From positions 1-38,634 of IMG/VR virus record IMGVR_UViG_3300035698_010181: a stretch of 38,634 nucleotides of DNA. One strand, written 5' to 3'. The stretch comes from a virus. Both the position numbers and the translations under genes were made by a program. The number at the start of each line of letters is the position of its first letter. The first letter of the stretch is position 1. Below the pieces are notes generated by a model, which was given only the letters and a program-made list of their open reading frames with translations, was not told the DNA's origin and did not search any database. Shown here in pieces: positions 1-38,634 of the stretch.

Positions 1-4
1 GGCA

Positions 5-253
5 TCAGGACGGATTTTCAAGTTCGCCTTCCCGAAATGGAGGCCACATGACAATTGGGACGACTACCTTCTCCTCCCAACAGTCGGAACATTTCCCGTC
101 CCGCTTCAATTCGTCTGCAGGCGTTGGCGCTCCACACTCTTTGCACCTGGACTCGCTGTTCTCAATCTTCCTGACCTTCCTGAAGTTGAGCGGAGAACGC
201 TTGAATAACTGGCCGAGTTCGTAAGTGTCCGACAATGGGATTATCTCACACAT
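5..253 (-). CDS. small zinc-ribbon protein
   Basis: 82-aa protein of unknown function. Residues 37-59 hold two CxxC knuckles (CKEC and CSDC, 16 residues apart), a typical treble-clef or zinc-ribbon spacing, followed by an acidic and hydrophobic tail. No catalytic motif is visible, so a nucleic-acid or protein-binding role is an inference. It lies 27 bp behind the terminase large subunit gene on the same strand. The leader GGTACCAAAAAATCAA is nearly identical to the leaders of the genes starting at 7495 and 37745, which supports the ATG at 253. Its stop is at the left edge of the window. Confidence 0.75.
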   Translation of the reverse strand: MCEIIPLSDTYELGQLFKRSPLNFRKVRKIENSESRCKECGAPTPADELKRDGKCSDCWEEKVVVPIVMWPPFREGELENPS

Positions 254-280
254 ATTTGATTTTTTGGTACCGCTAATTTA

Positions 281-1627
281 TTACAAATTTTCCAACACTA
301 CCAAGTCTCGCAAGAAAGTATTGAAGAAGTACCTACATGTGTCCAAGATGTCCGCCTGTTGGGCGCTATCGTTACGGTCACCCTTCTTCAAAGACCCGTC
401 TGCCCATGTCTCTACGTTCTGAAAGTCCCACTTTAAATCATAAGCGTCCTCAACATGTAGCTGGAAATTCAGGTTCGACAGCACCGCATTGACCAGCATT
501 CTGTTCTTCTTAAGCGGAGGATTGACGGTCGGTACAACGATCTGATGGTTATTCAGATTCAGCTTCTGTTTGATAATCAGGTAATAATTCAGATTGTCTT
601 CAACCATCGCGCTTCCATTATTTCCAGACGCATCACCAGTCACCACGAAGACCGCACTTGGGTACAATTCAAGAATGAAGTCGCACATCTCGTAAATATT
701 GGACGTAGGCAGCTTAATTGAACGTAATGCATAAACCCAATCGTCATACCATTGGAAAACAGTACAGGTCATAGGGTTTCGATTGAAGTCAAAGCTCAGG
801 TAAACCAGTTCTTCTTGCTTATACTCCGGAAGTCCGTCATGCTTGGCTGGGTCGTATGCAAATGCGAAAGGCCGAAGAACTGCCTTGTTTCCCCATTTTC
901 CCTTGGTAAAAACCTGATAGTAGTACGGATCGATGGTAATCAAGTTCTCAAGACTTGCCTTCCGCTCTGACGTGCAATACGGATTGTTCTGATACGTGGT
1001 GTGCGTTGACGTGTAGGTCATTTGGTACGGCTCCTCGTTCGGCACCTTCACCTCGATCGCATTATTGAACGTCATGACTCCACGTGGAACATGCTCTTTG
1101 AAGTACGGCCAAAGCCAATGGTCTACGTAATTGCCTTCCGATTCTGGATTGAAGCTGAACAACTGCTTGACCCGTCCTCGGTTCGAACGCAAGGTTGTGC
1201 TGATCACCACCATGTCCTCGGTCGTCAGCTGGTTACCTTCCTCGTACCAAGCGTGAGACGGGTTCGCCATGGACTTGATGTTCCCAGCATCGTCACAACC
1301 ACGGGCCAGAAACGTGTTCCCATTTATGCAGCGAATCTCCAACGGATTCTTGTTGAATACAAACAGGTCTTTCAGCCCCCATTCTTCCACGATGTCCTTG
1401 ATCATTTGCCATTGGGCGTCCTTGATCGTTCGGTAGACTTTCTTGATAAGTATGCATCGGAAGTAAGGAAGTTCCAGGCAGCATACAATCAGGAACATGG
1501 CCAGGAAGGTAGATTTGCCAGAGTCACGACCACCCCAAAGGAAGTCAATGTCGGCATCGCTGTCCAATAACGGGCGATAGACCTCCAGATACACGGAGTC
1601 ATCGATTTCGACTTCGATGTCTGCCAT
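281..1627 (-). CDS. terL: terminase large subunit
   Basis: 448-aa packaging motor: an ATPase that drives DNA into the prohead and a nuclease that cuts the concatemer. Walker A GGRDSGKS is at residues 32-39, a Walker-B-like stretch WYEEGN at 127-132, and the coupling motif FSFNPES at 157-163. The C-terminal RNase-H-like nuclease shows the acidic residues expected in this family: FDFNRNP around 279-285, TGDASG at 330-335 and a late Asp in DILDTCRYF (426-434). Length and motif order fit the PBSX/SPP1-type (Terminase_3/6) families. It follows the small subunit gene by 5 bp. Unusually, it ends the replication operon and lies about 19 kb from the portal gene. Confidence 0.95.
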   Translation of the reverse strand: MADIEVEIDDSVYLEVYRPLLDSDADIDFLWGGRDSGKSTFLAMFLIVCCLELPYFRCILIKKVYRTIKDAQWQMIKDIVEEWGLKDLFVFNKNPLEIRCINGNTFLARGCDDAGNIKSMANPSHAWYEEGNQLTTEDMVVISTTLRSNRGRVKQLFSFNPESEGNYVDHWLWPYFKEHVPRGVMTFNNAIEVKVPNEEPYQMTYTSTHTTYQNNPYCTSERKASLENLITIDPYYYQVFTKGKWGNKAVLRPFAFAYDPAKHDGLPEYKQEELVYLSFDFNRNPMTCTVFQWYDDWVYALRSIKLPTSNIYEMCDFILELYPSAVFVVTGDASGNNGSAMVEDNLNYYLIIKQKLNLNNHQIVVPTVNPPLKKNRMLVNAVLSNLNFQLHVEDAYDLKWDFQNVETWADGSLKKGDRNDSAQQADILDTCRYFFNTFLRDLVVLENL

Positions 1628-1632
1628 AGCCG

Positions 1633-2067
1633 TTAGTCGGTTTTGACAGTTCTAGTAACCTTGATTTTTTGTGCAACGACCTCCGTCCGCTCAACGTAGC
1701 CGCGATGCTTTCCTTGGGTCTTCAGGTAGAATATCAGACTGGTCTTGTCTGGCGCCAGATGCTTATCGACCGGGACTCTGGTTATTTGGGCCTTTCCGTC
1801 ATCGTCATGATTGACGAACACCTTGGTGTCTGGAAGCACCACTCCTTTCATGAGCTGAAAGAGTTTAGATTCGGCAAAGTCGAGAGCCTGTTCTTTTATT
1901 TCGCGCACCTTTTCCGCATACTCTGAGTCGTTTTTGATCCAGCCATAATGGGTCTTGCCTGTGATATTGGCTTTTTTCGATGCTGTTGTTACTACTCCAA
2001 GGCTCAGTTCAAGCGCAAGAAGCATGTTTATCTTATTTTGGATTTGATCGTTGGAAGTACTTCCCAT
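1633..2067 (-). CDS. terS: terminase small subunit
   Basis: 144-aa protein, expected to recognise the packaging site and hand DNA to the large subunit encoded directly downstream. Residues 21-52 form a helix-turn-helix typical of phage terminase small subunits (ALELSLGVVTTASKKANI, then HYGWIKNDSEYAEKV). The middle is helical and probably forms the oligomer; the C-terminal part is rich in Lys, Val and Thr. Identification rests on the HTH pattern and the adjacency to terL. The start follows the A-rich leader ACATACAAAAAACC. Confidence 0.88.
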   Translation of the reverse strand: MGSTSNDQIQNKINMLLALELSLGVVTTASKKANITGKTHYGWIKNDSEYAEKVREIKEQALDFAESKLFQLMKGVVLPDTKVFVNHDDDGKAQITRVPVDKHLAPDKTSLIFYLKTQGKHRGYVERTEVVAQKIKVTRTVKTD

Positions 2068-2096
2068 GGTTTTTTGTATGTCTTACCATCGTCACG

Positions 2097-3272
2097 CTAC
2101 GCTCTATCATAATTGCGTTGAATAACTAGGTCTGGTTTAAGTTTTGTCATCCTGTTTAGGATAACCTGACAGTATTTTGGATCGAGTTCCATGGACCTGC
2201 ATTGGCGACCAGGTTGTTCGCATGCGACCATCGTAGTTCCCGAACCCGAGAACGGGTCTGCCACGATGTCTTTCACTTTACTGCTGTTTCCGATTTGGTA
2301 CTCGATGAGTTCGACCGGCTTCATTGTCGGATGATCTCCGTTTCGTGCTGGTCGATCAAACTCCAATATCGTTGTTTGGGTTCGGTCAGAGTACCAGTTG
2401 TGAGCCGCGCCTTTTTTCCACCCGTAGATGCAAGGTTCGTGTTTGAAGTGATAGTCATTGCGTCCGAGGACTAGACTGCTCTTTTTCCAGATGAGAGTTT
2501 GAGAAAGTTTAAACCCTGCTTGGTCAAACGATGTGTAGAAAGCTATTGATTTGGATCCAGCATACCAGCAATAAATAGAGGCTCCTTCTTTTAGATGTTG
2601 GTGCATGTTCTGAAATGAATGCAGCAAGAACAAGGCAAAGGCAGCTTCATCCATGTGGTCGCTTTGGATTTTAAGCTTTTCGGCTGTCCGTCCTTCGTAA
2701 TTAACGTTGTAAGGTGGGTCTGTAACAACCAAGTCCACAGAATCATTCTCCATAAGTCTTTTCCAATCGTCTGATCTGGTTGCGTCTCCGCAGAGGAGTA
2801 GATGGTCGCCCATCTTAATCAGTTCGCCTGGCTTGATGTCCGTTTCAATTTCGGCCGGCATGGTAAAGCCATCGTCTCCTGCAGGCTCCGGCTCGTCAAA
2901 CACCATGTCTGGAATGTGTAAGCCCCATGCCTCCAGTTGGTCTGGTTCGTGATCGGTTAGCAACAGCTTCCAGTCCCAGCTTCCGAATCCAACGTTGTCC
3001 TTTATGATGAATTCTTGCTGTTCTTCTTCGGACAGGTCGGATGCTTTCTTAATCCAGGTGTCGGGGATTTCTTTGTATCCGATGGCTTCGAGGGCGTTGT
3101 ACCTCATGTTACCTCCAAGGATAACGTTCTGGTCGTTGACGATGATTGGTCGGAGTTCCATCATTTTCGGGAAGTCCTTGATAGAGTTGACCAGTTTGTC
3201 GTGATTTTCGTCAAGGATGAACCGGGGGTTGTCTGGGTTCGGCTTAATGTCCTTCAATTTGATTTTTGGCAT
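2097..3272 (-). CDS. ParB-like domain fused to N6/N4 DNA methyltransferase
   Basis: 391-aa fusion. Residues 1-95 are a ParB/sulfiredoxin-type domain (KLKDIKPNPDNPR, then VILGGNMRYNAL). Residues 145-391 are a beta-class amino-methyltransferase: catalytic DPPY at 185-188, HPTMKP at 314-319, and the SAM-binding DPFSGSGTT at 339-347 near the C-terminus, the order that defines the beta class. It probably methylates adenine or N4-cytosine in phage DNA, either against host restriction or as a packaging mark. It lies directly upstream of terS, with a 55-bp hairpin element between it and the preceding zinc-ribbon gene. The target sequence cannot be read from the protein. Confidence 0.93.
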   Translation of the reverse strand: MPKIKLKDIKPNPDNPRFILDENHDKLVNSIKDFPKMMELRPIIVNDQNVILGGNMRYNALEAIGYKEIPDTWIKKASDLSEEEQQEFIIKDNVGFGSWDWKLLLTDHEPDQLEAWGLHIPDMVFDEPEPAGDDGFTMPAEIETDIKPGELIKMGDHLLLCGDATRSDDWKRLMENDSVDLVVTDPPYNVNYEGRTAEKLKIQSDHMDEAAFALFLLHSFQNMHQHLKEGASIYCWYAGSKSIAFYTSFDQAGFKLSQTLIWKKSSLVLGRNDYHFKHEPCIYGWKKGAAHNWYSDRTQTTILEFDRPARNGDHPTMKPVELIEYQIGNSSKVKDIVADPFSGSGTTMVACEQPGRQCRSMELDPKYCQVILNRMTKLKPDLVIQRNYDRA

Positions 3273-3334
3273 GGTCTAAATGTACAGGATTTGAATTATC
3301 AGGACAAAACGCTCCGATTGAGAGGGGGCGCCCC

Positions 3335-3389
3335 ACAACGGAGGATATTAATCACGCTCTGAAATGCGCGATTTCATATCCGGTCGTTG
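3335..3389. repeat. 55-bp hairpin element, copy 1
   Basis: 54 of 55 bases are identical to 35267-35321; the only difference is at 3369. The element folds on itself: CAACG (3336-3340) pairs with CGTTG (3385-3389), GGATA(T) (3343-3348) with (A)TATCC (3376-3381), and TGAAAT (3360-3365) with ATTTCA (3371-3376). The repeat ends where the outer stem ends, apart from one base. It starts 9 bp behind the stop of the zinc-ribbon gene 3399-3707. There is no T-tract on either side, so it is not a simple terminator. Confidence 0.9.
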
Positions 3390-3398
3390 GAGAACATG

Positions 3399-3707
3399 CT
3401 AACATTCAAACTCCTCACCACATTCACCACATGAAAAATCATCTTCACCGTCTCTTACGATGCTATCCCATGGATGCACGCACGTTTCACCAACGCCAGC
3501 TACAGGTAACTTGCTATCACTCGTGCTGGCTTTTTGGCCCTCGCGTTCAATTAACAATCTAGCGTCTTCAATCGCCTCTTCTGCGGATACTTTGGTGGTC
3601 TGTGATTTCATCCAAATAGCAAACGTATTTCCACCATCCTTCTGGTCGGCTTTTTTCGCATCAATAGCATTAACTATCTTTTTCAATAATTCTAATGGCT
3701 CATCCAT
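3399..3707 (-). CDS. small protein with C-terminal zinc ribbon
   Basis: 102-aa unknown protein. The N-terminal 60 residues look helical (LLKKIVNAIDAKK, then AEEAIEDARLLIERE). The C-terminus has CVHPWDSI at about 76-83 and then CGECGEEFEC at the very end, which can form a zinc ribbon with Cys76 and His78. The same C-x-H ... C-x-CG-x-x-F layout recurs in the 35334-35603 protein, and both genes are followed by the same 55-bp hairpin. No catalytic residues are apparent. Confidence 0.7.
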   Translation of the reverse strand: MDEPLELLKKIVNAIDAKKADQKDGGNTFAIWMKSQTTKVSAEEAIEDARLLIEREGQKASTSDSKLPVAGVGETCVHPWDSIVRDGEDDFSCGECGEEFEC

Positions 3708-3793
3708 CGCACTCTAAATTTTAAGGTTAGTACTCGTATCAATATTATCTGTCAGGCTATCGGCAAGCTACTCCGTAGCAAAGGATCGTTGTG
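3708..3793. other. intergenic gap with a small hairpin
   Basis: An 86-bp non-coding stretch between two minus-strand genes. It holds a short hairpin GCTAC-TCC-GTAGC at about 3768-3780 but no T-tract after it, so termination is doubtful. No clear TAnnTTTG promoter was seen upstream of the 3707 start. Confidence 0.3.
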
Positions 3794-4333
3794 TCAGGCC
3801 ATTACTTCTCCAGCATGGTCCAACGTCCATTGCATGATATCGAACGGCTTTGGGTTCATTACTTTTTTCCATCGTGATACTGATATAGGGGTTTTTTGAT
3901 ATCCAAGGCCCAAGTAATTAAGTTTATCAGAACGAAAGAGGAATTCGTGTGCGAAACAATAACCATGGAATCCGGAGCCAACTCCGACAATGACTAGCGC
4001 ACAGTCGTTATGCGTCATTTCAAGTACTTGTTCGTTCATGGCTCTCATTTCCGGATTATTGGCTTTGCGGACATGGTGCATGAGTCGGTCACCAATTGGC
4101 GGCATAAATGGGTTTATGTACGTGGTGTATAAACCACCGAATCCCCTGTTATTTATTCTATTCAGTATGGCCGTTTCTGCATAGACCATGGGCTGGTCGT
4201 ATATTTTCTTCGGGTGATGTGCAATGACATTTACTCGAGGTTTTTTGGGATCCCATATTTTCCATTGGCGGAATACGTATTCTCCACATTCTGACTTCTG
4301 GTGGCCGCTTGATATTATCTCGTCTTCCTTCAT
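3794..4333 (-). CDS. DUF1643-like phage protein
   Basis: 179-aa protein. The pattern of an N-terminal segment with RQWKIWDP and VNVIAHHPKK, then a D/E-rich link to LNRINNRGFGGLYTTYINPF, and a central ALVIVGVGSG strand resembles the DUF1643 family, whose biochemical role is unknown. The usual NPS-x-A-D motif of that family is replaced by HHPKK here, so the match is partial. Its ATG overlaps the stop of the upstream gene (ATGA), indicating translational coupling in the replication operon. Confidence 0.65.
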   Translation of the reverse strand: MKEDEIISSGHQKSECGEYVFRQWKIWDPKKPRVNVIAHHPKKIYDQPMVYAETAILNRINNRGFGGLYTTYINPFMPPIGDRLMHHVRKANNPEMRAMNEQVLEMTHNDCALVIVGVGSGFHGYCFAHEFLFRSDKLNYLGLGYQKTPISVSRWKKVMNPKPFDIMQWTLDHAGEVMA

Positions 4334-4965
4334 TTAGGATTAATTTCATTCAGAGCATGTAGTTGGCTGATATGGTTATTCGCAACCAGCCATTCGTAAA
4401 CCAGTTCTTTCTCCTTGCACATGATTTTGCATCCGTCAAGGATTGTGTCAATTTCAGCAGCCGTCTTCTCCACCGTTCGGCCCTTGCTGTCAACCATTAT
4501 TTCGCTTTTAATCATGTGGTGCCGAATAAGTCCCCAATACCTGAAGACCGGCATTTTCTTGTGTTCAGCGATGTATTCCAGCATCTCATGGAAATGGTCT
4601 TCAGGCGTCTTGATGTTCACGGGCTCTACCTCCTGTCGTTTTTCTTGTTTGGTCTTGGCCCTTTGCCATTTCTTAGCCGCTTTCAGTATCCGTCCAATAT
4701 AGTCGGCCGAAACCTGCCCGTAGGTCTTCATGTCCAGCTTGTCGTCACCAAGGTCATACCGACCGGCACTTGCCTGTTCAAATATGGATGTTAGCCCTGG
4801 GCCCCTGAGCTTCGGAAACATCTGCATCAAGTAATTGGCGATGGTGTATATCGGTTCGTTGTCCTCTGGAAATGGAGGTGCGCCTATCAGTTGCGGGATA
4901 TTGGATATTGCCTGAAGCAGGTCCTGAAGCGGTTCTTTTTTAAGAATGTCTCTTTTTAGTGCCAT
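4330..4965 (-). CDS. replication-associated hypothetical protein
   Basis: 211-aa mostly helical, soluble protein with a Lys-rich middle (KAAKKWQRAKTKQEKRQE, about 96-113). It is locked between the DUF4373 initiator (TAATG overlap at its start) and the DUF1643-like gene (ATGA overlap at its end). In phages this slot next to a DnaD/Lin1244-type initiator is often filled by a helicase loader or accessory replication factor, but no P-loop is visible here. That role is only positional inference. Confidence 0.6.
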   Translation of the reverse strand: MALKRDILKKEPLQDLLQAISNIPQLIGAPPFPEDNEPIYTIANYLMQMFPKLRGPGLTSIFEQASAGRYDLGDDKLDMKTYGQVSADYIGRILKAAKKWQRAKTKQEKRQEVEPVNIKTPEDHFHEMLEYIAEHKKMPVFRYWGLIRHHMIKSEIMVDSKGRTVEKTAAEIDTILDGCKIMCKEKELVYEWLVANNHISQLHALNEINPK

Positions 4966-5786
4966 TATAAATCGAATTTTCTGGTTGATGTTTGGCCCTT
5001 AGCGGCCTTAAGTTTTTCGGACTTGACCCATTCCTTGACCAAGAATTCGGGTCGATGTATTCTCTGGCCATTTCCCCTCACCCAATTTTGAGCCGAGTAA
5101 TGGTTGTGGAATCGATCGGCCAGTTCATTCGGATCACCGAGGGCATCTGGTGCCATTCCTTCACTAAATATTGCACGCCTAAAGTCTTCCTTGATTTTTT
5201 CTAATGGGAAATCAATTATTGAACTTTCAGGAATGGGTGTCTCTACACTAGTTTGGTTTAGTTTAGTATAGTTTAGTTTAGTTCGTGTTGGACTGCCGCC
5301 TATTTCCAGCGGAACATCTAGTTCTTCCGCCTTAACTTGTGGTTCTTCCGCCTTTTTTGGCGTTTGCGGTGTCGGGGGTTTTTTGGTGGTGTCAATATCA
5401 TGACCTTGAGTAAATGCCATAATATCTGCAAAATCAGAGCATCTGTTCGACCGTTTCCGATATACATCTTGGATACTTTCATTGAACTTTTGGCAGTAAA
5501 TTATGCGGTATTCTTGCCATAGAATAGGGTCAAATACTTCCAGTCGAACCAGCAATTGAATGACTTCCAAAAGAGTCTGTTCTTTGACCTTGCATTTGGT
5601 ACTGAGCCAAAGGGAAGAGATAGGGTCTTTCAGGTTCAGGAAATGATGATCGGTCTTTGCCAGACGTTCCAGAATCTTGAACCAAGTGGCGTACCCGTCA
5701 TTCCCGAACTGTTCTTCGAGAATCTCCATCTTTTTGCCGTCCGCAATAAAGTGCGGGAAGTACTCAACTGTGTTCTTTTGAGCCAT
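4965..5786 (-). CDS. Lin1244/Lin1753-type (DUF4373) replication initiator
   Basis: 273-aa protein. Residues 8-60 (YFPHFIADGKKMEILEEQFG onward) match the Lin1244/Lin1753-like N-terminal winged-helix domain found in phage DnaD-type replication proteins. A Pro/Lys-rich linker (about 130-160) follows, then a TKLNYTKLNQTS stretch encoded by a GTTTA-type repeat, and a C-terminal helical DnaD-like part. Expected role: bind the phage origin and recruit the host helicase. The repeat inside the gene is a candidate origin (separate entry). The start ATG at 5786 is 1 bp from the stop of the RusA gene. Confidence 0.8.
   Translation of the reverse strand: MAQKNTVEYFPHFIADGKKMEILEEQFGNDGYATWFKILERLAKTDHHFLNLKDPISSLWLSTKCKVKEQTLLEVIQLLVRLEVFDPILWQEYRIIYCQKFNESIQDVYRKRSNRCSDFADIMAFTQGHDIDTTKKPPTPQTPKKAEEPQVKAEELDVPLEIGGSPTRTKLNYTKLNQTSVETPIPESSIIDFPLEKIKEDFRRAIFSEGMAPDALGDPNELADRFHNHYSAQNWVRGNGQRIHRPEFLVKEWVKSEKLKAAKGQTSTRKFDL
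5251..5284. repeat. GTTTA-type tandem repeat inside the initiator gene
   Basis: Seven five-base units: GTTTG, GTTTA, GTTTA, GTATA, GTTTA, GTTTA, GTTCG. They are in frame but out of phase with codons and encode the TKLN repeats. A/T-rich iterons inside an initiator gene are a common place for a phage origin, so this is a candidate binding site for the encoded protein. Low-complexity linker coding is the simpler alternative. Confidence 0.75.
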
Positions 5787-5787
5787 C

Positions 5788-6252
5788 CTAATCAGAATTT
5801 TTGGTTGACTCCAAAACTAGATTAGTAAAGCGTTTAATCAAATGTTCTACCCAATTATCTGTCTTCGGCTCAGGAACGACCAGCGTTATTCGGCCAACGT
5901 CACCCCATTTCTTTTGCGCGAATAGGTAGGTTCCCATGTGCGAGTCATCACCAGAACCGTAGGTCATGCTGTCCTTGACGGCCTTGATAAGATTGTCCAG
6001 GTCGGGCCGTTGTTGGTGAATTTGGCCTCGATATTCGTCTTTCTTACGTTTCGACCAAGACGGAGGCATGGGAAATACGAACTCGAAGCCCATAACGGCT
6101 GGCAGTTGAACGAGTCCCTGTTTCTTGGCCCTGAATACCAGTTCTTGACGAAAAGCCTTGTACCGTATAACTACGGGCCTCTTGCCCCATCGATCTTGCT
6201 GCGTCATTCTTGGCGCAGGCATTGGTTTCATGTTCAGTATGTAGCTTTTCAT
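5788..6252 (-). CDS. rusA: RusA-family Holliday junction resolvase
   Basis: 154-aa endonuclease that cuts four-way junctions arising in recombination and replication. The family signature RPDLDNLIKAVKDSM sits at residues 82-96, with the acidic residues D84, D86, D94 and the D102-D103 pair; the N-terminal KPMPAPRMTQQD segment is also typical. The C-terminus is slightly longer than in the 120-aa Escherichia coli enzyme. The gene is tightly packed in the operon: its ATG overlaps the stop of 6249-6677. Confidence 0.92.
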   Translation of the reverse strand: MKSYILNMKPMPAPRMTQQDRWGKRPVVIRYKAFRQELVFRAKKQGLVQLPAVMGFEFVFPMPPSWSKRKKDEYRGQIHQQRPDLDNLIKAVKDSMTYGSGDDSHMGTYLFAQKKWGDVGRITLVVPEPKTDNWVEHLIKRFTNLVLESTKNSD

Positions 6253-6677
6253 GATATTAATGGCTTAAAGAATCCTTTTAGATTATAAGATGGATTTAGT
6301 AGGTCTGAGTTATCCTTTCTTAGACGCATTATATTATGCTCTAATTCCCGTATATGACTAATCACCTTTTGGCGAATATGTATTTCGGCCTCCCACTTGT
6401 TGATGAAATAGGTTTGTTTGATACCATGTCCGTTCATTCGACAATTACCAATAAAGGTTTGATCTGAATTTATTATCTCAATTGGCACTGATTCAGATTT
6501 GTACATGTACAGAATCATGTTTCCGTTCTCATTGACCCCTACGGAATGAATTGATTTTTCTCTAACGAACCATTTTACAGGGTTTTGGCAGTAGTCGCTG
6601 TCGCATTGGTACAAGATGGTTCTGGGCGTGATGTCCTTTAGCGTTTTAACAATGGCTGGTTTATCTCCGTTACTCAT
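6249..6677 (-). CDS. hypothetical protein
   Basis: 142-aa protein of unknown function. The N-terminal half looks like a small beta-rich domain with CDSDYCQNPVKWFV and a later Cys (GNCRMNGHG), so a metal site is possible. The C-terminal half is a long charged helix (EAEIHIRQKVISHIRELEHN), likely a coiled coil. ATGA overlaps on both sides couple it to the exonuclease gene upstream and rusA downstream, suggesting a recombination-related role by position only. Confidence 0.6.
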   Translation of the reverse strand: MSNGDKPAIVKTLKDITPRTILYQCDSDYCQNPVKWFVREKSIHSVGVNENGNMILYMYKSESVPIEIINSDQTFIGNCRMNGHGIKQTYFINKWEAEIHIRQKVISHIRELEHNIMRLRKDNSDLLNPSYNLKGFFKPLIS

Positions 6678-7495
6678 ACCAATTGTGATTTAAGGGTTTC
6701 CAAATATGCTCGGCAAAGTCCGATTTGAACCTTCAGGTCTTCGATGGCCTTTGGGTCAAAATCTACCGAGTAGGTCTTGATTCTGTTTCGGGCGTCTATG
6801 TCCTGAAACGTTAGATTGAAGTCCACTATCTGTTCTTGTTCCGGGGTCAGATCAGTCAAGTTCTTCAACTTCCAGCTGGTCGCCCGTTTCTCATCATTGA
6901 TAAGTATTTCAGGCGCATCAACCAAGCAGTAAGCCAGTTCAGCCTTTTCCAGTCCCCAAAGCCACATGTATCCTTGAAGCTGCCACCAGTAGGTCTTGTT
7001 CTTTTGCTTATCCTCGAACATCGGGAAGGTGAACAAATCCCAGCTGGTCTTTATGTCCCGAACAATTCCGCCATGTACGTTATCTGGCTCACCTGTTATC
7101 CATTCATTTTTCCTGCGCTCGGTATTCTTGAAGAACGGGAACCCACAGACCTCGCTGTATAGCGATAAACTATGTTCTTCCATCCAAGTACCCTTTTTCA
7201 TACAGGCCGTTACGATGTCCTTGTGTCGGCCAAATGCTGCTTCCTTGAATTCAATTTCAAGGTAGGTCTTTACCGTTTGACTCAGGCTCGGTTTCGTTTC
7301 CCGCTTTTGGAGCAGGTCAGCATGTCGGGTCTTCTGTTTCTCGGTAAGCGCCCGTCCCAGACCCCGATAACGATCATCGAGTCCCGCGAACTCTGCTGTT
7401 TGGTTTTCCGTCAGGCCGAAAGCCGAGACGCCAGTCATTACCTGACCGAGTGACGAACACCTGAATAGATGTTCGAGAGACTTAAATTCTTTCAT
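6674..7495 (-). CDS. YqaJ/lambda-exonuclease-like PD-(D/E)xK nuclease
   Basis: 273-aa nuclease expected to resect DNA ends for the annealing protein encoded at 9684-10484. Catalytic pattern: E107 in WMEEH, GEPD at 135-138, the D-x-K core DIKTSW at 147-152, and a downstream Gln helix with WWQLQGYMW (171-179). A TTG 24 bases upstream (7519) is in frame, but it lies inside the -7 promoter box, so the ATG at 7495, with the leader CCAAAAAATCAATCTT, is chosen. It is the first gene of the replication/packaging transcript. Confidence 0.87.
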   Translation of the reverse strand: MKEFKSLEHLFRCSSLGQVMTGVSAFGLTENQTAEFAGLDDRYRGLGRALTEKQKTRHADLLQKRETKPSLSQTVKTYLEIEFKEAAFGRHKDIVTACMKKGTWMEEHSLSLYSEVCGFPFFKNTERRKNEWITGEPDNVHGGIVRDIKTSWDLFTFPMFEDKQKNKTYWWQLQGYMWLWGLEKAELAYCLVDAPEILINDEKRATSWKLKNLTDLTPEQEQIVDFNLTFQDIDARNRIKTYSVDFDPKAIEDLKVQIGLCRAYLETLKSQLV

Positions 7496-7516
7496 AAGAT
7501 TGATTTTTTGGTTTGA

Positions 7517-7524
7517 CAAACATA
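7517..7524 (-). promoter_or_regulatory. Bacteroidota-type promoter, -7 box TATGTTTG
   Basis: TATGTTTG fits the Bacteroidota -7 consensus TAnnTTTG and lies 22 bp upstream of the exonuclease ATG. The same octamer occurs before 11770 and 37745. A canonical -33 TTTG is not obvious. It sits just downstream of a strong terminator, as expected for the start of a new transcript running towards coordinate 5. Confidence 0.75.
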
Positions 7525-7563
7525 AGGGTAAAGTTTTGAATATTTATAGTAAAGTTTGATAAT

Positions 7564-7590
7564 AAAAAAGGGGGGCAATAAAGCCCCCCT
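7564..7590 (-). terminator. intrinsic terminator
   Basis: On the minus strand AGGGGGGC-TTTATT-GCCCCCCT forms an 8-bp GC-rich stem with a 6-base loop, followed at once by a T-run. It lies 25 bp behind the stop of 7615-8214 and closes the transcript that starts at 11788. Confidence 0.93.
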
Positions 7591-7614
7591 AATTATTCCG
7601 ATACTATTCCAGAA

Positions 7615-8214
7615 CTATTCGCCAGCAACCTTTTCCAAAGGAGGGTAGGCGGGTTCATCCGTTACCGAAATTTCTTCGAACGGAACGTCAACAACTTCGG
7701 CACCTTTCTCCTCTGTTAGTTCCATCTCAAGTTGCGGGTTTGGCGAAAACTTTCCGTCCAGGTACGCCAGCATCTCATGATTTAGAGAATCGATCAATTC
7801 GTCAAGCTGGGTGATGTACTTGTACGTTTCCTGATCGGACGTGAATCTCAAGAACGGGGTGTTTAGCTGTACTTGTCTGGACTTCATAACCTTTCGGTAT
7901 CCGATTAAAACCACACCTCGCTTTGCGGCCTCACCTCCGATACTGTAACCGGTAACGACAAAGTTCTTCTTGGCGTCTGAATCGATGGTTAATTCAGTTG
8001 AGTATCCAGAAAGAACGGCCAGATGTCCTTTGAGTTCATCCATGAGATTTACTAGGTCTTCATGCGGATCCATCTTGTACTTCCTGCTGGATTCGATTTT
8101 CAGGATTCGATCGTCTGGCTCGTTGTAAAGCGTTTCGAGTAGATCGATGGTCACTTCACCTGGCTTGACTTTTGCCTTAACGATTTCTCGTTCTTCTAAT
8201 TTGAATAAGTCCAT
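7615..8214 (-). CDS. hypothetical protein of the recombination operon
   Basis: 199-aa acidic protein. Residues 45-120 look like a compact alpha/beta domain (DLVNLMDELKGHLAVLSGYS, then FVVTGYSIGGEAAKRGVVLIGY); the C-terminal 50 residues are acidic and Pro-rich and probably disordered. No known motif was recognised. It is the last gene before the 7564-7590 terminator and has a hairpin leader like that of the 9310 gene. Co-transcription with the RecT-like gene suggests a part in recombination or ssDNA handling, which is inference. Confidence 0.65.
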   Translation of the reverse strand: MDLFKLEEREIVKAKVKPGEVTIDLLETLYNEPDDRILKIESSRKYKMDPHEDLVNLMDELKGHLAVLSGYSTELTIDSDAKKNFVVTGYSIGGEAAKRGVVLIGYRKVMKSRQVQLNTPFLRFTSDQETYKYITQLDELIDSLNHEMLAYLDGKFSPNPQLEMELTEEKGAEVVDVPFEEISVTDEPAYPPLEKVAGE

Positions 8215-8237
8215 TTGATTGGAATTGGTTTTTAGTT

Positions 8238-8261
8238 GGTCTGCATTATGCCCCGCAGACC
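8238..8261 (-). repeat. intercistronic hairpin, copy A
   Basis: On the minus strand a 7-bp stem GGTCTGC/GCAGACC with a 10-base loop starting GGGGC lies between the stop of 8270-9310 and the start at 8214, followed by AACTAAAAACC. It is related to 9331-9355 by a T-A to C-G exchange on both arms. There is no T-tract, so it is more likely an RNA-processing or translation element than a terminator. Confidence 0.7.
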
Positions 8262-8269
8262 TTTAGGGA

Positions 8270-9310
8270 TTACGAATTTAGGCTGTTAATGGACTCATTC
8301 ACTTGAGTCTTTAGAGTCTCGAATTTTTCCTGCGTTTCCTTGGCCGCGAATGAATAGGAATCCAATACCGACTTCAAGTCTTCGACCAGGTCCTGAACCT
8401 TGGTATGGTCACTGCGTTTCAGCATTTCCTCCTTGTGCTTGTCGGCATCTTGTTTCGCCTTGAGCTCAGCCTCCTCCTTCGCCTTGAGTTCAGCATCAGC
8501 AGCTTCACGCTTTTCACGTTCGGCTTGAATCTTAGCGTCAAACTCGGCCTGCCGTTCTCGTTCAGCAGCGGCCTGCCGTTCTTGCTCCAGGTATGCTTCC
8601 TCCTCACGCTTTTTCTGTGCGAGCCTTTCAGCAGCTTGGCGTTCCAGTTCTTGGCGCTCACGCTCCTTGGCCTCGGCCTTCAGGCGCTCGTTCTCTAGTC
8701 GAATTCTTTCGCGTTCAGCAGCTTCCTCCGCCTCCTTGGCCTTTCGAGCCTCCTCCGCCATTCTTTCGGCTTCCAGCATCTCCTTATGCTCGCTTTCCTT
8801 CTTTTCTATAAAAGCAGCCCAAACATCATCGTCCATCGAAGACAGCTCTCGTCCGGTAGCATCATCTACATACTTTGCAAGTTCGGTTTCTCGCTCTGAT
8901 TGGATTGCTTCAAGTTTCACCTTGAATTTCGCCAAGCGCTCATCTTCAAGTTTCTGTTCGTGATCCTCTATTTCCTTGAGTTTGGCTTCTTTTTCGACAA
9001 TGGCCCATTTCAGAATATTACTAACCCCATCAATAGCCCTTCCCTCCATAAGAGATTTCTCCTTTTGAATCTTTCTGATTTTCTCAGTGTCAATCCGAAC
9101 TCGACCAATATCAAGTCGGAGTCGCTTTGCCTTTGAGGCAATTTCGGGTGTATTTCCTTGTTGGGACTCTTTGATTACTTCGTTATAAGTTGTTTCAAAT
9201 TGGTCCAGCATTTCTACCATTGGATCAAACGTGGACTGTATCTGTTTGGCCCGTGAGGGATCCATGCCAGCCAGTTCTGGTGCTGTTAATTCAAGTGATT
9301 TTTTGGTCAT
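8270..9310 (-). CDS. long coiled-coil phage protein
   Basis: 346-aa protein. Residues 1-110 are helical with a conserved-looking head (ELAGMDPSRAKQIQ, then AKRLRLDIGRVRIDTEKIRK). Residues 110-300 are an almost unbroken Glu/Lys/Ala/Arg heptad region, a long coiled coil. A short helical tail follows (DLVEDLKSVLDSYSF). Proteins of this build sit beside RecT or ERF-type genes in many phages, with no proven role. It is soluble, with no signal peptide. Confidence 0.75.
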   Translation of the reverse strand: MTKKSLELTAPELAGMDPSRAKQIQSTFDPMVEMLDQFETTYNEVIKESQQGNTPEIASKAKRLRLDIGRVRIDTEKIRKIQKEKSLMEGRAIDGVSNILKWAIVEKEAKLKEIEDHEQKLEDERLAKFKVKLEAIQSERETELAKYVDDATGRELSSMDDDVWAAFIEKKESEHKEMLEAERMAEEARKAKEAEEAAERERIRLENERLKAEAKERERQELERQAAERLAQKKREEEAYLEQERQAAAERERQAEFDAKIQAEREKREAADAELKAKEEAELKAKQDADKHKEEMLKRSDHTKVQDLVEDLKSVLDSYSFAAKETQEKFETLKTQVNESINSLNS

Positions 9311-9330
9311 TCGTATTGGGTTTTAAGGTT

Positions 9331-9355
9331 GGCCTGCTTTGGAGCCCCGCAGGCC
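9331..9355 (-). repeat. intercistronic hairpin, copy B
   Basis: A 7-bp stem GGCCTGC/GCAGGCC on the minus strand with an 11-base loop starting GGGGC, followed by AACCTTAAAACCC. It lies between the stop of 9364-9684 and the start at 9310. Compared with copy A at 8238-8261 the stem shows a compensatory pair change, and the flanks CCCTAA and CCAAC-x-x-AAAACC are shared. Confidence 0.7.
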
Positions 9356-9363
9356 GTTAGGGC

Positions 9364-9684
9364 TTAGTTTAATGTGTGGTCGAACTTCGATCGTCTCTTC
9401 CTGAAGAACTCGGCATGTTCCTGATGCAACTTCGCGAACTTCCTAGCGTAGTACGGGGTGTAATTGTTGTTCACCTTGAACCCGTTCGGAAACTCAGCAT
9501 TCACGCCCGTGTGCCATCTGATTATCTCAAATATTCCCTTGGCGCTGTAATGCTCGAATCCTTTACTGGCCGTCTGGAACGCGACCTCCTCGAACTTCTT
9601 CCAGATTTGAGGGTGATCGGTGTCGTACTGATGAAACGAACGAGGAAGTTCATCATCGAACATGTCGAGTTGGTCTTCAGGCAT
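9364..9684 (-). CDS. conserved phage hypothetical protein
   Basis: 106-aa basic protein. The layout WKKFEEVAFQTASKGFEHYS, then IFEIIRWHTG, NNNYTPYYARKFAKLH and FFRKRRS is familiar from many phage genomes, but no function is assigned. The aromatic and basic C-terminal part suggests DNA binding, possibly a winged helix; that is inference. TAATG overlap with the upstream RecT-like gene indicates coupling. Confidence 0.68.
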   Translation of the reverse strand: MPEDQLDMFDDELPRSFHQYDTDHPQIWKKFEEVAFQTASKGFEHYSAKGIFEIIRWHTGVNAEFPNGFKVNNNYTPYYARKFAKLHQEHAEFFRKRRSKFDHTLN

Positions 9685-10484
9685 TATCCCCTGTTCTTGA
9701 GTTCTTCCTTCTTAGCCTCCAGAATAGCAACGCAGTCCTGACTCATGTCTGGATGGCTGGTTTCCAGTATCTCAAGGTCTTCGATGTTCTTGGCCTTCGC
9801 AATCCATTCAAGTGTTCGCTTGTTTGCCTCCGCCTCCGCATGGTCGTCCACATTTATCGTCTGGCGAACTGGAAAGTCTGGATCCGTTATGTCTCCGTCA
9901 CTTACCTCGCAGCCGGTCAGAGTATTGTAAAGCCAAGCACGGGTCTTCCGTGTCGCCTTCCCGATAACCGCATCGGTACCCATCATCTTGTTCACCTTTA
10001 CCGGAATCTCGATGGGCCGTTCCTTTTTGGTTCCGCCATTTATGGCCCAAGACACTCGCATTACAACCGCAGCGGATCCTGTCGAAGGATTGATTCTTGG
10101 TAGTTCAGGAATGATTTCATACCAAAGCCCTTCCATCTTGGATAGCAAGTACCCAAATCCCTCCTTGGTGATGTACGAGTTTCCTGCTATGATATTGAAC
10201 TGGTTGCCTACGGGCTGGACGCCCATCAAGACCGCTTCAATCAAACAGTTCTTGACCACCTGGACCGGATATCCTCCGTCTCGGTCTTTGTCTGTTCGGA
10301 ATCCGAGCCTATTGCCCTGCAGATTCATTATCGGGGCCATGTACTGTTCGGTCAGGAGTTTTTGAATTTCACCCGTTGCTCTGGCTATTGTGTAAGCCTT
10401 CTCGAACCCTTCAAGCGTTGGATTCCCGATTACCGAGAGTACCTGATTGTCGAGGTTTTCTATTGTACTGAGTTTGTCTGACAT
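9684..10484 (-). CDS. RecT-like single-strand annealing protein
   Basis: 266-aa protein. The central segment GNQFNIIAGNSYITKEGFGY (about 93-112) and the basic helix AVIGKATRKTRAWLYNTLTG resemble the core of RecT-family annealing proteins; QPVGNQF corresponds to the N-terminal part of that core. Its expected job is to pair complementary ssDNA made by the exonuclease at 6674-7495. The two genes are in neighbouring transcripts rather than adjacent. The match is by motif memory; an ERF or Sak-type protein is less likely. Confidence 0.7.
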   Translation of the reverse strand: MSDKLSTIENLDNQVLSVIGNPTLEGFEKAYTIARATGEIQKLLTEQYMAPIMNLQGNRLGFRTDKDRDGGYPVQVVKNCLIEAVLMGVQPVGNQFNIIAGNSYITKEGFGYLLSKMEGLWYEIIPELPRINPSTGSAAVVMRVSWAINGGTKKERPIEIPVKVNKMMGTDAVIGKATRKTRAWLYNTLTGCEVSDGDITDPDFPVRQTINVDDHAEAEANKRTLEWIAKAKNIEDLEILETSHPDMSQDCVAILEAKKEELKNRG

Positions 10485-10486
10485 TT

Positions 10487-10843
10487 TTAATTGGAATTTT
10501 GGTTTATAGGTTCAAAGGTGCCATCTGCTTTCGCGTAAAACAAGTTTGCAGGGGCTGATAATTTTATGTTAAATCGTTCTCCGCTTATGGTATTCGTGTA
10601 GTATGACAATCCCTGTGCTGGGCCAATGTTATCCATGTTGGTTTTGACAACCAGTTCTTTGAAGGCTTGCTCGGACAACATGTAATCGTACGAGGGCTTG
10701 TGAGATAGTTTAATATTCGGGTTATCGGTAACCACGTCCTTCAGGCCATTGTCGATACAGATCAGTTCGTTTGACAAGGCGTCCAGCTCATTTCCCAGAA
10801 CGGGACATTCGGCAAGTTTTACAATTAGTTGTTCTAAATTCAT
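10487..10843 (-). CDS. hypothetical protein
   Basis: 118-aa protein with a helical, acidic N-terminal half (LIVKLAECPVLGNELDALSN) and a beta-rich C-terminal half. Not recognised. The frame runs on to a TTG at 10894, but the ATG at 10843 is preferred because it follows AACCAAAAACCCAATAAG, the A-rich leader type seen before most genes here. It is 2 bp from the RecT-like gene. Confidence 0.6.
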   Translation of the reverse strand: MNLEQLIVKLAECPVLGNELDALSNELICIDNGLKDVVTDNPNIKLSHKPSYDYMLSEQAFKELVVKTNMDNIGPAQGLSYYTNTISGERFNIKLSAPANLFYAKADGTFEPINQNSN

Positions 10844-10940
10844 CTTATTGGGTTTTTGGTTAGTTTTGGCAGCATCTTTTGCGGCATCCCGCAATTGGTT
10901 TTTTGGTTGAGGGGCTGGTTTTCGGACTGGCCCTTCTTAG
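10844..10940 (-). promoter_or_regulatory. structured leader between two genes
   Basis: 97 bp non-coding. On the minus strand it holds a possible GGGC/GCCC stem (around 10913-10936), then CAACCAAAAAACCAAT, then a 6-bp hairpin TTGCGG-GATG-CCGCAA. The order hairpin, CAACC, A-rich leader resembles the gaps before 8214 and 9310, so it may be a third member of that class. Confidence 0.4.
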
Positions 10941-11156
10941 TTACCGATTAATCGTAATCCCTCGTTTCTTGAATAATTCCTTGGTCGCCTTTGCGATTGC
11001 ATGATGGCGTTGGTCCCATTTACGAACGAGTCCGTTCATGGTTCGAATAACAAGCGAGTACTTTTCGCCAGACATCTCTGCGACTCTTGTGAATCCGCCA
11101 CTGGGCATTGCTGTCCTGTACTGGTGACATTCTGTTGGTTCTAATTGTTTAGGCAT
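10941..11156 (-). CDS. small basic protein, possible HTH
   Basis: 71-aa, Arg/Lys-rich protein (about 11 His plus Arg in the last 50 residues). The middle (GGFTRVAEMSGEKYSLVIRT) could form a helix-turn-helix, followed by a basic helix HHAIAKATKELFKKRG. A DNA-binding regulator is plausible, but no family was recognised. It is the second gene after the 11788 promoter. Confidence 0.55.
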   Translation of the reverse strand: MPKQLEPTECHQYRTAMPSGGFTRVAEMSGEKYSLVIRTMNGLVRKWDQRHHAIAKATKELFKKRGITINR

Positions 11157-11173
11157 TGGTAATTGGGATTTGG

Positions 11174-11770
11174 TTATGAATAAAACTGATTGATTGCCGT
11201 TTCCCGTATCAGGGATCTGGCGTTTATTGTTAAAAAAGGTAGTACTTCGATTCCCTCGATTTCAACTGAATTTATATGGAAATATCCGAGTTCTTCAAGG
11301 TTTCCGTATTCGTCAGATCCGCCTGCTTCTGTCCCTTCATCGATTTCAAGGTCGAGGACAGTCAATCGGTCTTGGTGCCAGATTTCGATTTCCATCAGGT
11401 TGTTGCTTTTTTCGATTGATTCAACCTTATAGAACATTGGGAACTTCCGGAGACTTTCTGGCCGATTACTCATGTTCGGAGTATGTTCCAAACAGACTAG
11501 TAAAACGCCACCATTGATAGTGCTTGTCGCTGAATTGATGGCGTGGCATTTACATCCGATAACCTGACAGCTTTCTATCGTTTCAAACTGTATCCCGTCC
11601 CAGCAGGTAATTGCCCTGTGGTACTTCAGCTTGGTCTCGGTATCGTTCTCGCCCCAGACTTCGGCTTCTGATAATTTGTCCGTGACTTCAATCCCATCGC
11701 CAAGGGCTGGTGCGATGTATATCGGTGCGCCATATTGGTGCGTCACCATTACTTTCTTAATTGCCATCAT
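11174..11770 (-). CDS. hypothetical protein, first gene of the RecT operon
   Basis: 198-aa acidic, largely beta protein with CQVIGCKCHAIN (about 68-79) and a later CLEH, which could bind a metal. Function not recognised. Two ATG codons are adjacent (11770 and 11767). The strong promoter box at 11788-11795 leaves a leader of only about 12-15 bases. Being first behind this promoter suggests early, high expression. Confidence 0.62.
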   Translation of the reverse strand: MMAIKKVMVTHQYGAPIYIAPALGDGIEVTDKLSEAEVWGENDTETKLKYHRAITCWDGIQFETIESCQVIGCKCHAINSATSTINGGVLLVCLEHTPNMSNRPESLRKFPMFYKVESIEKSNNLMEIEIWHQDRLTVLDLEIDEGTEAGGSDEYGNLEELGYFHINSVEIEGIEVLPFLTINARSLIRETAINQFYS

Positions 11771-11787
11771 TTAGTTTTTTGGTACGG

Positions 11788-11795
11788 CAAACATA
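11788..11795 (-). promoter_or_regulatory. Bacteroidota-type promoter, -7 box TATGTTTG
   Basis: TATGTTTG on the minus strand, 17 bp upstream of the ATG at 11770. The block from the box into the leader (TATGTTTGCCGTACCAAAAA) is identical to that at 37767-37774. A terminator lies directly upstream, so this starts a new transcript through 7615. Confidence 0.75.
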
Positions 11796-11833
11796 AAGAA
11801 AAGTTCTGAAAGTTTGTAATAAAAAATGACAAC

Positions 11834-11860
11834 AAAAAAGCCCCACCGTGAAGTGAGGCC
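11834..11860 (-). terminator. intrinsic terminator of the late operon
   Basis: On the minus strand GCCTCAC-TTCACG-GTGGGGC forms a 7-bp stem with one G-U pair, followed by TTTTTTG. It lies 23 bp behind the stop of 11884-12231, the last gene of the lysis cassette. Confidence 0.88.
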
Positions 11861-11883
11861 ATTTTGGAAATTCATGTCATGCG

Positions 11884-12231
11884 CTAAACGCACCGAGCCC
11901 ATGTACCGGGGTCAATGTGCAAATCAATCCGTTTATAAGTCTCGAAGACAGTAGTGCTTGAATTGCTCAAAATAGACCCCCGTTTGTCAGGTTCTGGCCT
12001 CGGTTCGATGAAGTCCACGAATGGATTCACCGCCTCGATCAGATAGGTCTTCAACGGTTCAACACTAGTGCCGCTCATAGTAACGGTAGTAGCGATGCAC
12101 AAGTCAGCGACTTGGTAATTGGCATCTTCCATTACTATGCAATTCGGGGTTTTGTCGATAACATCTGTCCCCGATCCAAACGCTAATGTCGTCAGGCTAC
12201 CCAACAACATCAGAATAATAAAGAATCGCAT
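11884..12231 (-). CDS. small exported protein of the lysis region
   Basis: 115-aa protein with a signal peptide at residues 1-19 (MRFFIILMLLGSLTTLAFG) and no lipobox Cys. The mature part is about 95 residues with two Cys near its start (CIVMEDANYQVADLC, possibly a disulfide) and one at the C-terminus, and carries no known domain. The frame extends upstream to 12279 and into the previous gene; the ATG at 12231 is chosen because the signal peptide starts there. Last gene before the operon terminator. A role at the cell envelope during lysis is inferred. Confidence 0.62.
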   Translation of the reverse strand: MRFFIILMLLGSLTTLAFGSGTDVIDKTPNCIVMEDANYQVADLCIATTVTMSGTSVEPLKTYLIEAVNPFVDFIEPRPEPDKRGSILSNSSTTVFETYKRIDLHIDPGTWARCV

Positions 12232-12244
12232 GAACCAAAAGTAA

Positions 12245-12682
12245 CTATTTGGCGGTTCCGATTGCATAGCCTCCAGCAACTCCTACGATTACACCACCAA
12301 CGAAAATAAATGGCACTTTGATTTTGGCCCATATCTCCTTGCTGCGGGCCTTTCTCGTTCGCCTACGCATTTCCCGCTCAGTCAGGTCTAAAAGCGCGCT
12401 ATCGATGTCCGCTGTCGAATCCTGAACCGATATAAGGATGTCCGAGAAGCTGTTCTGTGATTTCAGGTCATAAACCTGTATTTCAAGACTATCATTGATC
12501 TCAACCATTTCCAGAATCTTGTCCCCGTTCAGAAGGTTGTCCCGATGGGAATTCAACAGAAACTTGGTCAGGTTTTCAGTCAGGCAATAGTGAACGGTAT
12601 CGCTAATCAATCTGGTATGCTGTCCGTATAGATCGGAGCTCAGCAAGGACACCAGTAGAATCAAGGGCATCAATCTCTTCAT
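12245..12682 (-). CDS. exported protein overlapping the spanin-like gene
   Basis: 145-aa protein. Residues 1-20 form a signal peptide (LMPLILLVSLLSSDLYG); the middle is charged and helical; residues 122-143 form a Gly-rich membrane helix (FIFVGGVIVGVAGGYAIG). Its first 80 bp overlap the end of 12603-12971 in another frame, the layout of Rz/Rz1-like spanin gene pairs. It lacks the lipobox of a true outer-membrane spanin, so the pair is only spanin-like. Confidence 0.6.
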   Translation of the reverse strand: MKRLMPLILLVSLLSSDLYGQHTRLISDTVHYCLTENLTKFLLNSHRDNLLNGDKILEMVEINDSLEIQVYDLKSQNSFSDILISVQDSTADIDSALLDLTEREMRRRTRKARSKEIWAKIKVPFIFVGGVIVGVAGGYAIGTAK

Positions 12683-12971
12683 GGCTGTTTTGGATAAGTT
12701 GGTCGTATCGAGCCAACTGGTTAGTCATTTCTGAAATTCGCTCATCCCTGCTACTCACTCGTTCCGCCAGAACCTGTTTTTGTTCCGTCAGATACTCTAT
12801 CTGTTCCAAAAAACCCGATTTCTGGTCTTTCAGCGTGTCGGACTGTTCTATGTACAGTGCCTGGACCGCCTTTTCATGCTTGGCCGAAATAACCATGTTT
12901 GAGATCCATACGGTACCGAGTATCAAACCAGCTGCCCCAAGCGCAAGGAATATGAGTTGTTGCTTGCTCAC
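12603..12971 (-). CDS. inner-membrane spanin-like (Rz-like) protein
   Basis: 122-aa protein: one N-terminal membrane helix (residues 6-28, LIFLALGAAGLILGTVWI) followed by a long coiled coil (30-110). This is the topology of the inner-membrane spanin, which bridges the periplasm in the last step of lysis. It starts with GTG overlapping the stop of the endolysin gene (GTGA). The downstream gene is embedded in its 3' end. Sequence similarity to Rz itself is not claimed. Confidence 0.6.
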   Translation of the reverse strand: MSKQQLIFLALGAAGLILGTVWISNMVISAKHEKAVQALYIEQSDTLKDQKSGFLEQIEYLTEQKQVLAERVSSRDERISEMTNQLARYDQLIQNSHEEIDALDSTGVLAELRSIRTAYQID

Positions 12972-13369
12972 CTGTAACTCCAGATGGTTGGCCGTGGCTG
13001 GTCAGGATTGTTCTCGATGGTGTCCAGGTGTAGAAACCTTCCATTTCCGTGTTGCTTTACCCCTATTCCGGTGAAGCCTAGTTCCAACGCCAACTTCAAC
13101 AAAAGATATGCGTCACCCCTATCAACTTTTGGGTCACAGGCTTTTCCTGTTGGGTGAGCCCCGTTTTTTCGCTTCTTTTTGGATTCTGCCGGATGGGTGT
13201 AATCCCTAAATCCAGACGATATCGCGATCGGTTTTCCGTATGCAGTTCTCAGCGCTTGAAGTTTCGCCATGAACGAATGCTTCATTTCGTTCTTTCCAGT
13301 ATGCTTGCAGTCAAATTCCTCCTTGGAGAAGTTTGGGTATAAATCCCATTTAGCTAATTGCTCAGTCAT
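12968..13369 (-). CDS. M15-family peptidoglycan endopeptidase (endolysin)
   Basis: 133-aa peptidase of the D-Ala-D-Ala carboxypeptidase/L-Ala-D-Glu endopeptidase type (Peptidase_M15). Zinc ligands are visible: H72 and D79 in AHPTGKACD (71-79) and H114 in FLHLD (112-116). FSKEEFDC near the N-terminus and ISSGFRDYTHP (50-60) are also typical. It should cut the peptide stems of the cell wall. There is no signal peptide, so release through the holin is expected. ATGA and GTGA overlaps tie it to the neighbouring lysis genes. Confidence 0.9.
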   Translation of the reverse strand: MTEQLAKWDLYPNFSKEEFDCKHTGKNEMKHSFMAKLQALRTAYGKPIAISSGFRDYTHPAESKKKRKNGAHPTGKACDPKVDRGDAYLLLKLALELGFTGIGVKQHGNGRFLHLDTIENNPDQPRPTIWSYR

Positions 13370-13560
13370 GGTAGAATCGTTGTATCTGGTCGTAGCTTCT
13401 GAAGGATCTCACGTTGCTGCTGAATGATTCTGTCTAACGCGAGAGTATCATTGTGAATAGTAGCAACATTTTCAGCCTTCGGCCTCTCCAAAGGTATTGA
13501 TTGGCCTGAAACAATCAAAAACAGACTAATCATTGACAGCAGCATTAACCACTTCCTCAT
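13366..13560 (-). CDS. short exported protein embedded at the end of a spanin-like gene
   Basis: 64-aa protein with a signal peptide (LMLLSMISLFLIVSGQ) and a short mature part ending in a charged helix (IIQQQREILQKLR). The frame runs on upstream to 13644, but the ATG at 13560 places the signal peptide first. It overlaps 35 bp of 13526-13804 in another frame. Together they look like a second small spanin-type pair, again without a lipobox. Confidence 0.5.
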   Translation of the reverse strand: MRKWLMLLSMISLFLIVSGQSIPLERPKAENVATIHNDTLALDRIIQQQREILQKLRPDTTILP

Positions 13561-13804
13561 GAATTTCAATCGTGAGAGTTTCAATGTTAGTGACTCTGTT
13601 TGTAATATTTGCCCTGAAAGAAGCGGTTTCGACATCACGTACATGATTGTTTTCCTTTATGGTGACAATGGCTTCTTCGTGCTTACCAACATCGACCTCA
13701 AGTCCCGACACCTTTTGTTGCAACACACCATATCCCACCGCGAACGCCAATAATGGTACCGCAAATTTGATAACCTCAATAGTTCTGTCGTTCACCTGTG
13801 TCAT
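13526..13804 (-). CDS. one-helix membrane protein with coiled coil
   Basis: 92-aa protein: membrane helix at about residues 11-27 (VIKFAVPLLAFAVGYGV), then a coiled coil to the end. This resembles holin-accessory (XhlA-like, but with reversed topology) or inner-membrane spanin proteins. It lies between the holin and the endolysin genes. Function assigned by position and topology only. Confidence 0.58.
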   Translation of the reverse strand: MTQVNDRTIEVIKFAVPLLAFAVGYGVLQQKVSGLEVDVGKHEEAIVTIKENNHVRDVETASFRANITNRVTNIETLTIEIHEEVVNAAVND

Positions 13805-13806
13805 TA

Positions 13807-14079
13807 TTAATCAGTTCCATGTTCCTGTACATCATTAGTCTTGAGCAGATCGGTCTTTTCACTTGACCCATGACTACTCCCGAAGTAGAATCCAATGATT
13901 GTGGCACAAATAGTTCCAAGTAAAAAGCCAACAATCGTATCTACTATTCTCAAATTGTTCTCCGGTATTTCCCAGAAAGTAATGCCCATGATATAGGTAC
14001 AGGCGAAAACCGTCCAGAGTACAGCAAGAACAAACCGGAGCATGTTCTTGTCAGTCGCTATTCGTGAAAGCCAATTCAT
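13807..14079 (-). CDS. two-helix holin
   Basis: 90-aa protein with two membrane helices (residues 13-36 and 45-67) and a charged, soluble C-terminal tail (SEKTDLLKTNDVQ). Size, topology and its place just ahead of the spanin-like and endolysin genes fit a class II-type phage holin, which makes the lesion that frees the endolysin. The end of helix two, GFYFGSSHGSSEK, is a pattern seen in holins of Bacteroidota phages. Confidence 0.75.
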   Translation of the reverse strand: MNWLSRIATDKNMLRFVLAVLWTVFACTYIMGITFWEIPENNLRIVDTIVGFLLGTICATIIGFYFGSSHGSSEKTDLLKTNDVQEHGTD

Positions 14080-14086
14080 AACGATT

Positions 14087-14112
14087 ATCGCCCTCCAGCA
14101 AAGGAGGGCGAT
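14087..14112. terminator. perfect hairpin between structural and lysis genes
   Basis: ATCGCCCTCC-6 bases-GGAGGGCGAT is a perfect 10-bp inverted repeat, lying behind the stop of 14125-14670 and ahead of the holin gene. No T-tract follows on either strand, so it may be a weak terminator or an RNA-processing hairpin that sets the ratio of structural to lysis transcripts. Confidence 0.55.
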
Positions 14113-14124
14113 TCTCAGTTAAAA

Positions 14125-14670
14125 TCAGTTATTCGGAATGAAGCATTTCAATACTGCTGCAGGAAATACGAACGGACATGGATGGTCTTCGCTCTTCCAT
14201 TTAACAGTCACATTCCATACAACCTCAGAATTCAGATCGTCATCCACCGGAGGCTTAGGAACAACCGAAACGGTGTCGTTGGTAATGTGGCCCATTGTAC
14301 TGGTCTTGTACATGAACTTATAAGTGCTTTGTCGCTTCAACGCATTGTAGAAGTCGCAGTTCCCAGCGTAGTTCGGGTCGAAGTACTGAAGGGCATATTC
14401 AAAGCCCAGCAATTCGGTAACGGTGTCTCCGTAACCAGTTCCTTCGTTCTCACTCGGCTCTGGAAGAGATCCGTGAGTTCTTGGAATTAAGATTACGTCT
14501 CCGCTTGCGATTGCAGCCTCCCATTCAGATTGGCTTTCAGGATTGGTGAATTCGAAACCAGCCTTAATAAAGGCAGTCGCTCGAACTCTTCCATATTCCT
14601 TTGGTGCACATGGGTCGCAATCATGCTCGCCTACGAGCGTATCACATGTATCTGGATAATATCCGGCCAT
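14125..14670 (-). CDS. candidate major tail (tube) protein
   Basis: 181-aa, beta-rich protein with Cys pairs near the start (DTCDTLVGEHDCDPC). It lies behind head-completion genes and ahead of lysis genes, the slot where a tube protein would be expected after a tail-terminator candidate. No family signature was recognised. The frame extends to 14769 inside the previous gene; the ATG at 14670 gives a clean 37-bp gap and is preferred. A minor tail protein is the alternative. Confidence 0.55.
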   Translation of the reverse strand: MAGYYPDTCDTLVGEHDCDPCAPKEYGRVRATAFIKAGFEFTNPESQSEWEAAIASGDVILIPRTHGSLPEPSENEGTGYGDTVTELLGFEYALQYFDPNYAGNCDFYNALKRQSTYKFMYKTSTMGHITNDTVSVVPKPPVDDDLNSEVVWNVTVKWKSEDHPCPFVFPAAVLKCFIPNN

Positions 14671-14707
14671 GATGTAAATATTTAGATTGGCAAATTTGGT
14701 CTTACCG

Positions 14708-15289
14708 TCAGAGACAGTCGCAAAACGATTGACAGTCCTTTCGGTACTGTAGCACAATCGTGTATTCAATCTTGATCAGTATATCCTCTGGCCCGACCGA
14801 AAGTTCCGATCCAGGATATTCTTCTCCAAAAACAATAGCTGACTCAAGTTCCGAACCTGTAACAAGTACGTCTGCCGAATCAACTGGCAAGTCCGACATC
14901 ATGCTTTTGGCAATCATATCAGGTGCGTCCAAGATAAGTATTCCCTCCAATTCTTCAGGAGAGAGGCGAATTCGGTCACGAACAGCAAATGCAATCATGA
15001 CCATTGAGGCCATTTGTTTTACGTTATATCCGGCTCCAAAACCAGACAGGCGTTCATATACGTTACCAGTACTTCGATGGTAAAGAACGAATGGATAGGT
15101 GTCATCAAGACCAACTCGTTGGTGTTCCAGTTGGTCATAAATGGTTGGAAAAGCCTTGTCCGAATCATCGAAAACCTTCTCGGCCAGTCCATTTATCTGT
15201 CCGGTACTGAACTTATCGTCAGACAATACACCACCTTCTCGGAGGTAATGGTCATTGATTAGTCCTGTGATTTGTTTAAGATAAGGCAC
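14708..15289 (-). CDS. neck/tail-terminator candidate
   Basis: 193-aa protein of mixed alpha/beta type, starting with GTG (15289) and overlapping the previous gene by 14 bp. No motif was recognised. The position between a gp10-like protein and the tube candidate suggests a head-tail joining or tail-terminator role, as in the HK97/lambda order. Cys residues at the C-terminus (CQSFCDC) are unusual. Confidence 0.5.
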   Translation of the reverse strand: MPYLKQITGLINDHYLREGGVLSDDKFSTGQINGLAEKVFDDSDKAFPTIYDQLEHQRVGLDDTYPFVLYHRSTGNVYERLSGFGAGYNVKQMASMVMIAFAVRDRIRLSPEELEGILILDAPDMIAKSMMSDLPVDSADVLVTGSELESAIVFGEEYPGSELSVGPEDILIKIEYTIVLQYRKDCQSFCDCL

Positions 15290-15908
15290 TGTTCAGTAAT
15301 CGTTTTGCGGTTTCAACGGCAATCTTACGTTCTCTAACCGATGCACCAAAAATACGCTTTCCGTACTTCTTGCCCGACTCGAAGAACACGGCCCTCTTGA
15401 AAAGGGCGCCATCAGGCCATCCAATGCCCCATCCTCTATCAGTCGGATATACATTCATTAAATTCATAAACGTGCCTGTCAGAGTCAGATTTACAGTACC
15501 AATAACGTTTCTACCAACTTGGGTCTTGTACTGCTTGTATCCTCTTGGGAAGTAAACGCTCGTGTGTGGTTTTCCTGACTTGAATACCGAATGCCGCTCA
15601 CCTTTAGAGTCTTCCTTTCCCAGGGCTAGACCAGCGTCACCAACAGGATTTGATTTCTTTGAAATGTACAACGGCTTGGTACTGTAAGAACCAATGCTTC
15701 CGCCAGACGTGGCTTTTCCCTCATTCTGAATCCGGTGTTTCATCTCGGCCAGAACGTCAAACGCAACCGACCTGATAATCACGCTTCCCTCGATTGATTT
15801 ACTGTCGAGTTTTTCCAACCTGGCCACCAGACCGCCAATCACCTCTCTGGCATTGGACTTCAATCGAATCATGGTCTCAGTGGCAGGTCCATAACCTGAG
15901 AATTGCAT
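15276..15908 (-). CDS. head-tail connector / tail completion candidate
   Basis: 210-aa protein. The N-terminal helix (IGGLVARLEKLDSKSIEGSV, then AEMKHRIQNEG) followed by SYSTKPLYIS and a C-terminal Arg/Lys helix resembles HK97 gp10-like tail-completion proteins in layout. The frame can be opened at a TTG (15917), but the ATG at 15908 is preferred. It overlaps the end of the upstream gene by 40 bp. Confidence 0.55.
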   Translation of the reverse strand: MQFSGYGPATETMIRLKSNAREVIGGLVARLEKLDSKSIEGSVIIRSVAFDVLAEMKHRIQNEGKATSGGSIGSYSTKPLYISKKSNPVGDAGLALGKEDSKGERHSVFKSGKPHTSVYFPRGYKQYKTQVGRNVIGTVNLTLTGTFMNLMNVYPTDRGWGIGWPDGALFKRAVFFESGKKYGKRIFGASVRERKIAVETAKRLLNSALS

Positions 15909-16870
15909 TCGAGACAAAAGTCCATTGGATTGAGCTTAATGGTCTCGGCAGCTCGGTTAATCTCGTTCTCGTACTCGGTCACAAACTCTGCCCGTAACTC
16001 CTTGGCCTTCTCACGATTTATAGTAGTGTAATTATTGATTCGATCACTGTAAATGCGCTCGGTCAACATCTCGGCTCCCATCATGTACCAAAGCCCGGTC
16101 GTGAATAAATCCCGATTCCCACAAACAAGTCCGTCAAGACTGCATCGAAGACTGGCATATCCACGGAAACCAAAAGCATTGTCGTCATGCTCGGTTATTA
16201 CGCCCGCAGCACTTAGTACATGACCTATGAGTTTTGCGTCCATACAGGTATCGATGCAACAACCACCTTCAGGAATTTCGGTCTTGTAAGAATCAACCTT
16301 GGTCGCATTATACTCCAGTCTGATTCGGGTACTGATGTCGTGCACACTACTCGACCAGAATGGTGTGATGCTGGTCCAGGTATCGGGCGATATTGATATA
16401 GAATCACTCCAGAGTTCCACACCATTCAATTCGTCATAAACCCTAAACTGAATATCTGCCGCTACCTTCACGTACCCGTTGAACTCTATTTCAGTAAATG
16501 CCTGCGTCAACAGCTTACTGATATCAGCATTTGGATTAAACGGATTCATCACAATCGTAACCCCTCGCCATTCGTCTGGAGACAATGGAGTAGGATTTGT
16601 GATGTCCAACGGTGTCCCGAACCTCAATGAATCAACCAGCTTCTTTACCTCATACTTCCGTCCGAAGTATGACGTGATTGCTGTCCCAAACTTCCTGACC
16701 GTCCGCTTTTGGACATCGTCCCAGACACCCAAGTACGTGGCCTGTTCTGAATCAGCAATTTTGTCGATTGATTTTAGACTTATTCCAGGCAGTTCATTTA
16801 TGTAAACTCCGCTTGGTGGAGTGACGGAATTACAGCCGAGAATTCCGATGTGATTGAGTAAGCAGTCCAT
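15869..16870 (-). CDS. virion-associated protein downstream of the capsid gene
   Basis: 333-aa protein beginning MDCLLNHIGILGC and then GVYINELPGIS, a start I associate with a conserved structural protein of Bacteroidota phages. Residues 110-190 look like a beta domain; a Cys-rich turn (GGCCIDTCMD, about 204-213) follows. The C-terminus carries CLECNSQ. Placed first after the major capsid gene and its terminator, it is probably a connector or decoration protein. No biochemical role is known to me. Confidence 0.6.
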   Translation of the reverse strand: MDCLLNHIGILGCNSVTPPSGVYINELPGISLKSIDKIADSEQATYLGVWDDVQKRTVRKFGTAITSYFGRKYEVKKLVDSLRFGTPLDITNPTPLSPDEWRGVTIVMNPFNPNADISKLLTQAFTEIEFNGYVKVAADIQFRVYDELNGVELWSDSISISPDTWTSITPFWSSSVHDISTRIRLEYNATKVDSYKTEIPEGGCCIDTCMDAKLIGHVLSAAGVITEHDDNAFGFRGYASLRCSLDGLVCGNRDLFTTGLWYMMGAEMLTERIYSDRINNYTTINREKAKELRAEFVTEYENEINRAAETIKLNPMDFCLECNSQVMDLPLRP

Positions 16871-16892
16871 GGTGAAATGTTTTGATAAAGAT

Positions 16893-16911
16893 AAGGGGGC
16901 CGAAGCCCCCC
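16893..16911 (-). terminator. UUCG-capped terminator behind the major capsid gene
   Basis: On the minus strand GGGGGC-TTCG-GCCCCC is a 6-bp GC stem with a UUCG tetraloop, followed by TTATCTTTATC. It is 26 bp behind the capsid stop. The imperfect T-tract suggests partial termination, which would raise capsid mRNA over downstream genes. Confidence 0.8.
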
Positions 16912-16936
16912 TACCAAATTGCTATTTAAGCGATAA

Positions 16937-18085
16937 TTACTCAGCGGCAGGAACTGGGCAAGGATCGCAATTGTTGGTGATGTTGTACAACAATGATCCG
17001 TTGTTTCCTTCCAATCGGTCGCCCGTCTGGAACGCAGATGTTGGCTGCTGAAACAATCCGAACTGCTTGGAAATGAAGATCTGATACCCTCGTCCCATTG
17101 TTCGTGTCTCGTACCCGTCAAACGCCTCAGTTGGACAATCAACTTCCTTAATCTGAACGTTAAAGTTCATCATCGTTGGCGCTCCACCTGGAGTAGACTC
17201 AACCGGAAGTTTCATGGTGAAGAACGTACTGTTACCGTGCGCTCCTGTTTTCCATGCGATGTATCGATCAAGATCAACAAATCCAACTGCACCTTTCGCA
17301 AAAACACCAACATGATTGGTGCCAAACGGAGTGGCAGAGTTAAGGTCAAAGAACCATTGGTATCCAGACTGAGAACCGATATTCAGTCCAGCACTATTGA
17401 TTCCGATGTTTGCACGTGCAATCTGGTACTTGTTGAAAATTCCTGAACCAGACATCAATGCGTCCCCAACAAACTCGTTGTCGGCCACGTCTGACAAGAT
17501 CTCGGTCATTCCATCAGACAATCCAAGAACAGTTCCGTCCTTGTTGATATTGATGTCCTTTGCCAGTGCGTTACCGGTACTCACATTCACTCCGAACGTT
17601 ACGCTGTTCATGAGTTTCTTGTCAATATTGGTAATCAGGCCGTTAACCGTATGCATGATCTGATCAACCATTTCCTGCAGCACTCCTGTTGCTGGGTCAC
17701 CAATGGAAGCGATATTACTTGCCTCAGACTGGTATTGCTCAACAAATCCCCACTCAAGCTGAAAGCCAGCCTTGGAGAACTGAGGTGTTTCGAGTGTGGT
17801 CTCGGTGTACTGGAAACCAAAGTCATTATCGCAGTTGTCCACATCTGCAATTTGATCGTCCTTGATTCTTGGTAAAAACTTCAGACGTACGTCACGAATG
17901 TGACCGTCTATTGTTGACCGCTTAAGGTCACTCATCTTGACCCCGTTGACCGAACTCACGTTCATTTTCGGGTTATTCTCGATGAGCATTTTTGTGAATC
18001 CAGAAGGCGTAATCTTAACGCCTGGATAATTCGCTTCCATCAGAAACTGTAAGTGTCCGAGGAGCGCTGGTGCAAATCCTAACAT
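16937..18085 (-). CDS. major capsid protein candidate
   Basis: 382-aa protein. Its place right after a scaffold-like gene, its size, the terminator directly behind it and its overall composition (N-terminal helical arm, many aromatic and Gly residues, mixed alpha/beta) fit an HK97-fold major capsid protein. The C-terminus is Cys/Pro-rich (NNCDPCPVP). There is no strong motif in this family that can be read by eye, so the call is positional. Confidence 0.72.
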   Translation of the reverse strand: MLGFAPALLGHLQFLMEANYPGVKITPSGFTKMLIENNPKMNVSSVNGVKMSDLKRSTIDGHIRDVRLKFLPRIKDDQIADVDNCDNDFGFQYTETTLETPQFSKAGFQLEWGFVEQYQSEASNIASIGDPATGVLQEMVDQIMHTVNGLITNIDKKLMNSVTFGVNVSTGNALAKDININKDGTVLGLSDGMTEILSDVADNEFVGDALMSGSGIFNKYQIARANIGINSAGLNIGSQSGYQWFFDLNSATPFGTNHVGVFAKGAVGFVDLDRYIAWKTGAHGNSTFFTMKLPVESTPGGAPTMMNFNVQIKEVDCPTEAFDGYETRTMGRGYQIFISKQFGLFQQPTSAFQTGDRLEGNNGSLLYNITNNCDPCPVPAAE

Positions 18086-18103
18086 GATAATAGGTATTTA
18101 AGG

Positions 18104-19000
18104 TCAACCGCCATTCAAAGCCGCTATCTCGCTCGCATAGTGTTCACCTGCTGAAGCTGGGATAGCTTGTTTATCATTTGCGTCTTGGCTGTCCTTGTTA
18201 AAGGTTTTTGTCTTACCGCCAGCAGACCCTTTGTCTGCAGCTGTCACTTCGATGAGTTTCTTTGTTCCAAGCAGTTGATCAGCATAAGAACCTAACTCGA
18301 CCTTCTTGTTCTCAGCCATATATTCCAGTTCAGGATTATCGGTTCGAACCATCACGATTTTGCCGTCCTTGCGAACAAGGGTAACGCCATCGGTCTTTAG
18401 TTGATCAGCTAATAACGTTCGGGCCAGCGTAACGTTAGTCGACAAATCAATTTCTTTGTTTGCGTACTTCTTGGATCCAAGCAGGGTATTGATTCCTTCC
18501 GTCATCAATTCTTTCTCGAAGCCATTCCGTGCTTCAGTCAATTTCCCTTCGCTATCTGTGCGAAGTGTTGCCATGTCAGTATTCAGACGCTCAACTTCGA
18601 GCTTCATCTTGTCATGGGCGTCTTTGATTGCAGGATCTTTTGATCCCTTCGTCAATGCCGCTGCCTCCATCGCCTTCAGACTTTTACTTACCATCGCCAT
18701 TCGCTTATGCGTATTGGTTTCGGCCTTAAACTTCTGAAGTTCTCCGTCCTCAAAATCAAAATCCTTGATGAGGTCGTCCAAATCTCGGTCAACTGCGTTA
18801 AGGGTAGACGCCCTAAAATGAATCTTTAAAGTCGGGTTGTTTTTGGCCGACTCGACCGTCATTAGGTTCGTCTTAAGGCTTGTTGCCACCTCTGCCGGAA
18901 CGTCTTGATCCAATAAAAGTAGAGGAGAAAGAGCGTCCTGAGTCATATCGACTCCAGCGGAAGTCATCAATTCAGTTAGAAGTTTACCTAAGTTTGGCAT
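18104..19000 (-). CDS. scaffold-like capsid assembly protein
   Basis: 298-aa, highly charged helical protein with a coiled-coil stretch at about 125-175 (DPAIKDAHDKMKLEVERLN onward) and a Lys/Ser/Gly-rich tail. It lies immediately upstream of the major capsid gene (18 bp), the usual place of scaffolding proteins, which shape the prohead and are then lost. No protease domain is visible. An internal head protein is the alternative. Confidence 0.65.
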   Translation of the reverse strand: MPNLGKLLTELMTSAGVDMTQDALSPLLLLDQDVPAEVATSLKTNLMTVESAKNNPTLKIHFRASTLNAVDRDLDDLIKDFDFEDGELQKFKAETNTHKRMAMVSKSLKAMEAAALTKGSKDPAIKDAHDKMKLEVERLNTDMATLRTDSEGKLTEARNGFEKELMTEGINTLLGSKKYANKEIDLSTNVTLARTLLADQLKTDGVTLVRKDGKIVMVRTDNPELEYMAENKKVELGSYADQLLGTKKLIEVTAADKGSAGGKTKTFNKDSQDANDKQAIPASAGEHYASEIAALNGG

Positions 19001-19010
19001 CGTTGGATTA

Positions 19011-19041
19011 TTTGGTTTACGCGGTAAAGCTATTAAATTTG
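19011..19041 (+). promoter_or_regulatory. plus-strand Bacteroidota promoter
   Basis: TTTG (19011-19014), 19 bases, then TAAATTTG (19034-19041): both boxes of the -33/-7 Bacteroidota consensus with normal spacing. It points against the surrounding late operon and lies 32 bp ahead of the 50-codon gene at 19074. The -33 box is in the leader region of the scaffold-like gene. Confidence 0.75.
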
Positions 19042-19073
19042 GGATAATTCAATAAACCAAAAAATCATATATC

Positions 19074-19226
19074 ATGGATCAAGAAACTGTTTCAGTACTA
19101 ATCGTAGTTATTTTCTTTGCCATTGTTGTCCTAATTGTGTTCACGCTCGTGCTGAGATGGATACTACGACTTGACGAGATTGTTAATCTACTGCGTGAGA
19201 TTCGCGACCAGAATAAACCCGACTAA
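19074..19226 (+). CDS. 50-aa single-helix membrane peptide on the opposite strand
   Basis: ATG at 19074, leader ACCAAAAAATCATAT, stop TAA at 19224-19226. The peptide has a short acidic N-terminus (MDQETV), one strongly hydrophobic helix (residues 7-28, VLIVVIFFAIVVLIVFTLVL) and an amphipathic charged tail (RLDEIVNLLREIRDQ). It is the only plus-strand gene in a 22-kb minus-strand operon and has its own consensus promoter, which is the definition of a moron. Possible roles: superinfection exclusion, anti-holin or toxin. None can be chosen from sequence alone. Confidence 0.7.
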   Translation: MDQETVSVLIVVIFFAIVVLIVFTLVLRWILRLDEIVNLLREIRDQNKPD

Positions 19227-19442
19227 GGTTTCCGGTTAGAGAACACTCCAATTCCATGGAGTAGAAAGGGCTTGTCTCCCTATCATTAAGTCTGCCATTG
19301 TCGGGGGTAAAGAGTTGAAGGCTTGATGAATGGGTAAACCTCAACCGGACTAAGTTCATAAGGGGTAAGGCATTCAACGGAGGTTAGTCCGCCATAAGGA
19401 TAGAAGGGGTCGATGCTACATGACGGGCGTTGGCCCTTTCAC
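19227..19442. ncRNA. structured non-coding stretch behind the membrane-peptide gene
   Basis: 216 bp without a convincing gene. On the plus strand CCGGTT-a-GAG (19232-19241) pairs with CTCAACCGG (19340-19348), enclosing ACTCCA/TGGAGT (19245-19250 with 19257-19262). A competing 8-bp stem CGGACTAA/TTAGTCCG (19346-19353 with 19384-19391) uses part of the same bases. Several GGGGTAA-like blocks (around 19305, 19331 and 19362) occur. It may be a structured 3' UTR, a small RNA or a complex terminator; the strand is unproven. Confidence 0.4.
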
Positions 19443-20399
19443 TTAGGCCGCTATCTCAAACACCTCCGCATTGTAAGGCACTCCGAATTTGTCATAAACC
19501 CGCTTGCGCTCAGACGATGGGACAATTGTCTCGGTTACCGGTATCGGTTGATGATGGCAATTGTAACCGCCTCGATACACAAGGAAGTTCTCGGACGTAG
19601 TGGCCGGATTCATTCCGTCTGGAAGACCCGTCTTTGGATTCAGGCTTCCGCCAATGGCTCGGAACTGAGGAAACTGCCCTTTCAACAAGTCAGGAATTTC
19701 CAGACGATGGAAGAACCTCTTGTTCACCATTGCAATACAAAAGTCTCGGGACGTCTCAATCTTGACGCCCGTGTATTGGTACCAATCAAGACCAAGGTCT
19801 GACGACACGACCTCCATGTACTGAGCCGCATATTGATTCAGGCCATCGGTGGTCAATTGCTTGACGTACCGTTCGAGGCCGCCTAGTTTATCGGGCGAAC
19901 CCGTTATCGTTTCCCGTAATGACGTGATAAGCTGACTGTACGAAAGTTGATCCCTGACTCCCGCCTGAAGAACGCCACGTATCGGATCCACCACGTTTGA
20001 CGCTATTCCGCCTCTGGTTAAGCTCAGGGCCGTGTCTTCAAGCGATTGGTTTTCCAACGCTTTCAGGAATGTAGATGGTTCAAAGCCCTGTTCTACCGTG
20101 CGGAAATAGTCTTGTTGGATAGCATTTATTTTATCGAACGCTCCGAGGTACGTATCCACGCCTCTACGATATCCAGAGTCCCTAACGACAATACGTTCCA
20201 GTTTGGTCTTTATTCTGGAAATGGTTCGAAGGTTCTTGACGCTTGCCCGAACATTACCGTTGACCAGATCCAGGTCGCGAAGTAGTAACTCAACTTCATT
20301 CAGGATTCTCCGCTCGATTCCAGGCAAAGAATTGTTCAGGTGTTCAACCGATCCCTCGATTGCCTGGACCAGACGTGTCAGGTGTTTGCGTCCAGGCAT
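19443..20399 (-). CDS. Mu-F-like head morphogenesis protein
   Basis: 318-aa protein. After a long helical N-terminal half, residues 205-300 show the Phage_Mu_F/SPP1 gp7-like pattern: YTGVKIETSRDFCIAMVNKR, a GG-containing loop, then YRGGYNCHHQPIPV, the variant of the usual G-x-x-C-x-H motif. Such minor head proteins are injected or sit at the portal. It follows the portal gene with a TAATG overlap, the standard position. Confidence 0.82.
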   Translation of the reverse strand: MPGRKHLTRLVQAIEGSVEHLNNSLPGIERRILNEVELLLRDLDLVNGNVRASVKNLRTISRIKTKLERIVVRDSGYRRGVDTYLGAFDKINAIQQDYFRTVEQGFEPSTFLKALENQSLEDTALSLTRGGIASNVVDPIRGVLQAGVRDQLSYSQLITSLRETITGSPDKLGGLERYVKQLTTDGLNQYAAQYMEVVSSDLGLDWYQYTGVKIETSRDFCIAMVNKRFFHRLEIPDLLKGQFPQFRAIGGSLNPKTGLPDGMNPATTSENFLVYRGGYNCHHQPIPVTETIVPSSERKRVYDKFGVPYNAEVFEIAA

Positions 20400-22162
20400 T
20401 ACTCACCTTCAGTTGGTTCTGGCGCCAATGCATCGATAACCTTGATTTTATCATCAACCAGCAACATCAATGCTTTTCGCTGCACCTCCGTATCCAGTTC
20501 CAGAAAGTCATCCTTCTGTTCGATTGCCAAGTCCACGAATTGACGAACATTACTGCTCAGAACGTAGTCTTGTCTGGAAATATTCCCGTCAGCATAAGCC
20601 GCCATCTTTTCATCTGCATCAAGGCCCGATAATGGATCCAATGACAGAATGGCCATAACCTTACGACCAACTTCCGGATTGTCGTAGAACTTCTTGTTCA
20701 CATACTGAAGTTCTAGTTCGGCCAAAACTGCTGGACTCACGCCCGATTCCTTTAAGCCTTTCAATTCATCTGCCAGATAATTACTGGACAACAAATCGAA
20801 CTTCTGAGGAATTACAATCGATGGCATCAAAGACTTTCGCTCGGCTTTTGATTCAATAACTTCCGCATGTCTCCATTCACCCATAAAGAAGTAAATGTTC
20901 CGCATTATTCTGACCAAGTCTTTGGCAACCGCATGCACGAAATTGTTCAGTTCATCGCGATCCACCTCTTTGGCCTTTCCAGACTCATTGAGCGGGGTCT
21001 GATCCATGAATCCCATATTGACAGACTCCAAGGCTTTACGAATATGGTTGTCAACCCGCTCATCCTGAATCTTAACGATGTCCGTTGACTTTTCTATGTA
21101 TCCAAATGGTGGAATTGGGGCCTTGGTTTCACCCATATTCTCTTTTGTGGCCCGAACCTGCTTAATCTGATATTGACCAGCAACGGCCACCTTGCTCCCA
21201 TGGCACGTAGGACAAACAACCTTTTGGATTTTCCCCTCGATCTTGTTGTTCACGAATCCAGTACAACTTCCCTTGTCGTCTTTACATTGAGGACATGCGT
21301 CCGTGGCCCATTCCCATTTCTCGGAATGTATATGAAGAACGACTTCCGCCTGTAAATCAGAATACTCACGCGCGCAGTCATTAAGTCTTGGCACCATTGG
21401 ACTGAGCCTGGACTTATAAATCAAATATTTGGAGATGGTCTTGAAGTATGTGCCACCCATTTTGAAGGCCGGTAAAACTCCGAGTCCGTGAACCAGTTCT
21501 TCCACCATATCATAATCGCTGTCCGATTCCTCCCAGATAGTGATTCGGTCTTCATTTGCGGCCAAGAACCGTTTTGGTTGCTTTTTGGCTCCTTGCCCCT
21601 CATATTCAGAATCGTTGTCAAGTCTGGCAATAAGCAACTTTCCCTCCTTGTATTCAAGGACATCAGCACTATTGTAGATGAATGGGAACGGTCGGTAATA
21701 CTCATTAGCCTCGGTTTCAAACTCCAGAGGTTGAACCAATATTATTGCATTCGCGTCTTCCGCGTAATTCTTGAAGCAAATGGTGAAGAGCCAATTCTCA
21801 AGGCTATCGGTAAAAGGGAAATTGATGTCTGCATATTGATCAAGACCCTCGTCCTCCGGAATGACGGACGGATATTCATCTATCGGATGTGTGATTGACC
21901 AATCGACCGATCTACGGATTTTGGACAGCGAACTCATGACCCGATTGACTGGATCCGAAGTCGGGCTTTCGTATATCTTCTGTCGGTACTCATGGTCTTT
22001 CTTTGACTCATGAGGTCTGCGATCTTCGATTAGCTTTTTAGGATACAGTCCATCGATATGAACTGTCAGTTCTTCCTTCAGCTTGGCCGTAGTCTTGTAT
22101 CCAGCATGCGTCTTTTTTCCGACAAAGTATGGTCGAAGTAAGTCTGGAGTAAGTTCAATCAT
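20399..22162 (-). CDS. portal protein with an inserted zinc-finger
   Basis: 587-aa protein placed ahead of the Mu-F-like gene, with the size and helical C-terminal half of a portal (SPP1 gp6/HK97-like dodecameric ring through which DNA enters). Residues 288-322 carry an insert with CPQC, CTG and CPTCHGS, a DnaJ-like zinc-knuckle arrangement (C290, C293, C300, C317, C320). A GTG lies directly before the ATG at 22162, and both overlap the stop of the upstream gene. Portal assignment rests on position and size. Confidence 0.78.
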   Translation of the reverse strand: MIELTPDLLRPYFVGKKTHAGYKTTAKLKEELTVHIDGLYPKKLIEDRRPHESKKDHEYRQKIYESPTSDPVNRVMSSLSKIRRSVDWSITHPIDEYPSVIPEDEGLDQYADINFPFTDSLENWLFTICFKNYAEDANAIILVQPLEFETEANEYYRPFPFIYNSADVLEYKEGKLLIARLDNDSEYEGQGAKKQPKRFLAANEDRITIWEESDSDYDMVEELVHGLGVLPAFKMGGTYFKTISKYLIYKSRLSPMVPRLNDCAREYSDLQAEVVLHIHSEKWEWATDACPQCKDDKGSCTGFVNNKIEGKIQKVVCPTCHGSKVAVAGQYQIKQVRATKENMGETKAPIPPFGYIEKSTDIVKIQDERVDNHIRKALESVNMGFMDQTPLNESGKAKEVDRDELNNFVHAVAKDLVRIMRNIYFFMGEWRHAEVIESKAERKSLMPSIVIPQKFDLLSSNYLADELKGLKESGVSPAVLAELELQYVNKKFYDNPEVGRKVMAILSLDPLSGLDADEKMAAYADGNISRQDYVLSSNVRQFVDLAIEQKDDFLELDTEVQRKALMLLVDDKIKVIDALAPEPTEGE

Positions 22163-23040
22163 CACAGTAATTTACGTGAACGCAACGCCTGTCGTTTCGT
22201 TCGGATTGGGTACCGGTGTTGCAGACCAAGTCTGCCGTAATAAGATCGAGCAAGACTATCATATTTCTGCCGAACTTGCGGAGGCGTAGCATTGCCTCCC
22301 ACTGAATATCCGTGATAATTGTTGAAGATATACGACAGTCCCGAACCGAGTTTGCTGTCGGTCAAAAACCAAAACAATGGAATAAACGGACATTCATGCG
22401 GATAAAGTTCGTGTTTTATCATTGCCAGAGCAAATCCAAGCTCATCAGGCGTATCTCCGTCAAACACAAGATGCTTGAATCCAGGATCCATAAAGTACTG
22501 TTGTACGTCATCAAAGAATGCCTTAATACGATCGTTTTTCTTGAAGTAAACGAATTCAGAATGCAGTCCATACAGGTACCCGCTTGTTAATCCATGGGCT
22601 TCTTTAAGGTCTTCAACCTTGGCCCACATGTATCTGACGTTCGGAACATGGTTTGCCAGATCAATCCTCGACCTGTTCTCCATTGTGAAGTCCAAATGAT
22701 TCAGGTCATCGAATAACCGTGACATTGGAAGATTGGGGCATGCAATTACATCAACGTCCAGAAATATGGTTTCTTCAAAAGGGCTGAGCTCGTACATATG
22801 AGTCTTGGACTTTATGAATACCTGCTTATCGTTCTTGGTATAGTACTGGGAAGGGCATTCTTGAACGGTGTCAAACAGGTCCAGGTACTTGTCCTGTACC
22901 AGACGCATTGCCGATTCGGTCTTAACCAAATGAATGGGAATGTCTGGACAGGTTATCTTTAACGATGCGGCCAGCGTAGAGGCCAGCGTTCCGTAATAAG
23001 AATCGCCCAATGCTATGAGCAGAAAACCTCGTTTGCTCAT
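22162..23040 (-). CDS. GT-A-fold glycosyltransferase within the structural operon
   Basis: 292-aa protein. The N-terminal strand-helix (RGFLLIALGDSYYGTLASTL) and the DVD metal-binding motif in TIFLDVDVIACPN (D95, D97) mark a nucleotide-diphosphosugar transferase of the GT8/GT-A type. It follows K-S-K-THMYELSPFEE, a usual run-up to the DxD strand. It should move a sugar from a UDP- or GDP-donor onto an unknown acceptor. It lies between a virion-fibre gene and portal, so a virion protein is a candidate acceptor (inference). Confidence 0.82.
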   Translation of the reverse strand: MSKRGFLLIALGDSYYGTLASTLAASLKITCPDIPIHLVKTESAMRLVQDKYLDLFDTVQECPSQYYTKNDKQVFIKSKTHMYELSPFEETIFLDVDVIACPNLPMSRLFDDLNHLDFTMENRSRIDLANHVPNVRYMWAKVEDLKEAHGLTSGYLYGLHSEFVYFKKNDRIKAFFDDVQQYFMDPGFKHLVFDGDTPDELGFALAMIKHELYPHECPFIPLFWFLTDSKLGSGLSYIFNNYHGYSVGGNATPPQVRQKYDSLARSYYGRLGLQHRYPIRTKRQALRSRKLL

Positions 23041-23053
23041 GTATGATCAGGTT

Positions 23054-23857
23054 TTATATTATCCCTGCAAGTACGCCATTTATCCATCCAGAAAACTCTT
23101 TATTTGCTAAGCTTGAGTCTGCTCTTAACCGAACATCAGAATTGGCCGGAATAATTAAATAAGGAGCGAAGTCTGCATGGGCGGAGTATCCTTTGCCGTT
23201 GGCACCATCGTCCACAAGTTCTCTGAATACACTGCCTTTTTCTCTGAATTCAATATGGAAGTTTCCTGTGATGTCGGACTTCTCCAATACCGTTCCATGG
23301 AAGGCCGTTACAATCCAGAAAGTATCCTGATCCAATGTGGTTGACGATTTCTCAGAATTATTCTTTCCGGCCGCTATCATCATATGAACCTTGATTCCAG
23401 TGTCAGGTACTCCAGCAGTATCCGTATCTGTCTCATAGAAATAATGAGTTCCGACTAAGTCGGTGCCATTAGCGTTATACGCTCTCGAGACCCGCGCCAA
23501 AGGCGTAAACGCCACTTGATTCTGACCGTTTCCTGTTAGAGTCTGCTTTACAAAAGTGAAATCCCCAGATCCGTCTACAGTATGGCCCTCTAAAATAATG
23601 TCGTGCGTGTCGGCAGCACTAGAACTTGACATGGTATTGATCAAGTTGCTAGACAAATATGCCTCGTTGTAAATGCCTGTTGGCAGTGTCATGATGGTTG
23701 ACTTGGTGGTCTGAATTTGCTCAGACCTGCCAAATTTCAATAAGTTCTTGTCCTTTGAGTCAAGACTTACATCAACACCATAGTCTTCTTTGATTACTCG
23801 AATGGCGTGATTTATCCAAGGGTCACCATCTAATCCCTGTTCTGGTATGTAGGTCAT
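23054..23857 (-). CDS. virion structural protein, fibre or decoration type
   Basis: 267-aa protein with an N-terminal helical part (DPWINHAIRVIKEDYGVD) and the segment KNLLKFGRSEQIQTTKST, then a Gly/Thr/Ser/Asp-rich beta domain. This start recurs in unannotated virion-region proteins of marine phages as far as I recall. The position between tail-fibre-like genes and portal suggests a fibre or capsid-surface protein. No enzyme motif is visible. Confidence 0.58.
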   Translation of the reverse strand: MTYIPEQGLDGDPWINHAIRVIKEDYGVDVSLDSKDKNLLKFGRSEQIQTTKSTIMTLPTGIYNEAYLSSNLINTMSSSSAADTHDIILEGHTVDGSGDFTFVKQTLTGNGQNQVAFTPLARVSRAYNANGTDLVGTHYFYETDTDTAGVPDTGIKVHMMIAAGKNNSEKSSTTLDQDTFWIVTAFHGTVLEKSDITGNFHIEFREKGSVFRELVDDGANGKGYSAHADFAPYLIIPANSDVRLRADSSLANKEFSGWINGVLAGII

Positions 23858-23867
23858 TTTATTTGAT

Positions 23868-24284
23868 TTAGATTATCCACCATTCTGTGCCGTCACAGGT
23901 CAAAGTTAATGATGTGTATTGGACTGATAATATTGCAGAGGCGGAACCCTCAATCAGGTCACCACTAAGGGACTTCAAGGTTAAGGTATTGGCGCTGGCG
24001 TCTACCTTTTTGCATCGGATTATGAAGCCTGCTGAATCTGCAGCCGTTGGAAGGATGACCGATAAAGGATTTGCCGTACAGTCCGCAATAACTGTCTCGT
24101 GATTTCCAATTAGATGATCGATGGCAATGGGTGTGGTTTTTTGACCACCACTCGTTCTTTCGGTCAGGTTCACATACTGAACCTTGTACGTGATATTGTT
24201 TTCATCATTGAAAATCAACCATCCTTGGTCATTAATATCCGAGTTAGGGATTTCGTCCAGGTTACTCAGTTTTTCTGTTGGCAT
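23868..24284 (-). CDS. short tail- or head-fibre protein
   Basis: 138-aa protein. After a short N-terminal segment (KLSNLDEIPNSDINDQGWLI), residues 60-138 match a repeating fibre module that reads TVIADCTANPLSVILPTA, GFIIRCKKVDASANTLTL and LTLTCDGTEWWII, a trimeric beta-helix type C-terminal block common in phage fibres. A role as adhesion or baseplate fibre is likely. It is in the operon between two other virion genes. Confidence 0.65.
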   Translation of the reverse strand: MPTEKLSNLDEIPNSDINDQGWLIFNDENNITYKVQYVNLTERTSGGQKTTPIAIDHLIGNHETVIADCTANPLSVILPTAADSAGFIIRCKKVDASANTLTLKSLSGDLIEGSASAILSVQYTSLTLTCDGTEWWII

Positions 24285-24288
24285 GATA

Positions 24289-25935
24289 TTATCCTCTTAC
24301 GATTAATTCTCCGGGGTCTGTAAATCCTCCGCCTCCATCGCCTCCGTCTTGTATGACACCAACACTATCGTCACCGCAACCGGAAACTTTGCTGTTGCAT
24401 TGGCGTTTGTAAATGTCGGAAACTTTCGGCCCAACTCGAACTGTGCGTTCACCATAGTCAAAATCATCTATCCAGGCAATGGATGACGGCTCTTCGTCAA
24501 CGACCTCCATTTCGATTCCATCGATGTAAACATGGTCGTATCCTTTCAGATGACCGATGTAATCATGGACGTACATAGATGCGCCAAATGATAGTTCTTT
24601 GAATCCGTCTCCTTCGTAATAGTAACTATTCTTATATCCAGATGCTCGTTTGTAGGACTGCGATACTGACTCCTGACCCCCTTGTCCATATCTGGCCTTG
24701 AGCCGAATTCTGGTTGTGAATTCAGGATTTCCGGTACCGTTTATTTGAGCACCATAACCAGCAGACATATTATTCTGGTCACAACAGGCGGTTATGTACA
24801 CAGTGCATCCGTGGTCTTCTTTTAGACTGAACAGATTGCTTCTGTGAGAGTATCCAGAAACTTTTCGGATGGTCAAGTCTGTTACATGAAATGAGGCAAT
24901 TCCGGAGGTGTTAAGTCCGGCAAGTCTAATTCGAGGATTCGAACCGCTTGCGACCAGAGTCTCGCTGTATGTTCCGTCAACACTAACTATCGCAGACGGA
25001 GCATTTCCCAGAAATAGGTTGAACGAGTCGCCAGCGCCTAAGTATTGAATCTTGTATGCCACTTCATAAGATTCTCCCTCGCAAAAGTCGAAGTTGTGCC
25101 TTATTTCACTGTCAGAAAAAGCAATTGCACTAAAATGAGCAATGCCTCCCCCGATTACAAATGACTCGATATCACCTGCAGGGTAATACCATTGGTCCGT
25201 TGCGGTTTCAAAGTCTTGCCCAACAAATCCAACAGACCCGCAATCACATGGATCAAGGACAGCAAAGTAATAGCAGCCCTCTGGCAATGGCGCCCCACCA
25301 GCATCAGTCCAGTCATAAGTAAAGGTCAAGAATCCGTTTACAATTGTAAAGTTCGATGGATTTAAGGCCGGTGTCATTGTGTGAATTACGACATCGTCTG
25401 TATCGAGAACTGAAACCCGATAATCGGTGTTCACCGGTATGGCCCGTATCTCACCAACAGATCCAGCACTAGTTGAAATGCCCTTGATTTGAAACGCAGT
25501 CACTCCTGGGCCCACTGTTGTCGTGAATTGATGGTATCCGGTTGTTGCAATGGTTCCGCCATAGACTAAGCCACCTGAGCCTACAAACCAAACTCCAAAT
25601 CCATCAGTCCCCGTAACCTCTGCGTATAGTCCTATCACCCATGTCACGCCATCTGCTGAATCAAGTGATTGCGTAATGGTGTCAGTACCGCCAGCAGCTT
25701 TTACGGCTCGGCCAGCGAGAGTGTCTATCGTCCAAAACGTACTATTTATCGTCCAATCATTCGTGGAATTGAAAGTGGCGTTCTTGATTGCATTTTCTTC
25801 TCCGCAAAGGGAAAGTCTCATTTGAAACTGTGTCTCGTCACCCCGCTGTACAAACTGTCTGTAGCCCCCGTCTCGAAGAGAGCAATGGGTTGGACTGTTG
25901 AATCTCACTGGATGAATATCGATTGTCTGTCCCAT
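24289..25935 (-). CDS. large tail/baseplate protein with beta-sandwich modules
   Basis: 548-aa beta-rich protein. Residues 50-165 and 245-350 look like two related jelly-roll modules (FNSTNDWTINSTFW and FETATDQWYYPAGD begin them), a layout typical of carbohydrate-binding domains. The last third has Cys (CTVYITACCDQN) and Gly-rich regions; the C-terminus ends in a flexible GDGGGGF stretch. It follows the 652-aa tail protein and is likely involved in host attachment. Confidence 0.62.
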   Translation of the reverse strand: MGQTIDIHPVRFNSPTHCSLRDGGYRQFVQRGDETQFQMRLSLCGEENAIKNATFNSTNDWTINSTFWTIDTLAGRAVKAAGGTDTITQSLDSADGVTWVIGLYAEVTGTDGFGVWFVGSGGLVYGGTIATTGYHQFTTTVGPGVTAFQIKGISTSAGSVGEIRAIPVNTDYRVSVLDTDDVVIHTMTPALNPSNFTIVNGFLTFTYDWTDAGGAPLPEGCYYFAVLDPCDCGSVGFVGQDFETATDQWYYPAGDIESFVIGGGIAHFSAIAFSDSEIRHNFDFCEGESYEVAYKIQYLGAGDSFNLFLGNAPSAIVSVDGTYSETLVASGSNPRIRLAGLNTSGIASFHVTDLTIRKVSGYSHRSNLFSLKEDHGCTVYITACCDQNNMSAGYGAQINGTGNPEFTTRIRLKARYGQGGQESVSQSYKRASGYKNSYYYEGDGFKELSFGASMYVHDYIGHLKGYDHVYIDGIEMEVVDEEPSSIAWIDDFDYGERTVRVGPKVSDIYKRQCNSKVSGCGDDSVGVIQDGGDGGGGFTDPGELIVRG

Positions 25936-25937
25936 GG

Positions 25938-27896
25938 CTAGTCGTTTAAAATCTGAACTTCTGATTTTCCGGTAATGAAGTTATGTGTTACCGAATCATT
26001 CCATCCTGTTCGATCAATTCTTTCATTCCTAATGCGTAATCGCTTGGTCGTGTCCGAAAGGTATGATTTCATGTCACTCCAAGGAATTGGGTATTCCGCA
26101 GTGCTGGTTCTGATTATTCTTCGGTCGGATCCGCTCGTTGGTATTCCGTCACGCACAATCACCCTGCTTTCTCGGCATTCAATGTATTGATCTCCGGCGC
26201 CAGGTAAATTGAATTGAATAATCGCCTGTTCGATACCGGGATCAAAGTCTTGCCAAAATTCAATAGACCAAATTAGATAATCACCAGCCTCCATTGTTAT
26301 CCAATCGAACTCTCGATCAATGAAGAATAAATTGGACCCTCCGGTAAAAAAGTTGAATTGAAGTAAGCTATTATGAGTTGCAACGAGCGTACCTGCTTGA
26401 TTGAATTGCTCCAAGACAAAATAACCCGTTACGGTCACCAAGCTACTACTGGACATTGAATCGTATGAGATACTAACACCTGCCCATAATTTATAAACGC
26501 CCTCATCTACCGGTCTGAATTCATTAACTGGATCTAGAGAGTACACGCCATCTGGGTCATAGACAATAGCGTCCTGTGGTGGCAAGTAGTTAAGTTGTGT
26601 GGGAAATTGCTGTGGTAAAAAAACAGGGGAAAAGGCGCTTCCAGTAGCTTTGAATAAATGGATATCGTAAATCAGACCAAACAAAAGTATCGACCCAAAC
26701 AGGTAATCTTGATATCGAGCGATTACCTCCTTGTTCGTGTAATACTCATTGTACCACCAGTTGCCAGTACCTAATAAATCAACCTGAACGGCCTCTCGAA
26801 ACGGTGATGGATTGTAGTCCCATCTGATAATGAAGTTGGCATTGTCGTACGACTCGTTCCCATACAATAGTACGTCCTCAATAGTAGAGGTGTCAACAAT
26901 AAATTTATCGCCAATGGTCAGGTCAAGTGCCAAGTCTTTATTGCATTCTCCAGTAAAGGCAAAGTCCTCCTGTTCGAATCCAAAATATATCAGATTGTTT
27001 TCAGCCGAGCATCGCGTGTTTCCTCCGTCACATTCCCATGGTCCGGTAATCTTTGAACCAACACTGATTCGGCCAAAGAGTAACTCGGCCACGAAATCTA
27101 GCTCAGTTTCATGGACATCATCCAAATCAAGAATGACGTCAGCACCCCTGAAATATGCCAGTTCCTCAATCACAAGAACAGGCTTGTTGTTCGAGTCCCG
27201 CTTATATCCCATTCCGAGGTTGTGAAGTCTTCGAAAGGTATTGTACAATTCCGTAAATGTGTAACTCGGTGGCTGACCAACAGAGTTGAGGAAGTTGTCG
27301 CCATTCCGAAGGTCATATCCAGATAAAACGGAAGACTTTGCACCTTCGCCTGAACCAAAGTAATCGCTCTGAAATCCGACTTTTTGGTCAGTCATCCATG
27401 CGATGGCGTACTTAAAGCAGCTATGTATTGAGAACGTTTCCCGTGGGAATGAATACAGGCCATTGACTGGATTAAATAGGGTGATTAATGAATGTGTAGC
27501 AGCCGTGATGGTTTCACCGTTTTTGGTGGTTTCACTTATCAAATTAATGGGCAGGTTCTTATTATTCTGAACCCGTGCCGAATACCCATCGTCCTGGATA
27601 GTTACGCTTGCCTCACATCTCAGTTCATTGAATGTAACGTCTCCAATGAATATCACCCCGTTTATGATGTCGTTCCATTCGTCAGCACATTGCATTTCAA
27701 TACGGACATCAATTAACGCACAGGAAGCATTTATTCTTGAATACAGAAACTCGAAGGCGTCTTTTATGAATGTGAATGTTTCATTATACTCAATGGTTAT
27801 CAACTGATTCACATGATCAGTAGATACGGTAACGCCAAGTTCCTTCCATTCAATTGGAACATGAACCGGAACACCATCAAAGTAAACTCTTACCAT
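25938..27896 (-). CDS. tail/baseplate protein downstream of the tape measure
   Basis: 652-aa protein coded directly behind the tape measure gene (7-bp overlap), the slot of distal tail and tail-hub proteins. The N-terminal 130 residues are beta-rich (MVRVYFDGVPVHVPIEW, then VTIQDDGYS). The remainder contains aromatic-rich, fibre-like segments. No catalytic residues were recognised. A tail-tip role is inferred from gene order. Confidence 0.65.
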   Translation of the reverse strand: MVRVYFDGVPVHVPIEWKELGVTVSTDHVNQLITIEYNETFTFIKDAFEFLYSRINASCALIDVRIEMQCADEWNDIINGVIFIGDVTFNELRCEASVTIQDDGYSARVQNNKNLPINLISETTKNGETITAATHSLITLFNPVNGLYSFPRETFSIHSCFKYAIAWMTDQKVGFQSDYFGSGEGAKSSVLSGYDLRNGDNFLNSVGQPPSYTFTELYNTFRRLHNLGMGYKRDSNNKPVLVIEELAYFRGADVILDLDDVHETELDFVAELLFGRISVGSKITGPWECDGGNTRCSAENNLIYFGFEQEDFAFTGECNKDLALDLTIGDKFIVDTSTIEDVLLYGNESYDNANFIIRWDYNPSPFREAVQVDLLGTGNWWYNEYYTNKEVIARYQDYLFGSILLFGLIYDIHLFKATGSAFSPVFLPQQFPTQLNYLPPQDAIVYDPDGVYSLDPVNEFRPVDEGVYKLWAGVSISYDSMSSSSLVTVTGYFVLEQFNQAGTLVATHNSLLQFNFFTGGSNLFFIDREFDWITMEAGDYLIWSIEFWQDFDPGIEQAIIQFNLPGAGDQYIECRESRVIVRDGIPTSGSDRRIIRTSTAEYPIPWSDMKSYLSDTTKRLRIRNERIDRTGWNDSVTHNFITGKSEVQILND

Positions 27897-30418
27897 CCTG
27901 ATCTACTGTTTTGTTTGTGTCTCAATTGTTGGGCGATTGAGTTCAATCCATACATATTTGACTCTCTAAGCCGATCAATGTTTCTGGCTGAGTTTCGATC
28001 AGAACCGTTCATGGCCTTAGCCATTGAATCGCCCAATCGATCATAATCAAATTGAGTTCTTCCCGATTCACTTGCTGCGTCCTTGGCGTTGTCTGACCAT
28101 TTCATCTTGGGGCCAAAGAATCCAGTGTGCAGTTCTGGAAGGTCATACATCGCTCGTATTCTTTGACCTTCCGTTCCGTAAGGATCGTTCGATAGTATTT
28201 GACTATCTCGATTCGTTATGATTGCATCTCCCGACCTATTGTATCGTAATTCTGGGCCTTCCTCACCTACCCATGCAAATCCTTCAGGTGCGGCTTTTGT
28301 TCCTTTTGCGAAGCCAGGTATCGGTTGGGATGAGATGGCAGCTCTCTCTGCCGCTCCAAGAACACCGACCAATGCGGCCAGAACGTAATTTGGTAACGCC
28401 TCGACAACTGCAGCTGCCGTATTAATAACGGACGAGAATAGTGCTGCCTGCTTGTCATTCTCTGCCTGCTTTCTCATTAATGCCTTGCGCTGGAAGTCAT
28501 ACTTCTCTCTCGATATAGCATTGTTTGCCAACAAATCATCGAGCGCGTCTTGCTCCTGCTGAAGGGCGTTATTTGATATCTTACTGATTGACTGGAACAA
28601 GCTATTGAAGGCGCCTGCAATTGTGCCAACCGCGTCTTCCCATCCGTCCGAGAAAGTCCCGATAGTGTCTTCGTTCGATGTCTTGACATCGGCATTGACT
28701 TTGGTTACCGTGTTTCCGAAATTGTCAATCTTACCATTCAGGCGATCAATTTCTTCACCTGCCAATCGATACTCTTCCGAGAATTCCTGCGCTCCTGACT
28801 TTATCTCTTCCTGCGCGGCAATCAATTTATCGAGCCCGTCCAGCGAACTTTCTTCGGATAACGAGGTCACATCACCAAGCCCAACAGTGGATATTGGTTC
28901 AGGAGCAAATGAGCCAGCCTCACCACGAAGTAGGGCCAGTTGCAAGTCTTCCAGAACCTTCTTCAATTGTAGGGTCTTGGCCTCAATCTTGGCCGCTATC
29001 TGGTAGAATATAGCACCGCCTACCTCCGCTCCTTCAAACGCTTCTTTCAGATCTTTTAGTTCGACTTGCATTGACGTAATAGAAATCACGCTCATCTCCA
29101 ATTCCTTACGACCAAGTCTCTCGGCTTCGTACGCCTTCTGTGTTTCATCAGTTAGGAGTTTAGTGGCTCGAACAGCATCTAAACTAAGGTCAGTCGACTC
29201 CTCCCTTGTTTGGTTTATAGCAATCATTAACTCTTTGCCTTTTCGAGTCAACTTATTATAGGCTTGAAGAGTTTCAAACTCTCCGTCCGATATTAGCCCT
29301 TGAGTAAATTGAAACTGCTGTGCAATAAAAGTCATTTCAGCAATTCCATCAGTCACTTTGCTCACCCATCCATTCACTCTTTCTAGTGGCTTCAGTAGGT
29401 TTTCAAGAACAAAACCAAAAGCCTTTGCTGCGGTAACCGCCCCATCAGATTGATCCCCAGAAAGCCTTTCAGATAACGATTCAATGCTTTTCGATGTCTC
29501 ACCGATTTTGCTGTTGAAGTCCGTCAAGACCGTTACGGTTGTGTCACCCAATATCTTCTTGAAGTTTTCCCATTGGGCACTCATTCTGGCAATCTTGTCA
29601 GAAGTTGTGTCGACCGACTCTCCCATTTTTGCCAGTTCCTCCCTAGCAATCTCGCTGACTGCTTTCGTGACGTCCGCAATACTCTGGGATTCGAGTGCCA
29701 CGCCATTGAACCGCTCCTTCAGTCGTATGGCACTTATACCAAGGTTGTCAAGGATCAATGGGCTTTTTCTTCCAATACCTGTCGTGATGGACTCAACCAG
29801 ATAGTCGACCGATTCACCTGTTTCATTCGCTCTTCTTTTTGCAAACTCAAATAGTGTCGCAAGTTTCTCCAGCGGGATCTGGAAGTTGTCAGCCCTCACC
29901 GCATTCTTCATGATGTTCAGGTCACTAACCGTTCCACGAACAGCAGTTCTGAGTCCAGCAAGGAGAGCTGGTGACCCAACCCGCCTGAACGCGCGTTCAA
30001 TTCCTTCCGCTGCTGCGGAAAGTCTAATCGACTCTTTCACAAAGTCTTTGATCTGAGAAAGTCCGAATGCAAGTCCGAATGCTGTTGCAAGTTTCTTGGC
30101 CCCACTCAATAACGAGTCGGCCTCTTTCTTAACGTTGGCCATTCCCTTACCGGCCTTCTTGATCTCGGTCGTGGTCTTCTTCGTTTCCTTAGTAAGATCC
30201 TCGACAGACTCCTCGGCCTTCTTGGTTTCGGTCGCCAGCTTCTTGGTCTTCTTGGTCTGCTCGTCTAATTCCTTAGTCCGCTTGGCGAACTCCTCGTTAG
30301 ACTTCTCAAAAAGCTTGATCTGGTCTTCCGTTAGTCCACCGATTGATTTTAATAGATCAATTGCGGGCTTAAGACCCGATGGGTCTCCTACGAACTCCAG
30401 GATTATTCTCTCGGCCAC
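27890..30418 (-). CDS. tape measure protein
   Basis: 842-aa protein starting with GTG at 30418. The first 100 residues are a Lys/Glu/Thr-rich coiled coil; residues 100-400 are helical with hydrophobic patches; about residues 680-730 are an Ala-rich, hydrophobic stretch (ALFSSVINTAAAVVEALPNY, then VLAALVGVLGAAERA). GFAKGTKAAPEGFAWVGEEGPEL near the C-terminus is a typical tape-measure signature. It sets tail length: at about 0.15 nm per residue the tail would be near 125 nm. It is preceded by the frameshifted chaperone gene, as in lambda. Confidence 0.92.
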   Translation of the reverse strand: MAERIILEFVGDPSGLKPAIDLLKSIGGLTEDQIKLFEKSNEEFAKRTKELDEQTKKTKKLATETKKAEESVEDLTKETKKTTTEIKKAGKGMANVKKEADSLLSGAKKLATAFGLAFGLSQIKDFVKESIRLSAAAEGIERAFRRVGSPALLAGLRTAVRGTVSDLNIMKNAVRADNFQIPLEKLATLFEFAKRRANETGESVDYLVESITTGIGRKSPLILDNLGISAIRLKERFNGVALESQSIADVTKAVSEIAREELAKMGESVDTTSDKIARMSAQWENFKKILGDTTVTVLTDFNSKIGETSKSIESLSERLSGDQSDGAVTAAKAFGFVLENLLKPLERVNGWVSKVTDGIAEMTFIAQQFQFTQGLISDGEFETLQAYNKLTRKGKELMIAINQTREESTDLSLDAVRATKLLTDETQKAYEAERLGRKELEMSVISITSMQVELKDLKEAFEGAEVGGAIFYQIAAKIEAKTLQLKKVLEDLQLALLRGEAGSFAPEPISTVGLGDVTSLSEESSLDGLDKLIAAQEEIKSGAQEFSEEYRLAGEEIDRLNGKIDNFGNTVTKVNADVKTSNEDTIGTFSDGWEDAVGTIAGAFNSLFQSISKISNNALQQEQDALDDLLANNAISREKYDFQRKALMRKQAENDKQAALFSSVINTAAAVVEALPNYVLAALVGVLGAAERAAISSQPIPGFAKGTKAAPEGFAWVGEEGPELRYNRSGDAIITNRDSQILSNDPYGTEGQRIRAMYDLPELHTGFFGPKMKWSDNAKDAASESGRTQFDYDRLGDSMAKAMNGSDRNSARNIDRLRESNMYGLNSIAQQLRHKQNSRSGW

Positions 30419-30704
30419 GTGACATAGATTTACGTTTACTAGGGGGTCTTACTACCATTTCGTTCATCTCGAAGAAGTAGTCATAAATTGTCCAATCCTT
30501 TAGCAAATGTAATTGTCTTTCGTCACCTTCACAAAGAAGGTCTACGGTTTGACGGTGACTTTGGACTCTGGCCTCTCCGAAAATCCGGTGGAGAGGTTTC
30601 GTAAGTGATGGTGATTTACCTTCTGAATCGTTTGAGAATAGGTCTGGAAATTCCCCACGAATCCTTCTAAGAAGGGCATTAATTCCTTTATTGGTTTCCG
30701 CAAA
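30369..30704 (-). CDS. tail assembly chaperone, -1 frame extension (T-like part)
   Basis: Starting at the T9 run inside the upstream gene, the -1 frame is open for 111 codons and ends at TAA 30369-30371, 50 bp inside the tape measure gene. There is no start codon near its beginning, so it must be reached by frameshifting. The fusion would be 271 aa (160 from the upstream frame plus 111). The extension reads as a real protein: a charged helix, DLLCEGDERQLHLLKDW, YDYFFEMNEM and a basic tail, like lambda gpGT. It was checked codon by codon for stops. Confidence 0.72.
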   Translation of the reverse strand, partial: FAETNKGINALLRRIRGEFPDLFSNDSEGKSPSLTKPLHRIFGEARVQSHRQTVDLLCEGDERQLHLLKDWTIYDYFFEMNEMVVRPPSKRKSMSRGRENNPGVRRRPIGS

Positions 30705-31183
30705 AAAAAAGCCTGAACATCATCGTTCTCCTTCCATTTCTTGATTTTCTCTTTTCCATACCCCAGCTCATAAGATTCTGGATTTTCGGACGCATCGAAG
30801 AACACGATGGACGCCAACTTGTAGGCATGTTCTGGCACCACGACCCAATCGAGTCTTTGCTTCAGTTGCTCATTGGCCGCGTTTAGCTTCTGTAACTCTT
30901 CCAACGTGAACTTTGGGCCATTAACGAGGTCCTTCATGAATGCATAATGGTGCATCAGGTAGGATTTGTCGCAGCGCATCTCCAATTCTTCATAAGCACT
31001 GATTGCTTCCATTCCCCGCTTCCATGGGATATTGAAAATATCATGCATCTGATAGTACTTGACACCACCAGAGGTAAACGCGTACTTGATGATGTGCTCG
31101 GTTTGCGGAAAGGCATACTTGGCAGGCGTGACCTTAGCCTGAGTATTACGCATCCAATTGATAAATCTGGTCTTTAGGTTCAT
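30542..31183 (-). CDS. tail assembly chaperone (G-like)
   Basis: 213-aa helical protein in the slot just ahead of the tape measure gene, where long-tailed phages encode a chaperone that keeps the tape measure soluble before the tube polymerises. Codons around residues 158-161 are GCT TTT TTT TTG, a T9 slippery run; the -1 frame continues to 30369. The Met start overlaps the preceding stop (ATGA). No strong family motif was recognised, so the call relies on position and the frameshift. Confidence 0.75.
   Translation of the reverse strand: MNLKTRFINWMRNTQAKVTPAKYAFPQTEHIIKYAFTSGGVKYYQMHDIFNIPWKRGMEAISAYEELEMRCDKSYLMHHYAFMKDLVNGPKFTLEELQKLNAANEQLKQRLDWVVVPEHAYKLASIVFFDASENPESYELGYGKEKIKKWKENDDVQAFFLRKPIKELMPFLEGFVGNFQTYSQTIQKVNHHHLRNLSTGFSERPESKVTVKP
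30702..30712 (-). promoter_or_regulatory. -1 ribosomal frameshift (slippery) site
   Basis: On the minus strand GC-T-TTT-TTT-TTG in the zero frame: the heptamer T TTT TTT is an X XXY YYZ slippery sequence within nine Ts. It allows -1 slippage into the 30369-30704 frame. Transcriptional slippage on the homopolymer would give a similar product. Confidence 0.75.
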
Positions 31184-31401
31184 TGTAGGAAGTGCTGGAA
31201 AGGTAAATTTACCTGTCGACCCTCAAGCACTGTCTGTCCCGACACCTGATACTTGAAGGTGCTGTTTCTGGTGTTGAGCAAAACCTTAATGACCGGATTG
31301 CTTTGGACGAGGGTGTAATGAGTAATCCCCGACCCGTTGCAGCTTCCGCATTTGGTCTTGACATACCGTTTTCGGACGAGTAAGTCAGTGAATATCGACA
31401 T
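31180..31401 (-). CDS. small zinc-knuckle protein of the tail region
   Basis: 73-aa protein with KCGSCNGSG at residues 17-25, a CxxCxGxG motif as in DnaJ zinc fingers but with only one pair of Cys. The rest is a small beta-rich domain. Its stop overlaps the start of the tail chaperone gene (ATGA), so it is probably co-translated. Function unknown. Confidence 0.6.
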   Translation of the reverse strand: MSIFTDLLVRKRYVKTKCGSCNGSGITHYTLVQSNPVIKVLLNTRNSTFKYQVSGQTVLEGRQVNLPFQHFLQ

Positions 31402-31701
31402 CTATTGATTTTCGGCAACCATATCGACAAGCGTCAGGAGTAAAGACCAACAGGTATTTAAACCCCCGACAACCAATATGGTCATCAGCAAATCTAACGA
31501 AAAAGGTTTTTGATGTATAAACCAGAAAGCAATTGTCCAGAAACTACACATACATGTCGCACACAAGAACATTGGTTTTTGAATGACTTCCGGTAGTTTG
31601 CCCAGATACTTCATAGACCAGAAAAGTATCATGCCGTCCCAAGTTATTGATACATGAATGGCAAGACAAGCCATTGAAACACATAGTGCGAACTCAATCA
31701 C
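31402..31701 (-). CDS. three-helix membrane protein
   Basis: 99-aa protein with three likely membrane helices (residues about 2-20, 43-61 and 69-92). Between the first two lies KPMFLCATCMCSFW, a C-x-x-C-M-x-S-F-W pattern seen in DUF1360-like membrane proteins. The frame opens at 31758, but the GTG at 31701 overlaps the previous stop as GTGA and places the first helix at the N-terminus, so it is preferred. A membrane protein among tail genes is unexpected; superinfection control is one possibility. Confidence 0.58.
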   Translation of the reverse strand: MIEFALCVSMACLAIHVSITWDGMILFWSMKYLGKLPEVIQKPMFLCATCMCSFWTIAFWFIHQKPFSLDLLMTILVVGGLNTCWSLLLTLVDMVAENQ

Positions 31702-31901
31702 GAAATCAAACCAATGTATGAACCGTCCTCCTGACGAACAGTAATCGATGAAGTACAATCAGCATTTACATCAGACTTGGCCTCCTCGGCCTCCCCCGGC
31801 GTTTCATAGAACTGCATGAACGATCGAGCGAATATTCCCGACCCGTCCTGCGTTTCAAGAAGCGTTCCGTCTGTTTTCCAATACTCTAATTTGTATTTCA
31901 T
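31698..31901 (-). CDS. small hypothetical protein
   Basis: 67-aa protein, beta-rich N-terminus (MKYKLEYWKTDGTLLE) and a polar end with ITVRQEDGSYIG. Not recognised. It is locked between the 448-aa virion protein (4-bp overlap at its start) and the membrane protein (GTGA overlap), so it is translated with them. Confidence 0.55.
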   Translation of the reverse strand: MKYKLEYWKTDGTLLETQDGSGIFARSFMQFYETPGEAEEAKSDVNADCTSSITVRQEDGSYIGLIS

Positions 31902-33244
31902 GATTGTCGTGATGTGTAAACGCCTGTCAATGGCTTGTTTCCGTTTCCGTTTATGATGTATGGGTAAAGGTCTGGATAATTGATCACGGCAGTTGTGTAC
32001 AGTACAGCCCCGTCAGAGGTCACTATGAAAATGTAATCTCCTGCCCCTGCCTGTGGTACAGCTTCGATTTTGATTACAACACCAACAAACAAGGAAGGGT
32101 TAAGAATTGACCCCATATTCACCCCGTTCTCGTACATATTCATGCTAGTGACACTGTAAACAGTCCCAGTGAATCCTGCGTATCCGCCAAGATTGACGGA
32201 ATCACTAAAACCCACGCTATTTCCTGTCCCGTTAGTCCATATCATAATGGATGTGTTCTCATATTCAATCGCTGCCCATTCGTCTATTGGTACAGGAATA
32301 GAAGAACCCCAATCATTGGTGGTTGGAAAGTTTCCTTCAAACATTCTCGGATTAACAAACAGACCCCAGAAGGGGCCGAAATTCAATCCTGTGACCCAGA
32401 AATCTCGGCCTCCAGCAACTACTAACTCCTTGAATCCCCAAACATCGCTTGATCCATCTGATGCAAGAATTAGAATTTTAATGTTACCGCCCTCATTCAC
32501 TGTCCAGTTGAATACTGGTGTGGCCTGTTCAGCTATCAAGAACAAGCCGTTATTACTGGCTACGTAAAACCCGTAATATGTTGGAATGAATCCGACAGAA
32601 GGAAAAGCAGTAATTACCACAACTTCATTAAATCTAGGGGCGCTGTCCGATACACCTACCCCAACAGACGGACAAACAACAGGTGTGCAAATCATTGGAA
32701 CCTGCGCGTCCTTCGTGACCGGACTCCCGTCCGTATCCGTATGGGTAATCTGAGGCAATAGAACCGGACTGTCTGCCGAGGTAAAAGTCTGGTCATACGT
32801 AGGTGTCGTTACGTCATTGATGACCCGAACGGCCCTGCACGTATGTTCCCCACCTTCTGGCAAAGGAATGATATCGATGCCGTCTGTTACGGTCGCAAAT
32901 GGTTCTGGAACTTCGCCTGACACGGTTGAGGTCTCGGCAAACACCAAGTTCAGGCACTCGTATTCTACATCGCAAACAGTAAACACCTGGTCCGTCTCGC
33001 AGTTTCCGTTCAGAAACATCAATTTGAATGCACCAGAGTACTGAGTAAATAGGCCGTCAGGAAAGTCAGAAGCATCAAGAACAACACTTCCTCCAAGATC
33101 TGTCGTGATGTACAGAACGTAACGTTTACCGAACTTATCAATCAGAACTAGCTGATATTCGGTTGACGGTGTGAGATTTGTTGGTAGTGTCCAGGTACTG
33201 GCACACTCATCCAGAATCAGTTGTTTACATTCTTCGCAGGCCAT
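31898..33244 (-). CDS. virion protein, first gene of the late operon
   Basis: 448-aa beta-rich protein, with a Cys-containing N-terminus (MACEECKQLILDECASTW) and several Ig-like or fibre-like segments (about 130-330). The C-terminus resembles a Gly-rich fibre knob. It is upstream of the tail chaperone and tape measure genes; a tail-tube or fibre protein is most likely. A TAATTTTG box 4 bp ahead of the ATG could give a leaderless mRNA. Confidence 0.62.
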   Translation of the reverse strand: MACEECKQLILDECASTWTLPTNLTPSTEYQLVLIDKFGKRYVLYITTDLGGSVVLDASDFPDGLFTQYSGAFKLMFLNGNCETDQVFTVCDVEYECLNLVFAETSTVSGEVPEPFATVTDGIDIIPLPEGGEHTCRAVRVINDVTTPTYDQTFTSADSPVLLPQITHTDTDGSPVTKDAQVPMICTPVVCPSVGVGVSDSAPRFNEVVVITAFPSVGFIPTYYGFYVASNNGLFLIAEQATPVFNWTVNEGGNIKILILASDGSSDVWGFKELVVAGGRDFWVTGLNFGPFWGLFVNPRMFEGNFPTTNDWGSSIPVPIDEWAAIEYENTSIMIWTNGTGNSVGFSDSVNLGGYAGFTGTVYSVTSMNMYENGVNMGSILNPSLFVGVVIKIEAVPQAGAGDYIFIVTSDGAVLYTTAVINYPDLYPYIINGNGNKPLTGVYTSRQS

Positions 33245-33248
33245 AGTC

Positions 33249-33256
33249 CAAAATTA
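33249..33256 (-). promoter_or_regulatory. possible late promoter, -7 box TAATTTTG
   Basis: TAATTTTG on the minus strand fits TAnnTTTG and lies only 4 bp from the ATG at 33244, so transcription would start at about the start codon. No -33 TTTG at the usual distance was found. The 45-bp gap also has to serve the divergent plus-strand genes. Confidence 0.35.
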
Positions 33257-33289
33257 ATGTTTCTACTTTTACTGACTAACCAGAAGATC

Positions 33290-33676
33290 ATGAGTAACAA
33301 ATACAACGACCTCGACATCTATAATTCGATTGTCTCATACCTAAAAGAAAGACTTATTAAGGGCGAGTCTGTTGTGGAATGGAATGCTCCAGACACTGAC
33401 TTTCAGGCCATTTGCAAAGAGCATGGAGTCAAGTATTCGACAACCGACAAATCTGGCACCATGAAGCGAGGTTTGGCAAAGAAGTTCTTGATTTGCATGA
33501 GCGGAACACCTTTCGATGATATTCCTTCTGGGACAAGAATGGTGGTTATCACGTCTGGATATTCTGGAATCAGAGCATACGACAACTTGTGTCAGGACGT
33601 CAATCACCTATACCAAGAAGGTGCGGTCACCATTCAGCACCTGGACCTGTTCGTTACCTACGGAGTTCGAGTGTGA
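33290..33676 (+). CDS. hypothetical protein, first gene of the plus-strand island
   Basis: 128-aa protein with a helical start (NDLDIYNSIVSYLKERLIKG), a basic middle (YSTTDKSGTMKRGLAKKF) and a C-terminal part with MVVITSGYSGIRAYDNLCQD. Not recognised. The frame can open at 33221 inside the divergent gene, but the ATG at 33290 behind AGAAGATC is preferred. Its stop overlaps the next start as GTGA. Confidence 0.6.
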   Translation: MSNKYNDLDIYNSIVSYLKERLIKGESVVEWNAPDTDFQAICKEHGVKYSTTDKSGTMKRGLAKKFLICMSGTPFDDIPSGTRMVVITSGYSGIRAYDNLCQDVNHLYQEGAVTIQHLDLFVTYGVRV

Positions 33677-34182
33677 AGGTCATTGTCGTAGCAGGATACT
33701 TCAGAACCGGAAGTACTTGGTTGTTCAATCTCATAAAACATTCACTTTTAAGTGAAGGCTACACGGTCAGTCAGGCTGGAAATCATGAAATACCGCCACC
33801 GATAACGGACTTCCATATCATCAAGACCCATACATGGAGCCAAGACCTGTTTTGGAAATCAGACTACGTTTTCACATCGCACAGGGATTTAAATGAAATA
33901 AAGGCCAGTTACATTCGATTCACTGGAGTCGCCCTTGAAGGGCCAGAGGCCGAACAGTCATGGGCTGACTATCTACAATGGAATTCGTTCTCTAATTATG
34001 CAATGCCGTTCGGCATCATGGTTCAATGTCCATCAATTGTAGCCAATGCAGTAATTTATGCGTTGGGCCTGAAGTGTGACCCTAACGAAGTTCTGAAGAT
34101 TGTTTCCGAAATTAAGCCACCGAGCAAAGGTTACGACCCCGACTCGTTCTACTATTCAAACCATATAACCAAAAAACCATGA
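33673..34182 (+). CDS. sulfotransferase-like protein
   Basis: 169-aa protein starting with GTG at 33673 (GTGA overlap with the previous stop). The P-loop-like PAPS-binding motif GYFRTGSTWL is at residues 8-17; KTHTW (51-55) follows at the usual distance; R71 and S79 in SHRDLNEIKASYIR match the 3'-phosphate-binding signature. It should transfer sulfate from PAPS to a sugar or small acceptor. At 169 aa it is short for the family (usually 250-300 aa), so the acceptor domain is reduced. It is coupled to the glycosyltransferase gene by ATGA. Confidence 0.75.
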   Translation: MKVIVVAGYFRTGSTWLFNLIKHSLLSEGYTVSQAGNHEIPPPITDFHIIKTHTWSQDLFWKSDYVFTSHRDLNEIKASYIRFTGVALEGPEAEQSWADYLQWNSFSNYAMPFGIMVQCPSIVANAVIYALGLKCDPNEVLKIVSEIKPPSKGYDPDSFYYSNHITKKP

Positions 34183-35171
34183 ATCTCGTACACATCACAC
34201 TATTGCCTATGTTCCTAGGAGGAGGAGAACGCTTGGGTCACAATTGGGTAAACCATTCAAAGCACCAAAGCCTACATTATAGCGGGGCTGGCGGAATGAA
34301 GTACACGGACGATGATCGGTTCCTGACGTTCAACCAAGAACAAGACCTTGAACAAATCATCGACAAGCATTCAGAGGACGTGATTGTCACGCATGATGCT
34401 GAAATCATTTACAATCCTGTTCTTCAGAAGGTCAAGAGATTGATTTGGTTCGTGCACGGAGCCTTTACATTCGGACTCGATATCAGTGCCTGCGTAAAGC
34501 CAAAGTTCGTGTTCAGCAATTACCTTCCTGAGAAGACTCATCCCAGCTGGAAAGGTGTCGCGATATTTCCCGTTCGGCTTGGCGTTGATCTGGAACATTA
34601 CCGTGCACCAGAAACAGTTGTCCAGCAAGGCAATCGAATTCAGGTAGGAATCGTTGGTCGACTCAGTGATGAGAAACTGCCTATTCAATGGTTTTCCTTC
34701 GCTCAGAAGTTCCGGCAACGATCGTTTTCCAAACAGTTTGAGTTTAAAGTCTACGGGGCCGGAATGCCTGATACGCCAGTCCATGACATGATTATGCGTG
34801 AGATTGGAAGGAATCCGTTAATCACGTACATGGGGGCCATCGACAAAGACAAGGTTCACGAGGTTTACCAAGGGCTTGATATGCTTATGGTACCGAGCAT
34901 GACAGAAACTGGATCGTACGCGATTGTTGAATCTCAATGTACGGGTGTTCCGGTAGTGGCTTTGTCCAAGGACGGGATCCCTGATCACCTCACGAACTTC
35001 AGCTACGGAGTACCGGGATATCACCAGATGTTCTTGTTACTGGCAAATCTGCGACATCGGTTATCTATTGAGGCCAGACATGAAAATTCTAAATCGGCCA
35101 AGGCCCTGTTTGACGTTAGGCGCTGGGCTTGGCAGCTTGACTGTCTGGTTGAGTCTTTGAGAAGGATTTGA
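34179..35171 (+). CDS. GT4-like glycosyltransferase
   Basis: 330-aa GT-B-fold enzyme. The N-terminus HITLLPMFLGGGERLG has the acceptor-side Gly loop; GRLSDEKLP (160-168) and VYGAGM are the usual start of the donor domain; ETGSYAIVE (243-251) is the E-x7-E nucleotide-sugar motif of family 4 retaining enzymes. It should add a hexose from a nucleotide sugar to a glycan or lipid carrier. Pairing with the sulfotransferase-like gene points to building a sulfated glycan; the acceptor is unknown. Confidence 0.83.
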   Translation: MNLVHITLLPMFLGGGERLGHNWVNHSKHQSLHYSGAGGMKYTDDDRFLTFNQEQDLEQIIDKHSEDVIVTHDAEIIYNPVLQKVKRLIWFVHGAFTFGLDISACVKPKFVFSNYLPEKTHPSWKGVAIFPVRLGVDLEHYRAPETVVQQGNRIQVGIVGRLSDEKLPIQWFSFAQKFRQRSFSKQFEFKVYGAGMPDTPVHDMIMREIGRNPLITYMGAIDKDKVHEVYQGLDMLMVPSMTETGSYAIVESQCTGVPVVALSKDGIPDHLTNFSYGVPGYHQMFLLLANLRHRLSIEARHENSKSAKALFDVRRWAWQLDCLVESLRRI

Positions 35172-35266
35172 ACTGTCAAGGATTACTTGACCGTTAGTAG
35201 TTGATTACACTAATTCAGATCAACTATTTCCAAAAAGGAAACGGTTCGTTATTTACAGTCTTACCG
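35172..35266. terminator. hairpin cluster between converging genes
   Basis: Non-coding gap. It holds GTCAAG-GATTA-CTTGAC just behind the glycosyltransferase stop, then AGTTGAT/ATCAACT with a 13-base loop, then TTTCC-AAAAA-GGAAA. Such stacked hairpins between converging transcripts act as a bidirectional transcription stop in many genomes; no long T-tract is present, so strength is uncertain. Confidence 0.45.
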
Positions 35267-35321
35267 ACAACGGAGGATATTAATCACGCTCTGAAATGCG
35301 AGATTTCATATCCGGTCGTTG
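35267..35321. repeat. 55-bp hairpin element, copy 2
   Basis: Same element as 3335-3389, one substitution at 35301, which falls in the apical loop. It starts 12 bp behind the stop of the zinc-ribbon gene 35334-35603, in the same orientation as copy 1. All three stems are intact. Confidence 0.9.
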
Positions 35322-35333
35322 TAGTGAATTGTG

Positions 35334-35603
35334 CTAATGACTGAATCGTTTACCGCACTTGCAAACTATTTGCCTATCTCTAATAAAAGTTAAGTCTTTG
35401 AACTTATGACCGCACAACTTACCCTTCGGCACTACAACAGGGGCTATATTTAGTTTTTTAACTATCGCTTCAGTCAACCCATTCACAACTGCGTCATATC
35501 CGTAGCGTGTACTAAAAGGGTTTGTAATTTTCCCAGTTTTTGGGTTTCTAACTAAAATGGGTATGTTGCCCTGTACCAGTTCAAATACTTCTTCTTTTGT
35601 CAT
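35334..35603 (-). CDS. small protein with C-terminal zinc ribbon
   Basis: 89-aa protein. The N-terminal 60 residues are mixed alpha/beta (KEEVFELVQGNIPILVRNP, then VVNGLTEAIVKKLN). The C-terminal 25 residues hold LCGHKF and VCKCGKRFSH, a C-x-H ... C-x-C-G ribbon close in layout to that of the 3399-3707 protein. The 55-bp hairpin lies directly behind it. Function unknown. Confidence 0.68.
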   Translation of the reverse strand: MTKEEVFELVQGNIPILVRNPKTGKITNPFSTRYGYDAVVNGLTEAIVKKLNIAPVVVPKGKLCGHKFKDLTFIRDRQIVCKCGKRFSH

Positions 35604-35663
35604 AACTCAATTGTGTTTATCCGTTAAAAAATTAATCATAGCCAAAACTCGTTGTCTACATCA

Positions 35664-36146
35664 TCACGCGTGCAGTTTCTCATTGTAAACCCTCCATCCT
35701 CTATCGGTCTTGATATAATCAACCGACTGACCGAATACCTGACGGATTACAATCGTTCCTATCGGATGACGGTTTCTGGTCTTGGCCGGTCGATATTGCT
35801 TCTTGGTCCGAATAATACCATGCATGCCTCTCGCCCCTTTTATCTGCGCCATTGTCTTTCCCATCTTGGCAGCAATTTCTTTGTCCGTGTGCTGATCAAC
35901 GTTGTCACGGATGAAGTTCAGTTCCTTTGGCTTCCATCTGGCATGTTTGGCCCTGATCTCAAGGTTGTCGATTTCGCAGTTTAGTAGGCTGTGGTCCAGG
36001 TGATGGACGTAGTACCCGTCTGGAATATCACCGTTTTCTATCTGCCAATTGAAGTGATCGAGCCGCTTAAGGCCCTTCTTGGTTACGATGTACGGACGAA
36101 CTTCGCCCCGAACTTTTAGGGTACTAATTGAGAATAGGTCTGCCAT
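35664..36146 (-). CDS. HNH endonuclease with DNA-binding tail
   Basis: 160-aa protein. YYVHHLDHSLLNCEIDNLEI (46-65) is the HNH core: the His pair 48-49, D51-H52, N56 and N61 as in phage HNH homing endonucleases. Residues 70-112 (LNFIRDNVDQHTDKEIAAKMG) form a Myb/SANT-like DNA-binding helix set. The C-terminal part is basic. It is a free-standing endonuclease, likely a homing type or a packaging accessory; the first is favoured because terL is far away. TAATG overlap with the 52-aa ORF upstream. Confidence 0.85.
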   Translation of the reverse strand: MADLFSISTLKVRGEVRPYIVTKKGLKRLDHFNWQIENGDIPDGYYVHHLDHSLLNCEIDNLEIRAKHARWKPKELNFIRDNVDQHTDKEIAAKMGKTMAQIKGARGMHGIIRTKKQYRPAKTRNRHPIGTIVIRQVFGQSVDYIKTDRGWRVYNEKLHA

Positions 36147-36304
36147 TACTTGGTTTTTTGGGTTTCATTTAACTTTTTGACGGCCTGTGCCATCTTTTGA
36201 TTTACGTCCGCCATTGTTGTGGCGAGGAGGCCGAACTTCTTGTGAAGAAGGTCTATTCCCAGCTTCAGGTGAGTGAGTTCTTTTCGTGTCAATTTTCTGT
36301 CCAT
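36146..36304 (-). CDS. 52-aa helical ORF
   Basis: Short protein starting ATG at 36304 and ending TAA overlapping the HNH start (TAATG). It is basic and helical (LTRKELTHLKLGIDLLHKKF), with a likely coiled coil. It overlaps the last 16 bp of the C5-methyltransferase gene. Tight packing supports it as real; function unknown. Confidence 0.5.
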   Translation of the reverse strand: MDRKLTRKELTHLKLGIDLLHKKFGLLATTMADVNQKMAQAVKKLNETQKTK

Positions 36305-37392
36305 CCTAGATTTTTGCTCATTTGTTTCCAGAGGGTTCTGTATGCGAGTTCCGCAGCATCTGGTACCACGGCATTTCCGTATAATCGAAGAAGGTCTTCT
36401 CGATAGTTGTACCCATTAACTGAGCTACCCAGCTTGGGTTCAATTGCACGCGGGTGTTCCCATCGGTGTTGGGGCCATCCTGGACGGGCGACCGAAGTTC
36501 CTCGACCAAAGCGCATAGATATTCCTTCTCCATCATGTGGTCGTGTGACTTGCTTCCCCTCGGCCCCGACCCTTTGTACTCGCTCGATCTCGGTGTCGGC
36601 CATTGCTTCATCACCGCTTGCGGAAGGGTCACGGAATGCATGCTCCCCTCTTTCTGCTGGGTGCTGTTTAGATTTGCCGTGTGAGTGTCGGACACTGTCG
36701 CTGTCGGCCAGTTCTTTTGATGCACCCGAGTATTCAGGGCCGTTCCCCCTTGGGGATAAGACTCCTCTCTCGGATGGACATCGTTGCAGGTAGGTGTAGT
36801 CCAATGCAAGAATGAAGACCCTGTTTCGCTTGTGGGGTATTCTGCGCTCAACGTATCTGGAAACGATTTCACTGCTTTCAAGAGCGAACTCTTCTCTTTG
36901 GCCTCGGACAACTTGCTCCGCTCCAAAGATTCCGACCTCAACTGCGTAACCCATATCTCGTAGGCTTGCAAGAACGTACTGGAAAGTTCCCGATAAGTGT
37001 CCGTCAACGTTCTCGAAGAATCCGCAAACAGGGTTTGTTGCTTTGATAATTCGTTCAAAATGCGGCCAAAGGAATCGAGGATCGTTCCAGAGTCTTCGTT
37101 TACCTGCATTGGACTCTCCTTGGCACGGATATCCGCCAGTGATGAGGTGTAGTTTTCCGTGAAACTGCTCTGCTGGGAAGGTTCGAGCATCGAGCCAAAC
37201 AGGTGCGGGATCCAATAGACCCGATTCCATTTGTTTGACCATATTTTCAATGACAAAGGCTTCGATTTCCACAAAAGCAGAAATTCTGAGGTCTCGGCCA
37301 ATTGCTTGTTCAATGCCTCTTTCGAGTCCATGCGACCCTGTGCAAATTGAGAGTGTAGAGCATGGTTGTTTGGTATTATCCACATCTTTCAT
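36289..37392 (-). CDS. C5-cytosine DNA methyltransferase
   Basis: 367-aa enzyme that methylates cytosine at C5. Motif I LSICTGSHGLE (14-24), motif IV catalytic GGYPCQGES with C90, motif VI ENV (127-129), motif VIII RIPHKRNRVF (184-193) and motif X GNAVVP (339-344) are all present and in order. Residues 195-335, the target-recognition region, are rich in Arg, Gly and ADxxxxR-type repeats (ELADSDSVRHS, AMADTEIERVQ). The ATG at 37392 overlaps the previous stop (ATGA) and is preferred to a longer reading from 37470. A +1 frame spans almost all of the gene. Confidence 0.92.
   Translation of the reverse strand: MKDVDNTKQPCSTLSICTGSHGLERGIEQAIGRDLRISAFVEIEAFVIENMVKQMESGLLDPAPVWLDARTFPAEQFHGKLHLITGGYPCQGESNAGKRRLWNDPRFLWPHFERIIKATNPVCGFFENVDGHLSGTFQYVLASLRDMGYAVEVGIFGAEQVVRGQREEFALESSEIVSRYVERRIPHKRNRVFILALDYTYLQRCPSERGVLSPRGNGPEYSGASKELADSDSVRHSHGKSKQHPAERGEHAFRDPSASGDEAMADTEIERVQRVGAEGKQVTRPHDGEGISMRFGRGTSVARPGWPQHRWEHPRAIEPKLGSSVNGYNYREDLLRLYGNAVVPDAAELAYRTLWKQMSKNLGWTEN
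36318..37385 (-). CDS. overlapping +1-frame gene inside the C5-methyltransferase gene
   Basis: 355-codon frame, ATG 7 bp behind the methyltransferase ATG, ending 29 bp before its stop. Its own sequence is not random: repeated W-T/P-TP segments (WTTPTCND at 195-202, WPTATVSD at 226-233, WPTPRSSEYKGSGPRGSK from 262), STQQKEGSMHSV, and LNPSWVAQLMG at 315-325. These match a phage family I recall with the WPTP and LNPxWVExLMG signatures. The N-terminal half is Ser/Leu-rich and low in known motifs. Function unknown. If real, about 1,068 bp encode two proteins. Confidence 0.6.
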   Translation of the reverse strand: MWIIPNNHALHSQFAQGRMDSKEALNKQLAETSEFLLLWKSKPLSLKIWSNKWNRVYWIPHLFGSMLEPSQQSSFTENYTSSLADIRAKESPMQVNEDSGTILDSFGRILNELSKQQTLFADSSRTLTDTYRELSSTFLQAYEIWVTQLRSESLERSKLSEAKEKSSLLKAVKSFPDTLSAEYPTSETGSSFLHWTTPTCNDVHPREESYPQGGTALNTRVHQKNWPTATVSDTHTANLNSTQQKEGSMHSVTLPQAVMKQWPTPRSSEYKGSGPRGSKSHDHMMEKEYLCALVEELRSPVQDGPNTDGNTRVQLNPSWVAQLMGTTIEKTFFDYTEMPWYQMLRNSHTEPSGNK

Positions 37393-37745
37393 TTCGTAAG
37401 GAGATGGTTTCGGTACTCCCCTGCTGTAGCGATTGTCATTGGAACAACCATAATACCGAGGCTTTCGCATAGCTTGACCTCGGCCATCATGCCGTTCGAA
37501 ATGCAGTCACCGTAAAGCCGAATCTCGTCAACGAATCCAAGTTTAAGCAAATGGTTGTCGTTCCTGATTCCGCGTTCCCGTTCTTTGGGTACCGAGTCGT
37601 CCAGGCAGACACAATCAAGATAATACGGGCAGAATGGCAATGTGTTCGGCTCGGTCAGGTTGATGTGTCGTACAACGGTTTGTAGTTTCCGGAGGTTGCC
37701 CTCAACGTCCCCTCCAACGGGGTGTGCGATATACGCTACTTTCAT
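37389..37745 (-). CDS. nucleoside 2-deoxyribosyltransferase-like protein (DUF4406/DUF7768 type)
   Basis: 118-aa protein. VAYIAHPVGGDVEGNLRKLQ at the N-terminus, FCPYYLDCVCLDD in the middle, and NGMMAEVKLCESLGI towards the end follow the deoxyribosyltransferase-like fold: a Gly-rich loop, the D/Y region and the G-M-x-x-E catalytic-type motif. The role in phage, moving deoxyribose between bases or binding a nucleotide, is not certain. The frame can start at a TTG inside the promoter (37769), so the ATG at 37745 is used. It is coupled to the methyltransferase (ATGA). Confidence 0.75.
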   Translation of the reverse strand: MKVAYIAHPVGGDVEGNLRKLQTVVRHINLTEPNTLPFCPYYLDCVCLDDSVPKERERGIRNDNHLLKLGFVDEIRLYGDCISNGMMAEVKLCESLGIMVVPMTIATAGEYRNHLLTK

Positions 37746-37766
37746 AAGATTGATTTTTTGGTACGG

Positions 37767-37774
37767 CAAACATA
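37767..37774 (-). promoter_or_regulatory. Bacteroidota-type promoter, -7 box TATGTTTG
   Basis: TATGTTTG on the minus strand, 21 bp ahead of the ATG at 37745. The box and leader (GCCGTACC, CAAAAAATCAATCTTATG) are nearly identical to those at 7517 and 11788. It drives the operon 37745-35664 and probably 35603. Confidence 0.75.
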
Positions 37775-37851
37775 AGAAATAACTCGTAAACTTTACAACA
37801 AATTAATGCCGTTCAATGGTTTAAAAGCAAAGGCACGTTGGAGTGCATTAA

Positions 37852-38004
37852 TCACCCCTCAAATCCATGTTTACATTTTGAGCATTCAAGTATCCTAACA
37901 GTCTTATCCAATATGGTTAAGTATTCTTTTACACTTAATGAATTGTTACCACATTTCGGACACTTAATGAATTGTTTTTGTAATTCAGTTTTTTTGTCTC
38001 CCAT
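37852..38004 (-). CDS. 50-aa zinc-ribbon protein
   Basis: Short protein: KCPKCGNNSL at residues 14-23, then CSKCKHGF at 41-48, a two-knuckle zinc ribbon with a 22-residue spacer. ATG at 38004 and stop TGA at 37852-37854. The stop is part of TGATTAATGCACTCC, which resembles the 3' half of the 55-bp hairpin elements (TGATTAATATCCTCC), so this gene may belong to the same group. It lies 3 bp behind the SAM methyltransferase gene. Confidence 0.68.
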   Translation of the reverse strand: MGDKKTELQKQFIKCPKCGNNSLSVKEYLTILDKTVRILECSKCKHGFEG

Positions 38005-38007
38005 AGT

Positions 38008-38634
38008 TCAGTCTTTGACGTCATACTCTGGCAGGTTCATAAGATCTCGAAGCATTTCAACGTTCCAGACGGCCATAGACTTGTCTCGATAATGGCCCTC
38101 GGCTTCCGTGCATTGCTCGATAAAAATGTGATTCGGGAAAGGCATATTGAAAGGCGGTCGCTGCAGGTTTATGGGTCGCCATTTGCCAACCTCGATATCG
38201 GTGTTACCGTCTGTCCTGTTCGGGAAGGTGGTAATTCCTACCCATTTGGCGCCAGACCTGACGATGTTCTGGATTGCTTCTAGTACCTGTTCGTTCGGCA
38301 GATGATTGAGGCAGTCTCGTACCATCAATAAGTCGCAGTCCGGGATCGGATCTTTGGTGATGTCAAGAACCCGAAACCCCAGATTCGTTGGCTTCGGATT
38401 AGCTGTTTCAATCAACCGAACGATATTATCGTTAATCAATTCGGGAACTATGTCGCAGCCAACGTATCGTTTAACGGCACTGACTAATAGAGTTTGCCAA
38501 GTCATATCCCCGCATGGACAATCGACAATTGATTGAATGTTTTCCTTTACGATAAACCAGCCCAAGTATTGAACGAGCGTCTCCGCCTGTTCTATTTCTG
38601 AGCCCGAACCGCTGGAACTCTCTTTGCTTTTCCA
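38008..38634 (-). CDS. class I SAM-dependent methyltransferase (5' part outside the window)
   Basis: 208 residues visible; the frame is open to the right edge, so the start is missing. It opens with WKSKESSSGSGSEIEQ, a familiar beginning of this family, then the SAM-binding motif IVDCPCGDMTW, YVGCDIVPELI, the acidic LDITKDPIPDCDLLMVRDCL, and NIVRSGAKWVGITTF. The C-terminal part has KWRPINLQRPPF and DKSMAVWN. A TTG-initiated start at 38565 would remove the substrate-loop and is rejected. The substrate is probably a sugar or small molecule, not DNA (no DNA-methyltransferase motifs). Confidence 0.82.
   Translation of the reverse strand, partial: WKSKESSSGSGSEIEQAETLVQYLGWFIVKENIQSIVDCPCGDMTWQTLLVSAVKRYVGCDIVPELINDNIVRLIETANPKPTNLGFRVLDITKDPIPDCDLLMVRDCLNHLPNEQVLEAIQNIVRSGAKWVGITTFPNRTDGNTDIEVGKWRPINLQRPPFNMPFPNHIFIEQCTEAEGHYRDKSMAVWNVEMLRDLMNLPEYDVKD

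Follow-up and report, generated by a model that had tools for sequence, protein, structure and literature searches.

Main

C5-methyltransferases are built from two parts: motifs I–VIII and X form the SAM-binding and catalytic domain, and the target-recognition domain (TRD) together with motif IX forms a small domain that reads the DNA. M.AquI and M.EcoHK31I are exceptions that consist of two polypeptides, and complementation between fragments of C5-methyltransferases is on record (PMC3404938). In M.EcoHK31I (YGGCCR), the larger chain holds motifs I–VIII and X as well as the predicted TRD, and only motif IX lies on the smaller polypeptide; in M.AquI (CYCGRG), the split falls after motif VIII, ahead of the C-terminal motifs (PMC3404938). 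Another kind of hidden gene is the out-of-frame HNH endonuclease found within a methylase of phage ShiLan (PMC11855218).

The window analysed here, a stretch of 38,634 nucleotides of viral DNA, contains one kilobase of phage DNA in which, very probably, the two halves of one DNA-methylating enzyme are both encoded. Two open reading frames share it:

36289..37392, minus strand: frame-0 ORF, predicted catalytic chain of a C5-cytosine DNA methyltransferase, with motifs I–VIII and X
36318..37385, minus strand: +1 ORF of 355 aa, proposed target-recognition chain, with a helical N-terminal half, TRD and motif IX

Inside the C5-methyltransferase gene, the +1 frame thus runs for 355 codons with no stop, starting 7 bp behind the frame-0 ATG and ending 29 bp before the frame-0 end, precisely the offsets given in the original prediction. 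Among the other long ORFs of the window, the longest alternative open run on the same strand is 106 codons. The overlapping arrangement is common to well over 100 related phage genes.

We propose, at a probability of roughly 0.83, that these genes divide one DNA (cytosine-5) methyltransferase into two polypeptides, a catalytic chain from frame 0 and a recognition chain from the +1 frame. Frame 0 would yield motifs I–VIII and X joined by a disordered linker, and the +1 frame a helical N-terminal half followed by the TRD and motif IX. In the branch to which the window belongs, translation probably starts at overlapping codons, an ATG for the +1 chain and a GTG or upstream ATG for frame 0. We infer that both chains are translated and assemble into an active enzyme that would methylate the phage DNA and so probably protect it against host restriction. 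Whether such genes amount to a widespread class of phage enzymes, with domains in overlapping frames and overlapping starts, and with the choice of start setting the ratio of the chains, is a broader proposal to which we give even odds.

Proposed division of the enzyme between the frames

For the frame-0 protein, the family matches are Pfam DNA_methylase (3.4e-18) and phrog_363 (2.9e-35); the PCQ nucleophile and ENV are invariant among relatives. The features of this protein, with confidence values from an AF2 model, are as follows:

36793..37365, minus strand: catalytic fold, motifs I–VIII (frame-0 residues 10–200, pLDDT mostly 87–98)
36418..36750, minus strand: predicted disordered linker replacing the TRD (frame-0 residues 215–325, pLDDT about 42–52, briefly 67)
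36310..36405, minus strand: motif X, LLRLYGNAVVPDAAELAY (frame-0 residues 330–361, pLDDT 79–93)

Model confidence also drops in a short insertion near residues 165–190. Foldseek searches with this model found M.HaeIII and M.HhaI, in matches of about 200 columns that correspond to the catalytic domain. When compared with single-chain enzymes using hhalign, frame 0 aligned over motifs I–VIII with a probability of 99.9 and, at the single-chain C terminus, through motif X alone (E 5.6e-8); the TRD and motif IX, sought in frame 0 by the same comparison, gave no alignment. Constraint on frame 0 is weaker across the linker region.

The +1 protein divides into three parts:

36804..37385, minus strand: helical N-terminal half (+1 residues 1–194), read over motifs I–VIII
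36447..36803, minus strand: predicted TRD with WTTP/WPTA/WPTP blocks (+1 residues 195–313)
36390..36446, minus strand: motif IX, QLNPSWVAQLMGTTIEKTF (+1 residues 314–332), aligning with the motif IX of single-chain enzymes

It matches phrog_1008 (2.5e-10). Under its label 'DNA methyltransferase', this PHROG family brings together +1 proteins, second chains from split mycobacteriophage enzymes, and single-chain enzymes matched in their C-terminal halves. Aligned by hhalign to TRD plus motif IX, short +1 proteins reached a probability of 97 and window-type proteins 96 (E 3.5e-9), an assignment made with sequence profiles from few single-chain examples. Across 62–69 relatives, the pattern L-N-P-x-W-V-x-x-L-M-G is near-invariant. 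The WPTP/WTTP blocks and LNPSWVAQLMG, singled out from the start as signatures of the +1 protein, are indeed present in it and kept in relatives. They had been placed over the target-recognition part of the methyltransferase; the frame-0 stretch at that position is predicted to be disordered, and the recognition domain seems to reside in the +1 frame itself.

The N-terminal half of the +1 protein has no homologue in the single-chain enzymes and is perhaps the interface between the chains. A profile comparison found the +1 and frame-0 proteins to be unlike each other. The AF2 model of the +1 protein is poor (mean pLDDT 64, pTM 0.31), and a structure search of the PDB and BFVD with this low-confidence model returned no useful match; a profile search of the PDB with the +1 alignment gave chance-level matches only (cyclin E1 and a mitoribosomal protein). 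An independent regulator or defence protein was considered and set aside, the +1 protein having no significant family in Pfam, NCBIfam or PADLOC. A hidden HNH insertion, as in ShiLan, was likewise rejected: the +1 protein matches TRD plus motif IX, not a nuclease, and spans the length of the gene.

The partition of motifs recurs across loci. Among about 163 complete loci, none has motif IX in frame 0, and 145 have motif IX only in the +1 frame and motif X only in frame 0, as scored by regular expressions that missed several further loci which fit on reading. Motif IX is weakened in three loci (L111, L122 and L155). Motif X is read in the +1 frame in another three (L123, L138 and L143), one of which, L138, has no recognizable motif IX. 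In a Paraburkholderia locus (L180, 2394–3921), frame 0 stops just past motif VIII and the overlapping +1 frame carries the TRD, motif IX and motif X; in split actinobacteriophage genes such as Firecracker gp6/gp5, motif X also sits on the second chain. Such shifts of motif X from one chain to the other are expected if the two chains act as one enzyme.

The alternative that survives best, although we consider it unlikely, takes frame 0 as a complete enzyme in its own right and the overlapping +1 product as an accessory regulator or anti-defence protein. Frame 0 does keep motifs I–VIII and X, and the N-terminal half of the +1 protein is constrained yet without known homologue. This reading must nevertheless contend with the homology of the +1 C-terminal half to the TRD and motif IX of C5-methyltransferases, with the consistent absence of motif IX from frame 0, and with a frame-0 stretch at the TRD position that is predicted to be disordered and is less constrained. 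Because of this homology to the TRD and motif IX, the +1 protein is, on sequence grounds, most likely a subunit of the enzyme rather than a regulator or a separate anti-defence protein. Of the roles suggested in the original prediction, a protein that accompanies the enzyme comes close, and for the same reason regulation and countering host defence are unlikely.

Overlapping start codons and neighbouring genes

The two frames open within a few bases of each other:

37381..37392, minus strand: overlapping start region, with frame-0 ATG at 37392, +1 ATG at 37385 and frame-0 GTG at 37383, the latter two overlapping in an ATGTGG motif

A further in-frame ATG for frame 0 lies at 37470. Within the window's branch, 111 loci keep the start motif, 92 of them as ATGTGG, and as it was found by pattern, only its free positions, chiefly the bases of the +1 ATG, count as evidence. 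In ATGTGG, the ATG opens the +1 frame and the GTG, two bases later, opens frame 0; this GTG is the sole available frame-0 start in 60 of the 92 loci. Two proteobacterial relatives (L178 and L182) have ATGAATG in place of ATGTGG, and in the shorter type of +1 ORF the start lies inside the methyltransferase gene.

These starts bear on a second alternative, to which we assign a slightly smaller chance still, that programmed frameshifting into the +1 frame yields one fused chain with motifs I–VIII followed by the TRD and motif IX. This is exactly how the parts follow one another in single-chain relatives, and actinobacteriophages hold both split and single-chain forms. A frameshifted product would, however, make no use of the N-terminal half of the +1 frame, the whole of which is open and under selection; the +1 frame has its own conserved start codon; and in most loci a fusion into it would be without motif X. 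Such a fusion is a poor fit to the evidence from starts and selection, and two separately initiated chains remain our preferred reading.

Around the gene, an ORF with a DUF7768 match (37389–37769, minus strand, 1.8e-15) ends at a stop that overlaps the frame-0 ATG at 37392 as ATGA, which suggests that this ORF and frame 0 are translationally coupled. Shortly downstream of the methyltransferase is an ORF with an HNH_3 endonuclease domain (35664–36146, minus strand, 3.8e-8). The opposite strand carries a glycosyltransferase group 1 ORF (34179–35171, plus strand), and an ORF resembling class I methyltransferases (38008–38634, minus strand) is cut by the end of the window.

Openness of the +1 frame and selection on both frames

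The chance of an open run of this length had been put at (61/64)^355, a formula that ignores the composition dictated by frame 0. In 40,000 shuffles of the synonymous codons of frame 0, the +1 frame contained 7.24 ± 1.78 stops, with a minimum of 1, and zero stops never occurred.

The same holds among relatives. A first scan of viral contigs with the frame-0 protein alone as query gave no matches. A profile scan with the +1 alignment yielded 80 loci. These loci, like three phage records with annotation, combine a long +1 run with a frame-0 gene that is intact, and some lie on contigs of 32–35% GC. Over the open runs of 68 non-redundant loci, recruited by +1 similarity, shuffles predict 409 stops in the +1 frame and none is seen, whereas the +2 frame of the same loci matches chance (1305 stops versus 1295 expected). 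The check proposed at the outset, that homologues should keep both frames open, was thereby carried out and came out in favour of dual coding.

To offset the choice of loci by their +1 frame, a second scan recruited by frame 0 only, with a profile from dual-coding relatives. A +1 run of 167–628 codons was found in all 80 loci so recruited, which across the matched region contain 112 +1 stops against 490 expected. Because the frame-0 profile itself came from dual-coding relatives, ordinary enzymes were tested as a control: in 30 ordinary C5-methyltransferase genes, nearly all from Flavobacteriaceae, the +1 frame has 812 stops versus 763 expected, and in three single-chain actinophage enzymes +1 stops are at chance expectation. 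In two of the ordinary genes (L198 and L230), the +1 frame stays open for 189 and 165 codons, longer than in the other controls. A separate locus from a planctomycete (L179, 1131–2028, Blastopirellula MAG) has a truncated +1 run of 111 codons, and its second frame has possibly been lost.

For selection, isolated single differences in 67 independent pairs were classed by their effect in each frame. In the +1 frame, omega is 0.22 (0.20–0.26) by NN/NS and 0.40 (0.34–0.47) by SN/SS; in frame 0 it is 0.14 and 0.25, respectively. The control +2 frame, at 2.8 and 0.94, indicates no constraint. As far as motif VIII extends, constraint is stronger on frame 0, with omega in the N-terminal half of the +1 frame at 0.39/0.33. 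In the TRD part the balance is reversed, with values of 0.14 and 0.39 in the +1 frame versus 0.22 and 0.61 in frame 0. Purifying selection in both frames of a dual-coding gene pair is thus strongly supported, and the original impression that both frames are constrained is borne out by omega well below 1 in each as well as by the missing stops.

Many motifs of the +1 frame directly mirror conserved motifs of frame 0, so that some of the apparent conservation of the +1 frame is forced. A non-functional shadow, held open through biased codon use or because the methyltransferase protein is conserved, could draw on just this (WPTPT, for example, lies over VADAD), but it is refuted at the level of selection, by omega of about 0.2–0.4 in the +1 frame beside an unconstrained +2 control, and also by the absence of stops where shuffles preserving the frame-0 protein and codons expect 409 and by the ordinary methyltransferase genes, and we regard it as extremely improbable.

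Discussion

Few long overlaps on the same strand are known for which constraint on both frames has been demonstrated. Overlapping genes mostly encode unrelated proteins; the two frames of the window seem to specify domains of one enzyme that complement each other, and the dual-frame methyltransferases are numerous enough to put evolutionary questions to the test. Most annotations that we examined, among them two plasmid records, call frame 0 alone, and the recognition half of many phage methyltransferases would therefore be absent from databases, with specificity predictions for these enzymes resting on the wrong sequence. If our reading is true, single-frame, split, and partly and fully overlapping forms coexist in living phages, and the stepwise origin of a kilobase-long overlap could be traced.

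The phage systems closest to the window pair differ from it. The actinobacteriophage enzymes PFR2, Ramsey gp69 and Nimbo gp63 are single chains in the order motifs I–VIII, TRD with PTP blocks, a motif IX of the FVEWMMG type and motif X, all in frame past motif VIII; everything lies in one frame, with +1 stops at chance, whereas the window overlaps two frames. In the split methylases of the actinobacteriophages Firecracker (gp6/gp5) and Alma (gp83/gp82), the first chain carries motifs I–VIII and the second a TRD and motif IX homologous to the +1 protein but, unlike in the window, the overlap is short and motif X is on the second chain. Paenibacillus phage Sitara (g59/g60) has the two-frame arrangement seen here, labelled 'g59 internal gene' by its depositors, who proposed no function; its +1 ORF begins within the methyltransferase gene and not at the gene start. 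The hidden HNH gene of ShiLan is a mobile insertion encoding a homing nuclease and, unlike the +1 chain, not a part of the enzyme.

Among two-polypeptide enzymes, the smaller subunit of M.AquI comprises motifs IX and X, whereas in most loci here motif X remains in frame 0. M.EcoHK31I, by its published description, has motif IX apart from motifs I–VIII and X as in the window. A 1995 paper on M.EcoHK31I reportedly placed the smaller polypeptide in another frame within the larger gene. Two differences stand out: the predicted TRD of M.EcoHK31I is in the larger chain and the TRD homology of the window in the +1 chain, and the window's overlap covers nearly the whole gene, with overlapping starts in its branch. 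We do not place the window pair firmly in the M.EcoHK31I group, although as predicted from sequence its motif IX would lie on a polypeptide separate from motifs I–VIII and X, as the definition of that kind has it (PMC3404938). A literature search for such an overlap, with subscription papers mostly outside its reach, found nothing beyond the two-polypeptide enzymes and no paper treating the overlap as a class. The two-polypeptide kind of C5-methyltransferase is thus already known, and what appears to be new is an overlap that is near-total, opens at a shared start and is widely distributed among phages.
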